From: Nitrosopumilus sp. b3
Lineage (GTDB): Archaea > Thermoproteota > Nitrososphaeria > Nitrososphaerales > Nitrosopumilaceae
DNA length: 64,000 bases
Direction of reading: 5' to 3'
Assembly (NCBI RefSeq): GCF_014078525.1
Contig: NZ_MU078696.1
Span: 239,873-303,872, forward strand
Shown here: piece after piece, positions 1 through 64,000 of the stretch
Layout of the letters: each line of letters starts with the position of its first letter
Position numbering within the stretch: the first letter of the stretch is position 1
Translations under genes and position numbers: made by a program
Notes under the pieces: model-generated
Told to the model about the DNA's origin: nothing
What the model saw: the letters and a program-made list of their open reading frames with translations, nothing else
Database searches by the model: none

Positions 1-197
1 GCCGGCATTGCATTGGAACTTTTCCCCCCTAAAATCTGACAACTTCTAATTACCATGTAAGGTCTAAGTCTTTTTCCTCCATTTACAATTAGATGTCCTG
101 CTGCATCATAGAGTTTTTTTGGATTTCCTTTTAGTTTTGATTTAAGATATTTGTTAACTGTGATGGCATTTTTTTCAATTTGTTTAGTTTTTTTCAT
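1..197 (-). CDS. idsA: Polyprenyl diphosphate synthase (GGPP/FPP synthase), N-terminal part only
   Basis: The gene is cut by the left window edge; about 65 N-terminal codons are visible. It would condense IPP with allylic diphosphates to make the C15/C20 chains of archaeal ether lipids. The visible protein carries the motif GGKRLRP (about residues 41-47), which is the signature start of the trans-isoprenyl diphosphate synthase family. The aspartate-rich motifs lie outside the window. The ATG sits inside the last codons of the upstream idi gene (14-bp overlap), so the two are probably translationally coupled. It is the last visible gene of the rpoN-eno-rps2-mvk-ipk-idi operon. Confidence 0.85.
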   Translation of the reverse strand, partial: MKKTKQIEKNAITVNKYLKSKLKGNPKKLYDAAGHLIVNGGKRLRPYMVIRSCQILGGKSSNAMP

Positions 198-834
198 TTA
201 CTAATCTCCATTTTTCCTTTGGTAAATGAACCTTGATTGCTTTTTGCAATCCTTCATGGATTTCATTACTCATCCATGTTGATAAAATATCTGAATACTT
301 TTCAAGCATAGGTTGTTCGGATTTCTCAAGTAATTCTAATGCTATTAGCATCCATGGACAATAATTTTGTGGGTTTGTGTTTAGTTCTGAGATAAGTTCT
401 CTTGCTGAAATCCATTTTATTTCATCTATTTCACCATCAATTTCTTTTAACTCTGTCGATTTGTCAATTATCCCAACTAATGTCCCACAAATTTCATTTT
501 CTGAGCCTACATCTTTGTATGGAACATGATACTCAAATTTATGAAGATAGTCTAGCTTTCCAGTAATTCCTAATTCTTCAGGCATTCTCCTTTCCCCAGA
601 TGAGACATATGTCTCTGATTCTCTTGGATGACTTGCAAATGTTCCGTCCCAATCATTTGGCCAGAGCATCTTTTCTTTTGCACGTCTTGTAAGAACAAGC
701 CTTCCATCTTTATCGAATAATAATGCTGTAAATGCTCTGTGAAGTTTTCCGTTTGGCAAGTGACACTTTACTTTCTCTTCAGTACCTATTGGGTTGTCTT
801 TTTCATCTACTAAAATCACTAATTCTTCAGACAT
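184..834 (-). CDS. idi: Type 1 (Nudix) isopentenyl-diphosphate isomerase homologue lacking the catalytic Cys
   Basis: A Nudix-fold protein of 216 aa, expected to interconvert IPP and DMAPP. I start it at the ATG at 834 rather than the in-frame ATG at 864, because 834 follows an AGGAGT site and abuts the stop of ipk. Family landmarks are TRRA (about 49-52), the block WPNDWDGTFASHP (58-70), an EELG Nudix-like helix, ENEICG (acid conserved in the family) and CPWM near the end. In E. coli IDI the aligned block is WPGVWTNSVCGHP, whose Cys is catalytic; here that position (residue 67) is Ala. Function as an isomerase is therefore likely from context but not certain. The gene overlaps idsA by 14 bp. 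Confidence 0.85.
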   Translation of the reverse strand: MSEELVILVDEKDNPIGTEEKVKCHLPNGKLHRAFTALLFDKDGRLVLTRRAKEKMLWPNDWDGTFASHPRESETYVSSGERRMPEELGITGKLDYLHKFEYHVPYKDVGSENEICGTLVGIIDKSTELKEIDGEIDEIKWISARELISELNTNPQNYCPWMLIALELLEKSEQPMLEKYSDILSTWMSNEIHEGLQKAIKVHLPKEKWRLVNEKN

Positions 835-835
835 T

Positions 836-1579
836 TCATTTACTCCTAAACAATGTACCTTCAAATTTCCTATTTTTAACCGCTTTTACAATTCTTTCAG
901 GATTGTTTCCATTCACAAAGAATACATTCACTCCCATTCTCGAAATTTTTGTTGCTTCCTCAACTTTTCTTGTCATCCCGCCAGTTACATCCATCTTGTT
1001 TTCTGAAATTGACGGATGTTCTCCCTTTAATTCATAAATTAATTTTTTAGATTTTAGATCTGAATACAACCCATCTTCGTTTAATGCAAAAATACAGAGT
1101 CGAGGCTTTAGTATTTTTGCTAGATGAGTCATAATTTTATCTCCTGATAAAATGAAAGTTTTACCCTGTCCGTACCATAGAGCATCTCCATATGTCACTG
1201 GAATTAATTTTGATTTAGAAATTTTTTCAATCTCTTTGATTTTTTTAATTATTGGTTTGTTTCCTGACATGAAATCAGTTGGTGGCAAACAATATGGATT
1301 TAGTTTATTTTCTAACATTGAATCTAAAATTATTTTGTTTAATTCTATCATTGAATTTTTAACAATTGCAACACCTTTTGGATCATACTTTTTCTCTTTG
1401 GTATGCATATCATATTTAACAGACCAATAATGTCCATAAGAGCCACCCCCATGAACAATTACTATTGGTTCGCTGATCTTCTTTAAACTCTTTGTAAGAT
1501 TATCGATTGTTTTTTTCCTAGGTGATAACGGTTTTTCCTTGTTTGTGATGATGGAACCTCCTAATTTTATTAGAATCAT
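836..1579 (-). CDS. ipk: Isopentenyl phosphate kinase
   Basis: Amino acid kinase family, 247 aa. It phosphorylates isopentenyl phosphate to IPP in the archaeal variant of the mevalonate pathway. Visible motifs are the N-terminal MILIKLGGSIIT phosphate-binding strand-loop, HGGGSYGH (about 44-51, containing the His that contacts substrate phosphate in this family) and DVTGGM (about 197-202). Length is normal for IPK. It lies 23 bp after mvk and ends 1 bp before the idi start. The canonical phosphomevalonate kinase is not present here, which fits the IPK route. Confidence 0.95.
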   Translation of the reverse strand: MILIKLGGSIITNKEKPLSPRKKTIDNLTKSLKKISEPIVIVHGGGSYGHYWSVKYDMHTKEKKYDPKGVAIVKNSMIELNKIILDSMLENKLNPYCLPPTDFMSGNKPIIKKIKEIEKISKSKLIPVTYGDALWYGQGKTFILSGDKIMTHLAKILKPRLCIFALNEDGLYSDLKSKKLIYELKGEHPSISENKMDVTGGMTRKVEEATKISRMGVNVFFVNGNNPERIVKAVKNRKFEGTLFRSK

Positions 1580-1602
1580 GATGTTCGAAATTATTTAGTC
1601 AA

Positions 1603-2544
1603 TTAAAAAGTATGCAGTCCTACGAAATCGATTTTTACTGAAAAACAATCATACTTTTTCTCTTCGAATTGTTTAATGGTTTTATCTAAATTCGATTCAT
1701 CTGCTAATGCAAAAATACAGCCTCCTCCACCTGCACCTGTGATTTTTGCCCCATAAGAAACACTATTTCCTGTTTTGATCATGTCTCTTAATTTGTCGTT
1801 TGATACTCCTATTTTTTCAAGATATGCTTGATTTTGAATTACTTTGTTTCCAATTTCTTTGATGTTGTTTTCTTTAATTTCTTTTAAGGCCTCTCCGACT
1901 AATTTTGATTCATTGTTACATAATGTGGCAAATTCCACCTCGTTTTTTTCTTTAAATTCATTTACTTTTGCAACTACAGATTTCGTTGAATGCTCGATGT
2001 TTGAATTTGCAATGACTAAATGAAAATTAGGTTTAGATTCAATCTTGATGAATCCTTTTTCTTTATCATATTCCATTATCCCACCATATGTGCATACAGT
2101 ACAATCTGCACCTGATGTATCCTGAAAAATTGTTTTTTCAGCTTCAATCGCAAGTTTTAAAATTTCTTCTTTGCTTGCATTTGAAAATAGTCTGGAAATT
2201 GCCGCAGCTCCTGCAACACAACAAGCAGATGATGAACCCAAACCTACTCCTAATGGAATATTTGATTCTACTATGATTTTAATTCCTGTATCGTGATTTT
2301 TTATTATTTTATTTGCTAAAAAATAAAATGGTTTTAGTGGGGAGTTAATTTCTGAAAGTGGTATATTTTTTTCTAGCTCTAGATTGCCAATGTTGGATTT
2401 AATGGAAATTTTTTTCTCTTTAGTTTTTTCTGCAGTAACTGTAATTCTTTTATCAATTGCACACAGAATAGATTTGACTCCATATACTACAAAATGCTCT
2501 CCAAAAAGAATAACTTTTCCTGGTACAGAAGCTCTAGATTTCAA
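1603..2544 (-). CDS. mvk: Mevalonate kinase
   Basis: GHMP-family kinase, 313 aa, phosphorylating mevalonate with ATP in the cytoplasm. The N-terminus ASVPGKVILFGEHFVVYG is typical. The GHMP glycine-rich loop PLGVGLGSSSACC sits at about residues 97-109, and the C-terminal motif KITGAGGGGC at about 267-276. It is in the middle of the isoprenoid operon, between rps2 and ipk, so three consecutive steps (mvk, ipk, idi) and prenyl elongation (idsA) are co-transcribed. I see nothing abnormal. Confidence 0.96.
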   Translation of the reverse strand: MKSRASVPGKVILFGEHFVVYGVKSILCAIDKRITVTAEKTKEKKISIKSNIGNLELEKNIPLSEINSPLKPFYFLANKIIKNHDTGIKIIVESNIPLGVGLGSSSACCVAGAAAISRLFSNASKEEILKLAIEAEKTIFQDTSGADCTVCTYGGIMEYDKEKGFIKIESKPNFHLVIANSNIEHSTKSVVAKVNEFKEKNEVEFATLCNNESKLVGEALKEIKENNIKEIGNKVIQNQAYLEKIGVSNDKLRDMIKTGNSVSYGAKITGAGGGGCIFALADESNLDKTIKQFEEKKYDCFSVKIDFVGLHTF

Positions 2545-2567
2545 GTGAATTCTAAATTCTGATTGAA

Positions 2568-3191
2568 TTACTCGATTTCCTCTTCGGTAATCTTTGTTTC
2601 AAAATCATCAATTTCATATTTCATTGATTCATCTTCTTTGAGCTCTCCTCTTTCAATTAGTACCTGACGTACAAGTAACCAGTAAACTGTGGCAAGAGCT
2701 TTTCTTCCTCTATTATTTGCAGGAATTATTACGTCCAGATTAGATGTAATGTTATCCGTATTTGCAATTCCTATGATTGGAATTCCTGCATTGGTTGCTT
2801 CAATGATAGCTTGCTCATCAACTTGAGGATCTGAAATTAACACTAATTTTGGCTCAATGTAATATGGTAATGAGGGATTTGTCAATGTTCCTGGCATAAA
2901 TCTTCCAAGGAGCTTCTTTGAATTTAACATCTCACAGAATTTTTCAATTGGCGTTTCTGCATATTGTCTGCCTGAACATACTATGAGATTATCTGCTCCT
3001 AATCTATTGATGAATTTGGCTGCAGTTTTGATTTTCTCTAATGTGATGTCTAAATCAAGCATGTAAAGTCCTTCAGGACTGGCTTTGGTGATAAATGGTC
3101 TCATGAATTTTGTCTTTACTTGAGTTCCTACCCTGATTCCAGTAGCTAGGATCTTCTTCTTAATGTCAGTTGTTTCTGCTTGTTGGCTCAT
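2568..3191 (-). CDS. rps2: 30S ribosomal protein uS2
   Basis: Archaeal uS2, 207 aa, a structural protein of the small subunit. The protein has the family core GIRVGTQVKTKFMRPFI and the segments GLYMLDLDITLEKIKTAAKF, VCSGRQYAETPIEKFCE and IGIANTDN. The C-terminus ends in an acidic tail. It follows eno by 7 bp and precedes mvk. The order rpoN-eno-rps2-mvk is a recurrent archaeal arrangement, which supports a single transcript from the rpoN promoter. Confidence 0.97.
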   Translation of the reverse strand: MSQQAETTDIKKKILATGIRVGTQVKTKFMRPFITKASPEGLYMLDLDITLEKIKTAAKFINRLGADNLIVCSGRQYAETPIEKFCEMLNSKKLLGRFMPGTLTNPSLPYYIEPKLVLISDPQVDEQAIIEATNAGIPIIGIANTDNITSNLDVIIPANNRGRKALATVYWLLVRQVLIERGELKEDESMKYEIDDFETKITEEEIE

Positions 3192-3198
3192 GACGATT

Positions 3199-4437
3199 TT
3201 AAATCTCTACCATACCGCGTATTAAATCATGCTCTGAGAGGCGTAATAATTCATTTAATTTTGCCACTCTTTCTCCACCTACTACCCCTACTTTGAGCAT
3301 TTTTGACTTTGTAGCAAGACCGATGTGGGAAATTTGTGAGTCAGTAGATTCACCCGATCTATGAGATGTGATTAGTTTGATATTATTTTGATTTGCAACA
3401 CTGGCAAATTCAAATGCATCATAAAGGCTACCTGCTTGATTGACTTTTAGGATAGCAGCATTACATGATTTTAAGCCAATTGCTTTTGTTAGAATGTCTT
3501 TGTTAGTTACTGTCAAATCATCACCTGTAACTAATGTGTCTGGGAACTTTGCTGTTAATTCTGCCATGTCTTCAAATGCTTCTTCATGCACTGCATCTTC
3601 TGCATAAATTAATTTGAACTTCTCAATAATACCTGCTGCAAAATCTATCTGTTCTCCTGAAGAATTTTCAAACCCTGCTCTATCATAAACATATTTTCCT
3701 TTTTCTTCATTCCATTGGGTAGATGATGCAAAATCTACTCCTAATGATATTTCTTTTCCTAATGTGAATCCTAAATTTTCACAAGCTTTTGCAGAAACTT
3801 CTAATGCTTTTATATTTTCTAGTTTTGGTGCCCATCCTCCTTCATCTCCTCGTCCATTTGTAAAATGAGGATCTTCTTTTTCTAAAACACTACGTAATTC
3901 TTTATGAACTAACAAATTTGTTTCAATTGCATCTTCAATTGTTTTTGAACCGTTAGCACAAATTAAAATCTCTTGAATATCTGGTGTTCCAGGACCTGCA
4001 TGTGCTCCACCTCCTAAAATATTACCTATTGGAAATGGAAATTTGAATGATGATTCTGATGATAATATCTGAAACAATTCCTGACCAGAGGCTTTTGATG
4101 CTGATTCCATTGATGCAATTGTTACTGCAAAAGCTAATGCTCCACCTATGTTTGCATAATTCGTAGAATCATCCAAACTTTTCAGCGTATTGTGAATTTC
4201 TTTTAGATCTGATGATTCTAACCCAATGAATTTTTTAGCATTTTCTTTTAGAATTTTTAGACTTTCTTCTGGTTTTCCATTAGGAAAACTTACTGCTTCA
4301 TATTTTCCTACACTTGCACCTGAAGGTGCACATACTCTACCTAGAAACTTTCCTTCAGATTCTACGTCAACTTCAATAGTTTTTGTACCTCTACTGTTGT
4401 ATAGAATACGTCCTTCAATTGAGGATATTTTGGCCAA
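3199..4437 (-). CDS. eno: Enolase (phosphopyruvate hydratase)
   Basis: Enolase, 412 aa, interconverting 2-phosphoglycerate and phosphoenolpyruvate; in an autotroph it probably works in gluconeogenesis. Visible landmarks are SRGTKTIEVDV at the N-terminus, the flexible loop around GASVGKYEA, GNILGGGAHAG (where most enolases read GGxHAxN), TGDDLTVTN, and SHRSGESTDSQISHIGLAT with the conserved SHRSGE. The start codon is TTG, one base after the rpoN stop, so initiation probably depends on termination of rpoN translation. It is 7 bp upstream of rps2. Confidence 0.95.
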   Translation of the reverse strand: MAKISSIEGRILYNSRGTKTIEVDVESEGKFLGRVCAPSGASVGKYEAVSFPNGKPEESLKILKENAKKFIGLESSDLKEIHNTLKSLDDSTNYANIGGALAFAVTIASMESASKASGQELFQILSSESSFKFPFPIGNILGGGAHAGPGTPDIQEILICANGSKTIEDAIETNLLVHKELRSVLEKEDPHFTNGRGDEGGWAPKLENIKALEVSAKACENLGFTLGKEISLGVDFASSTQWNEEKGKYVYDRAGFENSSGEQIDFAAGIIEKFKLIYAEDAVHEEAFEDMAELTAKFPDTLVTGDDLTVTNKDILTKAIGLKSCNAAILKVNQAGSLYDAFEFASVANQNNIKLITSHRSGESTDSQISHIGLATKSKMLKVGVVGGERVAKLNELLRLSEHDLIRGMVEI

Positions 4438-4438
4438 G

Positions 4439-4675
4439 TTATTCTAACTCAGATTGAACTTCTTGTTTTCTTCTCTGAATTGCTTCATAAAATGGAATTA
4501 CTTGTTGAATTGTTTCTACAGTTGTCAAAAGCATTCTTCTGCAACAATATCGTTCAATTCCTAAAGAATCCAGAGTTTTCACTGGATCTTCTCCTGCTTT
4601 AATTTTATTTTGATAATCTTCAAACTTGTCTGCAACTAAATTTCCGCAAGTAAAACATCTAACAGGTATTAACAT
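4439..4675 (-). CDS. rpoN: DNA-directed RNA polymerase subunit N (Rpb10)
   Basis: Small zinc-binding RNAP subunit, 78 aa. I start it at the ATG at 4675 (MLIPVRCFTCG), the invariant N-terminus of this family, rather than the longer in-frame start at 4720. The four zinc ligands are seen in CFTCG (about 7-11) and RYCCRRM (about 41-47). It is the first gene of the operon that runs through eno, rps2 and the isoprenoid genes. A TATA-like element lies 26-35 bp upstream, so the mRNA is probably leaderless. Confidence 0.96.
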   Translation of the reverse strand: MLIPVRCFTCGNLVADKFEDYQNKIKAGEDPVKTLDSLGIERYCCRRMLLTTVETIQQVIPFYEAIQRRKQEVQSELE

Positions 4676-4700
4676 ACGAACGAAAAAGTAATCAAGGATT

Positions 4701-4720
4701 ATAAAAACCATGCAAGGCAC
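4701..4720 (-). promoter_or_regulatory. rpoN operon promoter element, shared with rps13
   Basis: Read on the minus strand this is GTGCCTTGCATGGTTTTTAT. The TATA-like GGTTTTTATAAT end lies 26-35 bp before the rpoN ATG, the right distance for a leaderless transcript. The same 20-mer with one mismatch sits at the equivalent place before rps13 (10827-10846). On the plus strand the same bases give TTATAAAAACC about 27 bp before tRNA-Leu, so the element may serve both directions. Confidence 0.65.
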
Positions 4721-4727
4721 TTCCTTT

Positions 4728-4812
4728 GCGGGCGTCGCCCAGCCTGGCCAAAGGCGCTAGCTTGAGGGGCTAGTCTCTCAGGAGTTCGTGGGTTCAAATC
4801 CCATCGCCCGCA
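4728..4812 (+). tRNA. tRNA-Leu (anticodon GAG)
   Basis: Class II tRNA of 85 nt. The acceptor stem GCGGGCG pairs with CGCCCGC (4805-4811), with discriminator A at 4812. The anticodon stem CTAGC/GCTAG encloses the loop TTGAGGG, so the anticodon GAG is at 4764-4766. A long variable arm follows, and the T arm is GTGGG-TTCAAAT-CCCAT. A class II arm, a Leu anticodon and discriminator A agree. CCA is not encoded and no intron is seen. A TATA box lies about 27 bp upstream. Confidence 0.95.
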
Positions 4813-4826
4813 CTAGAATTTTAAAA

Positions 4827-5441
4827 TTATTTTTCTAGTTTTTGTAAAGTTTTGATTAATTCACTACGCCTTTTTTCTTCTGTAATTGCAGATCTGACAT
4901 CATCAACTAGAATTCTATTGACGTCTATTTTTCTTCTAGCCTCTTTGACTACTTTATCATACAACGAAAAAGTGTACAAATTCAGATACAAATTCTCCAT
5001 AACATCAAAAATTCTAGTGGCGTCATCTATTTCTCCAATTCGAATCTTGTCAAATACCATTCTTTTTAGTTCTCCAACACAATCAAGCAATCCAAGAACA
5101 TATGATTCTGGCATTACTGATAATTTCTTATCAGAAGGAATCTCTTTTTTCTCAACAATCGCAATTAGACTTGCTGCTTCTACAAATTCTTGCTCTGGTG
5201 TAATTAGATATCTTTCAAGTCCACTGGTTGCTTTTTTCTTGTATTTTTTTAAGAGAATATCTGCCTGTTTTAGATTATTTTTCCCTGTCTTAAGATCTCC
5301 TTTGTGAACCGCGATAATTGATTTGCTACAGAGAATAATAATCTCTCTTGTATTTTTTAACAAAAATTCTCTTGAATCCTGAATTACACCTAAGGATTTT
5401 GAAATTTTGTTTAGTGATGTTTTTACATTCTTTAAAGTCAT
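4827..5441 (-). CDS. Translin family protein
   Basis: An alpha-helical protein of 204 aa resembling archaeal translin, a nucleic-acid-binding family that forms octamers in eukaryotes together with TRAX. The best match to the family is the region VLGLLDCVGELKRMVFDKIRIGE (about residues 114-136), followed by helices with DATRIFDVMENLYLNLYTF. There is no signal peptide or membrane segment. The 3' end faces tRNA-Leu (14 bp away). Its promoter region is shared with the divergent epimerase gene. The molecular role in archaea is not settled; RNA binding is inferred from the family. Confidence 0.8.
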   Translation of the reverse strand: MTLKNVKTSLNKISKSLGVIQDSREFLLKNTREIIILCSKSIIAVHKGDLKTGKNNLKQADILLKKYKKKATSGLERYLITPEQEFVEAASLIAIVEKKEIPSDKKLSVMPESYVLGLLDCVGELKRMVFDKIRIGEIDDATRIFDVMENLYLNLYTFSLYDKVVKEARRKIDVNRILVDDVRSAITEEKRRSELIKTLQKLEK

Positions 5442-5514
5442 GGTGAAAATATCTTAAAACTAGGATAAAGCCGTTTGCTAAACTCTTATTTTGGATATAA
5501 TTTTCATTTACTGT

Positions 5515-6162
5515 ATGGAAATTACTGTGGACCAAATGTATCAAATTGAAAACAAAGGTCATGATATGGGCTTTTTAAAAAAATTCATGATGGAAAATGC
5601 CGGTGCTGCTTCTGTACGTAGACTGGTTGAGAAACTCGGGAATGTAGAATCTAAAAATATTTTGATTTTTGTAGGATTGGGAAATAATGGTGGTGATGGC
5701 TTGGTGATGGCAAGACACTTGGCAGGTTACAATGTTAAAGTAACTGTAATGCTTCTTGGTACTCCTGAGAAAATCAAAACTGAAGAAAGCAACTGGAACT
5801 GGTCCATATTACAAAAAATGCCATCTGTGAAACTAATGACCGGAGATTCTTTGAATTTTGATTTCAAACCAGACGTGATAGTAGATGGAATTTTGGGAAC
5901 TGGTATTATAGGAGAAATTAGAGAACCATATGCATCTGCAATAAATTATATCAATGAAACAGACTGTTACAAATTTGCAGTTGATGTCCCATCTGGATTA
6001 GATCCTCAAACAGGTGAGACTGCAAACATTTGTACCAAATGTAACATGACAGTTACCTTTCATAAAATGAAGCAAGGGATTCCAAAGAGAAAAGATTTGA
6101 CAGGTGAATTGTTTGTAGAAAAAATTGGAATTCCGCCAGAAGCTGAAGAGGGTATCTTATGA
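5515..6162 (+). CDS. nnrE: NAD(P)H-hydrate epimerase (YjeF N-terminal domain only)
   Basis: A stand-alone YjeF_N domain, 215 aa, which epimerises the damaged cofactors NADHX/NADPHX. The ATG at 5515 (MEITVDQMYQIE) is chosen over an upstream in-frame TTG at 5491 because it begins at the family N-terminus. The signature GLGNNGGDGLVMARHLA is at about residues 57-73 and VDVPSGLDPQTG at about 154-165. The C-terminal ADP-dependent dehydratase domain, fused in many prokaryotes, is absent. The stop overlaps the next gene by 4 bp (ATGA), giving an epimerase-MBL pair. Confidence 0.9.
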   Translation: MEITVDQMYQIENKGHDMGFLKKFMMENAGAASVRRLVEKLGNVESKNILIFVGLGNNGGDGLVMARHLAGYNVKVTVMLLGTPEKIKTEESNWNWSILQKMPSVKLMTGDSLNFDFKPDVIVDGILGTGIIGEIREPYASAINYINETDCYKFAVDVPSGLDPQTGETANICTKCNMTVTFHKMKQGIPKRKDLTGELFVEKIGIPPEAEEGIL

Positions 6163-6767
6163 AAGTCCACCAAATCCAAGTTGGAAATATGCAAAATTTT
6201 ACTTACATTGTAGAAGATGAAGATACAAGTGAAGCAATAATTATTGATCCCTCTTGGGAACTAATGGAATTAGAAATGATCATAAAAAAAAATGATCTAA
6301 AAATAAAATACATTGTAAATACTCATCATCATTTTGATCATACTTTGGGAAATGAAGCAATATCTGCATCAACCAAAGCCCCAATAATCCAACATGAATA
6401 TTCAGAATTAAAGCATGACATTGCTGTAAAAGATGGTGATTTTATAGAATTTGGCAATTCAAAATTAAAAGTACTTCATACCCCTGGTCATTCTAAAGAT
6501 AGTATCTGTCTTGTAGGTGATGGCAAAATTTTTTCAGGTGATACATTATTTGTTGGAAATTGTGGACGAATTGATTTACCCGGAGGGAGTGCAAAGGATC
6601 TGTATCATAGTCTGTTTGACGTTTTGTATTCATTAGATGATAACTTGGTGATGTATTCGGGTCATAATTATGGTCCTTCTGAAGTATCAACTCTTGGACA
6701 AGAGAAGATCACAAATCATGTAATGCAAAAACGCACTGAACAACAATTTGTTGAAATGATGGGATAG
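6159..6767 (+). CDS. Metallo-beta-lactamase fold hydrolase (glyoxalase II-like)
   Basis: An MBL-fold protein, 202 aa, cytoplasmic. The metal-binding motif THHHFDH (about 53-59) fits HxHxDH. Later ligands are seen in LHTPGHSKDSICL (about 106-118), SGDTLFVG with the bridging Asp, and SGHNYGP near the end. The family includes hydroxyacylglutathione hydrolases and persulfide dioxygenases; substrate cannot be assigned from the sequence. It starts inside the stop of nnrE, so the two are coupled, and the CobT-like gene begins 7 bp after it. Confidence 0.88.
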   Translation: MKVHQIQVGNMQNFTYIVEDEDTSEAIIIDPSWELMELEMIIKKNDLKIKYIVNTHHHFDHTLGNEAISASTKAPIIQHEYSELKHDIAVKDGDFIEFGNSKLKVLHTPGHSKDSICLVGDGKIFSGDTLFVGNCGRIDLPGGSAKDLYHSLFDVLYSLDDNLVMYSGHNYGPSEVSTLGQEKITNHVMQKRTEQQFVEMMG

Positions 6768-6774
6768 TGATTTC

Positions 6775-7839
6775 TTGGAAAATTTTGAACTGCATGGGAA
6801 TATAGATCAAGCCAATGATTTTATTGACACTATGAAATCAGGTAGATTTCTTTTTTCATTCGTTTTATCCTATACTGAAACTTGTGAAATTCCAGGAATT
6901 ACTTTTGCTGGGGCTGATATGAATTCTATCCAATTTACTCCACCAGCTGATGCTGAATACCTTCATTATGGATATTGTAAAACTATTGATAAAATCCCTA
7001 TGACTCCAGATGGAAAACCTACACCTGGATTACTTACCAAAACTGCATTAGAATCTTCTAGCATTCCACATTTGACAATTAATGCTGGAAGTAAGGTTTT
7101 GCCCCAATTGCCTTTTATTGAGTCTGGCTTGTCATTTGGAAAAAATATTTCTGTAAGTGATGCTATGACTGATTCCCAAGTAACTCATGCTGTGGATTAT
7201 GGTAGAATTGTTGGTAGGAGTTTGGCATCACTTTCAGATTGCCTTGTGATTGGTGAGAGTATTCCTGGAGGAACTACAACTGCATTGGCAGTGTTGAGAG
7301 GATTAGGTTTTGATGCTAAAGTAAGCTCTAGCATCCCAAACAATCCTGTAGATTTGAAAAATCAAATTGCTAATTCTGCACTTGAAAGAATTGATTCTGA
7401 ACATCCCTACAGTATTGTTGCAAAAGTAGGTGATCCTATGATTCCTTTTGTTGCTGGGATGTTAAGTTCTGCAGCTGATGTTTCAAAGGTAATGCTTGCT
7501 GGAGGAACACAGATGCTAGCAGTATTGGCATTTGCATCAAAAATTGGATTCAATGAAGAAAATACTGTAATTGGGACCACTTCATACATAACAAATGACA
7601 AAAGTGCAAATTTTACTAGTTTAGTTGAAAAAATTGCAAACATTGCTTCAATCTCTGTCAATCCTGGTTTAGAAAATTCCCGATATTCTGGTCTTAGGGC
7701 ATTTTCAGAAGGTTTTGCAAAAGAAGGTGTTGGAGCTGGGGGAAGTATTATTTCCTCCATGATTAAAACTGGAAATGATTCTACAAAATATTTGGATTTA
7801 GCAGAAAAAGAGTATCATCGATTATTTACTTCACTGTAA
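6775..7839 (+). CDS. CobT-like nicotinate-nucleotide-dependent phosphoribosyltransferase (UPF0284)
   Basis: A 354-aa protein matching the archaeal UPF0284/CobT-related family, thought to activate the lower-ligand base of cobalamin. Seen in the sequence are a glycine-rich segment ESIPGGTTTALAVLRGLG (about 160-177), a run AVDYGRIVGRSLASLSDC and a C-terminal GVGAGGSIISSM. The start is a TTG at 6775, 7 bp after the MBL gene, and the last 14 bp overlap the convergent glmS. A cobalamin role fits thaumarchaea, which are known B12 producers; the exact reaction is inferred from the family. Confidence 0.82.
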   Translation: MENFELHGNIDQANDFIDTMKSGRFLFSFVLSYTETCEIPGITFAGADMNSIQFTPPADAEYLHYGYCKTIDKIPMTPDGKPTPGLLTKTALESSSIPHLTINAGSKVLPQLPFIESGLSFGKNISVSDAMTDSQVTHAVDYGRIVGRSLASLSDCLVIGESIPGGTTTALAVLRGLGFDAKVSSSIPNNPVDLKNQIANSALERIDSEHPYSIVAKVGDPMIPFVAGMLSSAADVSKVMLAGGTQMLAVLAFASKIGFNEENTVIGTTSYITNDKSANFTSLVEKIANIASISVNPGLENSRYSGLRAFSEGFAKEGVGAGGSIISSMIKTGNDSTKYLDLAEKEYHRLFTSL

Positions 7840-9586
7840 CTGATTTTGCCAAATTTCTAGGATAATCTGGATCTGTGTCCTTTTCGAGTGCTGCATAATA
7901 TGATAGCAGTTGGATGGGAATTATTTCTGAAATTGGATACATTGATTCTTCTACTTTGGAAATCTCTATCCAATAATCATATACGTCGCTTTCTACATCT
8001 GAAATCCCGATAATTTTTGCTCCTCTAGCCTTAATTTCCCTTGCACTAGTTAGGGTATCCGAATATGTTGAGTCATTTGGATTGATGATTAAAACAAAAA
8101 CACTTTCATCCATAAGTGCAAGCGGCCCGTGTTTTAATTCCCCTCCAGGAATTCCTTCTGCATGAATGTATGTAAGCTCTTTTAATTTCAATGCTGCTTC
8201 TATGGCAATTGGATAATGTACTCCTCTTCCCAGAACATAAATGTCTGAAATATTTTTTAATTTTTGGGCCACTATCTGAATTCTTATTGGCTTGTCCAAT
8301 GTTTTTGAAACCGATTCTGAAATCTTGTTAAAATCTATCTTTATTTCATCATTAGTTAGTTTCTCTACTATTTTGTAAATTATTACGAGTTGTGCTGTGA
8401 AACTCTTTGTCGCTGCAACTCCTATTTCTGGTCCACAATTCATTCCAATAACTACATCTGCTTCTCTAGCAAGCGATGATGTTAGCAGATTTACAATAGA
8501 TATGATTTTACACTTTGCTTTTTTAGCAATCTTCACTGCTTCTAATACGTCTGCACTCTCTCCACTCTGAGAAATTGCAATTAATATTGAATTTTCCTCA
8601 ATACTGTCTGGTGAAAACTGAAGTTCACTTGACATGATTGGTTCTACTTTGATTTTGGCATATTTTGAGAACATTTGTTTTGCAATTAATGCTGAATTGT
8701 AACTTGTACCGCTACCTGTAATGTAGATATTTTTTGAATGTCTTAGATAATCTGCAGTTTTTTCAATTGCATCAGCAGTTTTTTCTCCTGCCTTCAAAAT
8801 TGTTTCAGGTTGTTCATAAATTTCTTTTAACGTAAAGTGTGCATAATCTCCTTTATACGCATCTCCAAATTCTTTTGATACTTTGGTAATTCCATATTTT
8901 GCATGATTTCCCTCAAAATCTAAAATTTGAAATTTATCCTTGTCTAAAATTACAAAATTTCCATTTTCCATGTAAATGGCATCATCTGTATATTCAATAA
9001 ATCCTAGAACGTCACTTGATAAAAAGAAATCATCTTTTCCAACTCCGATTATTAACGGTTCATGATATCTTGCTGCTGCAAGCTGACCGTTTTCAAACAT
9101 TGCAACAAAAGCATAATGCCCTTTAATTTCTGAAACTGTTTTAACAATCGTTTCTTTGACATCTCCTGTTAACTCATAATTTTTTTGAAGCAAGTTAGCA
9201 ATTATTTCACTATCTGTTTCACTTTTGAAACTATATCCATCCTTTTCTAATTGCAGTTTTAATTCCTCAAAATTTTCTATAATTCCATTATGTACTATTG
9301 CAATTTTTCCAGAATTACTTGGATGAGGGTGAGCATTTGTATCTGTTACTTTGCCATGTGTTGCCCACCTAGTATGGCCAATGCCAATTTTTCCTGGCAA
9401 TATGTCTAATTGAATTTTTGAATTTACCTCATCGACTTTTCCAATGCCCTTCTTTAATTCAATTTTGTTCTCTGATTCTGTTGCAACTCCAACACTATCG
9501 TATCCACGATATTCCATTCTTTTTAATCCCTTTACGAGAATAGGGGCAGCGCTAATCTTTCCATAATATCCTATAATTGAACACAT
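7826..9586 (-). CDS. glmS: Glutamine-fructose-6-phosphate aminotransferase (isomerizing)
   Basis: GlmS, 586 aa, makes glucosamine-6-phosphate from fructose-6-phosphate and glutamine, feeding UDP-GlcNAc and surface glycan synthesis. The N-terminal nucleophile is Cys2 in MCSIIGYYG. The class II amidotransferase motifs are GIGHTRWATHG (about 68-78) and HNGIIENF. Two SIS sugar-isomerase domains follow, with GSGTSYNSALIAK and SQSGESADVLEA in the first and GRGVHYPIAIEAALKLKE in the second. It ends with AKSVTVK. Its 3' end overlaps the convergent CobT-like gene by 14 bp. Confidence 0.97.
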   Translation of the reverse strand: MCSIIGYYGKISAAPILVKGLKRMEYRGYDSVGVATESENKIELKKGIGKVDEVNSKIQLDILPGKIGIGHTRWATHGKVTDTNAHPHPSNSGKIAIVHNGIIENFEELKLQLEKDGYSFKSETDSEIIANLLQKNYELTGDVKETIVKTVSEIKGHYAFVAMFENGQLAAARYHEPLIIGVGKDDFFLSSDVLGFIEYTDDAIYMENGNFVILDKDKFQILDFEGNHAKYGITKVSKEFGDAYKGDYAHFTLKEIYEQPETILKAGEKTADAIEKTADYLRHSKNIYITGSGTSYNSALIAKQMFSKYAKIKVEPIMSSELQFSPDSIEENSILIAISQSGESADVLEAVKIAKKAKCKIISIVNLLTSSLAREADVVIGMNCGPEIGVAATKSFTAQLVIIYKIVEKLTNDEIKIDFNKISESVSKTLDKPIRIQIVAQKLKNISDIYVLGRGVHYPIAIEAALKLKELTYIHAEGIPGGELKHGPLALMDESVFVLIINPNDSTYSDTLTSAREIKARGAKIIGISDVESDVYDYWIEISKVEESMYPISEIIPIQLLSYYAALEKDTDPDYPRNLAKSVTVK

Positions 9587-9636
9587 GTTATTCTCTCAGA
9601 TATTGGGGTTATTTACTGATAAGCCTATTTTTTTGA

Positions 9637-10242
9637 TTATTCTGTTGAAGAACTTTCATCTTTTGGTGTTTCTTCAGAAGCAGCCTCTACAGTTTCTTCA
9701 GAAGCAGCCTCTACAGTTTCTTCAGAAGGTTCTTTAGATTTTGTATTCTCTAACATTTCTGGAATCTTTGATTCTGGTGTGAAATGAATACTGTCTTCCT
9801 CAGCAACTGTTACTGTGTATGATGGGATGTCTACCTTTCTTTCTCCAATCATAATGTGTCCGTGAATAACTGCCTGTCTTGCTTGATATGGTGTTTTAAA
9901 TCCAAATTTTTTTGTTACAATGGTTTGTAATCTACGTGAAAGTAAATCATTAGCGTTCAGATTGAGTACATCGTCTAATGTAGCACCACTGCTAACTAAC
10001 CCAATCCTTGCAAGTGATTGCATCAAAATTGGTTCTTTTTCTTCCCTAATCTCTTGTCTTAATGCAAGCAACGATCTTGCTTGATGTCTTACACGTGATA
10101 ATTCTGTATGTGCTTTCCATAGTTCTCTTTTTGTTCTTAATCCAAATGTACCAAGAGTTTTGAGCTCTTCCATTTTTAATTCATAATTAAGTGGTCTTTT
10201 TGGTTTTCTCCAAACTCTACGTGGGTATTTTGGATCTCCCAT
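9637..10242 (-). CDS. rps4: 30S ribosomal protein uS4
   Basis: Archaeal uS4, 201 aa, binds 16S rRNA early in small-subunit assembly. The N-terminus GDPKYPRRVWRKPKRPLNYE and the S4 RNA-binding domain around residues 104-160 (LLSRRLQTIVTKKFGF ... QARQAVIHGHIMIGERKVDIPSY) are clear. The last 40 residues form an acidic tail with an exact repeat SEETVEAA encoded by a 24-bp tandem repeat. It follows rps13 by 9 bp, as in the conserved archaeal rps13-rps4 pair. Confidence 0.97.
   Translation of the reverse strand: MGDPKYPRRVWRKPKRPLNYELKMEELKTLGTFGLRTKRELWKAHTELSRVRHQARSLLALRQEIREEKEPILMQSLARIGLVSSGATLDDVLNLNANDLLSRRLQTIVTKKFGFKTPYQARQAVIHGHIMIGERKVDIPSYTVTVAEEDSIHFTPESKIPEMLENTKSKEPSEETVEAASEETVEAASEETPKDESSSTE
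9669..9728 (-). repeat. 24-bp tandem repeat in the rps4 tail
   Basis: Two exact 24-bp units (9669-9692 and 9693-9716) plus a 12-bp partial third copy encode the acidic tail repeat SEETVEAA of uS4. The reading frame is kept. This looks like a recent in-frame slippage or duplication in a disordered tail. Confidence 0.9.
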
Positions 10243-10251
10243 TCAAAACAC

Positions 10252-10800
10252 CTACTCTTTTTTCTCCGCTGCCGGAACTGCTGCTTCTGCTGCCGGAGCT
10301 GCTGCTTCTGCTGCCGGAGCTCCTGCACTTCCCTTCTTTACTGGTGCTGCCATTCCTCCTTTTGCAACTCCCACAGCTCCACCTTTTCTACCTGATGTTC
10401 TAGTTCTTTGACCTCTTACTTTTAGGCCACTAAGGTGACGATAACCTCTCCAGCTTGCAGTTATTCTTTCTCTTTCAATATCGTTTCTTAATGTAAATGG
10501 AATATCTGATGTAAGTAAATGCAAATCAGCTCCTGTCTCAATGTCTTTTCTTCTATTGAGGAACCATGTTGGGAAATTTCCTCCAATAGGATCTGTGATC
10601 AATTTTTCAATTGCTTGAACATTTTCTTCAGTGAGATTTCCGATGTTAGAATTTGTGTCGATCTTTAATGTGTCTAGAATTGCTGTGGCAAAATTATACC
10701 CAATTCCTTTAATCTGAGTCAACCCTACAAGCATTTTTCGCTCTCCTGGGATATCATTACCCACAATCCTTACAATGTGTCTATATTCTTGAGTACTCAA
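10252..10800 (-). CDS. rps13: 30S ribosomal protein uS13
   Basis: Archaeal uS13, 182 aa. The core has [18 protein letters not shown], the helix-hairpin-helix [17 protein letters not shown] and the C-terminal RNA-contact region [37 protein letters not shown], which I give as landmarks at about residues 105-142. A low-complexity Ala/Pro/Glu tail with 7-residue repeats follows. It is first in a two-gene operon with rps4. A TATA-like element 26 bp upstream of the ATG suggests a leaderless mRNA. Confidence 0.97.
10268..10330 (-). repeat. 21-bp tandem repeat in the rps13 tail
   Basis: Three consecutive 21-bp units (10268-10288, 10289-10309, 10310-10330), differing at a few bases, encode the tail repeat of pattern AAPAAEA. 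The frame is preserved. The neighbouring rps4 tail has a separate tandem repeat. Confidence 0.85.
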
Positions 10801-10826
10801 GTATTCAAAAATTCAAAGAAACCCCG

Positions 10827-10846
10827 ATAAAAACCATGCTAGGCAC
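10827..10846 (-). promoter_or_regulatory. rps13-rps4 promoter element, shared with rpoN
   Basis: On the minus strand this reads GTGCCTAGCATGGTTTTTAT. It differs by one base from the element before rpoN (4701-4720). The distance from its TATA-like end to the ATG is 26 bp here and 25 bp at rpoN. That spacing fits BRE/TATA placement for a leaderless transcript, with a conserved extra block (GTGCCTNGCAT) upstream of it. Confidence 0.65.
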
Positions 10847-10921
10847 CAAATTGAATGATTTTTGAATATTTTCAGGTGAATCTAAATTTCAAGACCTTTT
10901 TTGGTAAATTTTTTACACAAA

Positions 10922-11074
10922 TTATCTAAAGTCTTCATCCTCTGTCCAATCATTACCCTGAACATTCCATAAATTACATTTACAGCATTTTTTGATTCCT
11001 CGCTGAGCGTCAATATCTATACAAAAACAATGCTCACCTTTGCCTGATGGATCTTGACTACATAACCTCTGCAT
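10922..11074 (-). CDS. Small cysteine-rich protein, unknown function
   Basis: A 50-codon open frame that I read from an ATG at 11074 to a TAA at 10922. The protein is MQRLCSQDPSGKGEHCFC and onward, with CFC (about 16-18) and CCKC (about 30-33), which together could bind a metal ion, then an acidic end WTEDEDFR. No signal peptide or membrane segment is seen. It fills most of the 355-bp space between rps13 and the winged-helix gene and has codon use like its neighbours. I do not recognise the family; it could be a zinc or iron-sulfur microprotein. Confidence 0.5.
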   Translation of the reverse strand: MQRLCSQDPSGKGEHCFCIDIDAQRGIKKCCKCNLWNVQGNDWTEDEDFR

Positions 11075-11109
11075 AATATTATGAAAACCCCTTTTTCTTA
11101 ATTATCTTA

Positions 11110-11127
11110 TTGGAATAGAAATTCCAA
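11110..11127. promoter_or_regulatory. Perfect inverted repeat before the winged-helix gene
   Basis: TTGGAAT-AGAA-ATTCCAA, 7-bp arms with a 4-bp spacer. It lies 29-46 bp upstream of the ATG at 11156, overlapping where a TATA/BRE region should be. It is a candidate operator for autoregulation by the adjacent regulator. Confidence 0.45.
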
Positions 11128-11155
11128 AAGTTAATAATTTCTAATTTCCATATTT

Positions 11156-11473
11156 ATGCAAATGAGTAATTCTTTTGATAAAGAAAAAGTTGTGGATTGT
11201 ATGTTTGATCCTGTCACTTCTTCAATATTGGCAGAGCTTGAAGATGGTCCCAAAGAATGTTCATTTTTGGCACAAAAATCTTCTATTTCTGAAAATGACG
11301 TCCTTGATAGGCTTTCATATTTAATTGAGCATGAATTTATTTTCAAAAATCCAAATGATGGAAATTACTTACTTTCAGCTAATTCTGAGAAACTCAATGG
11401 CATAATTGAAAATGGTGATAATTTTGATGCTACAATTAGCGGTCTTGAAAAAATGGATAGTTACCTAAACTGA
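11156..11473 (+). CDS. Winged-helix transcriptional regulator-like protein
   Basis: A 105-aa protein with a probable winged helix-turn-helix: VTSSILAELEDGPKECSFLAQKSSISENDVLDRLSYLIEHEFIF spans about residues 21-64, with helix-turn-helix spacing and a wing-like GNYLL. An acidic C-terminus follows. No sensor domain is visible. Two ATGs (11156, 11162) could serve as start. A perfect palindrome lies just upstream. The last 9 bp overlap the convergent membrane protein gene. The regulated genes are unknown. Confidence 0.65.
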   Translation: MQMSNSFDKEKVVDCMFDPVTSSILAELEDGPKECSFLAQKSSISENDVLDRLSYLIEHEFIFKNPNDGNYLLSANSEKLNGIIENGDNFDATISGLEKMDSYLN

Positions 11474-11968
11474 TCTTTTTCTGTTTCTAATACCTAGAAT
11501 TCCAACTACTGCTAATCCAATCATTCCAGCAACAATCACATATACTGGAATAAAACCAAGAACTTTCTTTCCCGAATCCGGTAACGGTCCAATTGCTCCA
11601 AAAACTTGAGATTCTTCATTACTATTGCTTTGAATAATCAATTTGTAAATTCCTGTCTCTAAAACTTCAAATTCTTCTTCAATAGTTTCATCATTAATTT
11701 GGTGTGAAACTATTCCAATATCCAATGGATCCAATATTTTTACAGAAAATGTATTTTCTTGAAAATCTATTATCTGAACTGCGAAAACACCGATGGGAGT
11801 TGTCTGTGAATCAAAATTATTGGAAATTGAAAGTACTTGTTCAGAACTAACTTTGCCATTATTTTGAATAATCCCTTCAAGAATGGCTTGATTTCCTAAT
11901 ACTAGTAGAAATAACCCTATGATGATTAGAACTCCGGAACCAATTACTATCATTCCCGATTTCTGCAC
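11465..11968 (-). CDS. Membrane protein with extracytoplasmic domain, unknown function
   Basis: 167 aa with two membrane segments: an N-terminal one (about 7-27, VIGSGVLIIIGLFLLVLG) and a C-terminal one (about 140-160, FIPVYVIVAGMIGLAVVGIL) followed by the basic stop RNRKRSV. Between them is a roughly 110-residue beta-rich extracytoplasmic domain (EFEVLETGIYKLIIQSNSN). The topology suggests a signal-anchor and a C-terminal anchor. It is upstream of and divergent from the multicopper oxidase gene, sharing its regulatory region. No family recognised. Confidence 0.7.
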   Translation of the reverse strand: MQKSGMIVIGSGVLIIIGLFLLVLGNQAILEGIIQNNGKVSSEQVLSISNNFDSQTTPIGVFAVQIIDFQENTFSVKILDPLDIGIVSHQINDETIEEEFEVLETGIYKLIIQSNSNEESQVFGAIGPLPDSGKKVLGFIPVYVIVAGMIGLAVVGILGIRNRKRSV

Positions 11969-12032
11969 AAAACCTATTTGGTTTTCTTTAGTTTAAACCT
12001 AATTTTTCTACAAATCTGGATGAATTGAGCAT

Positions 12033-12071
12033 AAAAAGTTAGACTAGACTAAAAAAGTTAGCTCAGGTTAA
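12033..12071. promoter_or_regulatory. TTAG repeats upstream of the multicopper oxidase
   Basis: The 10-mer AAAAAGTTAG occurs twice (12033-12042 and 12052-12061), 19 bp apart. The first copy continues into TTAGACTAGACTAA, which resembles the TTAG...CTAA half-sites of DtxR/IdeR-type metal repressors. A TATA-like TTAAATTTAAATA follows directly. It is a candidate metal-responsive operator for the oxidase-ZIP operon. Confidence 0.4.
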
Positions 12072-12128
12072 ATTTAAATAAAGAATTTAATAAATCAACT
12101 CATCCTGAATATCACTCGTTCTCAAACT

Positions 12129-13154
12129 ATGTTTTTAGCAATTACCTTCTTCATTGGGATCTCTATAATCATGATCTTCCCAATTATGTCTCAAGCTCAA
12201 TCTGAGGAAAAAACTTTTGTCACACATACTGGTGCTGTAGTAAAAACTTCTGGAGAGATAATTGATCCTCTTTACGTTGTATCTACTGTTGAATTTGATC
12301 CAATGAACTATTTACGTGATTTCAATTATGGTCGAGTTTCAGAATTATCTGATGGTACAACCTTGAGAGAATACACAATAATTGCAGAAGATGACAAAAT
12401 AATGGAGGTCTCCTCAGGAGTATTCTATAATGTTTGGACTTTTAATGGAACTGTCCCTGGCCCTACAATTAGGGCTACTGAAGGGGATCTTCTTAAAATA
12501 AAATTCATCAACAATGGTCAAAAAGAACATACAATCCACTTCCATGGAATTCATCCTGCAGGAATGGATGGTGTCTTTGAACCTGTAGGTGGAAATGGGG
12601 GACAGTTTGTTTATGAGTTTACTGCAGGTCCTGTAGGAGTTCACCCGTATCATTGCCACGTAATGCCTTTAGAAGAGCACATAGTGCATGGGCTTTATGG
12701 TGTGTTTATTGTTGATCCTAAAGAAGAACGACAACCAGCAGATGAAATGGTTATGGTTCTTAATGGATTGGATACTGACTTTGATACTGAAAATAATTTC
12801 TATGCTGCAAATACTATTCCATTTTATTATCAGCATCACCCTATTCAAATTAACACAAATGAATTAATTCGAATCTATGTAGTCAACATGGTTGAATTTG
12901 ATCCAATAAATAATTTCCATCTGCATGGAAATTTGTATAAGTATTATCCAACAGGAACTGATCTTGTACCTTCATTTTACACTGATATGATTACTCTGTC
13001 CCAAACTGAGCGTGGAATTATGGAATTTGAATATCAATATCCTGGAAAATATCTATTCCATGCTCATAAAGTTGAATTCTCTGAAAAGGGTTGGGTTGGA
13101 ATTTTTTTGGCTAAAGAGAATCTGGATACTCAGGAAGTAAATTATGGAAGTTGA
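12129..13154 (+). CDS. Two-domain multicopper oxidase, exported
   Basis: 341 aa with an N-terminal signal sequence (about 1-25). Two cupredoxin domains are seen. Domain 1 has HFHGIHPAGMDG (about 137-148) and HPYHCHVMPLEEH (about 172-184), where HCH supplies a type 1 Cu Cys and trinuclear-site His. Domain 2 has HLHGNLYKYYP and FHAHKVEFSEKGW, with Ala in place of the Cys, so the blue-copper site is retained only in domain 1. Thaumarchaeal genomes carry several such oxidases, and some are proposed in nitrogen-oxide or copper chemistry; the substrate here is unknown. The stop overlaps the ZIP gene by 11 bp. Confidence 0.9.
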   Translation: MFLAITFFIGISIIMIFPIMSQAQSEEKTFVTHTGAVVKTSGEIIDPLYVVSTVEFDPMNYLRDFNYGRVSELSDGTTLREYTIIAEDDKIMEVSSGVFYNVWTFNGTVPGPTIRATEGDLLKIKFINNGQKEHTIHFHGIHPAGMDGVFEPVGGNGGQFVYEFTAGPVGVHPYHCHVMPLEEHIVHGLYGVFIVDPKEERQPADEMVMVLNGLDTDFDTENNFYAANTIPFYYQHHPIQINTNELIRIYVVNMVEFDPINNFHLHGNLYKYYPTGTDLVPSFYTDMITLSQTERGIMEFEYQYPGKYLFHAHKVEFSEKGWVGIFLAKENLDTQEVNYGS

Positions 13155-14319
13155 AAATTATTCAAAATTGAAAGTTGTTGCTAGTGGAGTTATTCCATTT
13201 GCCTTTCTAATTATCTTAATACTGTATATTTTTGGGCCAGGCGCAAGTTTACTTGATCTTGGAATTCCTTTACCCGAAATTACTATTGAACGAGTAAGTT
13301 TCATTGATTCTGAAATCCAAGCTACGGTTAGGAATACTGGCCCAATTCCAGTTGAAATAGTAATGGCTGATGTTAATGATAGAATTCAACCTGCTGCAGT
13401 AGAGCCTGATAGATTTCTTGAAAGATATGAAACCACACTAGTACGAATTCCTTTTGAATGGAATGAAGCAGAACCATACATTATTGGAATAACCATCGAG
13501 GATGGAACAAGATTTGAGAAAAAAATCGAAGCTGCTGCATTTGCACTTGAACCCTCTATTGATCTTGTTGTATTTTTTGCAATAATTGGAACATATGTTG
13601 GAATTATTCCTGTAATGATAGGTCTACTCTGGCTTCCATTCATTAAAAAAATTAGCAAGCAAAAATATTATTTCTTTTTGGCTTTAACTATTGGATTGCT
13701 GCTCTTCTTGGCAATTGATTCGATTGAAGAAGCATTGGAAGTTTCAAATGAGAATCTGGCTAAAAGCTTCAATGGTTCATTACTTGTTGCAACTGTTGTG
13801 GTCTTATCTTTTCTTGGATTGTATTATTCTGGAAATAAACTTGTCAAAAAAGCTGATTCGTCCAAACTTGCTAAACCAGTTGCAATTGCATTAATGATTT
13901 CTATTGGAATTGGATTGCACAATTTTGGTGAAGGCCTTGCCATAGGGGCCTCAGTTGGCTTAGGTTCTATTGCTTTTAGTACATTTTTGATTGTAGGTTT
14001 TGCCTTGCATAATACTACTGAAGGGATTGCAATTGCAGCTCCTATGTCAAAAGGAAAATTGATGATTGGCAAGCTTGCTGCATTGGGTATTATCGCTGGA
14101 TCTCCTGCAATTTTTGGTGCCTGGGTTGGAGGATTTGCATACTCCCCATTTTCATCTGTAATATTTCTGGCAATTGGGGCTGGTGCAATATTTCAGGTAA
14201 TTTTTGTCATCATGAAATGGATTCGAGAAGAAAATGAGAATAATATGTCTAGTTTTTCAGTTGTGTCTGGGATTGCCATGGGAATGATAGTCATGTATCT
14301 AACTGGTATTCTGGTTTAG
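13144..14319 (+). CDS. ZIP-family metal transporter with extracytoplasmic N-terminal domain
   Basis: 391 aa. A first membrane segment (about 12-32) is followed by an extracytoplasmic beta domain of about 100 residues, then the ZIP bundle. The metal-site helices carry HNFGEGLAIGAS (about 259-270) and HNTTEGIAIAAP (about 290-301), the classic HNxxE-type ligands of the family. It probably imports Zn or another divalent metal. The extra N-terminal domain is unusual for short ZIPs. It overlaps the oxidase gene and ends 4 bp into the convergent CDF exporter gene. Confidence 0.92.
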   Translation: MEVENYSKLKVVASGVIPFAFLIILILYIFGPGASLLDLGIPLPEITIERVSFIDSEIQATVRNTGPIPVEIVMADVNDRIQPAAVEPDRFLERYETTLVRIPFEWNEAEPYIIGITIEDGTRFEKKIEAAAFALEPSIDLVVFFAIIGTYVGIIPVMIGLLWLPFIKKISKQKYYFFLALTIGLLLFLAIDSIEEALEVSNENLAKSFNGSLLVATVVVLSFLGLYYSGNKLVKKADSSKLAKPVAIALMISIGIGLHNFGEGLAIGASVGLGSIAFSTFLIVGFALHNTTEGIAIAAPMSKGKLMIGKLAALGIIAGSPAIFGAWVGGFAYSPFSSVIFLAIGAGAIFQVIFVIMKWIREENENNMSSFSVVSGIAMGMIVMYLTGILV

Positions 14320-15668
14320 ACAGGTTCTGGATGTATTGTAATTACTGAATTCTTTATTTTTGTCCTGATTTCATGCTCTATCTCTGAAATCAAATCATGA
14401 ACTTTTTCAATTGATAGTTTTCTATCAAAGGAACAATCGATATCAATTTTTAGAATATTCTCAAAATTTAAAGAGACTATCCTTCCGATTTTTTTAATTT
14501 CTGAATATTTCTCTAGTATTCTTTTAATTTGATTTTCAGTAATTTTATCCTCCAAGTTCAAATTTTCTGGTATTTTAACAAAAGGCTCTAGATGAATTGT
14601 AGCGTGCACTATCTCTGGAATATTTTTTTGAATCTCTTCTTCAATAATTTCAGAAATTTTATGAGCAGATAAAAGATTCATTTCTCTGTCTACCATTACA
14701 TGTAAATTTGAAAATGTTTTTCCTTTGGATTTATGTGTGCTTACATTGTGAACTTCTTCTACTCCTTCAACTCCTTTTGCAATTTCTTGAATTTTTGCAT
14801 CTAGGGGAACATCTTGCCAATTAGGTTCAAAATGTATAGTAATTGTTGAATTTGATATTTTATTTTTTATGTTGGCCTCAACATTGTTGCTTATTTCATG
14901 CGCTTTATCAAAACTTGTATCTCCTCTCAATGAGATTGTAATATCTGCAAAAATTGTCTCACCTGATCTTCTCATCAAAATTGGATCTGCATTAATTACG
15001 CCATCCGTAGACATTGCAATTTCTTTTACATTCTTTACAAGTTCTGGTGAAATAATGTCAGTTAAATCAAGTGCAGTTTTGTAGACTAATTTGATGCTGA
15101 GTATGGCTAACAATCCACCAAGTATTAGCGCTGCCACAAAGTCTCCGAAATATAATCCGTATGAAACAAGAACTATTCCAATTATTGCAACTAGAGTAGA
15201 CCCAAGATCCATAAAGGCGTGATAGAAATCTGCTTTGAGAGTAGCCCCGCCAATTTTTTTAATTGATTTCCTTAAAAGACCAATTCTGAAAATATCAATA
15301 CCAATTGTGTATAACCCCGCAGTGATTGCAAATAATCCTGGTAATATTGTTGGGGGTGGACTTTGTAATCTATGAATTGATTCGTAAATAAAAAAACACG
15401 CAATCAAAAAAATTGCTATTCCTCCAATCATGCCTCCCAACGATTCGATTTTTCCATGTCCATAGGTGTGCTCTGCATCAGCTGGCTTCATTGCCATTCT
15501 TGCAGCTAAAAGTAAGACCAAGGTTACCACACTATCCAATAATGCATGAATGCCATCTGTAATTAGGGCTAGACTATTTGAGATTAAACCAAAAATCAAT
15601 TCTACTAAAAATGCCGAAAATATAGCTAACAATGAAATTTGTAATACTTTGGTCCTTTGCACAAACAT
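14316..15668 (-). CDS. Cation diffusion facilitator transporter with three C-terminal domains
   Basis: 450 aa. The membrane part (about 1-200) has the metal-site motifs DGIHALLD in TM2 and YHAFMD in TM5 (HxxxD in both), typical of zinc-exporting CDF proteins. The cytoplasmic part is much longer than usual: three tandem ferredoxin-like domains end in ITIHFEP (about 278), TIHLEP (about 362) and ITIHPEP (about 445). Most CDFs have one. It faces the ZIP importer tail-to-tail with a 4-bp overlap, so importer and exporter of divalent metals are adjacent. Confidence 0.92.
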   Translation of the reverse strand: MFVQRTKVLQISLLAIFSAFLVELIFGLISNSLALITDGIHALLDSVVTLVLLLAARMAMKPADAEHTYGHGKIESLGGMIGGIAIFLIACFFIYESIHRLQSPPPTILPGLFAITAGLYTIGIDIFRIGLLRKSIKKIGGATLKADFYHAFMDLGSTLVAIIGIVLVSYGLYFGDFVAALILGGLLAILSIKLVYKTALDLTDIISPELVKNVKEIAMSTDGVINADPILMRRSGETIFADITISLRGDTSFDKAHEISNNVEANIKNKISNSTITIHFEPNWQDVPLDAKIQEIAKGVEGVEEVHNVSTHKSKGKTFSNLHVMVDREMNLLSAHKISEIIEEEIQKNIPEIVHATIHLEPFVKIPENLNLEDKITENQIKRILEKYSEIKKIGRIVSLNFENILKIDIDCSFDRKLSIEKVHDLISEIEHEIRTKIKNSVITIHPEPV

Positions 15669-15760
15669 TTTCTTATTTTTTAATAATTCTAATCATGTAT
15701 TACAAGTTTCTAAGAATAAAAGATACGACAACATTATTTGTGATAAAGTGATTTTTTGCA

Positions 15761-18700
15761 ATGTTGGGCATGAAATTCTTCTACATTCCAGTACTTCTTT
15801 CACTGATATCTCTAATTCCAGTTTTGGAAGTAGAATCTGCTAGTAATCCTAACCTGTTTGTATCATCTGAAAACTCACAATCTAAAAATCATTTTTCAGG
15901 TTCCATGGTAATTGAAGTTGTAGTAAATGATCCTAATCTAAAGGATACAGGCCAAGGAAAGGGTGAACCTGATGTTACAATTAATGGAAAATCATTACGG
16001 ATGGTTCAAGCAACTGATGGAAATTGGTATGCGTATTTTGCCAATGTTGATATGGCAAAATCTGCAGATGCAACAGTTGGATTATCCGGAGAAGGTTTGG
16101 ATTTTGGTATTTTTTGTAGTAGGGATACTTCTACTTCGATTTTTGGAATCTCCCTTTCTGAAACAGATGGTTTTGCAGTGCCACGTTTAGGATCTTTGAC
16201 TGGTACCACAAATGGTGATTCTTCATTTAATGCATGTGGTGGTACGCCAAGCTCTTCTGCAAATTTGAATAATGTAGTTAGAAAAGCAAAATCAATCAAC
16301 ACTAATTCCAATATTCCAGTTGGACAAATAGGTTTGAATTCTAATGCGTGGCCATTGATTCAACTTTATTCATTTGATGATGTAGTAATTCAATATAATC
16401 CCGGTGGTCCAACACAGAAAGTATCACTTGAATATGATGAAATGGAAAACATTTCTTTGAATGTTGATAGAACTCTATATCCTAATAATGCTGAAGTATT
16501 TCTAACTGTCAATGATTTCCAATTAAATCAGGATCCTACAGATGAAGATTCATGGACATTTGATATTGGATCTAGCCCATCAACATTTTATCAAGCATTT
16601 GATAATTCTGGAACTAATTCTGCAAATGGGGGTCTAGGTTTAGTTGATTTGGTACCCCATCTCCATTCTTTGGGATTTGAAAACAATGGTAAACTTTCAC
16701 TAGATCTTGGCAATATTTTGGAATTAAGAACAAACAGTGATCAACCTTCTTCTTCTGTAAGTGATGGGGCTGCAAATACTTTTTCAGAGATAGTGACATT
16801 AGTTGAACAACAACCCAATTCTGGAGTTTTTGAGAGCTTTGATTCAAATGATCAATCTGTAATCGGAATTCTTGCTAATGCTCCTCGTGGACAAACTGGA
16901 AAAATAAGCTATAATGATGAATCCCTTTCAGTTTTGACAGGTTCTTCAACTGCATCTGTTTTACTTGATAATGCCCCCACTCTGACTATTGGGAATAATA
17001 ATGCTCTACGTCCTGGAACTGAATATCCAGTGATTTTAAAAGATCCAGATCAAAATTTAAACACTGGTGCTAATGATGATTTGGACATCTTTAGGGAAAC
17101 TGCAATAATTCCTACTATAACAATTGGAAATCCGATTACTCTGGAAAATGCAAATAATGTCAAATTTCATTTAACTTCACCCACTCTGACAGGTGGTACT
17201 AGTGTCACTTCCTCTGTGCCTGACTCTAATTCTGATAGATTATTGATTGATACAACAACATTAGGAATTGCTTCATATGACATGCTTTCTGTAAACTTGG
17301 GAGTTTCTGCCTCTACTTTTACTTCAATTTTACTTGATGATTCTACATCTAACACAAGTGGTACAAACTGGATAAATTATGATTTAAGATCATTTGAAAA
17401 AGAGTTAGGTGTTTCTGACTTTAGTGATACCTCATTCACTTTAACTTTTGGAACACTTGGTTCTTCACCAATTACTATTGTTGATGCAGGTGACCTTTCA
17501 TCATCACAAGGATTTATACAAATTGATAATTCTGATATTGCTTCCATCTTAGCTGAAAGTGGAAATGTATTTCTTGTAATTGATTTTGACTCATCTAATA
17601 ATGATGCTGGTGTAATTGATATTTCTAGTGAAACCAAAAAACAACCCATTGTCTTTGATGTATTTTCTTTTGGATTAAAAAATGATAAAAGTATAAACAA
17701 TTCTATTTACCGTTTTGAGTTAGAAGAGACAGGTGACAACACTTCAATTTTTGAGGGTACTTTGGAATACGCTGTAACAAATCAATTGAATATACTAGAT
17801 CCTATTTTTATTCAAACCATTCAAACAATTGGTGATGAGGTAAAAGTTATTGTTACAAATAGATTGATTGATGAAACTGGAATCACTATATCTTATTCTG
17901 ATCTTGATGTGACTGGTGTTGCAACTACTATCACATCACAATCAGATTTTAAAACTCATTCTGGTAATGTTTTTGCTTCTTCACAATCATTTCGTTTTGG
18001 GCAACCTGTGACCATTACACTTAATGATCCTGATCTAAACTTGAAAAAAGATTTAGTTGACATTTATTTTGTAAATAACGATCCAAATTCTGATGATGTT
18101 GATACCGTTGGAAAGGATGGAGTAATTTTACTTGAAGTTTTGATTAAAGATATTCGTTTCAAGCGTTGTACTATTGATAATGTTGAATATGGTGGTTTAG
18201 GTGCAACGGGATTCACTCTTGTTGAAACAGGACCCAGCACTGGAGTATTTGAGGGTGTATTCAAAATGCCCTCACAAATTTGCAACAAATCTGGAACTGC
18301 TTTAATTTCATCAGCTGGAGGTAGTCTTGATGCAAAGTATTATGATTCACGAGATAGTTCTGGTAATGAAAATACCTTTAGTCTGTTGAGAAGCAAATCC
18401 TCTTCATCTTTTTCTAGCTCACCACAACTAAGTTCATATAAAATTGTGAAACCTCTTTCAGGAAATATTGAGGAAATTACTCTCTTTGGTAGTGTAAATA
18501 ATCATAGACGTGGAATTCCTTTGGAAGTCAATATTGTTTCCCCTGATGGAAAATCCCAAAACTTTGGAGCAACTCTTTCTAGTGGGGGCAGTTATAGATC
18601 CATAATTTCAATTAATGAAAATTCTTTATCGGGATTTTATGAAATTCGATTGTCTCACAATAACATTGATTTGGGTTCAATATCTTTTGAAGTGGTTTCA

Positions 18701-18967
18701 CCAAAAATCCCTAGTTGGGTAAAAAACAATGCAAAATCCTGGGCATCAGCTGCAATCACAAATTCTGAATTTGTTGATGGAATTGAGCATCTAATTGAAA
18801 AAGGCATTATTTCTGTACCTTCCATTGGCAGTACATCTACCACCAATCAAATAATTCCTGAATGGATCAAAAAAAATGCTTCATGGTGGGCTGATGGAAA
18901 AATATCTGATGATGAATTTGTTAAATCACTGCAATTCTTGATCAAAAAAGGTATCATTAGAGTATAA
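15761..18967 (+). CDS. Large secreted S-layer-like surface protein
   Basis: 1068 aa with an N-terminal signal peptide (MKFFYIPVLLSLISLIPV, ending about residue 27) and no other membrane segment. The body is Ser/Thr/Asn/Asp-rich and predicted beta, with recurring phrases such as NDPDLN, DPDQNLNTG and TGVFEG that are common in thaumarchaeal surface proteins. The C-terminus holds two copies of a Trp-rich helical repeat: PSWVKNNAKSWASAAI and PEWIKKNASWWADGKI, each ending LIEKGIIS or LIKKGIIR. It probably forms or decorates the cell envelope. Whether it is the main S-layer protein cannot be told from sequence. Confidence 0.75.
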   Translation: MLGMKFFYIPVLLSLISLIPVLEVESASNPNLFVSSENSQSKNHFSGSMVIEVVVNDPNLKDTGQGKGEPDVTINGKSLRMVQATDGNWYAYFANVDMAKSADATVGLSGEGLDFGIFCSRDTSTSIFGISLSETDGFAVPRLGSLTGTTNGDSSFNACGGTPSSSANLNNVVRKAKSINTNSNIPVGQIGLNSNAWPLIQLYSFDDVVIQYNPGGPTQKVSLEYDEMENISLNVDRTLYPNNAEVFLTVNDFQLNQDPTDEDSWTFDIGSSPSTFYQAFDNSGTNSANGGLGLVDLVPHLHSLGFENNGKLSLDLGNILELRTNSDQPSSSVSDGAANTFSEIVTLVEQQPNSGVFESFDSNDQSVIGILANAPRGQTGKISYNDESLSVLTGSSTASVLLDNAPTLTIGNNNALRPGTEYPVILKDPDQNLNTGANDDLDIFRETAIIPTITIGNPITLENANNVKFHLTSPTLTGGTSVTSSVPDSNSDRLLIDTTTLGIASYDMLSVNLGVSASTFTSILLDDSTSNTSGTNWINYDLRSFEKELGVSDFSDTSFTLTFGTLGSSPITIVDAGDLSSSQGFIQIDNSDIASILAESGNVFLVIDFDSSNNDAGVIDISSETKKQPIVFDVFSFGLKNDKSINNSIYRFELEETGDNTSIFEGTLEYAVTNQLNILDPIFIQTIQTIGDEVKVIVTNRLIDETGITISYSDLDVTGVATTITSQSDFKTHSGNVFASSQSFRFGQPVTITLNDPDLNLKKDLVDIYFVNNDPNSDDVDTVGKDGVILLEVLIKDIRFKRCTIDNVEYGGLGATGFTLVETGPSTGVFEGVFKMPSQICNKSGTALISSAGGSLDAKYYDSRDSSGNENTFSLLRSKSSSSFSSSPQLSSYKIVKPLSGNIEEITLFGSVNNHRRGIPLEVNIVSPDGKSQNFGATLSSGGSYRSIISINENSLSGFYEIRLSHNNIDLGSISFEVVSPKIPSWVKNNAKSWASAAITNSEFVDGIEHLIEKGIISVPSIGSTSTTNQIIPEWIKKNASWWADGKISDDEFVKSLQFLIKKGIIRV

Positions 18968-19016
18968 TCTGGTCAATTTTTGTTTCGTTGAAAACATAAA
19001 TACTCTCAACTCATGA

Positions 19017-20006
<990 letters not shown>

Positions 20007-20056
20007 TTTCCTGATTCTCTTCTAGTAACTTATTATATTGAGAGAGATTATGAATT

Positions 20057-20383
20057 ATGATGCATACTGAATATGAAGAATTTGAAAATATTGAAGATAT
20101 GTTCATGTATATGGCATCTGCAGCTCCTCCAATGAAAAATACAATGCCAATTAATTCCTACAAAGGATATGTGATGGCATTTATTCCACTCAGTCCTGCA
20201 ACTGGCGAAACATATCTAATGATTTATGCAAGTGGTTCACTTGAACCAGGAATTTATGAATTTGATGTTTCATCAAAATCTTACAAAAAAGTAGACGGGA
20301 TTGAAAGAGCAGACAAAGTTTACTTTATTTGTTTAACACCAAAAAGAAATACTCTGGCAGATTCTGCTATTGATACTCTATAA
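20057..20383 (+). CDS. Conserved small protein, unknown function
   Basis: 108 aa, no signal peptide, no membrane helix. The sequence starts acidic (HTEYEEFENIEDMFMYM) and then looks like an alpha/beta or beta domain with GYVMAFIPLSPATGETYLMIYASG and LEPGIYEFDV. Tandem ATGs at 20057/20060. It lies 50 bp after the CFI-box protein and its last 6 bp overlap the convergent radical SAM gene. I do not recognise the family. Confidence 0.6.
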   Translation: MMHTEYEEFENIEDMFMYMASAAPPMKNTMPINSYKGYVMAFIPLSPATGETYLMIYASGSLEPGIYEFDVSSKSYKKVDGIERADKVYFICLTPKRNTLADSAIDTL

Positions 20384-21958
20384 TTTCTTAGTTTGAATTT
20401 TTGGCGCAGATACGGATCTACTTCGTGCATATTTGTCAATTATTTCATCAGGTGTTCTTCCATTGAAAAGATCTTTGCACAATCCTCTTAGATATCTCAT
20501 AATTGCCCATGTTCCGGCTTTGAGTATTCCATACATGAATATCTTCATTGGTGGTCCATATGTCTTATTTCTGAGAATGATTGGAATGATATCATTAATT
20601 ACTCGTAGATTGTTTTCCCAACATTTCCAAAACAGTGTAAACTGAGCTTCATTCAAGTTTCCAAAATGCATTGAATTTTTCTCACTAAAGTCTTGATATA
20701 GTAATGGTGCTACTAGCCCTCTAAAGTCCATCTCTCTAAAATCACTCATCATATCAATGGTATATTGAATGTCGTCTGGAGTTTCATCAGGCCACCCAAT
20801 TATGATTGTAGCAGCTGGGAACCAGTGGTTTTCATTTAGTATTTTTGCTCCTTCTCTAACTACACTTCCCCATTCTTCAGGTGAAAATGGTTTTGTTTTA
20901 ACACCTAGGTGTTTCTTTACCATTGCAGGTGCAACAGTTTCAATTCCTAAATTGGTTGCAAGCCATCTACCTGTTTTATCCTGTTCATTGATTTGTGAAA
21001 TTTGCTTCATTAATGTAGGATCAGCAGCAACTGCCGAAAATGTCATATGTGTGGTGCCAACAAAATTTGCTCCTAGCCCTTTGAGTCCCTTCCACAAATC
21101 TACAATGGCATCTCTGTTTGGGATGAAATCTCTATTGTCACATCCATATAGAAGCATTTCATCTGAATGTAGCCAAATTGAATCAAATCCATAATCTAAG
21201 TTTGTTTTTGCCTCATGTTGTAATCTCTCTAATGGCAAGTCTTTCTTTGATCTTTTATTTACATCACAAAAATCACATCCTCTTCCACAACCTCTCATTG
21301 CTTCAATCAATGAGTTGATTGTGGGTCCTTCTATTACAGGAATGTTTTCGAGATTTCTGACAAAACAATGCATTAGTTCTGGGGCATCATTTTTTTCTAG
21401 ATCTTGAAATAAATCTACTGCTAACTCGTCTGCTTCTCCTACGACAACTGTATCAATTCCATGAATTTTCATTCTATCTGATTTTGCTAATTCCCATGCC
21501 CCGTTTCCACCTACTACAACTTTAAAATCATATTTCTTTTTGAGTTGTATAATGCTGGCACACATTTTTTTAAATTTCATTGCAACATATGATAATTTTT
21601 CAGGTGACATAGTTGTGGTTACTGGAGCCATTCCTAATGGATCCATCACATTAATTCCTACAACTTTGGTATCTGGCCCAATTGATTTATGAAGCATTTC
21701 TGGATGAGCCATAAACACATCTTCTCTTTTATATCCACCTTGAATCAATGAGCTTTCAATTCTTCTTAGTCCAACTTGAGCAACTTTTACTTCTCCTGTG
21801 ATTGGGTCGGTTTCAACTGAGGGACAAAAAACTTTGTCAAATACCCATTCAGGAAGAACCTCGTAAGGTCCACATGCGATAAATCCGTAAAGAAAATTTC
21901 CTCTATAATTTGTCATTAAGCTACGATCAGCAGTAAGAACAACACGTTTGCCAGCCAA
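20378..21958 (-). CDS. Radical SAM protein of the B12-binding type, possibly lipid-related
   Basis: 526 aa. The cluster motif CGRGCDFCD (about 224-232) is CxxxCxxC. The N-terminal about 200 residues (VVVGGNGAWELAKSDRM, GIDTVVVGEADELAVDLF) match the Rossmann-like region that precedes the radical SAM core in B12-binding class enzymes; no obvious DxHxxG cobalamin motif is seen. The C-terminal part contains SDEMLLYG, GIETVAPAMVKKHLGVKTKPFS and IIIGWPDETPDD. Thaumarchaea use proteins of this class for tetraether ring formation (Grs), so that is a possibility, but I cannot confirm it. Monocistronic. Confidence 0.75.
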   Translation of the reverse strand: MAGKRVVLTADRSLMTNYRGNFLYGFIACGPYEVLPEWVFDKVFCPSVETDPITGEVKVAQVGLRRIESSLIQGGYKREDVFMAHPEMLHKSIGPDTKVVGINVMDPLGMAPVTTTMSPEKLSYVAMKFKKMCASIIQLKKKYDFKVVVGGNGAWELAKSDRMKIHGIDTVVVGEADELAVDLFQDLEKNDAPELMHCFVRNLENIPVIEGPTINSLIEAMRGCGRGCDFCDVNKRSKKDLPLERLQHEAKTNLDYGFDSIWLHSDEMLLYGCDNRDFIPNRDAIVDLWKGLKGLGANFVGTTHMTFSAVAADPTLMKQISQINEQDKTGRWLATNLGIETVAPAMVKKHLGVKTKPFSPEEWGSVVREGAKILNENHWFPAATIIIGWPDETPDDIQYTIDMMSDFREMDFRGLVAPLLYQDFSEKNSMHFGNLNEAQFTLFWKCWENNLRVINDIIPIILRNKTYGPPMKIFMYGILKAGTWAIMRYLRGLCKDLFNGRTPDEIIDKYARSRSVSAPKIQTKKL

Positions 21959-22021
21959 CTACCAGACTTCGACAAAGTATGTTATATATCATTTACGAGG
22001 CAGATTATTACTGATTGGAAA

Positions 22022-22798
22022 TTAATCCTTTTTTCTAATTGTTCTATTTGCAATATTTGCAGCAATTCCTCCTGCTGCTATTCCGTTATCTATGTTGACT
22101 ACTGATAATCCCAATGAGCAGCTTTGAAGCATTGATGCTAATGCGGCAATTCCTTTCTCCCCATACCCATATCCTACAGATGTTGGAATTCCAATTATTG
22201 GGATGTCTACCATAGACGAAACAAGTGTGGCCAAAGCTCCTTCCATTCCTGCAGCAACTATTATGCAATCTACATCTTCTTTAATCATTTTTTTTAAAAT
22301 TGGAAAAATTCTTTGAATTCCTGCAACACCTACATCATAACCTGTTATGCATTTACAATTCATTGCTTCACACATTAATCTCGATTCCTCGGCAACTCCA
22401 ATATCTGAAGTTCCTGCAGTAAGAATTCCTACTTTGCCTCCATAGAAAAAAATTGGTTTTTTAAATAGTAATAATGTGGATGAGTTTTTTCCAGTTTTAA
22501 TTGTAATTTTCAATCTTTTAGCAAATGCTAAAATTTTTGGATAATCTTTTTTTTTGATTCTTGAAATTAATACTGAATTTGATTTTTCTAAAGTTTTTTT
22601 TACAATTTTTTTAATCTCTTCGATTTCTTTTGTTTCAGCAAAAATTACTTCAGGAATTCCACGTCTTTTACTCCTATTGATATCGATTTTTGCAAACCCT
22701 TCTACTTCTTCAACTGAATATAATGATAGAAGTTTTTTTGCATTACTAATTGATATTTTCCCAACACTAAGTGATTCTAGAATTTTATCAATTTCCAA
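22022..22798 (-). CDS. larB: Nickel-pincer cofactor biosynthesis carboxylase/hydrolase LarB
   Basis: 258 aa. LarB carboxylates and hydrolyses nicotinic acid adenine dinucleotide, the first step to the nickel-pincer nucleotide. The C-terminal PurE-like domain is clear: GILTAGTSDIGVAEES (about 124-139), GYDVGVAGIQR, VAAGMEGALATLVSSMV and IPTSVGYGYGEKG. The N-terminal half carries the family segment IDINRSKRRGIPEVIFAETK. It is adjacent to mdh on the same strand and divergent from larC-larE-nifS. Confidence 0.92.
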   Translation of the reverse strand: MEIDKILESLSVGKISISNAKKLLSLYSVEEVEGFAKIDINRSKRRGIPEVIFAETKEIEEIKKIVKKTLEKSNSVLISRIKKKDYPKILAFAKRLKITIKTGKNSSTLLLFKKPIFFYGGKVGILTAGTSDIGVAEESRLMCEAMNCKCITGYDVGVAGIQRIFPILKKMIKEDVDCIIVAAGMEGALATLVSSMVDIPIIGIPTSVGYGYGEKGIAALASMLQSCSLGLSVVNIDNGIAAGGIAANIANRTIRKKD

Positions 22799-22831
22799 TA
22801 ATGATTTGTATTTCTAAGTATAAAAAAATGC

Positions 22832-23746
22832 TTAGATTTCTATACCTGAAATGGCGCTTTTAACACTCTCAACAGCTTTATCAAAAACTTGCTTTTCTTC
22901 ATCATTTAGATCTAATTCGATAATTTTTTCAACACCTTTTCTTCCAATTATTGCTGGAACTCCAATTGTAACATCCGAATGACCATATTCGCCATCAAGA
23001 TATGTTGCAACAGGAATAACTTGTTTTCTGTCTCTTACAACAGATTCTACAATTGCAGAAATTGCATTTCCTGGTGCGTGTACAGTAGCTCCTTTCAATT
23101 CAATTACTTTTGCTGCCACTTGTTTTGTGTTTTGAATTAGCTCATCTAATTTTTCTTTTGGAAGAAATGTTGATAATGGAATTCCTGATACTGATGAAAA
23201 TCTTGGTAGAGGTAACATATTCTCCCCATGCTCTCCAATCACTAATGCTCTGATTGAATCACGAGAATGTCCTGTTGCTTCGTGAATAAATTGTCTAAAT
23301 CTTGACAAATCCAGCATACCACCCATGCCAAATACTCTACTCCTATCGAATCCTGAAACCTTGTATGTGATGTAGGCCATTGGGTCAAGCGGATTTGTCA
23401 CTGGAATTATCATTGAATTATCTGCATATTTTTTGACATTTTCTACAACACTTTTTACAATTGATGCATTAATTTTCAAAAGATCCATTCTTGTCATTCC
23501 TGGTTTTCTTCCAGAGCCTGCCACAACTACAACAACATCTGAGCCCTTCATGTCTGCAAAGTCATTTGATCCTTTTACTTCCACATCGATTCCTTGTTCT
23601 GATAACATGTGGTTGATGTCCATTGCTTCGCCTTGTGGAAGTCCTTTGGCAACATCAAGTAACAATATCTGATCATCTAATCTTTTTAGTGCTGAGAATA
23701 ATGCTGCATCTCCACCTACTTTACCCGAACCAATAATCGTAATCAT
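22832..23746 (-). CDS. mdh: Malate dehydrogenase (LDH/MDH family)
   Basis: 304 aa. NAD(P)-dependent malate dehydrogenase. The nucleotide-binding loop is [10 protein letters not shown] at the N-terminus. The substrate loop [12 protein letters not shown] includes the Arg that selects malate over lactate. The catalytic His is in [10 protein letters not shown], and VTNPLDPM is the conserved Asn motif. I choose the start at 23746 (MITIIGSG) because it fits the family; an ATG three codons upstream (23755) is also possible. It sits between larB and larC on the map but is read with larB; spacing to larB is 33 bp. Confidence 0.93.
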
Positions 23747-23835
23747 AAAAATCATCGTTGATTTTCAATAATTAAATCTAATGAAATTCCTGAACTTTTA
23801 GACGAATTTATAAGCATTTTCAATAATTTTTAATC

Positions 23836-25062
23836 ATGGTTGTTGTGATTGATCCTCAGGTTGCTGGAATCTCTGGTGACATGCTTTTATCCTCATTAGT
23901 TGATTTAGGTGCTGATAAAACAAGAATAATCAACGGAATAAAGGACTCTGAAAAATTCCTTTCAAATTCTACAATTAATAAAATTGATTTTCAAACAATT
24001 CAGAAACATGGGATAAATTGTCAACAATTGATTTTAGAAATTAATGAAGAACCTCATGAACGAAAAGGATCAGAAATTAAAAAGGCTATTTCTGATTCAA
24101 CTAAAGCATTGGGCTTATCCGATAAATCCCAAGTTTTTGCAGAATCTTGTATCAATACTCTTATCTCCTCTGAATCTAAAATTCATGGAATTCCTGAAGA
24201 CTCGGTTCATTTTCATGAAGCCTCAAGTATTGATACCCTTGTTGACATTGTAGGTGTTTCAATTGCCTTGGAAGATTTGGGTTTGTTTGATGAGAAAATA
24301 ATATGTCTGCCTGTTTCTGTTGGCGGCGGAACCGTGACTTTTTCACATGGAACTATGTCTAATCCAGCAAGTGCTATTCTTGAGATCTTTAAAAAATCAA
24401 ATTTAATAGTCAAAGGAAATAATGCTAAAGAAGAACTTACCACTCCTACGGGAGCATGTATTTTAGTAAATATGACTGATATTGCTATGGAGTATTACCC
24501 TTCTATGAAAATCGATTCAATTGGTTATGGTGCAGGTCAAAAAAATTTTGAAACTTTTTCAAATTCTTTGAAAATTATTCGTGGCTCAAACAATAATTTT
24601 GATGTTGATTCTGTAAAGATACTTGAAACAAACGTGGATGATGTGTCTGGTGAGATACTTGGAAATCTCATTGAAAAAATTATGACTAAAGGTGCAAAAG
24701 ATGTTTCAATATATCATGGAATTACAAAAAAAGGAAGACCAACAAATCTTGTATCTGTCATATGTAATGATGAAAATGTAGATACTATTGTTGACACCTT
24801 GGTGTTAGAAACAGGAACTTTGGGGGTTAGAATCTCAGATTCCAATAGATTCATTGTTCCCAGAACAATTCATGAACTCTCATTAATTTTGGATGGTCAC
24901 TCTTTCAAAGTAAATTACAAAAAATCTACCTTTAAAGGAAAAACTGATTTTAAAATAGAATTTGATGACCTGAAGAAAATATCAGAAATTCTTGATAAAC
25001 CAATTAAAGAAATAGAATCATTACTTAGAAAAGAAATTGAGAGACTTGGGAATTCCACATGA
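23836..25062 (+). CDS. larC: Nickel insertion protein LarC (DUF111)
   Basis: 408 aa, a full-length single-frame LarC, in contrast to Lactobacillus plantarum where the gene is split by a frameshift. LarC inserts Ni into the dithiolated pincer nucleotide using CTP. Seen motifs: VVVIDPQVAGISGDMLLSSL at the N-terminus, VHFHEASSIDTLVDIVG (about 125-141), GGGTVTFSHGTMSNPA, LTTPTGACILV and ETNVDDVSGEILG (about 263-275). The stop overlaps larE by 4 bp (ATGA). It is the first gene of a three-gene operon. Confidence 0.93.
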   Translation: MVVVIDPQVAGISGDMLLSSLVDLGADKTRIINGIKDSEKFLSNSTINKIDFQTIQKHGINCQQLILEINEEPHERKGSEIKKAISDSTKALGLSDKSQVFAESCINTLISSESKIHGIPEDSVHFHEASSIDTLVDIVGVSIALEDLGLFDEKIICLPVSVGGGTVTFSHGTMSNPASAILEIFKKSNLIVKGNNAKEELTTPTGACILVNMTDIAMEYYPSMKIDSIGYGAGQKNFETFSNSLKIIRGSNNNFDVDSVKILETNVDDVSGEILGNLIEKIMTKGAKDVSIYHGITKKGRPTNLVSVICNDENVDTIVDTLVLETGTLGVRISDSNRFIVPRTIHELSLILDGHSFKVNYKKSTFKGKTDFKIEFDDLKKISEILDKPIKEIESLLRKEIERLGNST

Positions 25063-25856
25063 CAGATCTTGATGAACTCGTCAATTGGTTTGATGAGAAA
25101 AATAAGGTGATGGTAGCACTTTCTGGTGGTGTTGATAGCGCACTTGTGGCTTTTGCTGCTTTTCAAAAATTAGGAAAATCTGCAATTGCTGTTACTGCTG
25201 ATTACAAAACATTGTCTGAGGAAGAACTACAAACATCTAGAGATGTCTGCTCTGAGATAGGAATTGAGCAACTCTTTTTGGATTATGATGAATTAGAGAA
25301 TGAAGATTTTACAAAAAATGATTCCAATCGATGCTTTCACTGTAGAATGGAACTGGGCGATCATCTAATTGAATTGGCAAAAGAACATAATGTCCAGACT
25401 ATTGTAGATGGTACAAATCTTGATGATTTGGGTGATTATCGACCTGGAATTGAGGCGTTAAAACAATATGGAATAAGGAGCCCCCTTGTGGAAACAGGAT
25501 TCACTAAATCTAAAGTTAGAGAAACTGCAAAATTTATTGGACTATCTGTATTTGATAGACCATCAAATTCTTGTCTTGCCTCTAGGATTCCTTGGGGGCA
25601 AAGAGTAACAGCAGAAAAACTCACTAGGATAGAATTTGGTGAAACAATCGTCAAACAACTAACAAAATTAAAACAAGTTCGAGTTCGAGATCTAAATGGT
25701 TCGGCCAAAATTGAAGTTGACAAAGAAATGATATCTGTTTTTGATGAATCTGTTTTCAAGCAAATTTCTGAAAAACTCAAACTAATTGGATTTAGTACAG
25801 TTGAAATTGATCCGGAAGGATATAAACCAGGAAAAATCAATGTGATTGCAGATTGA
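25059..25856 (+). CDS. larE: Sulfur-transfer protein LarE, three-cysteine type
   Basis: 265 aa, PP-loop ATPase. It adenylates the pyridinium dicarboxylate nucleotide and transfers sulfur to it. The PP-loop is ALSGGVDSALVA (about 20-31). Cys residues are seen in RCFHCRM (about 92-98) and NSCLASRIPWG (about 169-179); the latter aligns with the sacrificial Cys of Lactobacillus LarE. A CxxC plus this Cys suggests the cluster-binding form of LarE rather than the sacrificial form. Overlaps of 4 bp with larC (ATGA) and with nifS (TTGA) imply tight translational coupling. Confidence 0.93.
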   Translation: MTDLDELVNWFDEKNKVMVALSGGVDSALVAFAAFQKLGKSAIAVTADYKTLSEEELQTSRDVCSEIGIEQLFLDYDELENEDFTKNDSNRCFHCRMELGDHLIELAKEHNVQTIVDGTNLDDLGDYRPGIEALKQYGIRSPLVETGFTKSKVRETAKFIGLSVFDRPSNSCLASRIPWGQRVTAEKLTRIEFGETIVKQLTKLKQVRVRDLNGSAKIEVDKEMISVFDESVFKQISEKLKLIGFSTVEIDPEGYKPGKINVIAD

Positions 25857-27019
25857 TTTATCTTGACAATGCTGCATCCACTAAAATTCATGAGGATGTT
25901 TTAGAAACGATGCTTCCTTACCTCAAAGAACAATATGGTAATCCATCATCTATTCATCGTTACGGGCGATTATCACACAAAGCAATAGAAAAGGCAAGAA
26001 AACAGATTGCCTTTTTAATAAATGCTGAACCTTCTGAAATCCTTATTACTTCAGGAGGTACCGAATCCAATAATACTGCACTAAGGGGGGTGGCGATGAA
26101 AAACCCATCATCTCAGATTATCACATCTTCAATTGAACATGATGCAATTTTAGAGCCTTGCAAAAAATTATCTCAAAGTGGATTTGATATTGATTATCTT
26201 CCAGTTGATTCATTTGGGATGGTAGATATCTTGGAACTTAAAAATCACATTTCTGATAAAACTTGTCTTGTTTCCATTATGTTTGGAAACAATGAGGTGG
26301 GAACTATTCAACAAATCTCCGAAATTGCAAAAATTTGTAATGAAAAAAAAATCCCATTTCATACTGATGCTGTTCAGGCAGTTGGTAAAATTCCAATTGA
26401 TGTCAAAAAATTAGGTATAGATTTACTGTCGATTTCATCTCATAAACTCTATGGACCTAAAGGAATAGGAGCGTTATTTATCAAGAATGGGATTTCCATT
26501 GATCCTGTTATTTTAGGCGGTGGACAAGAAAATGGTTTGCGCTCTGGAACTGAAAATGTTGCAAATATTGTTGGATTTGGAAAAGCATGTGAAATTGCAC
26601 AATCCCATTTAGATGAAAATATGTTCAATATGAAAAAACTGCGAGATTATATGATTAAAAAAGTGTTAGATGACATACCTCAAGTAACTCTAAATGGACA
26701 TTCTGAATCAAGATTGCCCAATAATATTCATTTTACATTTCTTGGTGTTAATGGAGAAGACTTGATCATAAAACTTGATGAATTTGGAATTGCAGCATCC
26801 ACTGGGTCAGCATGTTCTGTAAATACCCAAAAAGCTTCACATGTTTTAGAATCTATGGGGTTTTCACTAGAACAAATTACTGGTTCATTGCGATTAACAC
26901 TTGGGATTTTTAATAATAAAGATGAAATTGATGAAACCGTTGAGGTACTCAAGAAAGTTGTCAAAGAACTTCGTTCAGTTTCACCATTCAAAGAAAAATA
27001 TTCTTTTGGTTTAACCTAA
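25853..27019 (+). CDS. nifS: Cysteine desulfurase (NifS/IscS family)
   Basis: 388 aa PLP enzyme that releases sulfur from cysteine. It starts with TTG inside the larE stop (TTGA), giving the usual N-terminus MIYLDNAAST. Landmarks are SGGTESNNTALRG (about 67-79), the PLP lysine in SISSHKLYGPKG (about 195-206), GGGQENGLRSGTEN, and the active-site loop STGSACSVNTQ (about 319-329) carrying the catalytic Cys. Its position as third gene after larC-larE suggests it supplies sulfur for LarE, though a general Fe-S role is equally possible. Confidence 0.95.
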   Translation: MIYLDNAASTKIHEDVLETMLPYLKEQYGNPSSIHRYGRLSHKAIEKARKQIAFLINAEPSEILITSGGTESNNTALRGVAMKNPSSQIITSSIEHDAILEPCKKLSQSGFDIDYLPVDSFGMVDILELKNHISDKTCLVSIMFGNNEVGTIQQISEIAKICNEKKIPFHTDAVQAVGKIPIDVKKLGIDLLSISSHKLYGPKGIGALFIKNGISIDPVILGGGQENGLRSGTENVANIVGFGKACEIAQSHLDENMFNMKKLRDYMIKKVLDDIPQVTLNGHSESRLPNNIHFTFLGVNGEDLIIKLDEFGIAASTGSACSVNTQKASHVLESMGFSLEQITGSLRLTLGIFNNKDEIDETVEVLKKVVKELRSVSPFKEKYSFGLT

Positions 27020-27816
27020 ATTTTTATTTGAATTTTATTTCTAGTCATTGCAATTGTTGTCATGATCCCTATGATGAGAATCATTATTGCAATCGTACTA
27101 AATTCTGGCACTACATATGTTCCAATAATCTCTATGTCTGAGTCTCCCTGTTCAAAATTAATTGTTATTACTCTAGAGTCTGTACCTACTACTGATTCTT
27201 GATATGGTACTTCTATACCGTCTATTAGAATGATAAAAGTATCATCCTTTCCATCTTGCTTTTCTGCTCCTATGAATTCCCTGGGTAAATCTAATGTGAT
27301 TGTTCCCTCGTCTATTGCATCAATTTGCACAATCAAAGCAAAAATTTCAGAATCTACTACGATATTTTTTACTGTTCCGCCCCTGATTGTATATTCTACA
27401 TCGAATGTTCCTTTGCTTCCAGCATCTACCTCAAAATTGGTACTAGTTTCAGTTGCCTGTGATTTTGGAGTGAATGTAAATTCAGTTTCTGCAATATGTT
27501 CTTGATAGAATGCTCTAATTGTATAATCGCCGCCTTTTTTCCATACTCCTCCTTCGGCGATAATTAATTTTGTAAATGTTCCATCTTGACCCACTGTAAT
27601 TTGTGCAATTTCTACTATTGCACCTTCATTGACAATTTGTATCAAAACTGGTGTATCTCCAATCACTGTATTCACATTTCCAAAAATTACAATCGTGTCT
27701 CCTTCATCATAATTATTATCATCAGTCTCAACTGATAGTAGGGATTCTTGAGCAAAAGCAGTCCCTGTGGTAATTACTAATAACGATAATAATGTAAAAA
27801 ATATTTTAAATTCCAC
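27016..27816 (-). CDS. Secreted beta-domain protein with PEF-type C-terminal anchor
   Basis: 266 aa. The signal peptide covers about residues 1-22. The mature part begins SVETDDNNYDEGDTIVIFGNV, an Ig-like/bacterioplastin-like start that recurs in the three following genes, and contains GGVWKKGGDYTIRAFY. The C-terminus has VVPEFSTIAIMILIIGIM and a basic tail, matching the PEFG-CTERM sorting pattern described for thaumarchaea. Compared with its three paralogues its tail is diverged (PEFS, not PEFG). It ends 4 bp into the convergent nifS gene. Confidence 0.75.
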   Translation of the reverse strand: MEFKIFFTLLSLLVITTGTAFAQESLLSVETDDNNYDEGDTIVIFGNVNTVIGDTPVLIQIVNEGAIVEIAQITVGQDGTFTKLIIAEGGVWKKGGDYTIRAFYQEHIAETEFTFTPKSQATETSTNFEVDAGSKGTFDVEYTIRGGTVKNIVVDSEIFALIVQIDAIDEGTITLDLPREFIGAEKQDGKDDTFIILIDGIEVPYQESVVGTDSRVITINFEQGDSDIEIIGTYVVPEFSTIAIMILIIGIMTTIAMTRNKIQIKI

Positions 27817-27888
27817 AACGTTTGGATGACTCGTTTGTATATTTTCTTTACTACTAAAAAATGAAAAAATGAAAAAAGTTGTGTGATT

Positions 27889-27990
27889 TTAGTATCTTGG
27901 CATAATGCTAAGTCTTGACTTTGCAGATACTGCAATTATTGAGATAATTGCTACTGCTAGAATCATGGCTGCGATTGTACCAAATTCTGG
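27889..27990 (-). repeat. PEFG 3'-end repeat, copy 1
   Basis: A 102-bp block covering the stop codon and the last 33 or so codons (PEFG motif, membrane helix, basic tail). It differs by one base from copies at 28824-28925 and 29745-29846. Confidence 0.95.
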
Positions 27991-28761
27991 TATCACAAAG
28001 GTACCTATAATTTCAATCTTTTCGGCGCCTGCAAGGAACATGACTGTTACTTTATTTCCATCAATTTCAACATCATCCCATTCTTGTCCATCAACTAGTA
28101 CCATGAAGATACCGTCCTGAACTTTTTTGGTTGGGGTTACTGTTAACGTTCCATCACTTTTAGCGTCGATGTTAATGACAATTGATTTGTCATCAGTATT
28201 GAGAGTTGCACTTTTCACTACTCCACCATTAATGGTAAATGGTATACATTGACCACTTGCAGTAATCTGACCTGGGCCACATTTACTTGGAGTTGTAGGC
28301 TTTGAAGTTGCTTCTCCACCAATTAGTTCAACTTGTGCTTTGCTGCTTTTTTCAACACTGCCATAGTTTACTTTAATGGTGTAAGTACCATCGTATTTCC
28401 ACAATGCACCTGCTGTGTTTAATGTAGTCTCAAAACTCTTGTCATCTGCTACAACTATTTGATTAATTGTAACAATGGAGTTGAGTGGATTCACAACAGT
28501 TACTGTGACTGGATATCCAGATGCTATGTTTGCTACTTGGCCTGTTACCGTAATTATCTCATTATGCATGTACTGCTCTTTATCTGTCCATACAGATATT
28601 GGGAGTGCTTGCATCAATGAATTCTTTGCTGATGCTTTAGCCTCATCCTGAGCACATCCTACACATGCTGGTGGAAGTTCTACCGCATATGCTGATGACA
28701 TAGTTAAGGTACCGACTGCAGTCAAAACGGCTAGTAGCGCGAACGACGTACGACTGTTCAT
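27889..28761 (-). CDS. PEFG-CTERM surface protein 1
   Basis: 290 aa. Signal peptide to about residue 26, then CVGCAQDEAKA, a Cys pair unique among the four paralogues. The domain ISVWTDKEQYMHNEIITVTGQVAN with GALWKYDGTYTIKVNYG follows, then a Thr/Pro linker with CGPGQITASGQC, which resembles the [13 protein letters not shown] linker of the EP-repeat protein. The C-terminus is FVIPEFGTIAAMILA plus a membrane helix and basic tail, a PEFG-CTERM signal probably processed by an archaeosortase. It has its own TATA box at 28786-28805. Confidence 0.8.
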   Translation of the reverse strand: MNSRTSFALLAVLTAVGTLTMSSAYAVELPPACVGCAQDEAKASAKNSLMQALPISVWTDKEQYMHNEIITVTGQVANIASGYPVTVTVVNPLNSIVTINQIVVADDKSFETTLNTAGALWKYDGTYTIKVNYGSVEKSSKAQVELIGGEATSKPTTPSKCGPGQITASGQCIPFTINGGVVKSATLNTDDKSIVINIDAKSDGTLTVTPTKKVQDGIFMVLVDGQEWDDVEIDGNKVTVMFLAGAEKIEIIGTFVIPEFGTIAAMILAVAIISIIAVSAKSRLSIMPRY

Positions 28762-28785
28762 CTTGTTGCGAATTGAACCTGTCTC

Positions 28786-28805
28786 TATTTATGTATATTT
28801 AAAAA
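28786..28805 (-). promoter_or_regulatory. TATA region of PEFG protein 1
   Basis: On the minus strand TTTTTAAATATACATAAATA, 25-44 bp upstream of the ATG at 28761. The identical 20-mer precedes the next PEFG gene (29707-29726), so promoter and 3' end of the preceding gene were duplicated as one block. Confidence 0.6.
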
Positions 28806-28823
28806 GAGAAAAAAGTTGTGAAC

Positions 28824-28925
28824 TTAGTATCTTGGCATAATGCTAAGTCTTGACTTTGCAGATACTGCAATTATTGAGATAATTGCTACTGCTAGAATCA
28901 TGGCTGCAATTGTACCAAATTCTGG
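28824..28925 (-). repeat. PEFG 3'-end repeat, copy 2
   Basis: Identical over 102 bp to copy 3 (29745-29846), and one mismatch to copy 1 (GCA versus GCG). Together with the following 38 bp and the TATA block it forms a roughly 140-bp unit shared with copy 3. Confidence 0.95.
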
Positions 28926-29681
28926 TACTACGACTCCATCTTTGATATCGACTTCAGTTGAAGCGGTATATTTTGGATCGTCAAATTGTTTTGCACTTAC
29001 AGTATAGAATCCATTTTGCTTCCATAGTGGTCCGCCTATGGTTATTTCCTTGGTAAATTCTCCATTAAGCATTGGTGATACTTGAGCAACAGATACTACA
29101 TTTCCATTTGGTGCCGTTATGGTTAAAGTAACATCTTGACTTACTCTGTCTGTTGTACCTTCTATGTTGATTGTTGTAGATCCTATAACAGCATCTGCAT
29201 AAATTTCAATTCCTTTATCTGTTGCAACATTTGGAGTGGTGTAAACTAATCCTGATTCCATATTGGTCTCAGTTACAAGAGTTTTTTTTGCCATTCCGTT
29301 TGCTACTTCAACAAGCACCTTTAGTGTGTACAATGAACTTTGCTGTGGGCTTTGCATTGCCGTTACAGTATAGAATCCATTTTCAGTCCATGTTGGGCCT
29401 ATTTTGAATTCGGTTGTAAATTCTCCATTGACATCTGGTGAAACTTGACCAATTCCTACTACATTATTCCCACTTGGAGATGTTACTCTAAATGTGACAT
29501 CTGTAATTTTTGAAATTGTCTTGCCTGTTACCGTAATCGTGTCTGAGTTTCTGTCAGCCATGGCTGTAAGACTCATTCCTTGACTTTGAGCAAAAGCATC
29601 TTGTTGAATTGAAGTCATTGAAATTAATGACAATGCCATGAGGGCTATCGCCATTGATGTTGTAGAACGTTTAAAATTCAT
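28824..29681 (-). CDS. PEFG-CTERM surface protein 2
   Basis: 285 aa. Signal peptide (about 1-31, ending in QQDAFA). Two tandem beta domains follow: the first with ITVTGKTISKITDVTFRVTSPSGN and GPTWTENGFYTVTAMQ, the second with INIEGTTDRVSQDVTLTITAPNGN and GGPLWKQNGFYTVSAKQ. The C-terminus VVVPEFGTIAAMILA and following helix are identical to those of proteins 1 and 3. It lacks the C-terminal half-domain seen in proteins 1 and 3 and has a duplicated N-terminal domain instead. Confidence 0.8.
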   Translation of the reverse strand: MNFKRSTTSMAIALMALSLISMTSIQQDAFAQSQGMSLTAMADRNSDTITVTGKTISKITDVTFRVTSPSGNNVVGIGQVSPDVNGEFTTEFKIGPTWTENGFYTVTAMQSPQQSSLYTLKVLVEVANGMAKKTLVTETNMESGLVYTTPNVATDKGIEIYADAVIGSTTINIEGTTDRVSQDVTLTITAPNGNVVSVAQVSPMLNGEFTKEITIGGPLWKQNGFYTVSAKQFDDPKYTASTEVDIKDGVVVPEFGTIAAMILAVAIISIIAVSAKSRLSIMPRY

Positions 29682-29706
29682 ACTAATTCAAGTTCAGATA
29701 TCTTGT

Positions 29707-29726
29707 TATTTATGTATATTTAAAAA
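29707..29726 (-). promoter_or_regulatory. TATA region of PEFG protein 2
   Basis: On the minus strand TTTTTAAATATACATAAATA, 25-44 bp upstream of the ATG at 29681; identical to 28786-28805. Each PEFG gene therefore has its own promoter and is not simply part of one operon. Confidence 0.6.
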
Positions 29727-29744
29727 TAGAAAAAAAGATGAAAT

Positions 29745-29846
29745 TTAGTATCTTGGCATAATGCTAAGTCTTGACTTTGCAGATACTGCAATTATTGAGA
29801 TAATTGCTACTGCTAGAATCATGGCTGCAATTGTACCAAATTCTGG
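29745..29846 (-). repeat. PEFG 3'-end repeat, copy 3
   Basis: 102-bp block with stop codon and anchor codons, identical to copy 2. Upstream coding sequence diverges sharply at the PEFG motif (at about 29847), so the similarity is confined to the anchor cassette. Confidence 0.95.
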
Positions 29847-30581
29847 AACTACAAATGTACCGATTATTTCGATCTCTTCAGCTCCTGCTGGGAATGCTAT
29901 GGTAAGAACTCTATTCGTTGCTGATGTTGTTTCCTCAAAGTCTACTTCTTCTCCATCAATTAAGACAAAGAAATCGTCATCTTCACCATTCATTGTTGCA
30001 TCCAACACAGATCTTGGGATTGTCAAGGTTAGTGAACCATCACTTGTTGCATCAATAGATACAATGAGTGAATTTGCTTCGAAATCAGGCATGATACTTA
30101 GTAATTTTCCGCCTGTGATCATGTATCCAATCAAATCTGTAGAACCTTCAATTGCAACTGTTTTGTCAGTTACAGAACCTCCAGTTGTTGGTGGTGTCAT
30201 TGTTGATCCTCCAAATTCAAATGTTGCCTCAGCTGATCGATTTTCAGTTCCATACTGAACTGTTATCGTGTATGATCCTTCTGCTTTCATTAATGCTCCT
30301 CCGGCAGTAATTTCGGTACTGAATTTTTTATCAACACCAACTGTTACTTGAGCAATTGATACCAAGTTTCCATTAGGAGCCTTGACAATTACACTTACTG
30401 GAGTGCCAGAATACAGATCTTTCACTTCGCCTGTTACTAGAATTGTTTCACCTTCTGAATATGATGACTTGTCCGTAGTAACAACAATCGAGTTTTGTAT
30501 TTGTCCAAATGCTGGTGCCATACCAATACTTACAATTAAAATTGCAGATAGGGTAAACACCGTTAGATGAGCTTTCATCAA
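29745..30581 (-). CDS. PEFG-CTERM surface protein 3
   Basis: 278 aa. Signal peptide (about 1-26, ending in PAFG). Domain 1 has IVVTTDKSSYSEGETILVTGEV and GGALMKAEGSYTITVQYG. A Thr/Pro-rich linker follows, then a second beta domain with EANSLIVSIDATSDGSLTLTI and DFFVLIDGEEVDFEE, which resembles the same region of proteins 1 and 27016-27816. The C-terminus FVVPEFGTIAAMILA is the shared anchor. It is divergent from rpoH, with 176 bp between them. Confidence 0.8.
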   Translation of the reverse strand: MMKAHLTVFTLSAILIVSIGMAPAFGQIQNSIVVTTDKSSYSEGETILVTGEVKDLYSGTPVSVIVKAPNGNLVSIAQVTVGVDKKFSTEITAGGALMKAEGSYTITVQYGTENRSAEATFEFGGSTMTPPTTGGSVTDKTVAIEGSTDLIGYMITGGKLLSIMPDFEANSLIVSIDATSDGSLTLTIPRSVLDATMNGEDDDFFVLIDGEEVDFEETTSATNRVLTIAFPAGAEEIEIIGTFVVPEFGTIAAMILAVAIISIIAVSAKSRLSIMPRY

Positions 30582-30744
30582 TTTTAGGCGAAAAATTATG
30601 CTATTTAAGGTTGCGATAAAATTTATTGACTAAAAAGAAAAAACACAATTCTATGCCGAATTTCAGATTAGATATATATTAACCCGAGCGTGAGATTTTG
30701 ACAGTTTGTGTGTATTATTTTCCGTTACATTTAATGTTCTACGT

Positions 30745-30749
30745 GGAGG
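30745..30749 (+). promoter_or_regulatory. Strong Shine-Dalgarno site of rpoH
   Basis: GGAGG, 8 bp before the ATG at 30758. It is notable because rpoN and rps13 in the same window appear leaderless, so the RNAP subunit genes are initiated in two different ways. Confidence 0.7.
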
Positions 30750-30757
30750 TTTTGTAG

Positions 30758-31009
30758 ATGGCAACTAAAAAAAATCAAGTTCTAGTACCTGATCATGTCT
30801 ATGTACCAAAACATGAGATCATCTCAAAACAAGAAGCTGAAGAAGTTTTGAAAAAATACAACTGTAAACCCACAGAATTACCCTTAATCTTTGTAAACGA
30901 TCCTGCAATTTTAGGACTTGGAATAAAACCTGGTGATATGATAAAGATCACTAGAAAAAGCCCAACTGCAGGAGAGAGCCTCTATTACAGATACGTGGTG
31001 GAAGTATAA
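30758..31009 (+). CDS. rpoH: DNA-directed RNA polymerase subunit H (Rpb5 C-terminal domain)
   Basis: 83 aa, the short archaeal RpoH equivalent to the C-terminal domain of eukaryotic Rpb5. Motifs: LVPDHVYVPKHEIIS at the N-terminus, LKKYNCKPTELPLIFVNDPA, and GIKPGDMIKITRKSPTAGESLYYRYVV at the end. A GGAGG site precedes the ATG. Its stop codon shares a base with the rpoB start (TAATG). First gene of rpoH-rpoB-rpoA. Confidence 0.97.
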   Translation: MATKKNQVLVPDHVYVPKHEIISKQEAEEVLKKYNCKPTELPLIFVNDPAILGLGIKPGDMIKITRKSPTAGESLYYRYVVEV

Positions 31010-34000
31010 TGGCAGATTCTTCTACAAAACGTTGGCCAGTAATTCAAGATATTTTAAAACGTGAAGGTATTGCACGTCAACATCTCAACTCATTTGATGA
31101 ATTCCTAGAAAGGGGATTACAAAGTATCATCAATGAGGTAGGGCAAATTGATATTGAAAATGCTGAATACCCTTACAAAATTCAACTAGGAAAAGTTAAA
31201 CTTCAACAACCAAGAATGATGGAGCTTGATGGTTCTATTACTCATATTACTCCAGCTGAGGCAAGACTGAGAAATGTTTCATACTCTGCACCTGTAATGA
31301 TGGAGGCAAGTGTTGTAGAGGATGGTAAAATTTTAGAGTCAAGATTTGTTCATATTGGAGACGTACCAGTAATGGCAAAATCTAATGCATGTATCTTGCA
31401 TAACTTCTCTACTCAAAAATTAATTGAACACGGTGAAGATCCAAATGATCCTGGTGGTTACTTTATCATTAATGGTTCTGAAAGAGTCATTGTAGGGTTA
31501 GAAGATCTTTCTTACAATAAAATTATTGTTGATAGAGAAACTGTTGGCGGAAACATTGTTTTCAAAGCTAAAGTATATTCATCAATCGTTGGTTATCGTG
31601 CAAAACTAGAACTTGTTATGAAAAATGATGGTTTGATTGTAGCTAGAATTCCTGGCTCTCCAGTTGATATTCCAGTTGTCACATTAATGAGAGCACTTGG
31701 ATTGGAATCTGATAGAGAAATTGCAGCAGTGGTTTCATTGGTAGATGACTTGCAAGATGAATTAGAAGGCTCTTTTGAAAAAGCAGGTGATGTCCCAACA
31801 TCTAAAGATGCTATTGTTTACATCAGTAAAAGAATCGCACCTGGAATGTTAGAGGAATTCCAAATCAAACGTGCAGAGACTTTACTTGATTGGGGATTAT
31901 TGCCACACTTAGGTAAACATCCAGAGAACAGAAAAGAGAAAGCACAATTCTTAGGTGAGGCAGCTTGTAAATTATTAGAATTAAAACTTGGTTGGATTAC
32001 TCCTGATGACAAGGATCATTATGGAAACAAAGTAATCAAATTTGCAGGACAAATGTTGGCAGATCTATTTAGAACTGCATTTAGAAATTTGGTCCGAGAC
32101 ATGAAATACCAATTAGAAAGATCAGGTCAAAAAAGAGGAATTAACGCAGTAGCTGCTGCAATTCGTCCGGGAATAATTACAGATAAACTAAACAACGCTA
32201 TTGCAACAGGAAACTGGGGACGAGGACGTGTAGGTGTTACCCAATTACTTGATAGAACAAACTATCTCTCAACAATTAGCCATCTTAGAAGAATTCAATC
32301 TCCTCTCAGTAGAACCCAGCCAAACTTTGAGGCAAGAGATTTACATGCTACCCACTTTGGAAGAATTTGTCCTAGTGAAACTCCTGAAGGCTCAAACTGT
32401 GGTTTAGTGAAAAACCTTGCACTATCTGGAATTATCTCAGTAAATGTTCCATCTGAAGAGATTGTAGAAAAACTCTATGATCTTGGAACAGTACATTTCT
32501 TTGATGCAAAAGAAGATTTGAAGAAAGATGGAACTCGAGTATTTGTTGATGGTCGTCTAATTGGATATTTCAAAGATGGTCAAGAACTGGCTGAATCTTT
32601 AAGAGACCTTAGACGAAATTCAAAGATTCATCCTCATGTTGGAGTTTCATTTCATAAATCTGACATTGAAGGTTCGACAAGAAGACTTTATGTAAACTGC
32701 AATGCTGGACGTGTTTTGAGACCACTGATAATTATCAAAGATAATAAATCATTACTGACCCAAGATCTTTTGGATAAAATTTCAAAGAAATTACTTTCTT
32801 GGACTGATCTTTTGAGAATGGGTGTTTTAGAAATGATAGATGCTAATGAAGAAGAAAATTGCTATGTCACTTTGGATGATAAAGATACAAAGAAACATAC
32901 TCATCTAGAAGTATTCCCACCAGCAATCTTGGGTGCAGGAGCTTCTATCATACCATACCCTGAACATAACCAATCTCCAAGAAATACATACGAGTCTGCA
33001 ATGGCCAAACAAAGTTTAGGATTCTCAACACCTATGATGAATACCAGTACTTACGTAAGACAACACTTTATGCTATACCCACAAGTTCCAATTGTAAATA
33101 CAAAAGCAATGAAACTTTTGGGATTGGAAGATAGGCCAGCAGGTCAAAACTGTATAGTTGCAGTATTGCCATTTGATGGTTACAATATTGAAGATGCAAT
33201 TGTTCTTAGCAAAGCCTCTGTTGATAGGGGTTTGGGGAGAACTTTCTTTTTTAGAATTTACGATGCAGAGGCAAAACAATATCCTGGTGGAATGCGTGAT
33301 ACTTTTGAAATTCCTAACGCTGAAGATAATATTAGAGGTTACAAGGGAGAGCGTGCATATAGATTACTAGAAGAAGATGGTGTTGTTGCCTCCGAAGCTC
33401 CAGTAAAAGGCGGAGATATTTTAATTGGAAAAACTAGTCCTCCAAGATTTATGGAAGAATATCGAGAGTTTGAATCTTCAGGTCCATACAGACGTGATAC
33501 TTCTATTGGTGTAAGACCCTCTGAAACTGGTGTTGTTGACACTGTAGTTATGACCCAATCAAATGAAGGTGGAAAAATGTACAAGATTAGAGCAAGAGAC
33601 ATGAGAATCCCTGAAATTGGTGACAAGTTTGCATCAAGACACGGACAAAAAGGTGTACTGGGAATTTTAGCTAAAGCAGAAGACTTGCCGTATACTGCAG
33701 AAGGAATGTCTCCTGATGTTTTGATTAACCCTCATGCATTCCCATCAAGAATGACTGTTGGAATGATGATGGAATCAATCTGTGGAAAAGCTGCTGCATT
33801 TCGTGGAAAGCGATTTGATGGTTCAGCATTTGTTGGAGAAAAAATGGATGAGGTCAAAGAAGTAATGGATGCACATGGTTTCAAATATTCTGGCAAAGAA
33901 GTAATGTATGACGGAAGAACTGGAAAACCATTCCCAGTTGACGTCTTTATTGGGGTTGTATACTATCAAAAACTTCATCATATGGTTGCAGATAAAATCC

Positions 34001-34356
34001 ATGCAAGAGCACGTGGACAAGTTCAGATGTTAACTAAACAACCAACTGAAGGTAGAGCAAGAGGTGGTGGATTAAGATTTGGTGAGATGGAGAGAGATTG
34101 CTTGATTGCTTATGGTGCTTCAATGATTCTAAAAGATAGATTGCTAGATGAATCTGATAAATCTGATATCTTTGTATGTGAAAGATGTGGATTAGTTGCT
34201 TATCATGATGTTAAACAAAGAAAATATGTATGCAGAGTATGTGGTGATAAAGCCAAAGTCTCATCAGTATCCGTAGCATATGCATTCAAACTACTATTAC
34301 AAGAGATGCAGAGCCTTAATGTTGCACCACGTCTCTTAATCAAGGAGAAAATCTAA
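31009..34356 (+). CDS. rpoB: DNA-directed RNA polymerase subunit B (unsplit)
   Basis: 1115 aa, single-polypeptide beta-like subunit; in several euryarchaea it is split into B' and B''. Landmarks: ICPSETPEGSNCGLVKNLALSG (about 450-471, given as landmark), AILPFDGYNIEDA-like AVLPFDGYNIEDAIVLS, the catalytic-cleft lysines in GDKFASRHGQKGVLG, GGLRFGEMERDCLIAYGAS near the end, and a C-terminal zinc ribbon CERCG...CRVCG. It overlaps rpoH and rpoA by single bases (TAATG), indicating coupled translation for stoichiometry. Confidence 0.98.
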   Translation: MADSSTKRWPVIQDILKREGIARQHLNSFDEFLERGLQSIINEVGQIDIENAEYPYKIQLGKVKLQQPRMMELDGSITHITPAEARLRNVSYSAPVMMEASVVEDGKILESRFVHIGDVPVMAKSNACILHNFSTQKLIEHGEDPNDPGGYFIINGSERVIVGLEDLSYNKIIVDRETVGGNIVFKAKVYSSIVGYRAKLELVMKNDGLIVARIPGSPVDIPVVTLMRALGLESDREIAAVVSLVDDLQDELEGSFEKAGDVPTSKDAIVYISKRIAPGMLEEFQIKRAETLLDWGLLPHLGKHPENRKEKAQFLGEAACKLLELKLGWITPDDKDHYGNKVIKFAGQMLADLFRTAFRNLVRDMKYQLERSGQKRGINAVAAAIRPGIITDKLNNAIATGNWGRGRVGVTQLLDRTNYLSTISHLRRIQSPLSRTQPNFEARDLHATHFGRICPSETPEGSNCGLVKNLALSGIISVNVPSEEIVEKLYDLGTVHFFDAKEDLKKDGTRVFVDGRLIGYFKDGQELAESLRDLRRNSKIHPHVGVSFHKSDIEGSTRRLYVNCNAGRVLRPLIIIKDNKSLLTQDLLDKISKKLLSWTDLLRMGVLEMIDANEEENCYVTLDDKDTKKHTHLEVFPPAILGAGASIIPYPEHNQSPRNTYESAMAKQSLGFSTPMMNTSTYVRQHFMLYPQVPIVNTKAMKLLGLEDRPAGQNCIVAVLPFDGYNIEDAIVLSKASVDRGLGRTFFFRIYDAEAKQYPGGMRDTFEIPNAEDNIRGYKGERAYRLLEEDGVVASEAPVKGGDILIGKTSPPRFMEEYREFESSGPYRRDTSIGVRPSETGVVDTVVMTQSNEGGKMYKIRARDMRIPEIGDKFASRHGQKGVLGILAKAEDLPYTAEGMSPDVLINPHAFPSRMTVGMMMESICGKAAAFRGKRFDGSAFVGEKMDEVKEVMDAHGFKYSGKEVMYDGRTGKPFPVDVFIGVVYYQKLHHMVADKIHARARGQVQMLTKQPTEGRARGGGLRFGEMERDCLIAYGASMILKDRLLDESDKSDIFVCERCGLVAYHDVKQRKYVCRVCGDKAKVSSVSVAYAFKLLLQEMQSLNVAPRLLIKEKI

Positions 34357-37300
34357 TGTCACTTCAAGCAATCAAATCAATTGATGGAATTCGTTTTTCA
34401 GTATGGTCTCCAACTGAAGTTAGAAAATATTCAGTTGCAGAAATAACTGCACCTGAAACATATGATGAAGATGGGATGCCAGTTCAGGGAGGTCTTATGG
34501 ATGGACGACTTGGAACTCTTGAACCTGGACAAAAATGTCTAACCTGTGGAAATACCGCTGCTAGATGTCCCGGACATTTTGGACACATTGAACTTGCAGA
34601 ACCAATTTTGCATATTGCATTTATTGATAATATTTACAAACTATTACAATCAACCTGTCGCTCATGTGCAAGACTCAAAGTCCCACAAGAAGATTTGAAT
34701 GAATTCAAAAAAATCAAAGACAAGCATGCTGCATATACTGTAATTTCTCAAAAACGTATTCCTGAACAAATTATAGAAAAAGCAAAGAAAGCAAAAGAAT
34801 GTCCACACTGTGGAAAGACCCAGTATGAACTAGTCTTTACAAAACCAACTATCTTTGTTGAGAAAACAGAGATTGGTGAACATAGATTACTTCCAATTAC
34901 AATCCGAGAAAGATTTTCACAAATTCTTGATGATGACTTGCAACTTTTATCCTATGATCCTATTACTGCTAGACCTGAGTGGTTTATTCTTCAGGCATTA
35001 CCTGTGCCACCAGTAACTGTAAGACCATCAATAATTCTTGAGACCGGAATTAGATCTGAGGATGACTTAACACACAAAATGGTAGATATCATCAGAGTTA
35101 ATCAAAGACTAAAAGAAAGTAAAGAGGCAGGAACACCTCCACTCATCGTACAAGACCTAGTTGACCTATTACAGTATCACTCTACAACATACTTTGATAA
35201 TGAAGTTTCAGGAATTCCACAAGCTCATCATCGTTCTGGACGTCCACTCAAAACACTAACTCAAAGACTAAAAGGAAAAGAGGGACGATTTAGAGGTTCA
35301 CTGTCTGGAAAGAGAGTTGACTTTTCAAGCAGAACTGTAATTTCACCTGATCCTAACTTGGATTTGTCTGAAGTTGGAGTTCCAGAACAAGTAGCCATGA
35401 AACTAACAATTCCTGAAATTGTTACTGAATGGAACATTGAGAGAATGCGAAAACTCGTTATTAATGGACCTGAAAAATTCCCAGGTGTTAATTATATTGT
35501 TAGACCTGATGGTGTAAAGATTCGATTAGATTTTGTTGAAGACCGTTCTACTATTGCAGAAACACTTGAGATTGGTTATCTAATTGAAAGACATCTTGCA
35601 GATGGGGATATTGTCATGTTTAACAGACAACCTTCACTTCACCAGATGTCTATCATGGCTCATTATGTAAGGGTACTTCCTGGTAAGACTTTCAGATTGC
35701 ATCCTTCTGTATGTCCTCCATACAACGCAGACTTTGATGGTGATGAGATGAATCTTCACGTTCCTCAAAGTGAAGAAGCACGAGCAGAAGCAATCCTTTT
35801 GATGAGAGTTCAAGATCAATTAATTTCTCCTAGATATGGTGGACCAATCATTGGTGCACTGAGAGACTTTGTTACTGGTGCATATCTTCTAACAAAAGAC
35901 GGAACAACTCTATCTGTTCAAGAATTTTCAAATCTAGCAATGCTAGGTGGTTACAAAGACGCACTTCCTAAACCTGCTACTAAAACTAAAGATGGACCTG
36001 CATATACTGGAAAACAACTATTTTCACTATTCCTTCCAAAAGACTTCAACTATGTACTTACTTCAAAATGGTCAAAGGGAACAAATGGTGCCGCAAAAGA
36101 TGTTGTAATTAAAAAAGGTGAACTCATCAGTGGTGTCATTGATAAAACATCAATTGGTGCAGAAGAACCAGAAAGTGTCTTACACAGAATTACAAAAGAC
36201 TATGGAAATGCAGTTGGAAAGAATTTCTTAAACTCTATTCTAATCATGGTAAAACAATTCATCACAAGTTATGGTTTCAGTTATGGGTTTGGTGATCTTG
36301 AAGTGCCAGAAAAAGAAAAACAACAGATTCTAGATGATATTCAAGGAACTTATGATATTGTATCTGATTTAACCCATCAATATGAAAAAGGAACTCTGAA
36401 ACTCACAAGGGGAATGAGAGCAGAAGAGGCACTTGAAGCATACATCGTAAATGAATTGGGTAAAGCAAGAGACAAAGCTGGTTCTACTGCAAATAACTCC
36501 CTTGATGATGCTAATGCTGGAAAAATTATGGCAACAACAGGCGCTAGAGGTTCATCACTGAACGTAGGTCAGATGGCAGGTGCATTAGGACAACAGTCAA
36601 GAAGAGGAAATAGAATGAATGATGGTTATCATAATCGAGCATTGACACACTTCCAAGAACATGATAATAATCCAGACGCACATGGATTTGTAAAATCCAA
36701 TTATAGGGAAGGTCTCTCTGCATTAGAATTCTTTTTCCACGCTATGGGTGGTCGTGAAGGACTTGTAGATACTGCAGTTAGAACACAACAAAGTGGTTAC
36801 ATGCAACGTAGATTGATCAACGCATTAGAACACATTAGACTAGAATACGATGGAACAGTAAGAGATCCACACGGACACATCGTACAATTCCTTTACGGTG
36901 AAGATGGAATTGATGTTGCAAAAAGTGATCATGGTGAAGCATTCAACGCTAGTAGGTTAGCTGAATCTCAAACCATGATTGATTCTGGTAAAAAGGCAAC
37001 AAAAGATGAGATTGATACTATTATTAAAAAATACACAAAGACATTCAATCCAAGACTTACATCACTTGTTTCAGAAGCCTTGCATGAATCCACACTAAGT
37101 AAAGACGGTGTAGAAGCAGTTTGTAAGAAAGGATTATCATTATACAACAAAGCCAAGGTAGAACCTGGTCAAGCAGTAGGAATCATTACTGCCCAATCAA
37201 TTGGTGAGCCTGGTACTCAGATGACTTTGAGAACATTCCACTTTGCAGGAATTAAAGAAAGAAATGTTACCTTGGGTCTTCCAAGATTAATTGAACTAGT

Positions 37301-38147
37301 TGATGCAAGAAAGAAACCAGTTACTCCAACTATGGATATCTATCTTGACAACGAATCAAAGAAATCTCGAGAAAAGGCAATCGAAGTTGCAAGAAATGTA
37401 TTACAAACCAAAATCAGTGCATTAATTGCAAACAGTGAAACTGATTATTCTACTGAAATCAAATTAATCCTTAGTGAAAATAGACTAAAGGAGAGAGGAT
37501 GCTCAATTGCTGAAGTTGAAGCATCACTTGCATCAAACAAGAAATTCAAAATGGAGACTGTTGGTGAACTAATCACTCTCAAACTTGTTGAAGAGTCTGA
37601 CACTGCTACAGTAATTGCAATTAGAAATAAAGTTCTAAACACTACCGTAAAGGGAGTTCCAGATGTTGAACGTGTGACCCTAGTTCAAAAAGATGATGAA
37701 TGGGTTATTCAAACAACCGGTTCAAACATTGCCAAAGTTCTTGAAGTAAAGGGTATTGACAAAACAAATGTCAGAACAAACAATGTCTTTGAAATTGCAG
37801 GCACTCTAGGAATTGAGGCTGCAAGAAATGCATTGATTGATGAACTCAATCATACTCTAGGAGACCAAGGATTAGAGGTAGATAATAGGTATATTATGCT
37901 AGTGTCTGATTTGATGTGCTCAAGAGGATACATGCAACAAATTGGTAGACACGGAATTGCCGGTACTAAAGATAGTGTTCTTGCAAGAGCTGCATTCGAA
38001 ATTACAGTTCCAACCATTGCTCATGCAGCACTTGGAGGAGAAGTGGAACAACTCAAAGGCATCACTGAAAATGTAATTGTCGGTAGTAACATTCCAATTG
38101 GAAGTGGAACTGTTGACTTGTACATGCAAGTAAGCAAGAAGAAATAA
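34356..38147 (+). CDS. rpoA: DNA-directed RNA polymerase subunit A, unsplit A'-A'' fusion
   Basis: 1263 aa. Most archaea encode A' and A'' as separate genes; here one continuous frame covers both, as in Rpb1. The N-terminal zinc site is CLTCGNTAARCPGHFGH (about 61-77), with a second ligand set in CRSC and CPHCG. The catalytic Mg site is NADFDGDEMNLH (about 457-468). The A''-type part holds VGIITAQSIGEPGTQMTLRTFH (trigger loop, given as landmark at about 946-967), and ends SGTVDLYMQVSKKK. No intein or insertion is seen at the usual split point. It is followed after 13 bp by an Lsm gene. Confidence 0.98.
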   Translation: MSLQAIKSIDGIRFSVWSPTEVRKYSVAEITAPETYDEDGMPVQGGLMDGRLGTLEPGQKCLTCGNTAARCPGHFGHIELAEPILHIAFIDNIYKLLQSTCRSCARLKVPQEDLNEFKKIKDKHAAYTVISQKRIPEQIIEKAKKAKECPHCGKTQYELVFTKPTIFVEKTEIGEHRLLPITIRERFSQILDDDLQLLSYDPITARPEWFILQALPVPPVTVRPSIILETGIRSEDDLTHKMVDIIRVNQRLKESKEAGTPPLIVQDLVDLLQYHSTTYFDNEVSGIPQAHHRSGRPLKTLTQRLKGKEGRFRGSLSGKRVDFSSRTVISPDPNLDLSEVGVPEQVAMKLTIPEIVTEWNIERMRKLVINGPEKFPGVNYIVRPDGVKIRLDFVEDRSTIAETLEIGYLIERHLADGDIVMFNRQPSLHQMSIMAHYVRVLPGKTFRLHPSVCPPYNADFDGDEMNLHVPQSEEARAEAILLMRVQDQLISPRYGGPIIGALRDFVTGAYLLTKDGTTLSVQEFSNLAMLGGYKDALPKPATKTKDGPAYTGKQLFSLFLPKDFNYVLTSKWSKGTNGAAKDVVIKKGELISGVIDKTSIGAEEPESVLHRITKDYGNAVGKNFLNSILIMVKQFITSYGFSYGFGDLEVPEKEKQQILDDIQGTYDIVSDLTHQYEKGTLKLTRGMRAEEALEAYIVNELGKARDKAGSTANNSLDDANAGKIMATTGARGSSLNVGQMAGALGQQSRRGNRMNDGYHNRALTHFQEHDNNPDAHGFVKSNYREGLSALEFFFHAMGGREGLVDTAVRTQQSGYMQRRLINALEHIRLEYDGTVRDPHGHIVQFLYGEDGIDVAKSDHGEAFNASRLAESQTMIDSGKKATKDEIDTIIKKYTKTFNPRLTSLVSEALHESTLSKDGVEAVCKKGLSLYNKAKVEPGQAVGIITAQSIGEPGTQMTLRTFHFAGIKERNVTLGLPRLIELVDARKKPVTPTMDIYLDNESKKSREKAIEVARNVLQTKISALIANSETDYSTEIKLILSENRLKERGCSIAEVEASLASNKKFKMETVGELITLKLVEESDTATVIAIRNKVLNTTVKGVPDVERVTLVQKDDEWVIQTTGSNIAKVLEVKGIDKTNVRTNNVFEIAGTLGIEAARNALIDELNHTLGDQGLEVDNRYIMLVSDLMCSRGYMQQIGRHGIAGTKDSVLARAAFEITVPTIAHAALGGEVEQLKGITENVIVGSNIPIGSGTVDLYMQVSKKK

Positions 38148-38160
38148 ACTGGTAACAATT

Positions 38161-38391
38161 ATGGCCGATGAAATTACAAATCTAATGAATAACAGCAAAG
38201 ATAAGCTTGTCTTACTTCGATTAAGAAATACCCGGACCATTCAGGGGATTCTAAAAGACTTTGATATTCACATGAATTTGACATTAGAGGATGCTGAGGA
38301 TGTGACTGAAGAAAAGCATGAAAAGATTGGCAAGACCCTATTACGTGGAGATAATATTTTACTAGTCTCTCTTCCTGAAGACGAATCTTAA
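38161..38391 (+). CDS. Sm-like RNA-binding protein (Lsm)
   Basis: 76 aa, an archaeal Lsm ring protein that binds U-rich RNA. The Sm1 motif is seen in VLLRLRNTRTIQGILKDFDIHMNLTLEDA (about 19-47) and Sm2 in LLRGDNILLVSL (about 60-71). It follows rpoA by 13 bp, where canonical archaeal operons continue with rpl30e. Probably co-transcribed with the RNAP genes. Confidence 0.92.
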   Translation: MADEITNLMNNSKDKLVLLRLRNTRTIQGILKDFDIHMNLTLEDAEDVTEEKHEKIGKTLLRGDNILLVSLPEDES

Positions 38392-38435
38392 ATTATTCCA
38401 TCAAACATTAAATTCGATATTTAATAATTTATGAT

Positions 38436-39617
38436 ATGTATCTTTTTTTCATGATTGCTTCATTGATTTTTTTTCCGGCATTTGGTGAATCGATTCCTGA
38501 TTATGATAAACCATACTCTCCAATATTTACGGATAAACCATCGTACTCTTGGACTGACAAAATAAAGATGACAATCATTGCTCCCAGTTGGAATACTGAT
38601 AAAGACTTGATTGATTCAATTGGAGATACACAAGACCACCCCATTAAAATTTCAACAAGAGAGCACTCACTTGAGCCTTATAGATTCACAGAGACTGATG
38701 TGAATTCTGGAATCTTTACAGCTGAAGTAATACTTACAGGATTTTCACATGATGCCAACGGTGATGGTAACGTAGACACCACTCCAAGAACCATGGGTAC
38801 TGGTCCAACTAGTGGATTTTTAGAAGTTGATAGGGATTCTGCAGTTACCATATCCTTTGAATTTGCAGACGGTGTAATCTTAACTGAATCAGCACCTGTA
38901 CGCTGGAATGTCGGTACCATTCAATTTACACAAGAAGTTTTTCTCTTAGGTGACACTGTTACTGTACGCATAATTGATTCAGATATGAATCTCAATCCTG
39001 AAGCACTGGATCATATTCCGATTCAAGTATCATCTGATTCTGACATTGCAGGATTTGAAGTTGATGGAATTGAGACATCTGAAAGCTCTGGAATGTTTGT
39101 AGCAACATTCTCTTTATCTCAGAGTTCAACTACTAGTGGAAGTCGACTCTATTCAATTCCTGGAGATAAAATTTTTGCAAAATATGTTGATTATACTTTA
39201 CCCAAACCATATTCTATCTCCGATAATTTAGCAATTGAAACTTTTGCCTTGATTGATTCTTCTATTTCTCCAATAGATAGAATTGATAATCTTCCAATTC
39301 GATTCTCTGATGCACTTGGAAATTCATTAGAATCTTTTTCGCCCGACAATCCTTTGCAAATAGTTGGTACTATCATTAACCCAAATGAATTTGATCAGAA
39401 ATTTGTTTACTTGTTTCAAGTAAAAAATGAAAATAATATTGTAGAATCCATCTCATGGATTCAAGGTGAATTATCATCCGGACAAAGTCTTGATATTTCA
39501 CAATCATGGATACCACAAAGATCTGGAAATTATGAGATTGAGACATTTGTCTGGAATTCTCTTGGTGATCCGACTGTTTTGGCACCAATAATGTCGAGTT
39601 TAATTACCGTAGAATGA
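38436..39617 (+). CDS. Secreted beta-domain surface protein
   Basis: 393 aa with a signal peptide (MYLFFMIASLIFFPAFG, about 1-17) and no C-terminal anchor. The mature protein repeats the theme of the 1068-aa protein at 15.8 kb: TDVNSGIFTAEV, FLLGDTVTVRIIDSDMNLNPEA and TSESSGMFVATFSLS resemble its NDPDLN and TGVFEG blocks. The last 110 residues look like an extra Ig-like domain (FVYLFQVKNENNIVESISW). Probably part of the cell envelope. It lies in the middle of an otherwise informational gene cluster. Confidence 0.7.
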   Translation: MYLFFMIASLIFFPAFGESIPDYDKPYSPIFTDKPSYSWTDKIKMTIIAPSWNTDKDLIDSIGDTQDHPIKISTREHSLEPYRFTETDVNSGIFTAEVILTGFSHDANGDGNVDTTPRTMGTGPTSGFLEVDRDSAVTISFEFADGVILTESAPVRWNVGTIQFTQEVFLLGDTVTVRIIDSDMNLNPEALDHIPIQVSSDSDIAGFEVDGIETSESSGMFVATFSLSQSSTTSGSRLYSIPGDKIFAKYVDYTLPKPYSISDNLAIETFALIDSSISPIDRIDNLPIRFSDALGNSLESFSPDNPLQIVGTIINPNEFDQKFVYLFQVKNENNIVESISWIQGELSSGQSLDISQSWIPQRSGNYEIETFVWNSLGDPTVLAPIMSSLITVE

Positions 39618-39668
39618 AAAGTATCATTCCTACGTGATAATTAAATAGAAAATTACAAAATTTTTCTT

Positions 39669-41222
39669 GTGTTAGGATATTTGCTTGGATTGACCTTAGT
39701 GTTAACCGTATTATCTCCTTTAGTAATATCTGAAGTATTTGCAGAAACATTTCTTGTAAGTACCGACAAACAATCCTATAACATCGGTGATTCTCTGACT
39801 GTTTCAGGTGAAATTCTTGATTTTGGTATGCCCGTAATTGCCATGAGCATCTATGATCCTGATGGAAAAATATTGTCTGCCAACAATTTGGAAATTTCGT
39901 CTGAAAAAACATTCACAAAGACCATCCCACTTGACTCTCCATTTTATGAAAAAATTGGGGAATACAGAATAAAACTAGACTATGGACAAATCTCTGAGAA
40001 TCATTATTTTACAATAGGGGATTCGGAATCTGAAAAAACTGCTCAGATTATTGAGGAACCTGAAATTTTTCTTCTTTACACTGACAAAAATCAATATGCT
40101 GATAATGATGTAATTTACATCACCGGTATTGTTTCTTCATTGGGTTCTCCCACTTCGTTAATCGGAGTTTATGATCCGTTTGGAATGCCTGCAGGCTTTT
40201 ATTTTGGAACAATAAACTCTGATTTGGAATTCTCAACAAGCTTTCTTGTAAAAGATGGTGTTAATTTTAGAACCGAAGGAACTTATTCAATTAAAGCTCA
40301 CTATGGAGAATCTGAAGCCATATCCTTTTTTGATTATTTCAAAGAACCTCAAATTGTAACTGAAGAAACAATTGAAGAAACAATTGAAGAAACAATTGAA
40401 GAAACAATTGAAGAAACAATTGAAGAAACAATTGAAGAAACAATTGAAGAAACAATTGAAGAAACAATTGATAACTCGAATTCTATTACAGTATCTGCAA
40501 TTAAAGAAACTGTTCAAACCATCAAACCAAAATCTGATATGACTCCTGAAATAAAAAAAACTATTCAAGAAAAAATTATTCCAACTGAAATAAAAAAACA
40601 AACAAATCTTACTGTTGAAGATATTGAGTTAGGCCTAATTCTAAATCAAATAAATCTGGAATGTGACAAAAGTGTGTTTACTGATACCATATCATATTAT
40701 GATGGAATGGGACCTGCATTGTACAGATTATGTGATTTTGATGGTTCTTTGACATTTTTTAACGAGTCTCTATCTGATAATCCAAACGATGTTGAAATTC
40801 TAGTAAACAAAGGATCTGCCTTGGGAAAATTAGGATATTTTACTGAGGCCATAGTCTATTATGATCATGCAATCAAAATCAATCCTGAATTTTTACCTGC
40901 TAAAAATAACAAAGCAAATGCCCTTGCAAATTTGAAAGATTATGATAATGCTATTTCTATTTATGAAGAAATTTTAAAGAAAAATCCCAACTATATTTCT
41001 GCTAGAAAAAATCTTGAAATTGCATCATCCTTGAATGCTCCTATTGTAACTTTAGTAGATGAGCCAATACAACCAATTATCAAAAAAATAGATTACTCTG
41101 AATCAGATTCACCAAAAGTTTCTAGTACTACAAATCATGAAAAAGAAAATACGATTTCTTTTTTTGATGAAATTGGTTTAGTGTTTTCTTCTTTGGGTTC
41201 AGTGTTTAATTTTCTGAACTAA
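39669..41222 (+). CDS. Secreted protein with Ig-like domains, EETI repeat linker and TPR repeats
   Basis: 517 aa, GTG start at 39669. Signal peptide to about residue 25 (SEVFA). Two beta domains begin LVSTDKQSYNIGDSLTVSGEI and LLYTDKNQYADNDVIYITGIV, similar to the PEFG proteins. A linker of nine EETI repeats follows (about 232-267). The C-terminal half holds TPR-like helices: ALYRLCDFDGSLTFFNESL, GSALGKLGYFTEAIVYYDHAIKINP and KANALANLKDYDNAISIYEEILKKNP. An extracytoplasmic TPR suggests protein-protein scaffolding at the surface. No C-terminal anchor is visible. Confidence 0.72.
   Translation: MLGYLLGLTLVLTVLSPLVISEVFAETFLVSTDKQSYNIGDSLTVSGEILDFGMPVIAMSIYDPDGKILSANNLEISSEKTFTKTIPLDSPFYEKIGEYRIKLDYGQISENHYFTIGDSESEKTAQIIEEPEIFLLYTDKNQYADNDVIYITGIVSSLGSPTSLIGVYDPFGMPAGFYFGTINSDLEFSTSFLVKDGVNFRTEGTYSIKAHYGESEAISFFDYFKEPQIVTEETIEETIEETIEETIEETIEETIEETIEETIEETIDNSNSITVSAIKETVQTIKPKSDMTPEIKKTIQEKIIPTEIKKQTNLTVEDIELGLILNQINLECDKSVFTDTISYYDGMGPALYRLCDFDGSLTFFNESLSDNPNDVEILVNKGSALGKLGYFTEAIVYYDHAIKINPEFLPAKNNKANALANLKDYDNAISIYEEILKKNPNYISARKNLEIASSLNAPIVTLVDEPIQPIIKKIDYSESDSPKVSSTTNHEKENTISFFDEIGLVFSSLGSVFNFLN
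40362..40469 (+). repeat. 12-bp tandem repeat, nine units, encoding EETI
   Basis: Nine perfect copies of GAAGAAACAATT, in frame, encode (EETI)9, an amphipathic charged linker. Perfect identity at the DNA level suggests recent expansion and likely strain-to-strain length variation. The antisense frame gives an artefactual Phe/Asn/Cys repeat. Confidence 0.95.
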
Positions 41223-41298
41223 TTTTTTCTAATACCGTGCGTGGTTTTTCAATAAACCTATAAAGCCCTGTGGCGCCGATCGATTTAAGGAAACATAC

Positions 41299-41622
41299 AT
41301 GAGTAAACTACTTGAAAAATCATTAAAGGATGCCCGAAAAGAAGATCAACTAACTTTCGGTACAAAACAAGTTTTAAACTCTTTAAAAAATTCCAAGCTA
41401 ATTGTATTATCTCAATCAGTGAGTAAAGAAATGGTTGAGAAAATTGAGTCAGATGCAAAAAAAGAAAAAGTACCTCTAGTCAACTTTCAAGGGACTTCAG
41501 TCGCACTAGGAAGATTGTGCGGCTTGCAATTTAGAATTTCAACAATTTCATTCACATCAATAACAGATGCAAACATAAAATCAATTTTAAAAGATACAGA
41601 AGCTGAGGAAAAAAATGATTAG
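41299..41622 (+). CDS. rpl30e: 50S ribosomal protein eL30
   Basis: 107 aa, L7Ae/L30e family. The N-terminal LEKSLKDARKEDQLTFGTKQVLNSLKNSKLIVLSQS region and the glycine turn ALGRLCGLQFRIST are typical; the expected TVGVACGK-like turn is changed to SVALGRLCG. It starts the rpl30e-nusA-rps12-rps7 cluster. A TATA-like CCTATAAAG (about 41257-41265) lies 34-42 bp upstream, so it has its own promoter. Confidence 0.9.
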   Translation: MSKLLEKSLKDARKEDQLTFGTKQVLNSLKNSKLIVLSQSVSKEMVEKIESDAKKEKVPLVNFQGTSVALGRLCGLQFRISTISFTSITDANIKSILKDTEAEEKND

Positions 41623-41685
41623 CTATATTTTATTTAATGAAAGTTTAAATGAGACAATTCAGGTCGGAGATAAATAGGATTTCTA

Positions 41686-42150
41686 ATGACACAGTCAATT
41701 AAACTCTCAACAGATCAAATGCGTATGATGTCACTTTTCCAAAATGTAACTGGTGCAACTGCACGCGATTGTGTTGAAGATGAAAAGCAAGATAGAGTAA
41801 TTTTTGTAGTTAATACTGGTAAAATGGGATTGGCAATTGGCAAAGGTGGTGTTCATATCAAATCATTACAAAATATTGTTAAAAGAAATGTGGAATTAGT
41901 AGAATATGATGAGGATCCTGCAAAATTCTTGTCTTCTTTGCTAAATTCAAAACTAATTTCTGAAGTAAAAATAAATACACGAGCAGATGGGACAAAACAG
42001 GCAATTGTTATGGTAGACCCAAGAAAGAAAGGAATCGTAGTTGGAAGAGAAGGCAGAAATGCTGAGAAAGCAAGACTACTTGCAAAACGATATTTTGATA
42101 TTACCAGCGTACTGATTAACAGTCCTGAACGTGCTACTATGGAGATGTAA
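41686..42150 (+). CDS. nusA: Archaeal NusA-like transcription elongation/termination factor
   Basis: 154 aa with two KH domains and no S1 domain, the usual archaeal form. KH1 contains GLAIGKGGVHIKSLQNIV (about 46-63, GxxG) and KH2 contains GIVVGREGRNAEKARLLAKR (about 112-131). It is 3 bp upstream of rps12. RNA binding is supported by both GxxG loops; the exact role in archaeal termination is not settled. Confidence 0.95.
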   Translation: MTQSIKLSTDQMRMMSLFQNVTGATARDCVEDEKQDRVIFVVNTGKMGLAIGKGGVHIKSLQNIVKRNVELVEYDEDPAKFLSSLLNSKLISEVKINTRADGTKQAIVMVDPRKKGIVVGREGRNAEKARLLAKRYFDITSVLINSPERATMEM

Positions 42151-42153
42151 GAT

Positions 42154-42591
42154 ATGAGAAAATCACCACTTGGATTATTTGCTGGCAGAGTTTTAACTAC
42201 TAAAAAGAAAAAACAGAGATGGGCAATCTCAACATACAAGAGAAGAAAGCTTGGAATTGATAAAAAAGCCGATCCACTTGGAGGAGCTCCACAAGGACGC
42301 GGCATAGTTTTAGAAAAAGTAGGAATTGCTGCAAAACAGCCAAACTCTGCTATTAGAAAATGTGTTAGAGTTCAATTAATTAAAAATGGTAAAACAGTTA
42401 CTGCATTCTTACCAAGAGACGGTGCAATGAACTTTATTGATGAACACGACGAAGTCCACATTCAAGGAATGGGTGCAACACAAGGTGGTGCAATGGGAGA
42501 TATTCCTGGTGTTAGATTCAAAGTTTTCAAAGTTAACGGTACATCACTTCATGAACTAGTAATAGGAAAGAAAGAGAAACCAAGGAGATAG
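42154..42591 (+). CDS. rps12: 30S ribosomal protein uS12
   Basis: 145 aa, decoding-centre protein. Typical segments: [19 protein letters not shown] (about 40-58), [21 protein letters not shown] (given as landmark, about 61-81), [10 protein letters not shown] and [19 protein letters not shown]. It lies 3 bp after nusA and 2 bp before rps7. The N-terminal basic extension is archaeal/eukaryotic type. Confidence 0.98.
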
Positions 42592-42593
42592 AA

Positions 42594-43193
42594 ATGGCAC
42601 AAACTAAAAACTTGTTATTATTTAGAAAATGGGATTTATCTGATATTGAAATCAAAGATCCCGGACTAAAAACTGCCATCTCTTTGAGAAAGCAAATTTT
42701 ACCTTACACATATGGTCGCTCTGCATTAAAGCGATTCAATAAAGCAGATGTTAACATTGTTGAGAGATTAATCAACAAAACAATGCACTTTGGAAAGAAA
42801 TATGCAAAGAACACTGGAAGAATGACTGGAAAGAAAACCAAACTTCTAAACACTGTAAAAACTTCTTTTGATATTATTGCACTAAAAACTGGACAAAACC
42901 CAGTTGAAGTACTAGTTCGAGCAATTGAATTTTCTGCACCAAACGAAGACACTACAAGAATCGTTTATGGTGGTACTGTTTATCACGTATCAGTTGATGT
43001 TGCACCAATCAGAAGAGTTGACTTGGCACTAAAATTCATAGCTGATGCAATCAAAGAGGCAACATTTTCCAATCCAAAACCCATTGAAGAACATATGGCA
43101 GAGCAAATAATGCTAGCCGCAGTAAATGATCCAAATGCTCCTTCTGTAAAGAAGAAAAATGAACTAGAAAGAATAGCACAAGCATCAAGATAG
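42594..43193 (+). CDS. rps7: 30S ribosomal protein uS7
   Basis: 199 aa, archaeal-length uS7. Landmarks: PYTYGRSALKRFNKADVNIVERLIN (about 33-57 region), NPVEVLVRAIEFSAPNEDTTRI, GGTVYHVSVDVAPIRRVDLALKFI and a C-terminal ELERIAQASR. It ends the cluster; elongation factor 1A, which often follows in archaea, is not here. The next gene is a tRNA on the other strand. Confidence 0.98.
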   Translation: MAQTKNLLLFRKWDLSDIEIKDPGLKTAISLRKQILPYTYGRSALKRFNKADVNIVERLINKTMHFGKKYAKNTGRMTGKKTKLLNTVKTSFDIIALKTGQNPVEVLVRAIEFSAPNEDTTRIVYGGTVYHVSVDVAPIRRVDLALKFIADAIKEATFSNPKPIEEHMAEQIMLAAVNDPNAPSVKKKNELERIAQASR

Positions 43194-43211
43194 ATTCTTT
43201 AGAATTTTCAG

Positions 43212-43299
43212 TAGCCCGAGGCAGATTCGAACTGCCGTCTCCGCCTATCCACTCTTGAGATCCAGAGGGCAGAATCCTTGACCGCTAGACTATCGGGCT
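43212..43299 (-). tRNA. tRNA-Gln (anticodon CTG) with a 15-nt intron
   Basis: Acceptor AGCCCGA (from 43299) pairs with TCGGGCT, and the discriminator is A at 43212. The D arm is GTCT...GGAT. The anticodon stem CTGCC pairs with GGCGG only if 15 nt (43247-43261) are removed after position 37, leaving the loop CTCTGGA with anticodon CTG (43263-43265). The T arm is GGCAG-TTCGAAT-CTGCC. The spliced length is 73 nt. A1 and a CTCTGG loop fit archaeal tRNA-Gln. No CCA is encoded. Intron position is inferred from pairing. Confidence 0.88.
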
Positions 43300-43397
43300 A
43301 CTTGAAGAAATTTTTCTGTTTAAGAATATAATCATTTGTTGTCAAGATTGAAATTTTTATAATGAATTATTTTTGTGATTTTTTTGAAATGCTTTGA

Positions 43398-43727
43398 TTA
43401 CTTTATTCTAACTTCATGAATTGCAGTTGAATAATCACATTTTGCTTTCAATCGCATGTATGGAATTAGTCTATAATGAATCGAGTAAATTTCCCCTTCT
43501 TTTAACAAAATTCCTTTCTGCATCAATGATACTAGTCCCCTTGATGGAACATTGATTGAAACATTTTGCTCTTGACATATTTTTTGACGTTTATTTTGAA
43601 ATTGTTTTAGTGTAAATGATACGTCATTGACTTCTAAAACTAGAGGCCAAATTATTTCACTCCATACCCATCTTCTGTTTTGAGTAGCTGAGGCATGCTT
43701 TCCTTTTTCACTCAACATTAATAACAT
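43398..43727 (-). CDS. Conserved protein, unknown function
   Basis: 109 aa, basic, without signal or membrane segment. The middle (SFTLKQFQNKRQKICQEQNVSINVPSRGLVSLMQKGILLKEGEIYSIHY, about 37-85) has the helix spacing of a possible winged helix with a beta wing, so it could bind nucleic acid. I am not sure. Start at 43727 (MLLMLSEKG) or 43718. It is divergent from the YkgJ-like gene with 26 bp between the starts, so the promoters overlap. Confidence 0.55.
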   Translation of the reverse strand: MLLMLSEKGKHASATQNRRWVWSEIIWPLVLEVNDVSFTLKQFQNKRQKICQEQNVSINVPSRGLVSLMQKGILLKEGEIYSIHYRLIPYMRLKAKCDYSTAIHEVRIK

Positions 43728-43753
43728 GACTTCCAGATGTTATATCTTAATAG

Positions 43754-44458
43754 TTGTCTCAAAACGAAATTGAAGAATCATTAAACTTGTTAGAAAAAGA
43801 TTGGGATGTTGATCCAATTTTACGTAAATTCATGCTTGGTAAAATTACTGATGTGTCTGACTATCCAGTCAAAGTTAAAGATGTGGTATTTCATGTACCT
43901 TATCTTAATTCTGAAAAAAAATTCATTCTATGGAAGTGCTTTTGGCCTGACTGCCACAACTGCTGTGATAGACAAGGAAGACTTCCACTTACTTCTGATG
44001 ATTTGATAATTATTGGAAAAGGCTTGAAATATCAAAAACCTTCTGATTTTATAAAAAATGAAACTCTTACTGTAACGTATCAGGAACCAGGACCCTCAGG
44101 ACAACTAACTACAATGACTACCATTAATCTGAAAAGAAAAAAAGATGAGACAGCATCTGATGATGGAACGCACATCTCTTGTAGATTCTTAGATGAAAAA
44201 GGTGGGTGTAGCATGCATCCCGACAGACCTGGGGTTTGCTATCTTTACCCCTTTTCTAGCTGGCTTGAAAATGAAAAAGGAATTGCACGTGTTCATGCCA
44301 CCTATCAGTTTACAGGAGATTGCCCCGGATTTTATCTGGCAGATACTTTGGATCCGATGAAAGATGAATTCAAAGATTATTCCAAAACAATTTACGATTA
44401 CAACATGGCATCAAATAGAACTAATAGAGAGGGGTTCGGGTCTGTTAGTTTTAGCTAG
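43754..44458 (+). CDS. YkgJ-family cysteine cluster protein (Fe-S or Zn)
   Basis: 234 aa, TTG start. The Cys cluster is CFWPDCHNCCDRQGRLPLT (about 57-75), with further Cys in HISCRFLDEKGGCSMHPDRPGVCYLYPF (about 142-169) and GDCPGF, the CxxxCxxCC...C...HPxRPxxC pattern of the YkgJ/zinc-or-iron-chelating family. Biochemical role is unknown, but the pattern fits an iron-sulfur or metal-binding maturase-like protein. Overlaps the convergent geranylgeranyl reductase gene by 4 bp. Confidence 0.8.
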   Translation: MSQNEIEESLNLLEKDWDVDPILRKFMLGKITDVSDYPVKVKDVVFHVPYLNSEKKFILWKCFWPDCHNCCDRQGRLPLTSDDLIIIGKGLKYQKPSDFIKNETLTVTYQEPGPSGQLTTMTTINLKRKKDETASDDGTHISCRFLDEKGGCSMHPDRPGVCYLYPFSSWLENEKGIARVHATYQFTGDCPGFYLADTLDPMKDEFKDYSKTIYDYNMASNRTNREGFGSVSFS

Positions 44459-45468
44459 GCTTTAGCTACTTTCATCAAATCTGCAATTTTGATATTCATT
44501 CCAAATCGGTCTTCGTGCTTTTTCATGTAACGAAATATTGCAATGAAATCTGGTAATGCCTTGAAGAAACTAAAGTCCTTGTGAATTTTTGCTCTGACAA
44601 AATTAAACACTTTAGCATACACTTTGTAGTGCTCCTCTACTGCTTTCTCATAAGCTTTGAAATCATTCATGTTCTCTAGGAATATCTCGACGCATTGCAT
44701 TGATGGAATAATTCCCTCACCTAACAATGCGTAAACTGTTCCAATTGATTCTCCAACTCCAACTACTTTACCTGAATAGTATGGCTTACATCTGTCTGGT
44801 GTTGCAAGTCTGATTGGTCTGCCCTTTGTTGCAATTACTTTGCCTCCGTGCTTTTGCAAAAATTCATCAGTTGCCTTGATGTGTTGTTTGTTGTAATCTC
44901 CTGCTCCAATATGTGCCCATTTCTCACCTAGTGGGAAATACCAAAAGTATCCAGACATTCCTGGAAATGGCTCTATGTAAAAGTCATCATAGGGAACTCC
45001 ATTCTCATATTCTACCTTGTACTCGTATGTTGGCAAAAAGAAATCCTCCTTTAACTTTGGCAGATAGACTCTGTTAAATCCAGTACAGTCAACTATCATA
45101 TCATACTCTTTTTCTAAATCTTCAAGCTTTGGTGCTTGACCATAAATTATCTTTGAATCTTTGATGAAATCTTTGATTAATCCTAATTTGTTATATGTAC
45201 ACAGCCCTTTTAATCCAATGTCAAACTTTACATCATTGTTCATTTTGACATGCATGTTTTTTCCGTCATGAATCAAAAAGTCATTAAAGTCTCTTCCAGT
45301 TTTTTTGCAAAAATCTGTCAGCACTGGTTTTATTGTTCCCCATGCACAAATTGAATCATGTTTTTCCTCAACATTTCTTTCATAACCTACAACCTCGTGC
45401 TCTGAGTCCTTTAGTCTGGCCATGAGATAAGATCCTGCAACCCCCATTCCCATTACTGCAATCTTCAA
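44455..45468 (-). CDS. Geranylgeranyl reductase family FAD-dependent oxidoreductase
   Basis: 337 aa if started at the TTG at 45468 (MKIAVMGMGVAGSYLM); a GTG at 45504 would add 12 residues. The N-terminal GxGxAG FAD-binding fold is clear, with CTGFNRVY, PFPGMSGYFWYFPLG, IGAGDY and GVGESIGTVYALLGEGI, the motif of the reductase family that saturates geranylgeranyl chains of archaeal lipids. The CAWG motif (about 41-44) resembles the PxxYxWxFP-type region of the family. It is single-gene and convergent with the YkgJ-like gene. Confidence 0.85.
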   Translation of the reverse strand: MKIAVMGMGVAGSYLMARLKDSEHEVVGYERNVEEKHDSICAWGTIKPVLTDFCKKTGRDFNDFLIHDGKNMHVKMNNDVKFDIGLKGLCTYNKLGLIKDFIKDSKIIYGQAPKLEDLEKEYDMIVDCTGFNRVYLPKLKEDFFLPTYEYKVEYENGVPYDDFYIEPFPGMSGYFWYFPLGEKWAHIGAGDYNKQHIKATDEFLQKHGGKVIATKGRPIRLATPDRCKPYYSGKVVGVGESIGTVYALLGEGIIPSMQCVEIFLENMNDFKAYEKAVEEHYKVYAKVFNFVRAKIHKDFSFFKALPDFIAIFRYMKKHEDRFGMNIKIADLMKVAKA

Positions 45469-45642
45469 GATGTCTTGAAATTTCCTTTTGCCTAATAAAT
45501 ACACTATCTGGAATTTTTGCTGGTGTTAAGCTGATTACCACTAGTAGGAAAAAGTAGTACTGGTTAAATATCAAATTCTCATATTGAGTTTGAAAGGTAA
45601 GTCTTTCGTCTGATTACAATAGTTTCAGGCCTAAAGACAATC

Positions 45643-45720
45643 GCTGTCATCAGGTAACAGATGTTTCTGATCTTAAGCGACGAGCTGTCATCAACATCCT
45701 TTCGGGAGTTGATCTTAAGC
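45643..45720. repeat. Two-unit imperfect direct repeat in the intergenic region
   Basis: Two units of about 36 bp (45643-45678 and 45684-45720). Each has the conserved ends GCTGTCATCA and TGATCTTAAGC, separated by 15-16 bp of unrelated sequence. On the minus strand each unit ends TGATGACAGC, which resembles a C box of C/D guide RNAs. The region between the geranylgeranyl reductase and nitroreductase genes (45505-45747) has no other recognisable content. Confidence 0.6.
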
Positions 45721-45747
45721 TCATTCACCTTTTCATAAAGTTAAATT

Positions 45748-45770
45748 TGGTAACACTGGTCGTATTACCA
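45748..45770. promoter_or_regulatory. Inverted repeat over the nitroreductase start
   Basis: TGGTAA-N11-TTACCA, whose right arm ends in the A of the ATG at 45770. Placement at the start codon would let a bound regulator block transcription or initiation. It is a candidate operator, with no known regulator nearby. Confidence 0.4.
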
Positions 45771-46369
45771 TGGATACAATTGACGCAATAAAATCTCGCC
45801 GTTCAATTAAGAGTTTTAAAAATCACCAAATCACTAAAGATGAAATTAATCAGATTCTAGAATGTGCAATTTTGTCTCCAACTTCGTACAATATTCAAAA
45901 CTGGAGATTCGTAATTGTTACAGAACAGAAACTCAAAGATGAAATGTCTCATCTATCCTATGGGCAAAAACAAGTTGCAGAAGCATCTCTAGTCATTGTA
46001 CTGTGTGCTGACTTGAAGGCCTGGGAGAAAAATCCTGAGCGCTACTGGAAAAACGTTCCAGAAGAATCTCGAAATTATCTAGTCAACGGAATCAAGCAGG
46101 CATACTCAGGAAATTCTGAGCTTGAAAAAGATCAGGCAATTCGCTCTTGTGGTATTGCAGCTCAAACCATTATGCTTGCAGCAAAATCTATTGGGTATGA
46201 CAGCTGTCCTATGGAGGGCTTTGATTATGACAAGGTTGGGAAATTGATCAATCTTCCTGATGATCACATAGTTACAATGATGGTAGTTATTGGAAAATCT
46301 GCAAAGGATCCTGCTCCCCGTGGTGGACAATTACCTCTATCTGATGTAGTCTTTGAGAATTCATTCTGA
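45770..46369 (+). CDS. Nitroreductase family FMN-dependent oxidoreductase
   Basis: 199 aa. The N-terminus AIKSRRSIKSFKNHQITKDEINQILECAILSPTSYN has the FMN phosphate-binding RRSIK and the SPTSYN substrate side. The C-terminal GYDSCPMEGFDYDKVGKLINLPDDHIVTMMVVIGK is typical of the family, and the central helix IAAQTIMLAAKSIG supports a dimer. Substrate unknown. A perfect 6-bp inverted repeat covers its start codon region. Confidence 0.92.
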   Translation: MDTIDAIKSRRSIKSFKNHQITKDEINQILECAILSPTSYNIQNWRFVIVTEQKLKDEMSHLSYGQKQVAEASLVIVLCADLKAWEKNPERYWKNVPEESRNYLVNGIKQAYSGNSELEKDQAIRSCGIAAQTIMLAAKSIGYDSCPMEGFDYDKVGKLINLPDDHIVTMMVVIGKSAKDPAPRGGQLPLSDVVFENSF

Positions 46370-46449
46370 TATATCTGAATTTTAAAAAACCAAATTGCAT
46401 TTTATATAATTTCAATAACGCTTAAGTTCCTAATTCATAGAGAAATTCC

Positions 46450-46893
46450 ATGAAATTACTTGTCGTTATTATCGTTGCAATAGTGGTTGGAATTATTGCT
46501 ATTTCAGCAGCAATTACGCAATACAGTCTAGATATTATTAAAAACATTGATCCTACCGTTCTTGAAAAACAAGAAAATCTTGAATTGGCATTGAGTCAGT
46601 GTAATCTGATTATTCAGGATGATATTGCTTTGTTAGAGGATGCTACCCTTTATGATGATGAAGTGTTGCTTGCTGCAATTAATTGGGAATATTGCGTAAA
46701 TAATGCAGTTACAGTATATGGTACTCTGAACCAACAAGAAAATTGGGAATTAGAAAAACAACAACACCCTCTACGTTTAGAGATTGATGCACAACTAAAA
46801 AGCGCTCAAATCCAAGAATGCAATGAACAATGGTCAAACCAAACTCAAAAAATCAATGAATGCATTGATAATGTTAATTTACAATTCCCTTAG
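46450..46893 (+). CDS. Membrane-anchored extracytoplasmic protein with four cysteines, unknown
   Basis: 147 aa with an N-terminal membrane anchor or signal segment (about 2-23, LLVVIIVAIVVGIIAISAAI). The rest is helical, with Cys at about residues 51, 77, 119 and 138, which could form disulfides outside the cell. A TATATAAT box lies about 40 bp upstream. No family recognised. It is the first gene of the microprotein-rich stretch. Confidence 0.65.
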   Translation: MKLLVVIIVAIVVGIIAISAAITQYSLDIIKNIDPTVLEKQENLELALSQCNLIIQDDIALLEDATLYDDEVLLAAINWEYCVNNAVTVYGTLNQQENWELEKQQHPLRLEIDAQLKSAQIQECNEQWSNQTQKINECIDNVNLQFP

Positions 46894-46957
46894 TTTGAAA
46901 AAACTAAACCAAACTCCAATACGCTTAATTTTCATTATACATTGATATGATTTGTAA

Positions 46958-47224
46958 TTGATTTGTGAGAGATGCGCTTCTGAATTTTCAGTTCATACTG
47001 ATAGAAAACTGATTTGTCCTGACTGCAAGGCTCAGCTAGACTTGCTAAGTGAAGAAAAAAAAGTCAATGATAGAAGAATCAGCAAGCTTCTAAAACACAA
47101 GGAGGCAGAATTGAAAAATCCAACATCTGATGAAACCATGAAGCGAATTGATCATAATTTACAAATTGAGTACAAAAAACGTGATGGAATAATCAAAGCA
47201 ATTAATTCTAATTCTAAATTTTAA
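46958..47224 (+). CDS. Small zinc-ribbon/coiled-coil protein
   Basis: 88 aa from a TTG at 46958. Zinc knuckles are CERC (about 3-6) and CPDC (about 20-23), then a basic helical part (EEKKVNDRRISKLLKHKEAELKN and beyond) of about 60 residues, consistent with a coiled coil. No signal peptide. Possibly a nucleic-acid or protein-interaction factor. The start codon choice rests on the CxxC lying at the very N-terminus and on an in-frame stop just upstream. Confidence 0.6.
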   Translation: MICERCASEFSVHTDRKLICPDCKAQLDLLSEEKKVNDRRISKLLKHKEAELKNPTSDETMKRIDHNLQIEYKKRDGIIKAINSNSKF

Positions 47225-47244
47225 TTTATTCATCTTTGATGCAA

Positions 47245-47264
47245 GTATGAATTTGCATTCATAC
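47245..47264. promoter_or_regulatory. Perfect inverted repeat before the first ribbon-helix-helix gene
   Basis: GTATGAAT-TTGC-ATTCATAC: 8-bp arms, 4-bp spacer. It sits just upstream of a TATA-like GATTATATACTG (about 47273-47284), 39-58 bp before the ATG at 47303. It contains the 8-mer ATTTGCAT, which also occurs in the palindromic region before the paralogue at 63214. Confidence 0.5.
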
Positions 47265-47302
47265 CAAATTAGATTATATACTGCTAGGAAACCCGATTTT
47301 TT

Positions 47303-47446
47303 ATGGGTAAAAGACTTACAATTGTCCTCGATGATGAAATTGTAAAAAAATTAAGGGTCATTCAAGCAAAAAAGATTACAAAAACTGCAAGCGCTGTAAG
47401 TTTTTCAAACGTAATTAACACTGAACTCAAAAGACTACTCAAATAA
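47303..47446 (+). CDS. Ribbon-helix-helix (CopG-like) small DNA-binding protein
   Basis: 47 codons, ATG to TAA. The N-terminal strand RLTIVLDDEIVKKLRVIQAKK and the helix SFSNVINTELKRLLK fit a minimal ribbon-helix-helix repressor. It is a paralogue of the 63214-63354 protein; the two share TI, D, and KKLRV-QAK positions. A perfect palindrome lies immediately upstream of its promoter. I infer autoregulation. No toxin gene follows directly, so an antitoxin role is not supported. Confidence 0.7.
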   Translation: MGKRLTIVLDDEIVKKLRVIQAKKITKTASAVSFSNVINTELKRLLK

Positions 47447-47464
47447 TTACAATTCTTATGAAAA

Positions 47465-47632
47465 TTAATTCTTAACTAGGCTCTCAAGCGATAATCCATA
47501 GTATTGTTTGTCTCCAGTCTCTAATTTTTTTATCAACTCTTTTTTAAATTCATAGATCTCTTTTGCAGTTTTCATATTGTTTGATGTAATTTGAATTCTG
47601 ATAATGTTGACTTTGCAAAATCTGTACACCAT
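47465..47632 (-). CDS. Small protein of 55 aa, unknown function
   Basis: Open frame on the minus strand from the ATG at 47632 to the TAA at 47465. It begins MVYRFCKVNIIRIQ (a beta-like start) followed by a charged helix AKEIYEFKKELIKKLETG and SLESLVKN. It is convergent with the ribbon-helix-helix gene, with 18 bp between the stops. I do not recognise it. The evidence is coding-like composition and a good fit into an otherwise empty interval. Confidence 0.45.
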   Translation of the reverse strand: MVYRFCKVNIIRIQITSNNMKTAKEIYEFKKELIKKLETGDKQYYGLSLESLVKN

Positions 47633-47710
47633 TAGTTAATGGTCTGTCTTTGTTTTTTGTTATCAATATAACCTGCCCTTTTAGGCTCGATTCTTCCTAG
47701 ATACTCTCTC

Positions 47711-47884
47711 ATGATTTGCAATATGTTGAGGTGCGACACTGAGGCATATGCCCAAGTGATGTTTTACCATTTCGAAGAGGGGAGTCGAAAACCATACTGT
47801 AAGCAGATCATGAGGTTTTGTATTATTCACGCTAAACTGATTTCACGAGATTACAGCATAATTCGGGTTCAAGTTATGAATTGA
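47711..47884 (+). CDS. Small Cys/His-containing protein, coupled to the next gene
   Basis: 57 aa from the ATG at 47711 (MICNMLRCDTEAYAQ) to a TGA at 47884. Three Cys (about residues 3, 8, 31) plus one in MRFCII and several His residues could bind metal; the rest is mixed alpha/beta (KLISRDYSIIRVQVMN). An internal ATG at 47723 is an alternative start. The stop overlaps the next start as TTGA, the same arrangement used by larE-nifS. No family recognised. Confidence 0.45.
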   Translation: MICNMLRCDTEAYAQVMFYHFEEGSRKPYCKQIMRFCIIHAKLISRDYSIIRVQVMN

Positions 47885-48045
47885 GAAAAATAAATCTTGA
47901 TGTAAAAGACCGGGACTATCTGGACTTTTTGAGCATCTGCATCGAAGAGGAACTATCAGTTGAGGAGAAGCTAAAAAACATCATTCGCTATCATCTAATC
48001 ACATATAGAAACAGAGCAAAGCTGGAGAATCAGAAATTATTCTGA
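47881..48045 (+). CDS. Small helical protein, unknown function
   Basis: 54 aa from a TTG at 47881 inside the previous stop codon. The sequence MRKINLDVKDRDYLDFLSI begins with a strand-like segment and continues as a charged helix EEELSVEEKLKNIIRYHL, then a basic end. The helix spacing is reminiscent of small DNA-binding or antitoxin-like proteins. Unrecognised. The coupled arrangement with 47711-47884 is the main reason to think both are real. Confidence 0.45.
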   Translation: MRKINLDVKDRDYLDFLSICIEEELSVEEKLKNIIRYHLITYRNRAKLENQKLF

Positions 48046-48073
48046 CTTTAACCGACAATATTTTCTATGAGAC

Positions 48074-48295
48074 ATGTGTGAACTTTATGTGCATTGTAAC
48101 AGTGCTTGCAAAGAATACATCGCAAAGAGCAACTCTGCAGAAGGTGGCAGATACGAGCAAGGTCAAAAGCGATGCCCTGAATGTGAGGTCTTTATTTTAT
48201 GGGAGGGACTCTGGTGTCCTTGCTGTGGGAGATTATTGAGAACAAAGCCCCGAGCTAGGAAACTCAAAAGCAAACTGTCACTTAGTCGGAGATGA
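48074..48295 (+). CDS. Small zinc-finger protein with basic tail
   Basis: 73 aa. Two candidate metal sites: CELYVHCNSAC (about 2-12) and CPECEVF...CPCCGRLL (about 34-55), giving four ligands of a zinc ribbon in the second. The C-terminus (RTKPRARKLKSKLSLSRR) is very basic and could contact nucleic acid. Similar small zinc proteins are frequent in thaumarchaeal genomes. Transcribed with the small ORFs upstream, 28 bp after 48045. Confidence 0.65.
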   Translation: MCELYVHCNSACKEYIAKSNSAEGGRYEQGQKRCPECEVFILWEGLWCPCCGRLLRTKPRARKLKSKLSLSRR

Positions 48296-48336
48296 CACTA
48301 TCAACATACTTAATTTGAGAATTATTTCATGATATC

Positions 48337-49359
48337 ATGGGCAAACTAGTTGCAATAGGTATTGTTCTTCTTGTAGTGTTTTTGATTATAGTTGGACTGT
48401 TTGTCTATTCGTATACCCAGCTCTCAGTTAATCTCAATGATGTAAAATTTCACAGCATTGATTGGGCTACTTTGACATGGGATAAACTGCTCAATCTTGG
48501 CCTGTCCACTCTAACTGGTGAGTGGTTTGGTGCAGCTTTTGAGATAATAGAAGGAATTAATCTGAACTTGTATTTTGGAATTGCAAATAACGGGCTCTTA
48601 CCAGTGTACATCCCTGACTTGTCCTATGATGTCTTGATTAATGGAATTTCAATTGGCAAGGGAAATAGTGATGTTGATCTTGTAATTAATCCCGGACAAA
48701 TCAAAGTCATTTCCTCATTTCAAAATATTGCAAAAGAAAGCATGATGCCTGCGATATCTTCTGTAATTGAGAGCAAGGGAGTCATGGAAATTAGAGTAAA
48801 AGGAATCGCATATTTCCAGTTCTTTGGCCTTGGTATTCCTGTTCCATTTGAGTCGTACAAGACCATCTCAATCTATGACGAGGTGAGAAACAGAATCAAT
48901 GAGGAGATTCAAAAAAACAAGATGCAAAACTCTGTGATATCCTCAGTTGGAAAATCAATTGAGAGCGCACTTGGCAGCATTGTAAATGAGATCTTTGGCG
49001 GTGAGAAATTGGACTTGGATTTGTCTGGCCAAAAGTTTGCAGACTCTATGTATGAGGTGGGTCCAGGGGCTTACACCTATGTTGCATTTACTCTTCCCTG
49101 TGATGCCCAAGTGCAAGGCGGATTTATTGCAAGTGATATTTTAGGTGATGACATTATTGTAATTCTAATGGATAACTATAATTTTGATAAATTTGAAAAC
49201 AACCAAAGCGCATTGTCCTTTTATGACAGCGGCAAGGTAAGGTCCGGCCAATTTGATTTGGTGCTGGACTCTGGGGATTACTACATTGTAATGTCAAACC
49301 AGTATTCTTTGTTATCTACAAAGACTGTACAACTGCAGGCAGCATCGCTTTGCATCTAA
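48337..49359 (+). CDS. Membrane-anchored protein with LEA-type-2-like domain
   Basis: 340 aa with an N-terminal membrane segment (about 5-27). After it comes a beta sandwich resembling LEA14/WHy domains: INLNLYFGIANNGLLPVYIPDLSYDVLINGISIGKG (about 74-109) and MEIRVKGIAYFQFFGLGIPVPFESYKTISI. The second half has a helical linker (about 190-220) and a beta domain ending LCI. LEA2-like proteins are usually linked to desiccation or envelope functions; that is inference. Ends 4 bp into a minus-strand microgene. Confidence 0.7.
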   Translation: MGKLVAIGIVLLVVFLIIVGLFVYSYTQLSVNLNDVKFHSIDWATLTWDKLLNLGLSTLTGEWFGAAFEIIEGINLNLYFGIANNGLLPVYIPDLSYDVLINGISIGKGNSDVDLVINPGQIKVISSFQNIAKESMMPAISSVIESKGVMEIRVKGIAYFQFFGLGIPVPFESYKTISIYDEVRNRINEEIQKNKMQNSVISSVGKSIESALGSIVNEIFGGEKLDLDLSGQKFADSMYEVGPGAYTYVAFTLPCDAQVQGGFIASDILGDDIIVILMDNYNFDKFENNQSALSFYDSGKVRSGQFDLVLDSGDYYIVMSNQYSLLSTKTVQLQAASLCI

Positions 49360-49496
49360 TCGTTTTCACAATCCATGTCAAGGCAATCCTGACACAATCT
49401 CATTGTGATTTGTGGAAACTGTTTTGATTGCCGTGTAAATACAATTGGTTTATGTCCGCAAGAAAAAACCTGCTCATCCATCAAATCATTATTCAT
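49356..49496 (-). CDS. Small Cys/His protein, unknown function
   Basis: 46 aa from the ATG at 49496. The motif CGHK (about 13-16), then CQDCLDMDC (about 35-43) gives three to four thiols that could bind zinc. It is convergent with the LEA-like gene (4-bp overlap). It fills half of the 303-bp interval that otherwise lacks a long frame. Unrecognised. Confidence 0.45.
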   Translation of the reverse strand: MNNDLMDEQVFSCGHKPIVFTRQSKQFPQITMRLCQDCLDMDCEND

Positions 49497-49582
49497 TTTA
49501 CAGTATATCAAGAATGCTACAAAATAGTATGTAAAATTTGAACAGAATATTTGCTATATAGTAAAATGATTTTTGAAAAATT

Positions 49583-49666
49583 ATGGACATTGAGGAAGTA
49601 GATGAGTTCATCTACGAATTCCATGAAAGAATTCTTGGCATTACGCCTCCAAAAAAGTCAGATTAA
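49583..49666 (+). CDS. Possible 27-residue peptide
   Basis: Short frame MDIEEVDEFIYEFHERILGI and a basic end PPKKSD, acidic helix then Lys. A TATA-like TATAGTAAAA (about 49557-49566) lies 17-26 bp upstream, consistent with a near-leaderless transcript. The size makes this uncertain; it overlaps the convergent gene by 4 bp. Confidence 0.3.
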   Translation: MDIEEVDEFIYEFHERILGITPPKKSD

Positions 49667-50022
49667 TCCAGAATACTTTGGACTCTACTTACTATGGTGT
49701 CATGATCTGATGAAATCTCAGTTGATAAGAGTACGAGGTCTTTGCCATGATAAACGGTAATCCACTTTACATTACCCCTTGATTCAACTGACCAGTTTGT
49801 CTTGCCAAGCTTGCCATCAAAAACTTTGTTCATCTTTGCTTTCAGTAGCGCCTCTCTGTGGACCAGCTTTGTCTCTGGAACTGTCAACTGGGGAATGATT
49901 CCTTTCTTTCTGTCATATGCTTTTAGTCTGCCACACTTGCAGAGAATCCCAACAAACCTGATGGAATCATCAATGCTTAGAAATTCACTGCATAGTCTGT
50001 TTTCTAGTCTTTGTACTTGCAC
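49663..50022 (-). CDS. Conserved protein, possibly a Roadblock/profilin-like fold
   Basis: 119 aa, no signal peptide. The order helix (LENRLCSEFLSID) - strand (SIRFVGILCKCGRLKAYDRK) - helix (REALLKAKMNKVFDGKLGKTNW) - strands (VKWITVYHGKDLVLLSTE) - helix (DTIVSRVQSIL) is that of profilin-like small domains. Family paralogues are common in thaumarchaea. Function unknown. Divergent from the TM/zinc-ribbon gene. Confidence 0.6.
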   Translation of the reverse strand: MQVQRLENRLCSEFLSIDDSIRFVGILCKCGRLKAYDRKKGIIPQLTVPETKLVHREALLKAKMNKVFDGKLGKTNWSVESRGNVKWITVYHGKDLVLLSTEISSDHDTIVSRVQSILD

Positions 50023-50101
50023 TGTTTTGATTTATTTTGAAAAATTAGAGGCTGTGAAAAAATTTTTCTTGACTAAATGGTGTGCTATTCTTTTGGTTTT
50101 T

Positions 50102-50302
50102 ATGCTGAAGATGCATACTGGATACATGGTACTGGTATGGATTGCAATTGCAGTTGGGATCTTGCTTGTAGCCATTTTGATAGTAAAAGCAACAAAGACC
50201 AATCCGCGCGAGATTGCCGGCATGGATATGCGATGCAAAAAGTGCGGAACTGAGACTGGTGGCATGATGTGCCCCAAATGCAACAAGACCTTTGGGGTAT
50301 AG
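50102..50302 (+). CDS. Membrane-anchored zinc-ribbon microprotein
   Basis: 66 aa from the ATG at 50102 (alternatives 50111, 50126). One membrane helix (about 7-27, MVLVWIAIAVGILLVAILIV) is followed by MRCKKCGTETGGMMCPKC (about 43-60), a CxxC-CxxC zinc ribbon on the cytoplasmic side. A much longer in-frame ORF extends back to 49802 but overlaps a real gene on the other strand, so I reject that start. The stop overlaps the in-frame 5' extension of the next gene. Confidence 0.6.
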   Translation: MLKMHTGYMVLVWIAIAVGILLVAILIVKATKTNPREIAGMDMRCKKCGTETGGMMCPKCNKTFGV

Positions 50303-50345
50303 TAGAACTGATAAGTTCTACGTGAGCGTTATATGCAATTTTTCA

Positions 50346-50945
50346 ATGAATGGAATAATGAAATCAAAACTAGCAATGACATCACTGATTGCAATGGCAG
50401 CACTCATCGCAGTTGGGCTGCCTTCTGCAATGGCAGACTCTGACCAATTCAAGAAAAGACACATAGAGGTTGCTGACTTTGTTGGGGGAATCCAAATTAC
50501 AGAGGATACCAAACGAGCAGAACTTCGAGAGCAAGTAACAGTTACTCTTAGTGAAGCATCTGCACTATTTCTTGATTCTAATAGAGCAAGAATCGGTGTG
50601 GTGGTAAATGAAAATGATGATAAATTCCTGGCATGGATAGTAGTTGAGCGAGACTATAACCGTGATACACTAACTGGAGTGAAGTACTTTCATGTAGTTG
50701 ATGCATCAGACATTGCCAACACTGCAACAGTAACAGTAGAGATTGACAACACTGATAGAATTCAGAGAGTCTTGGATAGACTAGACCAGAAAATTGACAG
50801 AATTACTGAGCGATTAGCTGAGAATCCTAATGAGAAAAAAACCGAATTCCTTGATGTCTTGATGCAGCTTCGAGATGCAACAAGTAACGGGGAATATTCC
50901 TTGGCAAAAGATCTTAGAGTCGAGCTAAAATCACTACGAGGATAG
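50346..50945 (+). CDS. Secreted protein with beta domain and C-terminal coiled coil
   Basis: 199 aa if begun at the ATG at 50346 (MNGIMKSKLAM); the open frame extends back to 50292. A signal peptide ends near SAMADS (about 31). The middle is beta (REQVTVTLSEASALFLDSNRARIGVVVNENDD), and the end is a coiled coil (RIQRVLDRLDQKIDRITERL). It resembles other archaeal secreted proteins in general features only; no family recognised. It probably belongs to the envelope. Confidence 0.65.
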   Translation: MNGIMKSKLAMTSLIAMAALIAVGLPSAMADSDQFKKRHIEVADFVGGIQITEDTKRAELREQVTVTLSEASALFLDSNRARIGVVVNENDDKFLAWIVVERDYNRDTLTGVKYFHVVDASDIANTATVTVEIDNTDRIQRVLDRLDQKIDRITERLAENPNEKKTEFLDVLMQLRDATSNGEYSLAKDLRVELKSLRG

Positions 50946-50990
50946 TAAACCTCTTTTTTTCTTTTTATTGCTGTGCTGTTGAATGGTATT

Positions 50991-51107
50991 GTGGCAAAAT
51001 CAAAGAAAAAAGACAACAGAATGCAGAAAGGGCAAAAGGCAGCTGAGGCAAAACAGCGGGTTGCAAAATACAAGCGAGAGCAGCAAAACAAGAAAAAGAA
51101 ACGCTAG
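50991..51107 (+). CDS. Highly basic 38-residue protein
   Basis: GTG start at 50991. The protein (MAKSKKKDNRMQKGQKAAEAK and so on, ending KREQQNKKKKR) has almost half Lys/Arg residues and few hydrophobics, so it is likely disordered and nucleic-acid- or ribosome-associated. It lies 45 bp after the secreted protein gene. A GTG start and no clear Shine-Dalgarno make it uncertain. Confidence 0.45.
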   Translation: MAKSKKKDNRMQKGQKAAEAKQRVAKYKREQQNKKKKR

Positions 51108-51141
51108 TCTCAATTTTATACTGTAATGTTTTACTGATTTT

Positions 51142-51318
51142 ATGGGATTCAAGGACTGGTTTGTAGATGACAAGGGCGGCAATTACTCTGTAAAGGTTCA
51201 GTGTTCTGGATGTCAGAGAATTACCGTAGTCAAGATTCCATCTGGCAAGTCATTTGAGAAATGGAGCGAGAAATCAAAGTGCGGCCAGTGCGATGGTTCC
51301 TGGTTCAAGCTAGACTAG
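51142..51318 (+). CDS. Small zinc-ribbon protein
   Basis: 58 aa from the ATG at 51142. A zinc ribbon is formed by CSGC (about 21-24) and CGQC (about 47-50), with an acidic N-terminus (MGFKDWFVDDKGG) and tryptophan near the C-terminus (GSWFKLD). It overlaps the convergent HAD gene by 9 bp. Probably real: clean start, conserved CxxC spacing. Confidence 0.6.
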   Translation: MGFKDWFVDDKGGNYSVKVQCSGCQRITVVKIPSGKSFEKWSEKSKCGQCDGSWFKLD

Positions 51319-51918
51319 ATCTCTGTTCTTGCATTGCTCTAATAGTTTATCAAAATCTGTATACTGGACTGCATCAATGCCTGATTTTTTTGCAGACTCT
51401 ACGTTTGATTTTAGATCATCAATGAAGAAGAGTTCTTCCTTTTGGAATGGAATGTTTTCAATTACGTGCTCGTAGATTTGCGGTTCAGGTTTTAGGTGGC
51501 CAATCTTGTATGATAGGAACTTGTGCTTGAAATGATTTAGTGATGATAGATCTTCTACCACTGAATATGTTACGTGTTCTGTGTTTGATAAGGTGCCTAC
51601 AGTGATTCCGTTTTTTTCTAAATTTTTTGATAGTTCAAACATTTTATCATTAAATGACATGTGCTTTCGAAACACTTTGTCTAGCAGTGATTCTTGTGTG
51701 TCTCTGAGTTCTTCTGATTTTAATTGCTCTCCAATTCTTTGCCAAAACTCTTTTTCAGCTATCACTCCAGTTGAGATGTCTTTGAGGTTTGCGTTGAATT
51801 GTTGATTTAGTTCTTCTTGTTTTAGATTAAACTGCTGGCTAATCTCTTCAATGAACCATCTGTTGTGCCAGTTTATAATCACTCCTCCGAGATCAAAGAG
51901 AACACATGATATTGTCAT
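51310..51918 (-). CDS. HAD-superfamily hydrolase (subfamily IA)
   Basis: 202 aa. Motif I is LFDLGGVIINWHN (about 7-19) with one of the two Asp residues replaced: DLGG rather than DxD, as in several YihX-like phosphatases. Motif II is GTLSNTEH (about 110-117), and motif III/IV is FFIDDLKSNVESAKKSGIDAVQ (about 165-186). Likely a small-molecule phosphatase; substrate unknown. Monocistronic. Confidence 0.85.
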   Translation of the reverse strand: MTISCVLFDLGGVIINWHNRWFIEEISQQFNLKQEELNQQFNANLKDISTGVIAEKEFWQRIGEQLKSEELRDTQESLLDKVFRKHMSFNDKMFELSKNLEKNGITVGTLSNTEHVTYSVVEDLSSLNHFKHKFLSYKIGHLKPEPQIYEHVIENIPFQKEELFFIDDLKSNVESAKKSGIDAVQYTDFDKLLEQCKNRDLV

Positions 51919-52007
51919 GAATTAATTTTGAATTTTTGAATATAATTTGTTTCTGTATTGGGGAAATTAAATGGGATTAAATGGTACAAAATAATTTTTT
52001 TAAAAAA

Positions 52008-54887
52008 CTATTCAATCAAAATTGCAGGCTTGAAAGGCCTTGCATGTCTAGCTTTACCTTTAGGATCATAAATGTCACTATCTGATTCTGAATATACCAA
52101 AATCTCTACACCAAATTCCTTTTTACCGATACTAGATAACTCTGATTTTAAAAATTCCTTTTCATCAAATGAATCAGACTCTAGCTTCATCTGTTTAATT
52201 TCCTCAGACTCTGAATGTAAATCCTTGATTACCTTTTGAATAAAATCAGGCATCTTTTTGGCAGCAGTTGTTTCTGGATCTGCAATAAGTTCTTTCATAA
52301 CCACTCCCATGTTGTTCTGGCCCCCAACCATAATTCCCAAAACCTTGCGATACACTTTGGACTTCATCTCATCTGAGTTTACATAGATTACAATTTTTTT
52401 CGGAGTAATTTTTGTAACTTTGAGAATGTTTGCAATATCATCAATCGTTGATTTCAGTAACTCTTCTGATTGAATTGCAGTAGCATCAACTAATCCTTTT
52501 GAGAATTCAGGCCATGCTGACTTTGATACAAGTTCATTATTTCCTAAAGCTACCCACATCTCTTCAGCTACATGTGGTGCAAATGGAGACAACATTGCAA
52601 CTCTGTCTGAATTTATTTTGTACAGTATTGCTGAATTGTTCTCCCTGCCTTTAGCTTGCACTCTTTTGTTGTACCAGCTCAAGTCTGACTCAAATGAGAA
52701 CAAGATATCATGCAGTGCCTCTCTTAATCTCATTTTTTCTACAGCATCAGTTACTTGTCCAATCAAATTCTGGGTTTTTGATAAAATCCACCTATCCTCA
52801 GGCTCCAAATTACCAATTTCGCCTTGCTTTACCTTACTGCAATCATCCAATAGTGACTGCAATTTTCCCTGAATTCCTGAAACTGACTCCATGTTAAAGT
52901 CAGCATCTTGGAGTAGCTCAGCTGATGAAATAATTGCCAGTCTAATCGGATCTGCACCATGCTCTCTTATTGCAGTACGCAGTGGAATGATATTTCCCAT
53001 ACTCTTTGACATTTTAGCGCCATCCATCATGACACTGCCATTAACTACAATTTCTTGCGGCCAATATTTTTTCTCAAATATTGCAACATGATTTAGTACA
53101 AAAAATGTCAAGTGATTCTGAACCAAATCACGACCTGAATGACGTGAGTCCACTGGATAAAAGTATGTAAACTCTTTTTTCATTGCACTGACTAGGTTTT
53201 CTGAAAGCTGCGATGATTTAGCAGCAGAGTCCAAATCTCCAATGTCAAGTAAAATAAAATCAAAGAGTTCCCTTGTTAGATTCTCGGGATTTACCTTACC
53301 CTCATTTACAAATCGTGAAATGGTATAGTATGCCATGTAGATTACACTGTCTGACAATGACTCTACAATCCAGTCCTTGTCCCATGGTAGTTTAGTTCCA
53401 AGTCCTTGTTGTCTTGCACATGCTCGCTCATGCAACCAACTAACCACATCATGAAACTCTGTCTTTATTTTGTTAGGTAGAATGTTCATCTCATCAAAAC
53501 ATTTTCTTGCCAATGCTTTCCAATCCTCATCTCCGTAATTGAGAAACCACTGATTTGATAGAATCTTTACAACACATTCAGCTCCACAACGACAACGAAC
53601 AGGACCATTCTCTAGTACTGGAAATTTTTCTAGGTGTTCATTACTTTCCAGCCATTCCCTTACCTTGTCTCGTCCAAACTCTACCTTAATTCCTTGAAAT
53701 TCTCCGCATCTCTCATTGAGTTTCCCTGTGGTAAACTCTTTGTTGTATAGCTCGTTTGTTGCCTCGTCTAGCTTTTGGTCTATCTGGTTTGCAACTCCCA
53801 TCTTTTCGCAAATCTCTTTTGCAGGAATTACTCCGTATCCTTCTGTAGTAATTATTGGAATAGGGTCAATTTTTGAGGCTAATTTGTGCTTTTTGGCCTT
53901 GAGATCCGTCAATGCCTGGTAGTCTTTTGGAGCATGAGCTGGCACTGACATTACTAGTCCTGTTCCCATCCCCGACTCTACAAAGTCAGCTGGCAATATT
54001 GGAATTTCATTTCCATTGTGCGATGTGACAAATCTGTCAATTAGCTGACTTCCTGGAATATCACCATCAACTGAAACCTCTTTTTCGAAAAACTTTAGCT
54101 TGTGTGCACATTCTTCAGAGACTATCCACTTTTCTCCATCAACTGTAACTTTTTTGTAAGTAACATTTGGATTGACCCAGAAATTTGTTATTCCAAAAAT
54201 TGTTTCAGGACGTAGAGTTGTAATTGGAAATACCAAGTCACCGAACTGGAACTTTACTAGATAGTTTTTGTCATCAATCTTTGGTTCCACATCGCCCATT
54301 GTATCATGTTGTGATACTGGATTGTTGTCTTTTGGACACCATCCAACTGGATGACTGCCCTGAATTATTTTGCCATTCTCTTTGAGTGTAGTGATTTGCC
54401 ACTCGATAAATTTTTGATAACCTGGAACTATAGTAGTAAACTCTCGTCTCCAATCAATGGAATAGCCCATCTCTATCATGCCAGACTTTATCTCTTCATG
54501 AAAATAGTCTGCAATCTTTATTGGTTCAACAAATGTTTTAATGTCTTCTTCTGGAACATGGTAAATGTTTCTCAACCCATCAAGAATCTCTTTCTCACCT
54601 GATTCAATTCTCTTTGCCATGCCGAGTACTGGTGTTCCAGTGTAATGGAAACCCATTGGGAACAGTACATTGTATCCTTTCATTCGATAAAACCTAGCAT
54701 GAACGTCAGCTAGTGTGTATGTTCTTCCGTGTCCTATGTGTTGAGGTGAGTTTGGATACGGGTATGCAACTGTGATGAATTTTTTTGGTTTGTCGTTTGG
54801 CTCTGTCTCAAAGTCTTTGTTTTCAATCCACTTGTTTCTCCATTTACTTTCAATTTCATTCCAGTTAATTTCCATGTTTTCATTCAT
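52008..54887 (-). CDS. leuS: Leucyl-tRNA synthetase (archaeal type)
   Basis: 959 aa class I synthetase. The HIGH motif is seen as HIGHGRTYTLADV (about 52-64) and KMSKS as AKMSKSMGN (about 637-645). The editing domain (about 240-430) is large, containing TTLRPETIFGITNFWVNP. The C-terminal extension of archaeal LeuRS ends PAILIE. It starts with ATGA overlapping the alaS stop by 4 bp, so two aminoacyl-tRNA synthetases form an operon. Confidence 0.97.
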   Translation of the reverse strand: MNENMEINWNEIESKWRNKWIENKDFETEPNDKPKKFITVAYPYPNSPQHIGHGRTYTLADVHARFYRMKGYNVLFPMGFHYTGTPVLGMAKRIESGEKEILDGLRNIYHVPEEDIKTFVEPIKIADYFHEEIKSGMIEMGYSIDWRREFTTIVPGYQKFIEWQITTLKENGKIIQGSHPVGWCPKDNNPVSQHDTMGDVEPKIDDKNYLVKFQFGDLVFPITTLRPETIFGITNFWVNPNVTYKKVTVDGEKWIVSEECAHKLKFFEKEVSVDGDIPGSQLIDRFVTSHNGNEIPILPADFVESGMGTGLVMSVPAHAPKDYQALTDLKAKKHKLASKIDPIPIITTEGYGVIPAKEICEKMGVANQIDQKLDEATNELYNKEFTTGKLNERCGEFQGIKVEFGRDKVREWLESNEHLEKFPVLENGPVRCRCGAECVVKILSNQWFLNYGDEDWKALARKCFDEMNILPNKIKTEFHDVVSWLHERACARQQGLGTKLPWDKDWIVESLSDSVIYMAYYTISRFVNEGKVNPENLTRELFDFILLDIGDLDSAAKSSQLSENLVSAMKKEFTYFYPVDSRHSGRDLVQNHLTFFVLNHVAIFEKKYWPQEIVVNGSVMMDGAKMSKSMGNIIPLRTAIREHGADPIRLAIISSAELLQDADFNMESVSGIQGKLQSLLDDCSKVKQGEIGNLEPEDRWILSKTQNLIGQVTDAVEKMRLREALHDILFSFESDLSWYNKRVQAKGRENNSAILYKINSDRVAMLSPFAPHVAEEMWVALGNNELVSKSAWPEFSKGLVDATAIQSEELLKSTIDDIANILKVTKITPKKIVIYVNSDEMKSKVYRKVLGIMVGGQNNMGVVMKELIADPETTAAKKMPDFIQKVIKDLHSESEEIKQMKLESDSFDEKEFLKSELSSIGKKEFGVEILVYSESDSDIYDPKGKARHARPFKPAILIE

Positions 54888-57553
54888 CCTAAAATCATTG
54901 ATTTTGCTTTGGCTATTGCCTGCTCCATTTTAGATGTGTCTTTTCCTCCGCCTTGGGCAAATTTGGCATCCCCACCGCCAGAACCTCCTAGAATGGCAGC
55001 AATCTCCTTTGCAATCACGCCTGCATTGACGCCTGATTGCTCACCTGCATACACCATAATTCTAACAGTTGGGCCTGCCTCGAATATGCCGCAAAATGCA
55101 GATGTGTTGTCTTTTGCCACTAGCTTTTTGCCAAAGTTGAGATGAAAATATTCGTCATAATTCTCACTAGATGTAAAGCACAATTTGTTTTTGATACTGA
55201 TGCCATCCATATCTCCTGATTCTCCAGCTAGAATCTTTTCTAACAAAATAGGAATCTGCTCTCTTGCCTTTTGCTTGTTTTCTTCTCTTCTCTTCTCTAA
55301 TTCTGCTTTGTCTTTTGCTTCTTGCTCTTTTTGTTTTAGAACAATCTCTTGATTCTTTACATATTCAAATGCGTTAGGACCTGAGACAAACTCTAGTCTT
55401 ACCACACCGTCTTGAATTCTTTTGGTCTTTGTAATTTTGATTAGTTCAATGTCGCCAGTTTTCTTTACATGTGTTCCACCACAAGCTTCAACATCTTTGT
55501 CTTCAATTGATACAATTCTAACTGACTTTACTGGAACTACGCCGCCCTGGTAAATTCTAAATCCATATGTCTGCTCTGCAGTTCCTCTATCAAAATAATC
55601 AATATTTACTGTAAGGTTTTCTTTTACCATCTTGTTTGCAGCATTTTCGATTTGCTTTACTTGTTCATCAGTTAATGATGAATGGTGAGTTATATCCAGT
55701 CTGGCATGATCATCGTCTTTGAATGCAGAGTGCTGCCAAATCCATGAACCCAAAACTCCACGTGATGATGCATTGATTATGTGAGTACTTGTGTGGTTCT
55801 TTGTAATGTTTGCACGTCTTGTTTGGTCTACTATACACTTTACAGTCTCTCCTTCTTTTGGTACTCCGCCTTGTAACTTGTGAACAATAACGTGTGCATG
55901 TTTGTCTACATTAGTAACTTTGAATCCTGCAATGGTTCCATGGTCTGGCTCTTGTCCTCCACCTCTTGCATAAAATGAAGTTCTATCTAGTACCACATGA
56001 TCATCGAACACTTTGATTACCTTTGCATCAAACTCCATTGGGTCGTCTTTGTAAAACAGGGTTTCAGTTTCTGGCAAATCATCAAGTGGCAGTTCTGCAA
56101 TTGCCTTTTTCTTTTCAGACTGGTGCAAATCTGAGAGCTTGGAGTAAAATGAAGATGGAATCTCGTCAATTGCATTGACTTCCTTGAGATATTCAGGCGT
56201 GATTCCGTCTGATTCGTACAAAGTTATCAGCTCATCAACTGATGGCACACCTTTCTCTCGAATCTTTTCTGCCTTTTTCTTCATATGGACTTTGGAATCC
56301 TCGTATCGTCCAGCTTCAATCTTTAGAATTTTCTTGACATCTTCTCTTTTCTCATCAAGTTCTGGATACGTGTCCTTGAGATAGTCAATATGAGTATCAA
56401 TCAAGTCATCAATGTCAAGTTTTAGATTTAATTTGCTAATTGTTGCATTGATTCTTCTCAGCATCATTCTGAGATTGTATCCGCCGCCGACATTGCTTGG
56501 CAGTGCACCATCAGTAATTGCAAATATCAAAGTTCTAAGATGGTCTGCAATAAGATAAATTCCTTCAAGCGGTGTAATCATTTTGTTTAGCTGGTCGTCT
56601 GTAAGTCCTGCTTTCTTTATTGCATGTCTTCTTACATCATTTAGATCCTCAAAGTCATCAAGTGCCTTTGCAATCTCTGTAAAGTATTTTCTTAGAATTT
56701 CAGAATCCGAATCAATTCCAATTCTATTGAATAATTTCTGATTAATTGGACCAAAGCAGCAGTCATATGCAGTAGGTGTTCCCATGGTAATCCACGCAAA
56801 TCTCTCAAGGCCTGCACCCATGTCAATTACTCTCTGGTCAAGTGTTGTATGCTGTCCTAACTCTCCTTGAAATTCAGTAAAGACTGCATTGCCAAGCTCC
56901 AATCCATTTACAAAATATTCTAGTGACGGACCAAAAGAGCCGCCGCCTGCCCAAACATCTTCAACAAAGACAACTTCTTCTCTCTTTATTCCAAACTGAT
57001 CAGTCAATAATCTATAATCCAAATCAACGCACTCGTCTTTCCAGTATCCGTCTCCCTCTGGAATACTATGCTGTCCAATCATACAGAAACTCGAAAAGTG
57101 TCGTCCTGTAACTCCGACATTCTCTAAATCCTTGAATCTCAAACAAGTCTGCGGAACTACCAATGGGTTTGCAGGAAACTCAAAGACTACCTTTGAACCC
57201 ATTACTCTTTGAAAGTCAACAACTGATGCAATAGTAAAGAACAAGTCGTCTCGCCATCTGCACACTACAGGATATCTGCTCACTGACTTGTGATTGTTTT
57301 TTACAAAAAACTCTTCGACTTGTCTCCAAGCTTGAGTGTAATCAAATCTCTTTGTAGTTGGGGGATTTCCAATAAATGAATAAGTGTCAGCTCCATCATC
57401 AGGACACAAATCTCGTCCTGAATCAAGAGTCCAAAAGAATCTGTGGCATTTTGTGCATGACTTTCTGACAAATCCTTGTTCTGCAAATAGCTTGACATTA
57501 TAATATCTGTCAGGATCTGCTGAAAATTCTTTTAGAATCTCTTTTTTATCCAA
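54884..57553 (-). CDS. alaS: Alanyl-tRNA synthetase
   Basis: 889 aa class II synthetase with an archaeal-type N-terminus that carries a Cys pair (CTKCHRFFWTLDSGRDLCPDDG, given as landmark, about 34-55). The core has VCRWRDDLFFTIASV; the editing domain has TSTHIINASSRGVLG with the HxxxH zinc site; CGGTHVKKTGDIELI supplies further zinc ligands. The C-terminal glycine-rich end (ILGGSGGGDAKFAQGGG) is family-typical. Promoter lies upstream at 57554-57632, shared with the divergent unknown gene. Confidence 0.97.
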   Translation of the reverse strand: MDKKEILKEFSADPDRYYNVKLFAEQGFVRKSCTKCHRFFWTLDSGRDLCPDDGADTYSFIGNPPTTKRFDYTQAWRQVEEFFVKNNHKSVSRYPVVCRWRDDLFFTIASVVDFQRVMGSKVVFEFPANPLVVPQTCLRFKDLENVGVTGRHFSSFCMIGQHSIPEGDGYWKDECVDLDYRLLTDQFGIKREEVVFVEDVWAGGGSFGPSLEYFVNGLELGNAVFTEFQGELGQHTTLDQRVIDMGAGLERFAWITMGTPTAYDCCFGPINQKLFNRIGIDSDSEILRKYFTEIAKALDDFEDLNDVRRHAIKKAGLTDDQLNKMITPLEGIYLIADHLRTLIFAITDGALPSNVGGGYNLRMMLRRINATISKLNLKLDIDDLIDTHIDYLKDTYPELDEKREDVKKILKIEAGRYEDSKVHMKKKAEKIREKGVPSVDELITLYESDGITPEYLKEVNAIDEIPSSFYSKLSDLHQSEKKKAIAELPLDDLPETETLFYKDDPMEFDAKVIKVFDDHVVLDRTSFYARGGGQEPDHGTIAGFKVTNVDKHAHVIVHKLQGGVPKEGETVKCIVDQTRRANITKNHTSTHIINASSRGVLGSWIWQHSAFKDDDHARLDITHHSSLTDEQVKQIENAANKMVKENLTVNIDYFDRGTAEQTYGFRIYQGGVVPVKSVRIVSIEDKDVEACGGTHVKKTGDIELIKITKTKRIQDGVVRLEFVSGPNAFEYVKNQEIVLKQKEQEAKDKAELEKRREENKQKAREQIPILLEKILAGESGDMDGISIKNKLCFTSSENYDEYFHLNFGKKLVAKDNTSAFCGIFEAGPTVRIMVYAGEQSGVNAGVIAKEIAAILGGSGGGDAKFAQGGGKDTSKMEQAIAKAKSMILG

Positions 57554-57632
57554 CGATGAAGCCTGCCCTATCCCGATATTAAGAATTGTCGATTAATAAT
57601 ACATTAAATAGAATACTTGGGTCACTCTTTTC

Positions 57633-58142
57633 ATGTTTGGCAAGAAACCTACTCTCAAAGAAGGGGTTCACATATTTTCAGTCAAAAAGAATGGTGAATT
57701 CAACGACTTTATCTTTGGTGTAGTTACCGGAGTTGATGGACGAAAAGTAGGAATCAACGGAGTCATTGTAAATCCAATTGGTCTCAAAAACAAGATTGCA
57801 CAAGGAAAAACAGGTGAGCGCTCCCGTGAAATTCTAGAACATCCGACTCCAGACAATGTAGTTCTTGCATTGGTGTATAGAGTGGAGCATGAAAATTACA
57901 CTGCAGTTTTAGATCTAGATGTTGACAAGTGTGATATCTTGCCACCAAAAATTTACGACATGCTAGATGGATGGATTCGACATTCATTGCCTGAATTAAT
58001 CAATGCAGTTTTGTCACTGCCACCAGGTGCAGAACGTGATGAGGCAAAGCGAGTACTTCGAAATAGAAAGGATACTCTGATTGACAAAAATCTCAAAAGA
58101 ACACTTTATGCTGTCTGCCGGAGTCTAAAGATTCTAAACTGA
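57633..58142 (+). CDS. Conserved protein, unknown function
   Basis: 169 aa, soluble. The first part is beta (HIFSVKKNGEFNDFIFGVVTGVDGRKVGINGVIVNP), the second half is helical (PPKIYDMLDGWIRHSLPELINAVLSLPPGAERDEAKRVLRNRKDT), and it ends basic. No motif or domain recognised. It is divergent from alaS and 59 bp upstream of the L12 start I favour. Confidence 0.6.
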   Translation: MFGKKPTLKEGVHIFSVKKNGEFNDFIFGVVTGVDGRKVGINGVIVNPIGLKNKIAQGKTGERSREILEHPTPDNVVLALVYRVEHENYTAVLDLDVDKCDILPPKIYDMLDGWIRHSLPELINAVLSLPPGAERDEAKRVLRNRKDTLIDKNLKRTLYAVCRSLKILN

Positions 58143-58201
58143 GTTTTCTAGGCGTAATTTCTCCATAGTTTTATATTATGCCCCAAGAAAATCTCGATAC
58201 A

Positions 58202-58507
58202 ATGGAATATGTTTACGCTGCTTTACTTCTTCACAAACTAGACAAAGAAGTCAACGAAGCAAACCTCACATCAGTTGTCAAAGCATCTGGTGCAGAAGTT
58301 AATGATGCTCAAGTTAAAGCACTGGTAGCAGCCCTAGCCGATGTTAACATCGATGAGGCAGTCAAAGCCGCACCTGTAGCAGTTGCAGCAGCAGCCGCCC
58401 CAGCAGAGGCAGCAGCCGGTGGTGAAGCAAAGAAAGAAGAAGCACCAAAAGAAGAAGGCAAGACCGAAGAAGCAGCCATGGAAGGATTATCCTCACTATT
58501 TGGCTAA
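58202..58507 (+). CDS. rpl12: 50S ribosomal protein P1/L12
   Basis: 101 aa if begun at [19 protein letters not shown] (58202), the usual archaeal N-terminus; an ATG at 58178 adds 8 residues. A TATA-like TTTATATT (58169-58176) fits leaderless initiation at 58202 better than at 58178. The N-terminal dimer domain is followed by an Ala-rich hinge and an acidic Lys/Glu tail with the conserved end EGLSSLFG, which binds translation factors. The usual neighbour rplJ/P0 is not present here. Confidence 0.93.
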
Positions 58508-58588
58508 GCAACTTTACTTTTTTCAATTTAATTTTTAATTTCTAAAATTAGATCCGATCTTTTTCATTAATCTTAATTAGTAATCTTT

Positions 58589-59236
58589 GTGCCACAGTAT
58601 TGTTTGGTAGATTTTTCTTTTCCAATTGATGGCTTTATCAGCATTTTAGATTACTTGGGTACAATTGCATTTGCTGTAACTGGAGCTTCCAAGGCAATCT
58701 CTCACAAAGCTGACATTTTTGGAATTATTGTCTTGGCAACTGTAGTTGGAGTTGGAGGCGGTGTCACACGTGATGTAATATTTGGAAGATTCCCAACTGC
58801 GTTCTCTGATCCTATCTATGTATCTCTGACTGTAATTGCAGGGGTTGTGATGTTTTTCTTGTTTACAAAAATGAAAAAACAGATGAATGTCTGGCTGGTC
58901 TTTGATGCAGTCGGATTGGGAGTCTTTTCAATCTTGGGCGCATCAATCGCATACCAGATAGTTGGACTGAATTTCCTGCCAATGCTGTTTGGTGGAATGA
59001 TCACAGCCATTGGGGGTGGAATTCTCAGAGACGTCTTTGTTCGCGAGATTCCTATTGTGTTTGTAAAAGAAGTGTATGCAATTGCATCAATTATTGGAAT
59101 TGTGATATTCTATGTTACGCTATCCTCTGGAGTTGAGATTCAGATAGCATCAATAATTGGAATTGTTACAGCTACGGGAATCCGGCTATTGGCAATGAAG
59201 CTAAACTGGAATTTGCCAAAGGTTAGAGAATCTTGA
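58589..59236 (+). CDS. UPF0126/TRIC-type membrane protein
   Basis: 215 aa from a GTG at 58589. Two repeats of the family domain, each with three helices, contain GVGGGVTRDVIFG (about 52-64) and AIGGGILRDVFVREIP (about 140-155). This family includes bacterial and archaeal TRIC cation channels. Ion selectivity is not predictable. Short 82-bp interval to rpl12. Confidence 0.85.
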   Translation: MPQYCLVDFSFPIDGFISILDYLGTIAFAVTGASKAISHKADIFGIIVLATVVGVGGGVTRDVIFGRFPTAFSDPIYVSLTVIAGVVMFFLFTKMKKQMNVWLVFDAVGLGVFSILGASIAYQIVGLNFLPMLFGGMITAIGGGILRDVFVREIPIVFVKEVYAIASIIGIVIFYVTLSSGVEIQIASIIGIVTATGIRLLAMKLNWNLPKVRES

Positions 59237-59258
59237 ATTTGTTACCTTGCAGTTTTTC

Positions 59259-59393
59259 TCATTTAGTATCTGAGTGATTACTTTTGTGCTCTTTGTTCAT
59301 ATGTTCCCAATAATCAAAAACAATTTTCTCTGGGTTTCCTTTAAGGACATAGTTGCATCCAAAACCATACTTTTTGCATCTAATCTCTGCCAC
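59259..59393 (-). CDS. Small DUF1059-like protein
   Basis: 44 aa from the GTG at 59393. The sequence MAEIRCKKYGFGCNYVLKG continues with an EKIVFDYWEHMNKEH stretch. The Cys-x6-Cys and the HxxxxH near the C-terminus fit the small DUF1059 family, which has C-x6-C...H-x4-H-like spacing. Possible zinc binding. No signal peptide. Function unknown. Confidence 0.55.
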   Translation of the reverse strand: MAEIRCKKYGFGCNYVLKGNPEKIVFDYWEHMNKEHKSNHSDTK

Positions 59394-59437
59394 GATATGT
59401 GTATGTCTGCATAAAATAAAAGGAATGTTTTGAAAAC

Positions 59438-59692
59438 TTATGCTGGAACGGATATTTTTTGCAAATAGTCATAATGGGTTCTCAAAAACTCCATTAGTCT
59501 TCTGTCTTCCTCTTTGTCAATGGGTGCGCCGTTTGCAAGGATGCTCAGATATTTTAAATCTGATTCTAGTACACGAAGTGATTTTTTAACCCCTTCATAA
59601 TATTTCATCCTCAAATACTCTGCAATTCTCTCCTCAATTCTTAAGATATTTTCCTGCAGTTTTTTTATCTCATTGTTAATCTCTGAGGGCAT
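59438..59692 (-). CDS. Small coiled-coil protein, unknown function
   Basis: 84 aa, almost entirely helical: EINNEIKKLQENILRIEERIAEYL and MKYYEGVKKSLRVLESDLKYLSIL can form a coiled coil, with LMEFLRTHYDYLQKISVPA at the end. Soluble. No family recognised. It is followed (upstream side) by 243 bp (59693-59935) in which I see no gene. Confidence 0.55.
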   Translation of the reverse strand: MPSEINNEIKKLQENILRIEERIAEYLRMKYYEGVKKSLRVLESDLKYLSILANGAPIDKEEDRRLMEFLRTHYDYLQKISVPA

Positions 59693-59935
59693 TAATTTTC
59701 TAGTAATAATATTAAAGATAACTTTGATTATTTGATTTCTTTATTGATGTAAAAAATATCGAAAAAAAATAAACAAATGTAAATAATTTCTAGTACCATA
59801 CTTTTATTTCTCAAAACCATACCACTCTTGTAGTAATCATCAAAGAAAACATCGATAGAAATCAGAGTATCGTTGTGGGAAAGGTCAGTGGATCTGCTTG
59901 TATGATTGCTACAACTTTTTAGAATGTTTCTAGAA

Positions 59936-60100
59936 TCAATCTATTTCGTCTAAATATTCTCCCTCAACTGGGGTTGCTGTAATCTGCTCAAAGCTAGTGC
60001 CCTTGCATTGTGGACATTCTGTAATGTTTGTGACTCCTGCCTTTTTAGAAAACACATTGCCACAAGACTTGCAAACTCTAAGTTCATCTAATGTTGCCAT
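59936..60100 (-). CDS. Small zinc-ribbon protein
   Basis: 54 aa from the ATG at 60100. CKSCG (about 10-14) and CPQCKG (about 29-34) form a rubredoxin-like zinc ribbon with 15-16 residues between the knuckles. It resembles archaeal Spt4-like and other short ribbon proteins but is too short to assign. The C-terminus is acidic (VEGEYLDEID). Confidence 0.6.
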   Translation of the reverse strand: MATLDELRVCKSCGNVFSKKAGVTNITECPQCKGTSFEQITATPVEGEYLDEID

Positions 60101-60189
60101 GTTTGTAATTGCACATTCTGCTTATTTTACATATTGCAAAAATCCAACATTGAATATTAGTTTCCTAGAATTCTTCATCTAGGATTCAT

Positions 60190-61137
60190 CTATTGCCTGT
60201 ACAACAAAAATATCACATAATCCACATACCCTGCAACTAACAGCACACCTTCTTTTCTAGATATAACAAAGCCACTGCGCATAATTGGAATTAATACCAG
60301 ACTGAATCCAATCATAATCCCAACATCGATTAGCACCTTTTCACTAACTGTAATTCCTGAGATTAACGATGAAATTCCAAGTATTGCCAAGATGTTGAAG
60401 ATATTACTTCCTACAATATTTCCGACACTAAGATCTGCATGGCCTTTTCTTGCAGCAACAATGGATGTGATTAACTCTGGCAGTGAAGTTCCAATTGCGA
60501 CTAGTGTCAATCCCATGAATAGCTCTGATATTCCAAAACTAGCACCAATAATCACTGCATTATCTACTGTAAGAAACGAACCACCTGTAAGTAACCCCAG
60601 CCCCATAATCATGAAAATAATTGATTTTGAAAAAACATTTTTTTCTAAAATCTGGTATGCTGGTACAGTTTGAATGTCTGTGTCTTTTTTTGAGCTGCGA
60701 TAACCATACCAGGTAAAAACAAAAATTCCTGCAACAAGTAAAGCACCATCAACAAAATCAATTTTCCCATCAATGATTATTGCCAAGAGTAATAGTGATA
60801 TACCAATCATAATCGGCACTTCTTTTCTTATGGAAGATTTTGAAACAATTATGGGACTAACAATTGCAGAAAGTCCTAGAATTGCACCGATATTGACAAT
60901 GTTGCTGCCAACCACGTTACCCAAAGCTACATCTGATAGTCCTTGCATTGCAGATGAAATGCTCACTGCAAGCTCAGGAGTTGATGTGCCAAAAGCCACT
61001 ACTGTCAATCCGATTACTAGCTGACTCACTCCCAGTCTGTTTGATATTGCAATTGATCCTTTAACTAGCCATTCTGCTCCAAAGTAAAGCATGGCTAATC
61101 CTGCCCCTACAAGTAAAAAGTTGAAAATTAACTCCAC
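60190..61137 (-). CDS. Sodium/calcium exchanger family protein (YrbG-like)
   Basis: 315 aa with about ten membrane helices and the duplicated alpha repeats of the CaCA family. Repeat 1 has VVAFGTSTPELAVSISS and LGNVVGSNIVNIGAILG; repeat 2 has VAIGTSLPELITSIVAA and VGNIVGSNIFNILAILG. The acidic residues in PEL of both repeats are the cation ligands. Likely Ca2+/Na+ or Ca2+/H+ antiport at the cytoplasmic membrane. Confidence 0.93.
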   Translation of the reverse strand: MELIFNFLLVGAGLAMLYFGAEWLVKGSIAISNRLGVSQLVIGLTVVAFGTSTPELAVSISSAMQGLSDVALGNVVGSNIVNIGAILGLSAIVSPIIVSKSSIRKEVPIMIGISLLLLAIIIDGKIDFVDGALLVAGIFVFTWYGYRSSKKDTDIQTVPAYQILEKNVFSKSIIFMIMGLGLLTGGSFLTVDNAVIIGASFGISELFMGLTLVAIGTSLPELITSIVAARKGHADLSVGNIVGSNIFNILAILGISSLISGITVSEKVLIDVGIMIGFSLVLIPIMRSGFVISRKEGVLLVAGYVDYVIFLLYRQ

Positions 61138-61178
61138 GAGAACTATTTTGATATAATGTACTTTAATTGTTTTAATTT

Positions 61179-61574
61179 ATGAAATTGATATTTTCCTCAT
61201 CTTTCAAAAAAGGACTCAGCTATACTACGTTTGCACTAATGGTAGTCTATGTTTTTGGATTGATAAATATCGAATACTCTTCATTGGGAATCTCAGAACC
61301 ATTATTTGAAATTACAAAAGAATTTGTTGTACTATTTGATTTAGTATTTTGGATTATAGTCTCTCTTTTGACAGTAGAACTATTCATTGCATATCTTAAA
61401 GTTCGAGATGCCAAAACTTTTGTAAAAAAATACTGGCTAGAAATAATACTGCTTGTCTTTATGCCTGTATTTGCTGGTTTTAAAATACTGAAACTAAGCT
61501 TGAAAATCCTAAAGCAGATCAAAGTAGGAAAATCAGTCTTTAAGATAATTCAGAAATTAAAAAAATCAAAATAA
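61179..61574 (+). CDS. Membrane protein with about three helices, unknown function
   Basis: 131 aa. Helices at about 12-32 (YTTFALMVVYVFGLINI), 50-70 (VLFDLVFWIIVSLLTVELFIAYL) and 82-103, followed by a very basic C-terminus (KILKQIKVGKSVFKIIQKLKKSK). The pattern resembles the N-terminal part of voltage-sensor-type channels, but no pore loop is present. Divergent from the exchanger gene, sharing a 41-bp gap. Confidence 0.55.
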   Translation: MKLIFSSSFKKGLSYTTFALMVVYVFGLINIEYSSLGISEPLFEITKEFVVLFDLVFWIIVSLLTVELFIAYLKVRDAKTFVKKYWLEIILLVFMPVFAGFKILKLSLKILKQIKVGKSVFKIIQKLKKSK

Positions 61575-61836
61575 TTCATGACTAATACAAGTCTTGAATT
61601 TGTTATTGACTGTCAATTCCAACAATCTGTAGAGTGAATACAAATGAAGGCAGACCCGCTTTTGAAAATGATGTAAAACAACAATTTAGAGCAGCTGTCT
61701 TATCACGATTCACTCAGAATACAGTATGCTAATCGAACTCATAAACTGCTAGTCTTTTGATTTGATTCTGACTCTAATCAACTCTTTAGTTGTTTAATTA
61801 TACGATCATGTTGAGTATGGTTCCGAGGTGAAAAAT

Positions 61837-61977
61837 ATGCAAACTCAGAAAATCAGCACATGGGACAAAATGGTACATGCACCATTCAGAAAGGTCGTAA
61901 AATTTGACCTAATTTGTATGGGAATTGGTGTTGTCATGGGTATGGGTATTGGTGCCTTTATTGCAACCAGTATTTAG
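61837..61977 (+). CDS. Small single-helix membrane protein
   Basis: 46 aa. An amphipathic N-terminus (MQTQKISTWDKMVHAPFRK) precedes a glycine-rich membrane helix LICMGIGVVMGMGIGAFIAT, whose GxxxMGMGIG pattern favours helix packing. A GAGGTG site lies 6 bp upstream of the ATG. Likely a small subunit or regulator of a membrane complex. Unassigned. Confidence 0.6.
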   Translation: MQTQKISTWDKMVHAPFRKVVKFDLICMGIGVVMGMGIGAFIATSI

Positions 61978-62017
61978 TTTTCATACCTATTTTCTGTGAC
62001 AGATGAAATATCTGTCT

Positions 62018-62494
62018 CTATTTTTTTCCAGCCTTCTCTGCATCAATTAATGTGACAGGACAGGTAATATTTTCAACAACCTTTCTTGAAACACTGCCAA
62101 GGGAAAGCAGTCTCTTCATTCCTTTGAGCTTTCTTCGTTTTGACATTACAATCAGATCCACTTTGTTTTTTTCAACAAAATCTAAAATTCGCTCAGCTGC
62201 ATCTCCGATCTCTACTTTGATTTCAACTTTAATGCCGCCATCTTTGCATTTCTCAGCTGCCTTCTTCATTCTCTTTTCCATGTCTTTTCTCATCTCTTCA
62301 TTTGCCTCATCAATGCTCTTTAGCAAGTCTTCTCGTTCAGAAGAAGATAATGCAAATGATGGTGGGGCTTGTATTGCCTCTACAATATGAAATATGATAA
62401 TTTTAGAATCTTCTCTTGCTGCAAATATGGCATGCTCTAAAGCTAAATCTCCTCCCTCTGTACCGCCATGTGGTACGAGAATTGTTTTGTACAT
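62018..62494 (-). CDS. Universal stress protein (UspA family)
   Basis: 158 aa. The fold begins YKTILVPHGGTEGGDLALEHAIF and ends VVENITCPVTLIDAEKAGKK. The ATP-binding pattern of UspA (G-2x-G-9x-G(S/T)) is only partly kept: VMSKRRKLKGMKRLLSLGSVSRKVV. A coiled central insertion (SSSEREDLLKSIDEANEEMRKDMEKRM) is unusual. Possibly a non-ATP-binding Usp. Confidence 0.88.
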   Translation of the reverse strand: MYKTILVPHGGTEGGDLALEHAIFAAREDSKIIIFHIVEAIQAPPSFALSSSEREDLLKSIDEANEEMRKDMEKRMKKAAEKCKDGGIKVEIKVEIGDAAERILDFVEKNKVDLIVMSKRRKLKGMKRLLSLGSVSRKVVENITCPVTLIDAEKAGKK

Positions 62495-62748
62495 ATCAAA
62501 AATTTACAATATCTTGTAAATAAAGTGTCTAGTGTTTCTCAAAATGGATTTTTGAGTCTTGCACCATCAAAACTCCAATTTGGTACGTTAGTTTTATTTT
62601 CCATGTGTGCAATAATGAATTGACTTTGTGCCAGATTAAATCAAAAAGCCTTTCTCTTAATAGATGATCATTCATTATCTTGTATAGAATTGATGATAAG
62701 ACAGCTGCACATTCTATACCAGTACAGGTCTGCTTTCATAAATTCTAA

Positions 62749-62868
62749 TTATCTGCACCACTCACAACAAAATCTCTGAGATTCAGGTACCAATCCCATT
62801 TTGAGTAAATACTCCATGGCAGATGAGACTTCGTACTTTTCTTTGCATTTTACGCATTCCGCCAACAT
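62749..62868 (-). CDS. Small zinc-binding Cys protein
   Basis: 39 aa from the ATG at 62868, preceded by GAGAGG; the open frame reaches back to 62949 but without a ribosome site. Cys pairs are ECVKCKEKY (about 4-12) and CCEWC (about 34-38). The remainder is a short helix (SSAMEYLLKMG). Likely a zinc microprotein. Interval 62495-62748 upstream of the neighbour has no supported gene. Confidence 0.5.
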   Translation of the reverse strand: MLAECVKCKEKYEVSSAMEYLLKMGLVPESQRFCCEWCR

Positions 62869-63010
62869 TAGGATATTCCTCTCTTTATCATAAGGTATTA
62901 TTGTCACACAGTGAACATAAAAAATAGTATGTTCCATCTGATCGATCAAAAATTATCTAAAATTTCGGTAATGTTTTTAAGAATCTCTTTAATCCTCATG
63001 GGAGAATTGA

Positions 63011-63142
63011 TTCTTTGTATCAAAAGACCGTTGGGAATGGGATCTTGTAATGCTAGCTGCGGTGTTGACAATAATTGTTGCAGGTCCTGGAAGAATATCT
63101 CTTACAAGCCTGATAAAGAAATTACCAAAATTCCTATGTTAA
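63011..63142 (+). pseudogene. Remnant of a DoxX-family membrane protein (C-terminal end)
   Basis: A 43-codon fragment that begins directly after an in-frame TGA and has no start codon at its head: FFVSKDRWEWDLVMLAAV and on through GPGRISLTSLIKKLPKF. A charged RWEWD, a membrane helix and a GPGRxSL-LIKK end resemble the C-terminus of DoxX-type proteins. The upstream part of a DoxX gene is missing in all frames. I therefore read it as a degraded gene; a short real ORF from an internal ATG cannot be excluded. Confidence 0.4.
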
Positions 63143-63176
63143 TCAGAAAAATATCGATTCCAATTTTGGAACATTT

Positions 63177-63193
63177 GCATATATCTTATATGC
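63177..63193. promoter_or_regulatory. Perfect inverted repeat before the second ribbon-helix-helix gene
   Basis: GCATATA-TCT-TATATGC, 7-bp arms with a 3-bp spacer, 21-37 bp before the ATG at 63214. It overlaps the BRE/TATA position (CTTAAAATC follows). A shared ATTTGCAT 8-mer links it with the palindrome before the paralogous gene at 47303. Confidence 0.5.
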
Positions 63194-63213
63194 TTAAAAT
63201 CATACTCTACTAT

Positions 63214-63354
63214 ATGAAGAAACGAATCACTATAATGATTGATGAAGATTTAGACAAGAAACTTAGAGTTTATCAGGCAAAAACAATCCAAAAAAATCAG
63301 AGCTCATATAGCTACTCTCAGGCGCTAAATGAATCACTAAGAAAAATCCTCTAA
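63214..63354 (+). CDS. Ribbon-helix-helix (CopG-like) small DNA-binding protein
   Basis: 46 aa from the ATG at 63214: MKKRITIMIDEDLDKKLRVYQ, then a helix YSYSQALNESLRKIL. This is the real gene inside a longer spurious frame that starts at 62911. It is a paralogue of the 47303-47446 protein and is likewise preceded by a perfect palindrome. Autoregulation is inferred. A toxin partner is not seen. Confidence 0.7.
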   Translation: MKKRITIMIDEDLDKKLRVYQAKTIQKNQSSYSYSQALNESLRKIL

Positions 63355-63386
63355 TCATTTCATCAAGTCAGTAATTCCACAAAAAG

Positions 63387-63803
63387 TTACTTTATCAGGT
63401 ATACTGGAATCTTTGATTTTTGAAGGATGTGGTTTGATACACTGCCTATCATGTCTTTAGTGGCAGAACCAGATCCTGTTGTACTCATTACAATATGATC
63501 AAACTTGCCTGTTTTTGCAGTGTGAAGTGTAACATGTCCCGGGGAACCTCTTAGAATTTTAGTTGAGAATTTGACATTTTTGTTGCCTGCTCGTTTTGCT
63601 GCCTTTTTTAAAATAATTTTACCTTCTTCTTCTAACTGCTTGTCAAATGCCTTTGTTCTTGGACCTCCATCAACTACGTGAGGGATTACGTAAATGCCAG
63701 TTACGTGGCCATGTGTAAATCCTGCCAGTGTTAGTGCTCTGTCTAAGGCTTCAAAGGATTTTTTTGAACCATCAATTGGTACTAGAATTTTATTAAGATC
63801 CAT
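63387..63803 (-). CDS. Universal stress protein (UspA family)
   Basis: 138 aa from the ATG at 63803 (MDLNKILVPIDGSKKSFEAL), preceded by GAGG; a TTG at 63818 would add five residues. The ATP-binding pattern is better kept than in the other Usp: VMSTTGSGSATKDMIGSVSNHILQKSKIPVYLIK, with a GxGS...GSVS motif (about 106-122). Possibly a nucleotide-binding stress protein. Convergent with the ribbon-helix-helix gene, 32 bp apart. Confidence 0.9.
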   Translation of the reverse strand: MDLNKILVPIDGSKKSFEALDRALTLAGFTHGHVTGIYVIPHVVDGGPRTKAFDKQLEEEGKIILKKAAKRAGNKNVKFSTKILRGSPGHVTLHTAKTGKFDHIVMSTTGSGSATKDMIGSVSNHILQKSKIPVYLIK

Positions 63804-63897
63804 TGAAAAAAACCTCAAATCATCCCATATTAAGCGTAAATTTGATTCTCAATGAAGATATTGATACTTTACAAAATCAAGATTTTTTAAAATTTGA

Positions 63898-63926
63898 CAT
63901 GTGAGGAGAATGATTCTCCCCACATG
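63898..63926. repeat. Long near-perfect palindrome
   Basis: CATGTG-A-GGAGAAT-G-ATTCTCC-C-CACATG: two arms of 14 bases around a single central G with one A/C mismatch. No T-run follows on either strand, so it does not look like a simple terminator. It lies upstream of uspA (ATG at 63803) and in front of a possible ORF from 63944 that leaves the window. Confidence 0.75.
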
Positions 63927-64000
63927 GTTGAATCGGGTGATATATGACTATGCCAGAGCTGCCACTGTGTGAGATAAAAATTCTTCTTGATACATGCATT

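Follow-up and report, generated by a model that had tools for sequence, protein, structure and literature searches.

In archaea, the canonical BRE is enriched in A (PMC7289017). In Sulfolobus, strong BREs carry A at -3 and A or G at -6 relative to the TATA box, and promoters with a weak BRE employ a hexanucleotide located upstream, at -44 to -39 (PMC5817253). Promoter selectivity by multiple TBP and TFB proteins is most prominent in the haloarchaea (PMC7289017).

The promoters of rpoN and rps13 in the window, that is, in the whole 64,000-nucleotide stretch of Nitrosopumilus DNA that was analysed, resemble a canonical leaderless BRE/TATA promoter in their position, in the AT-rich TATA box of 7–8 bp, in the element directly upstream of it and in the start codon about 26 bp downstream. 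They depart from it in that ATGG (GCATGG) replaces the A-rich BRE and in the near letter-for-letter retention of this form across families at two operons. As in the UV-inducible Sulfolobus promoters with the A(N)TTTC hexanucleotide, a short non-palindromic block lies near the core promoter and the BRE is weak by the criterion of A at -3; however, the Sulfolobus block stands upstream of the BRE and concerns 214 genes, whereas the one described here occupies the BRE position of two promoters and is not known to respond to induction (PMC5817253). No A(N)TTTC of the Sulfolobus type was found at -44 to -39 of rps13, where GCCTA is present instead. In Nitrosopumilaceae this GCCTA lies 40–44 bp before the rps13 start codon, near the position of the hexanucleotide; rpoN lacks it, and we regard it as a lead only. 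The likeness to systems with multiple TBPs and TFBs lies in the nine TFB genes of the genome (18 TFIIB cyclin folds), a number that would make TFB-specific BREs possible. The TFB genes are spread over G000:C4:454573-455139 and eight further loci; one of the nine is found near a gar1-srp19-rps8e-like cluster.

Two promoter sites in the source genome

Gene identities in the window were confirmed with Pfam. The genes concerned are the following.

4439..4675, minus strand: rpoN, RNA polymerase subunit N (PF01194, E 4e-28); its ATG is preceded by the TATA box at 25 bp
3199..4437, minus strand: enolase, downstream of rpoN (PF00113/PF03952)
2568..3191, minus strand: rps2, downstream of enolase (PF00318)
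10252..10800, minus strand: rps13, ribosomal protein S13 (PF00416, E 4.3e-39); its TTG start is preceded by the TATA box at 26 bp
9637..10242, minus strand: rps4, downstream of rps13 (PF00163/PF01479)
4728..4813, plus strand: tRNA-Leu(GAG), divergent from rpoN; its TATA box TTATAAAAA at 4699-4707 is the same DNA as the rpoN TATA box

Rfam returned two tRNAs in the window and nothing else. A translin-family protein (PF01997; 4827-5441) adjoins tRNA-Leu and rpoN. Upstream of rps13 and on the same strand lies a 50-aa cysteine-rich ORF (10922-11074) with no Pfam match, the C-terminal region of which is recognisable upstream of rps13 in genomes G021 and G023. Elsewhere in the window, a stretch of about 100 bp recurs in near-identical form at 27954, 28889 and 29810 (region 27954-29900), and a coding repeat of short units occupies 19440-19550.

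The 20-mers GTGCCTTGCATGGTTTTTAT (4701-4720, before rpoN) and GTGCCTAGCATGGTTTTTAT (10827-10846, before rps13), both on the minus strand, have the same orientation and differ by a single mismatch, as the sequence-only reading had described. Its distances to the start codons, 25 bp at rpoN and 26 bp at rps13, are also correct, and so is the ATG of rpoN, but the ATG that it gave for rps13 is not: this gene starts with TTG at 10800 (10798-10800), and its frame is closed by a stop a few codons before that. The TTG is kept in 77 of the 80 Nitrosopumilaceae loci and is also present in f3 and f8 genomes; rps11 in the genus has a TTG start too. TTG is a conserved non-ATG, and putatively leaderless, start of ribosomal genes. 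At both rpoN and rps13 the TATA-like end TTTTTAT stops 25–26 bp before the start codon (a distance counted to the start codon, not to the TSS), in agreement with the promoter position and the leaderless layout predicted earlier. The overlap of the rpoN site with the TATA box of tRNA-Leu on the opposite strand was likewise borne out. The parts of the two promoters are as follows.

4701..4711, minus strand: rpoN core promoter element ATGGTTTTTAT; TATA box TTTTTAT at 4701-4707, ATGG in the BRE position at 4708-4711; kept in relatives
4712..4720, minus strand: GTGCCTTGC, adjoining the rpoN core upstream; the genus largely retains CTTGY, and GTGC is seen in the source genome alone
10827..10837, minus strand: rps13 core promoter element ATGGTTTTTAT; TATA box at 10827-10833, ATGG at 10834-10837
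10838..10844, minus strand: GCCTAGC block adjoining the rps13 core upstream; well conserved among the rps13 loci of Nitrosopumilaceae
10822..10826, minus strand: CGGGG adjoining the rps13 TATA box downstream; near-invariant at rps13 in Nitrosopumilaceae, missing from rpoN

The chance expectation of the two-site 20-mer pattern is 0.02 per window, a value that overstates its significance because the pattern was derived from the same two sites. These two apart, pairs of 20-mers with at most one mismatch in the window are mostly coding repeats or AT-rich words. A scan of the 1.79-Mb genome with up to three mismatches gave no third copy of the 20-mer. Both GCATGGTTTTTAT and the 11-mer ATGGTTTTTAT occur exactly twice in the whole genome, at the rpoN and rps13 promoters, and a search for GTGCCTNGCATG with one mismatch yielded eight matches that are exact only at these promoters. 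In a PWM scan of contig C4 the two promoters scored 22.8 and 22.2; the next 13 matches on this contig are intragenic or thousands of bases off any gene start. A reading frame on the opposite strand through ATAAAAACCATGC was dropped as too short.

Conservation, distribution and scarcity of the element

The rpoN and rps13 promoters of relatives were gathered via their proteins. The stretch shared within the genus is about CTWGYATGGTTTTTAT, and the one shared across families is ATGGTTTTTAT, which consists of the TATA box TTTTTAT and ATGG in the BRE position. Most genomes of the genus have [GA][TC]GCCTAG[CT]ATGGTTTTTATCGGGG at rps13 and mostly CTTG[CT]ATGGTTTTTATAATCCTTG at rpoN. The GTGC at rpoN is private to the source genome, its relatives having mostly TTTTCT or similar; the shared conserved element is therefore limited to the last 11–16 bp, and the extent given in the sequence-only reading is wrong. 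The 11-bp block GTGCCTNGCAT is not supported as a joint site either, although a selected, non-A-rich block beside the TATA box was upheld.

Among the 80 Nitrosopumilaceae rps13 loci, ATGGTTTTTAT is present in 77; TTTTTAT is preceded by GCATGG (53 loci), GTATGG (14), CAATGG (9) or TCATGG (1), is usually followed by CGGGG, and lies 26 bp from the start codon in 73. A 1-bp insertion (GCAATGG) in four genomes leaves ATGGTTTTTAT intact, and G021 deviates with CAGGG/CACGG. An exact scan for GCATGGTTTTTAT over 250 genomes of the order led to 90 examined sites, of which 73 are rps13 and seven rpoN promoters (gene labels were assigned by eye; automatic labels undercount); the sites belong to families f1, f2, f3 and f8, with hardly any elsewhere. 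ATGGTTTTTAT is also found at rps13 in families f2, f3 and f8, and at rpoN in f1, f3 and many f8 genomes (e.g. CAATGGTTTTTATAA); two families other than Nitrosopumilaceae have it, or a one-base variant, at both promoters. At rpoN, part of genus g8 of f8 has ATGATTTTTAT (ATGA), f2 has a different promoter (CATGAAATACTTTTATATCC) while its rps13 retains the motif, and G203 is without the motif.

The survey of other promoters was made mainly on contig C4, which represents 30% of the genome. Nine other promoters of translation or RNA polymerase operons on this contig, whose genes were named by eye (e.g. rpl2, rpoD, L30e/S12, L1, L32e, S24e, S8e and eIF1A), are without ATGGTTTTTAT, as is that of rps11, which has its own conserved promoter AAATCAATGTWTTTTAAACCC with at most weak likeness to the element. 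Given these absences and just two copies of ATGGTTTTTAT in the genome, the idea, suggested from the letters alone, that the element co-regulates translation and transcription genes at large, or serves a wide regulon of such genes, is not supported. The rps11 promoter AAATCAATGTWTTTTAAACCCTTTAAG is itself deeply conserved in the genus (rps11 loci L250-L268). In relatives, GCATGGTTTTTAT or ATGGTTTTTAT also precedes unrelated genes: in three Nitrosopumilus genomes (L424, L431, L434) a DUF1059-like ORF of 63 aa is preceded by ATGGTTTTTATAGGTTYAAT, a conserved promoter, and in f2 the element stands before a cob(I)alamin adenosyltransferase-like gene (both genes were identified by eye). Such presence at unrelated genes is expected of a core-promoter form. 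In generic C4 promoters, which show the leaderless pattern, the TATA box (TTTAAA, TTTATA) ends some 24 bp ahead of the start codon, positions -34 to -32 are A-rich, and the two bases that precede the TATA box have a raised share of G (0.31 and 0.23); the GG of the element thus fits a core-promoter boundary.

A Markov model trained on C4 predicts about 1.65 occurrences of ATGGTTTTTAT on this contig and, scaled, about 5 genome-wide, as compared with the two observed. Over 46 genomes of the genus the word occurs 155 times, with about 88 of these occurrences belonging to the two promoters, whereas the reversed control word occurs 268 times; away from the two promoters this amounts to about 1.5 per genome versus 5.8 for the control. 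Together, these figures suggest, but do not prove, that ATGGTTTTTAT is avoided elsewhere. Words one mismatch away from it are likewise a little scarce (34 versus 46 expected), and codon usage may be the cause of the rarity.

A probable core promoter with a BRE off consensus, and alternative readings

The position, sequence and conservation of the element and its exclusivity in the source genome are established. In our opinion it is probably a leaderless core promoter, composed of the TATA box TTTTTAT and an atypical BRE, ATGG, that has been retained at two operons. We infer that TBP would bind TTTTTAT, that a TFB would read ATGG (which most Nitrosopumilaceae have as GCATGG or GTATGG), and that transcription would start at or beside the start codon, giving a leaderless mRNA; among the papers listed by our literature searches there was no TSS map for Nitrosopumilus or Nitrososphaera. 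Purifying selection would keep this BRE/TATA form at the rps13 and rpoN operons across ammonia-oxidising families. In favour of this interpretation, the position of the element corresponds to that of generic leaderless C4 promoters. Against it, ATGG differs from the A-rich BRE elsewhere on C4 and, counted from TTTTTAT, has T in place of the A that strong Sulfolobus BREs carry at -3, position -6 being G; some genomes deviate (G021, part of genus g8, and G203 at rpoN); and a general TFB alone leaves unexplained why only two promoters of the source genome use it. We call the element a variant since it occupies the BRE position yet is off consensus.

Alternatively, a dedicated regulator or a specialised TFB paralogue may bind CTWGYATGG beside the TATA box, the rps13 and rpoN operons forming a two-operon regulon. 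The exclusivity of the word to both promoters in the source genome, its scarcity elsewhere in the genus relative to the reversed control, the nine TFB genes on hand and the rps13 GCCTA block 40–44 bp before the start codon, near the Sulfolobus hexanucleotide position (-44 to -39; PMC5817253), are all consistent with such a regulon. We nevertheless consider it unlikely: rpoN conserves only ATGG and, less strictly, CTTGY, but not GCCTA; the same form precedes unrelated genes in relatives; the word is neither a palindrome nor an obvious operator; and its scarcity may reflect codon usage, its one-mismatch neighbours being somewhat rare too. It is tempting to speculate that a TFB paralogue of ammonia-oxidising archaea (AOA) reads ATGG as a BRE that is not A-rich and links the making of ribosomes to that of RNA polymerase by co-regulating the rps13 and rpoN operons only, the site being selected against elsewhere, a scenario to which we give slightly less credence still.

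In other lineages rps13 and rpoN belong to one operon; a single strand of G048, for example, has rps13, then rps11, then rpoN inside 4.5 kb, an arrangement known from other archaea. The shared form may therefore hold the separated pieces of the operon at similar expression. The same gene order could imply that the rpoN promoter is a duplicate of the rps13 promoter, produced when the ancestral operon broke up. This origin appears improbable, as the likeness halts at the TATA box, downstream of which rpoN has AATCC and rps13 CGGGG, and as in f2 the rpoN promoter differs while that of rps13 has the motif. Even less probable, if only by a little, is that rpoN owes its conserved site merely to the divergent tRNA-Leu promoter on the same DNA and that the match at rps13 is a coincidence. 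Although the TATA box is common to both strands in Nitrosopumilaceae, the other tRNA promoters on C4 share no ATGG, and in f8, where tRNA-Leu is about 100 bp more distant from rpoN, this gene still has AATGGTTTTTATAA or similar. The f8 genomes thus largely refute this reading, the tRNA overlap not being what explains the element at rpoN.

That two linked operons have retained one core-promoter form so deeply is a genuine, if modest, finding. AOA have many TFB genes, yet their promoter recognition is little understood. With its atypical BRE, its near letter-for-letter retention across families and its restriction to two operons in the source genome, this core promoter is a compact case in which to ask whether different BREs are read by different TFB paralogues.
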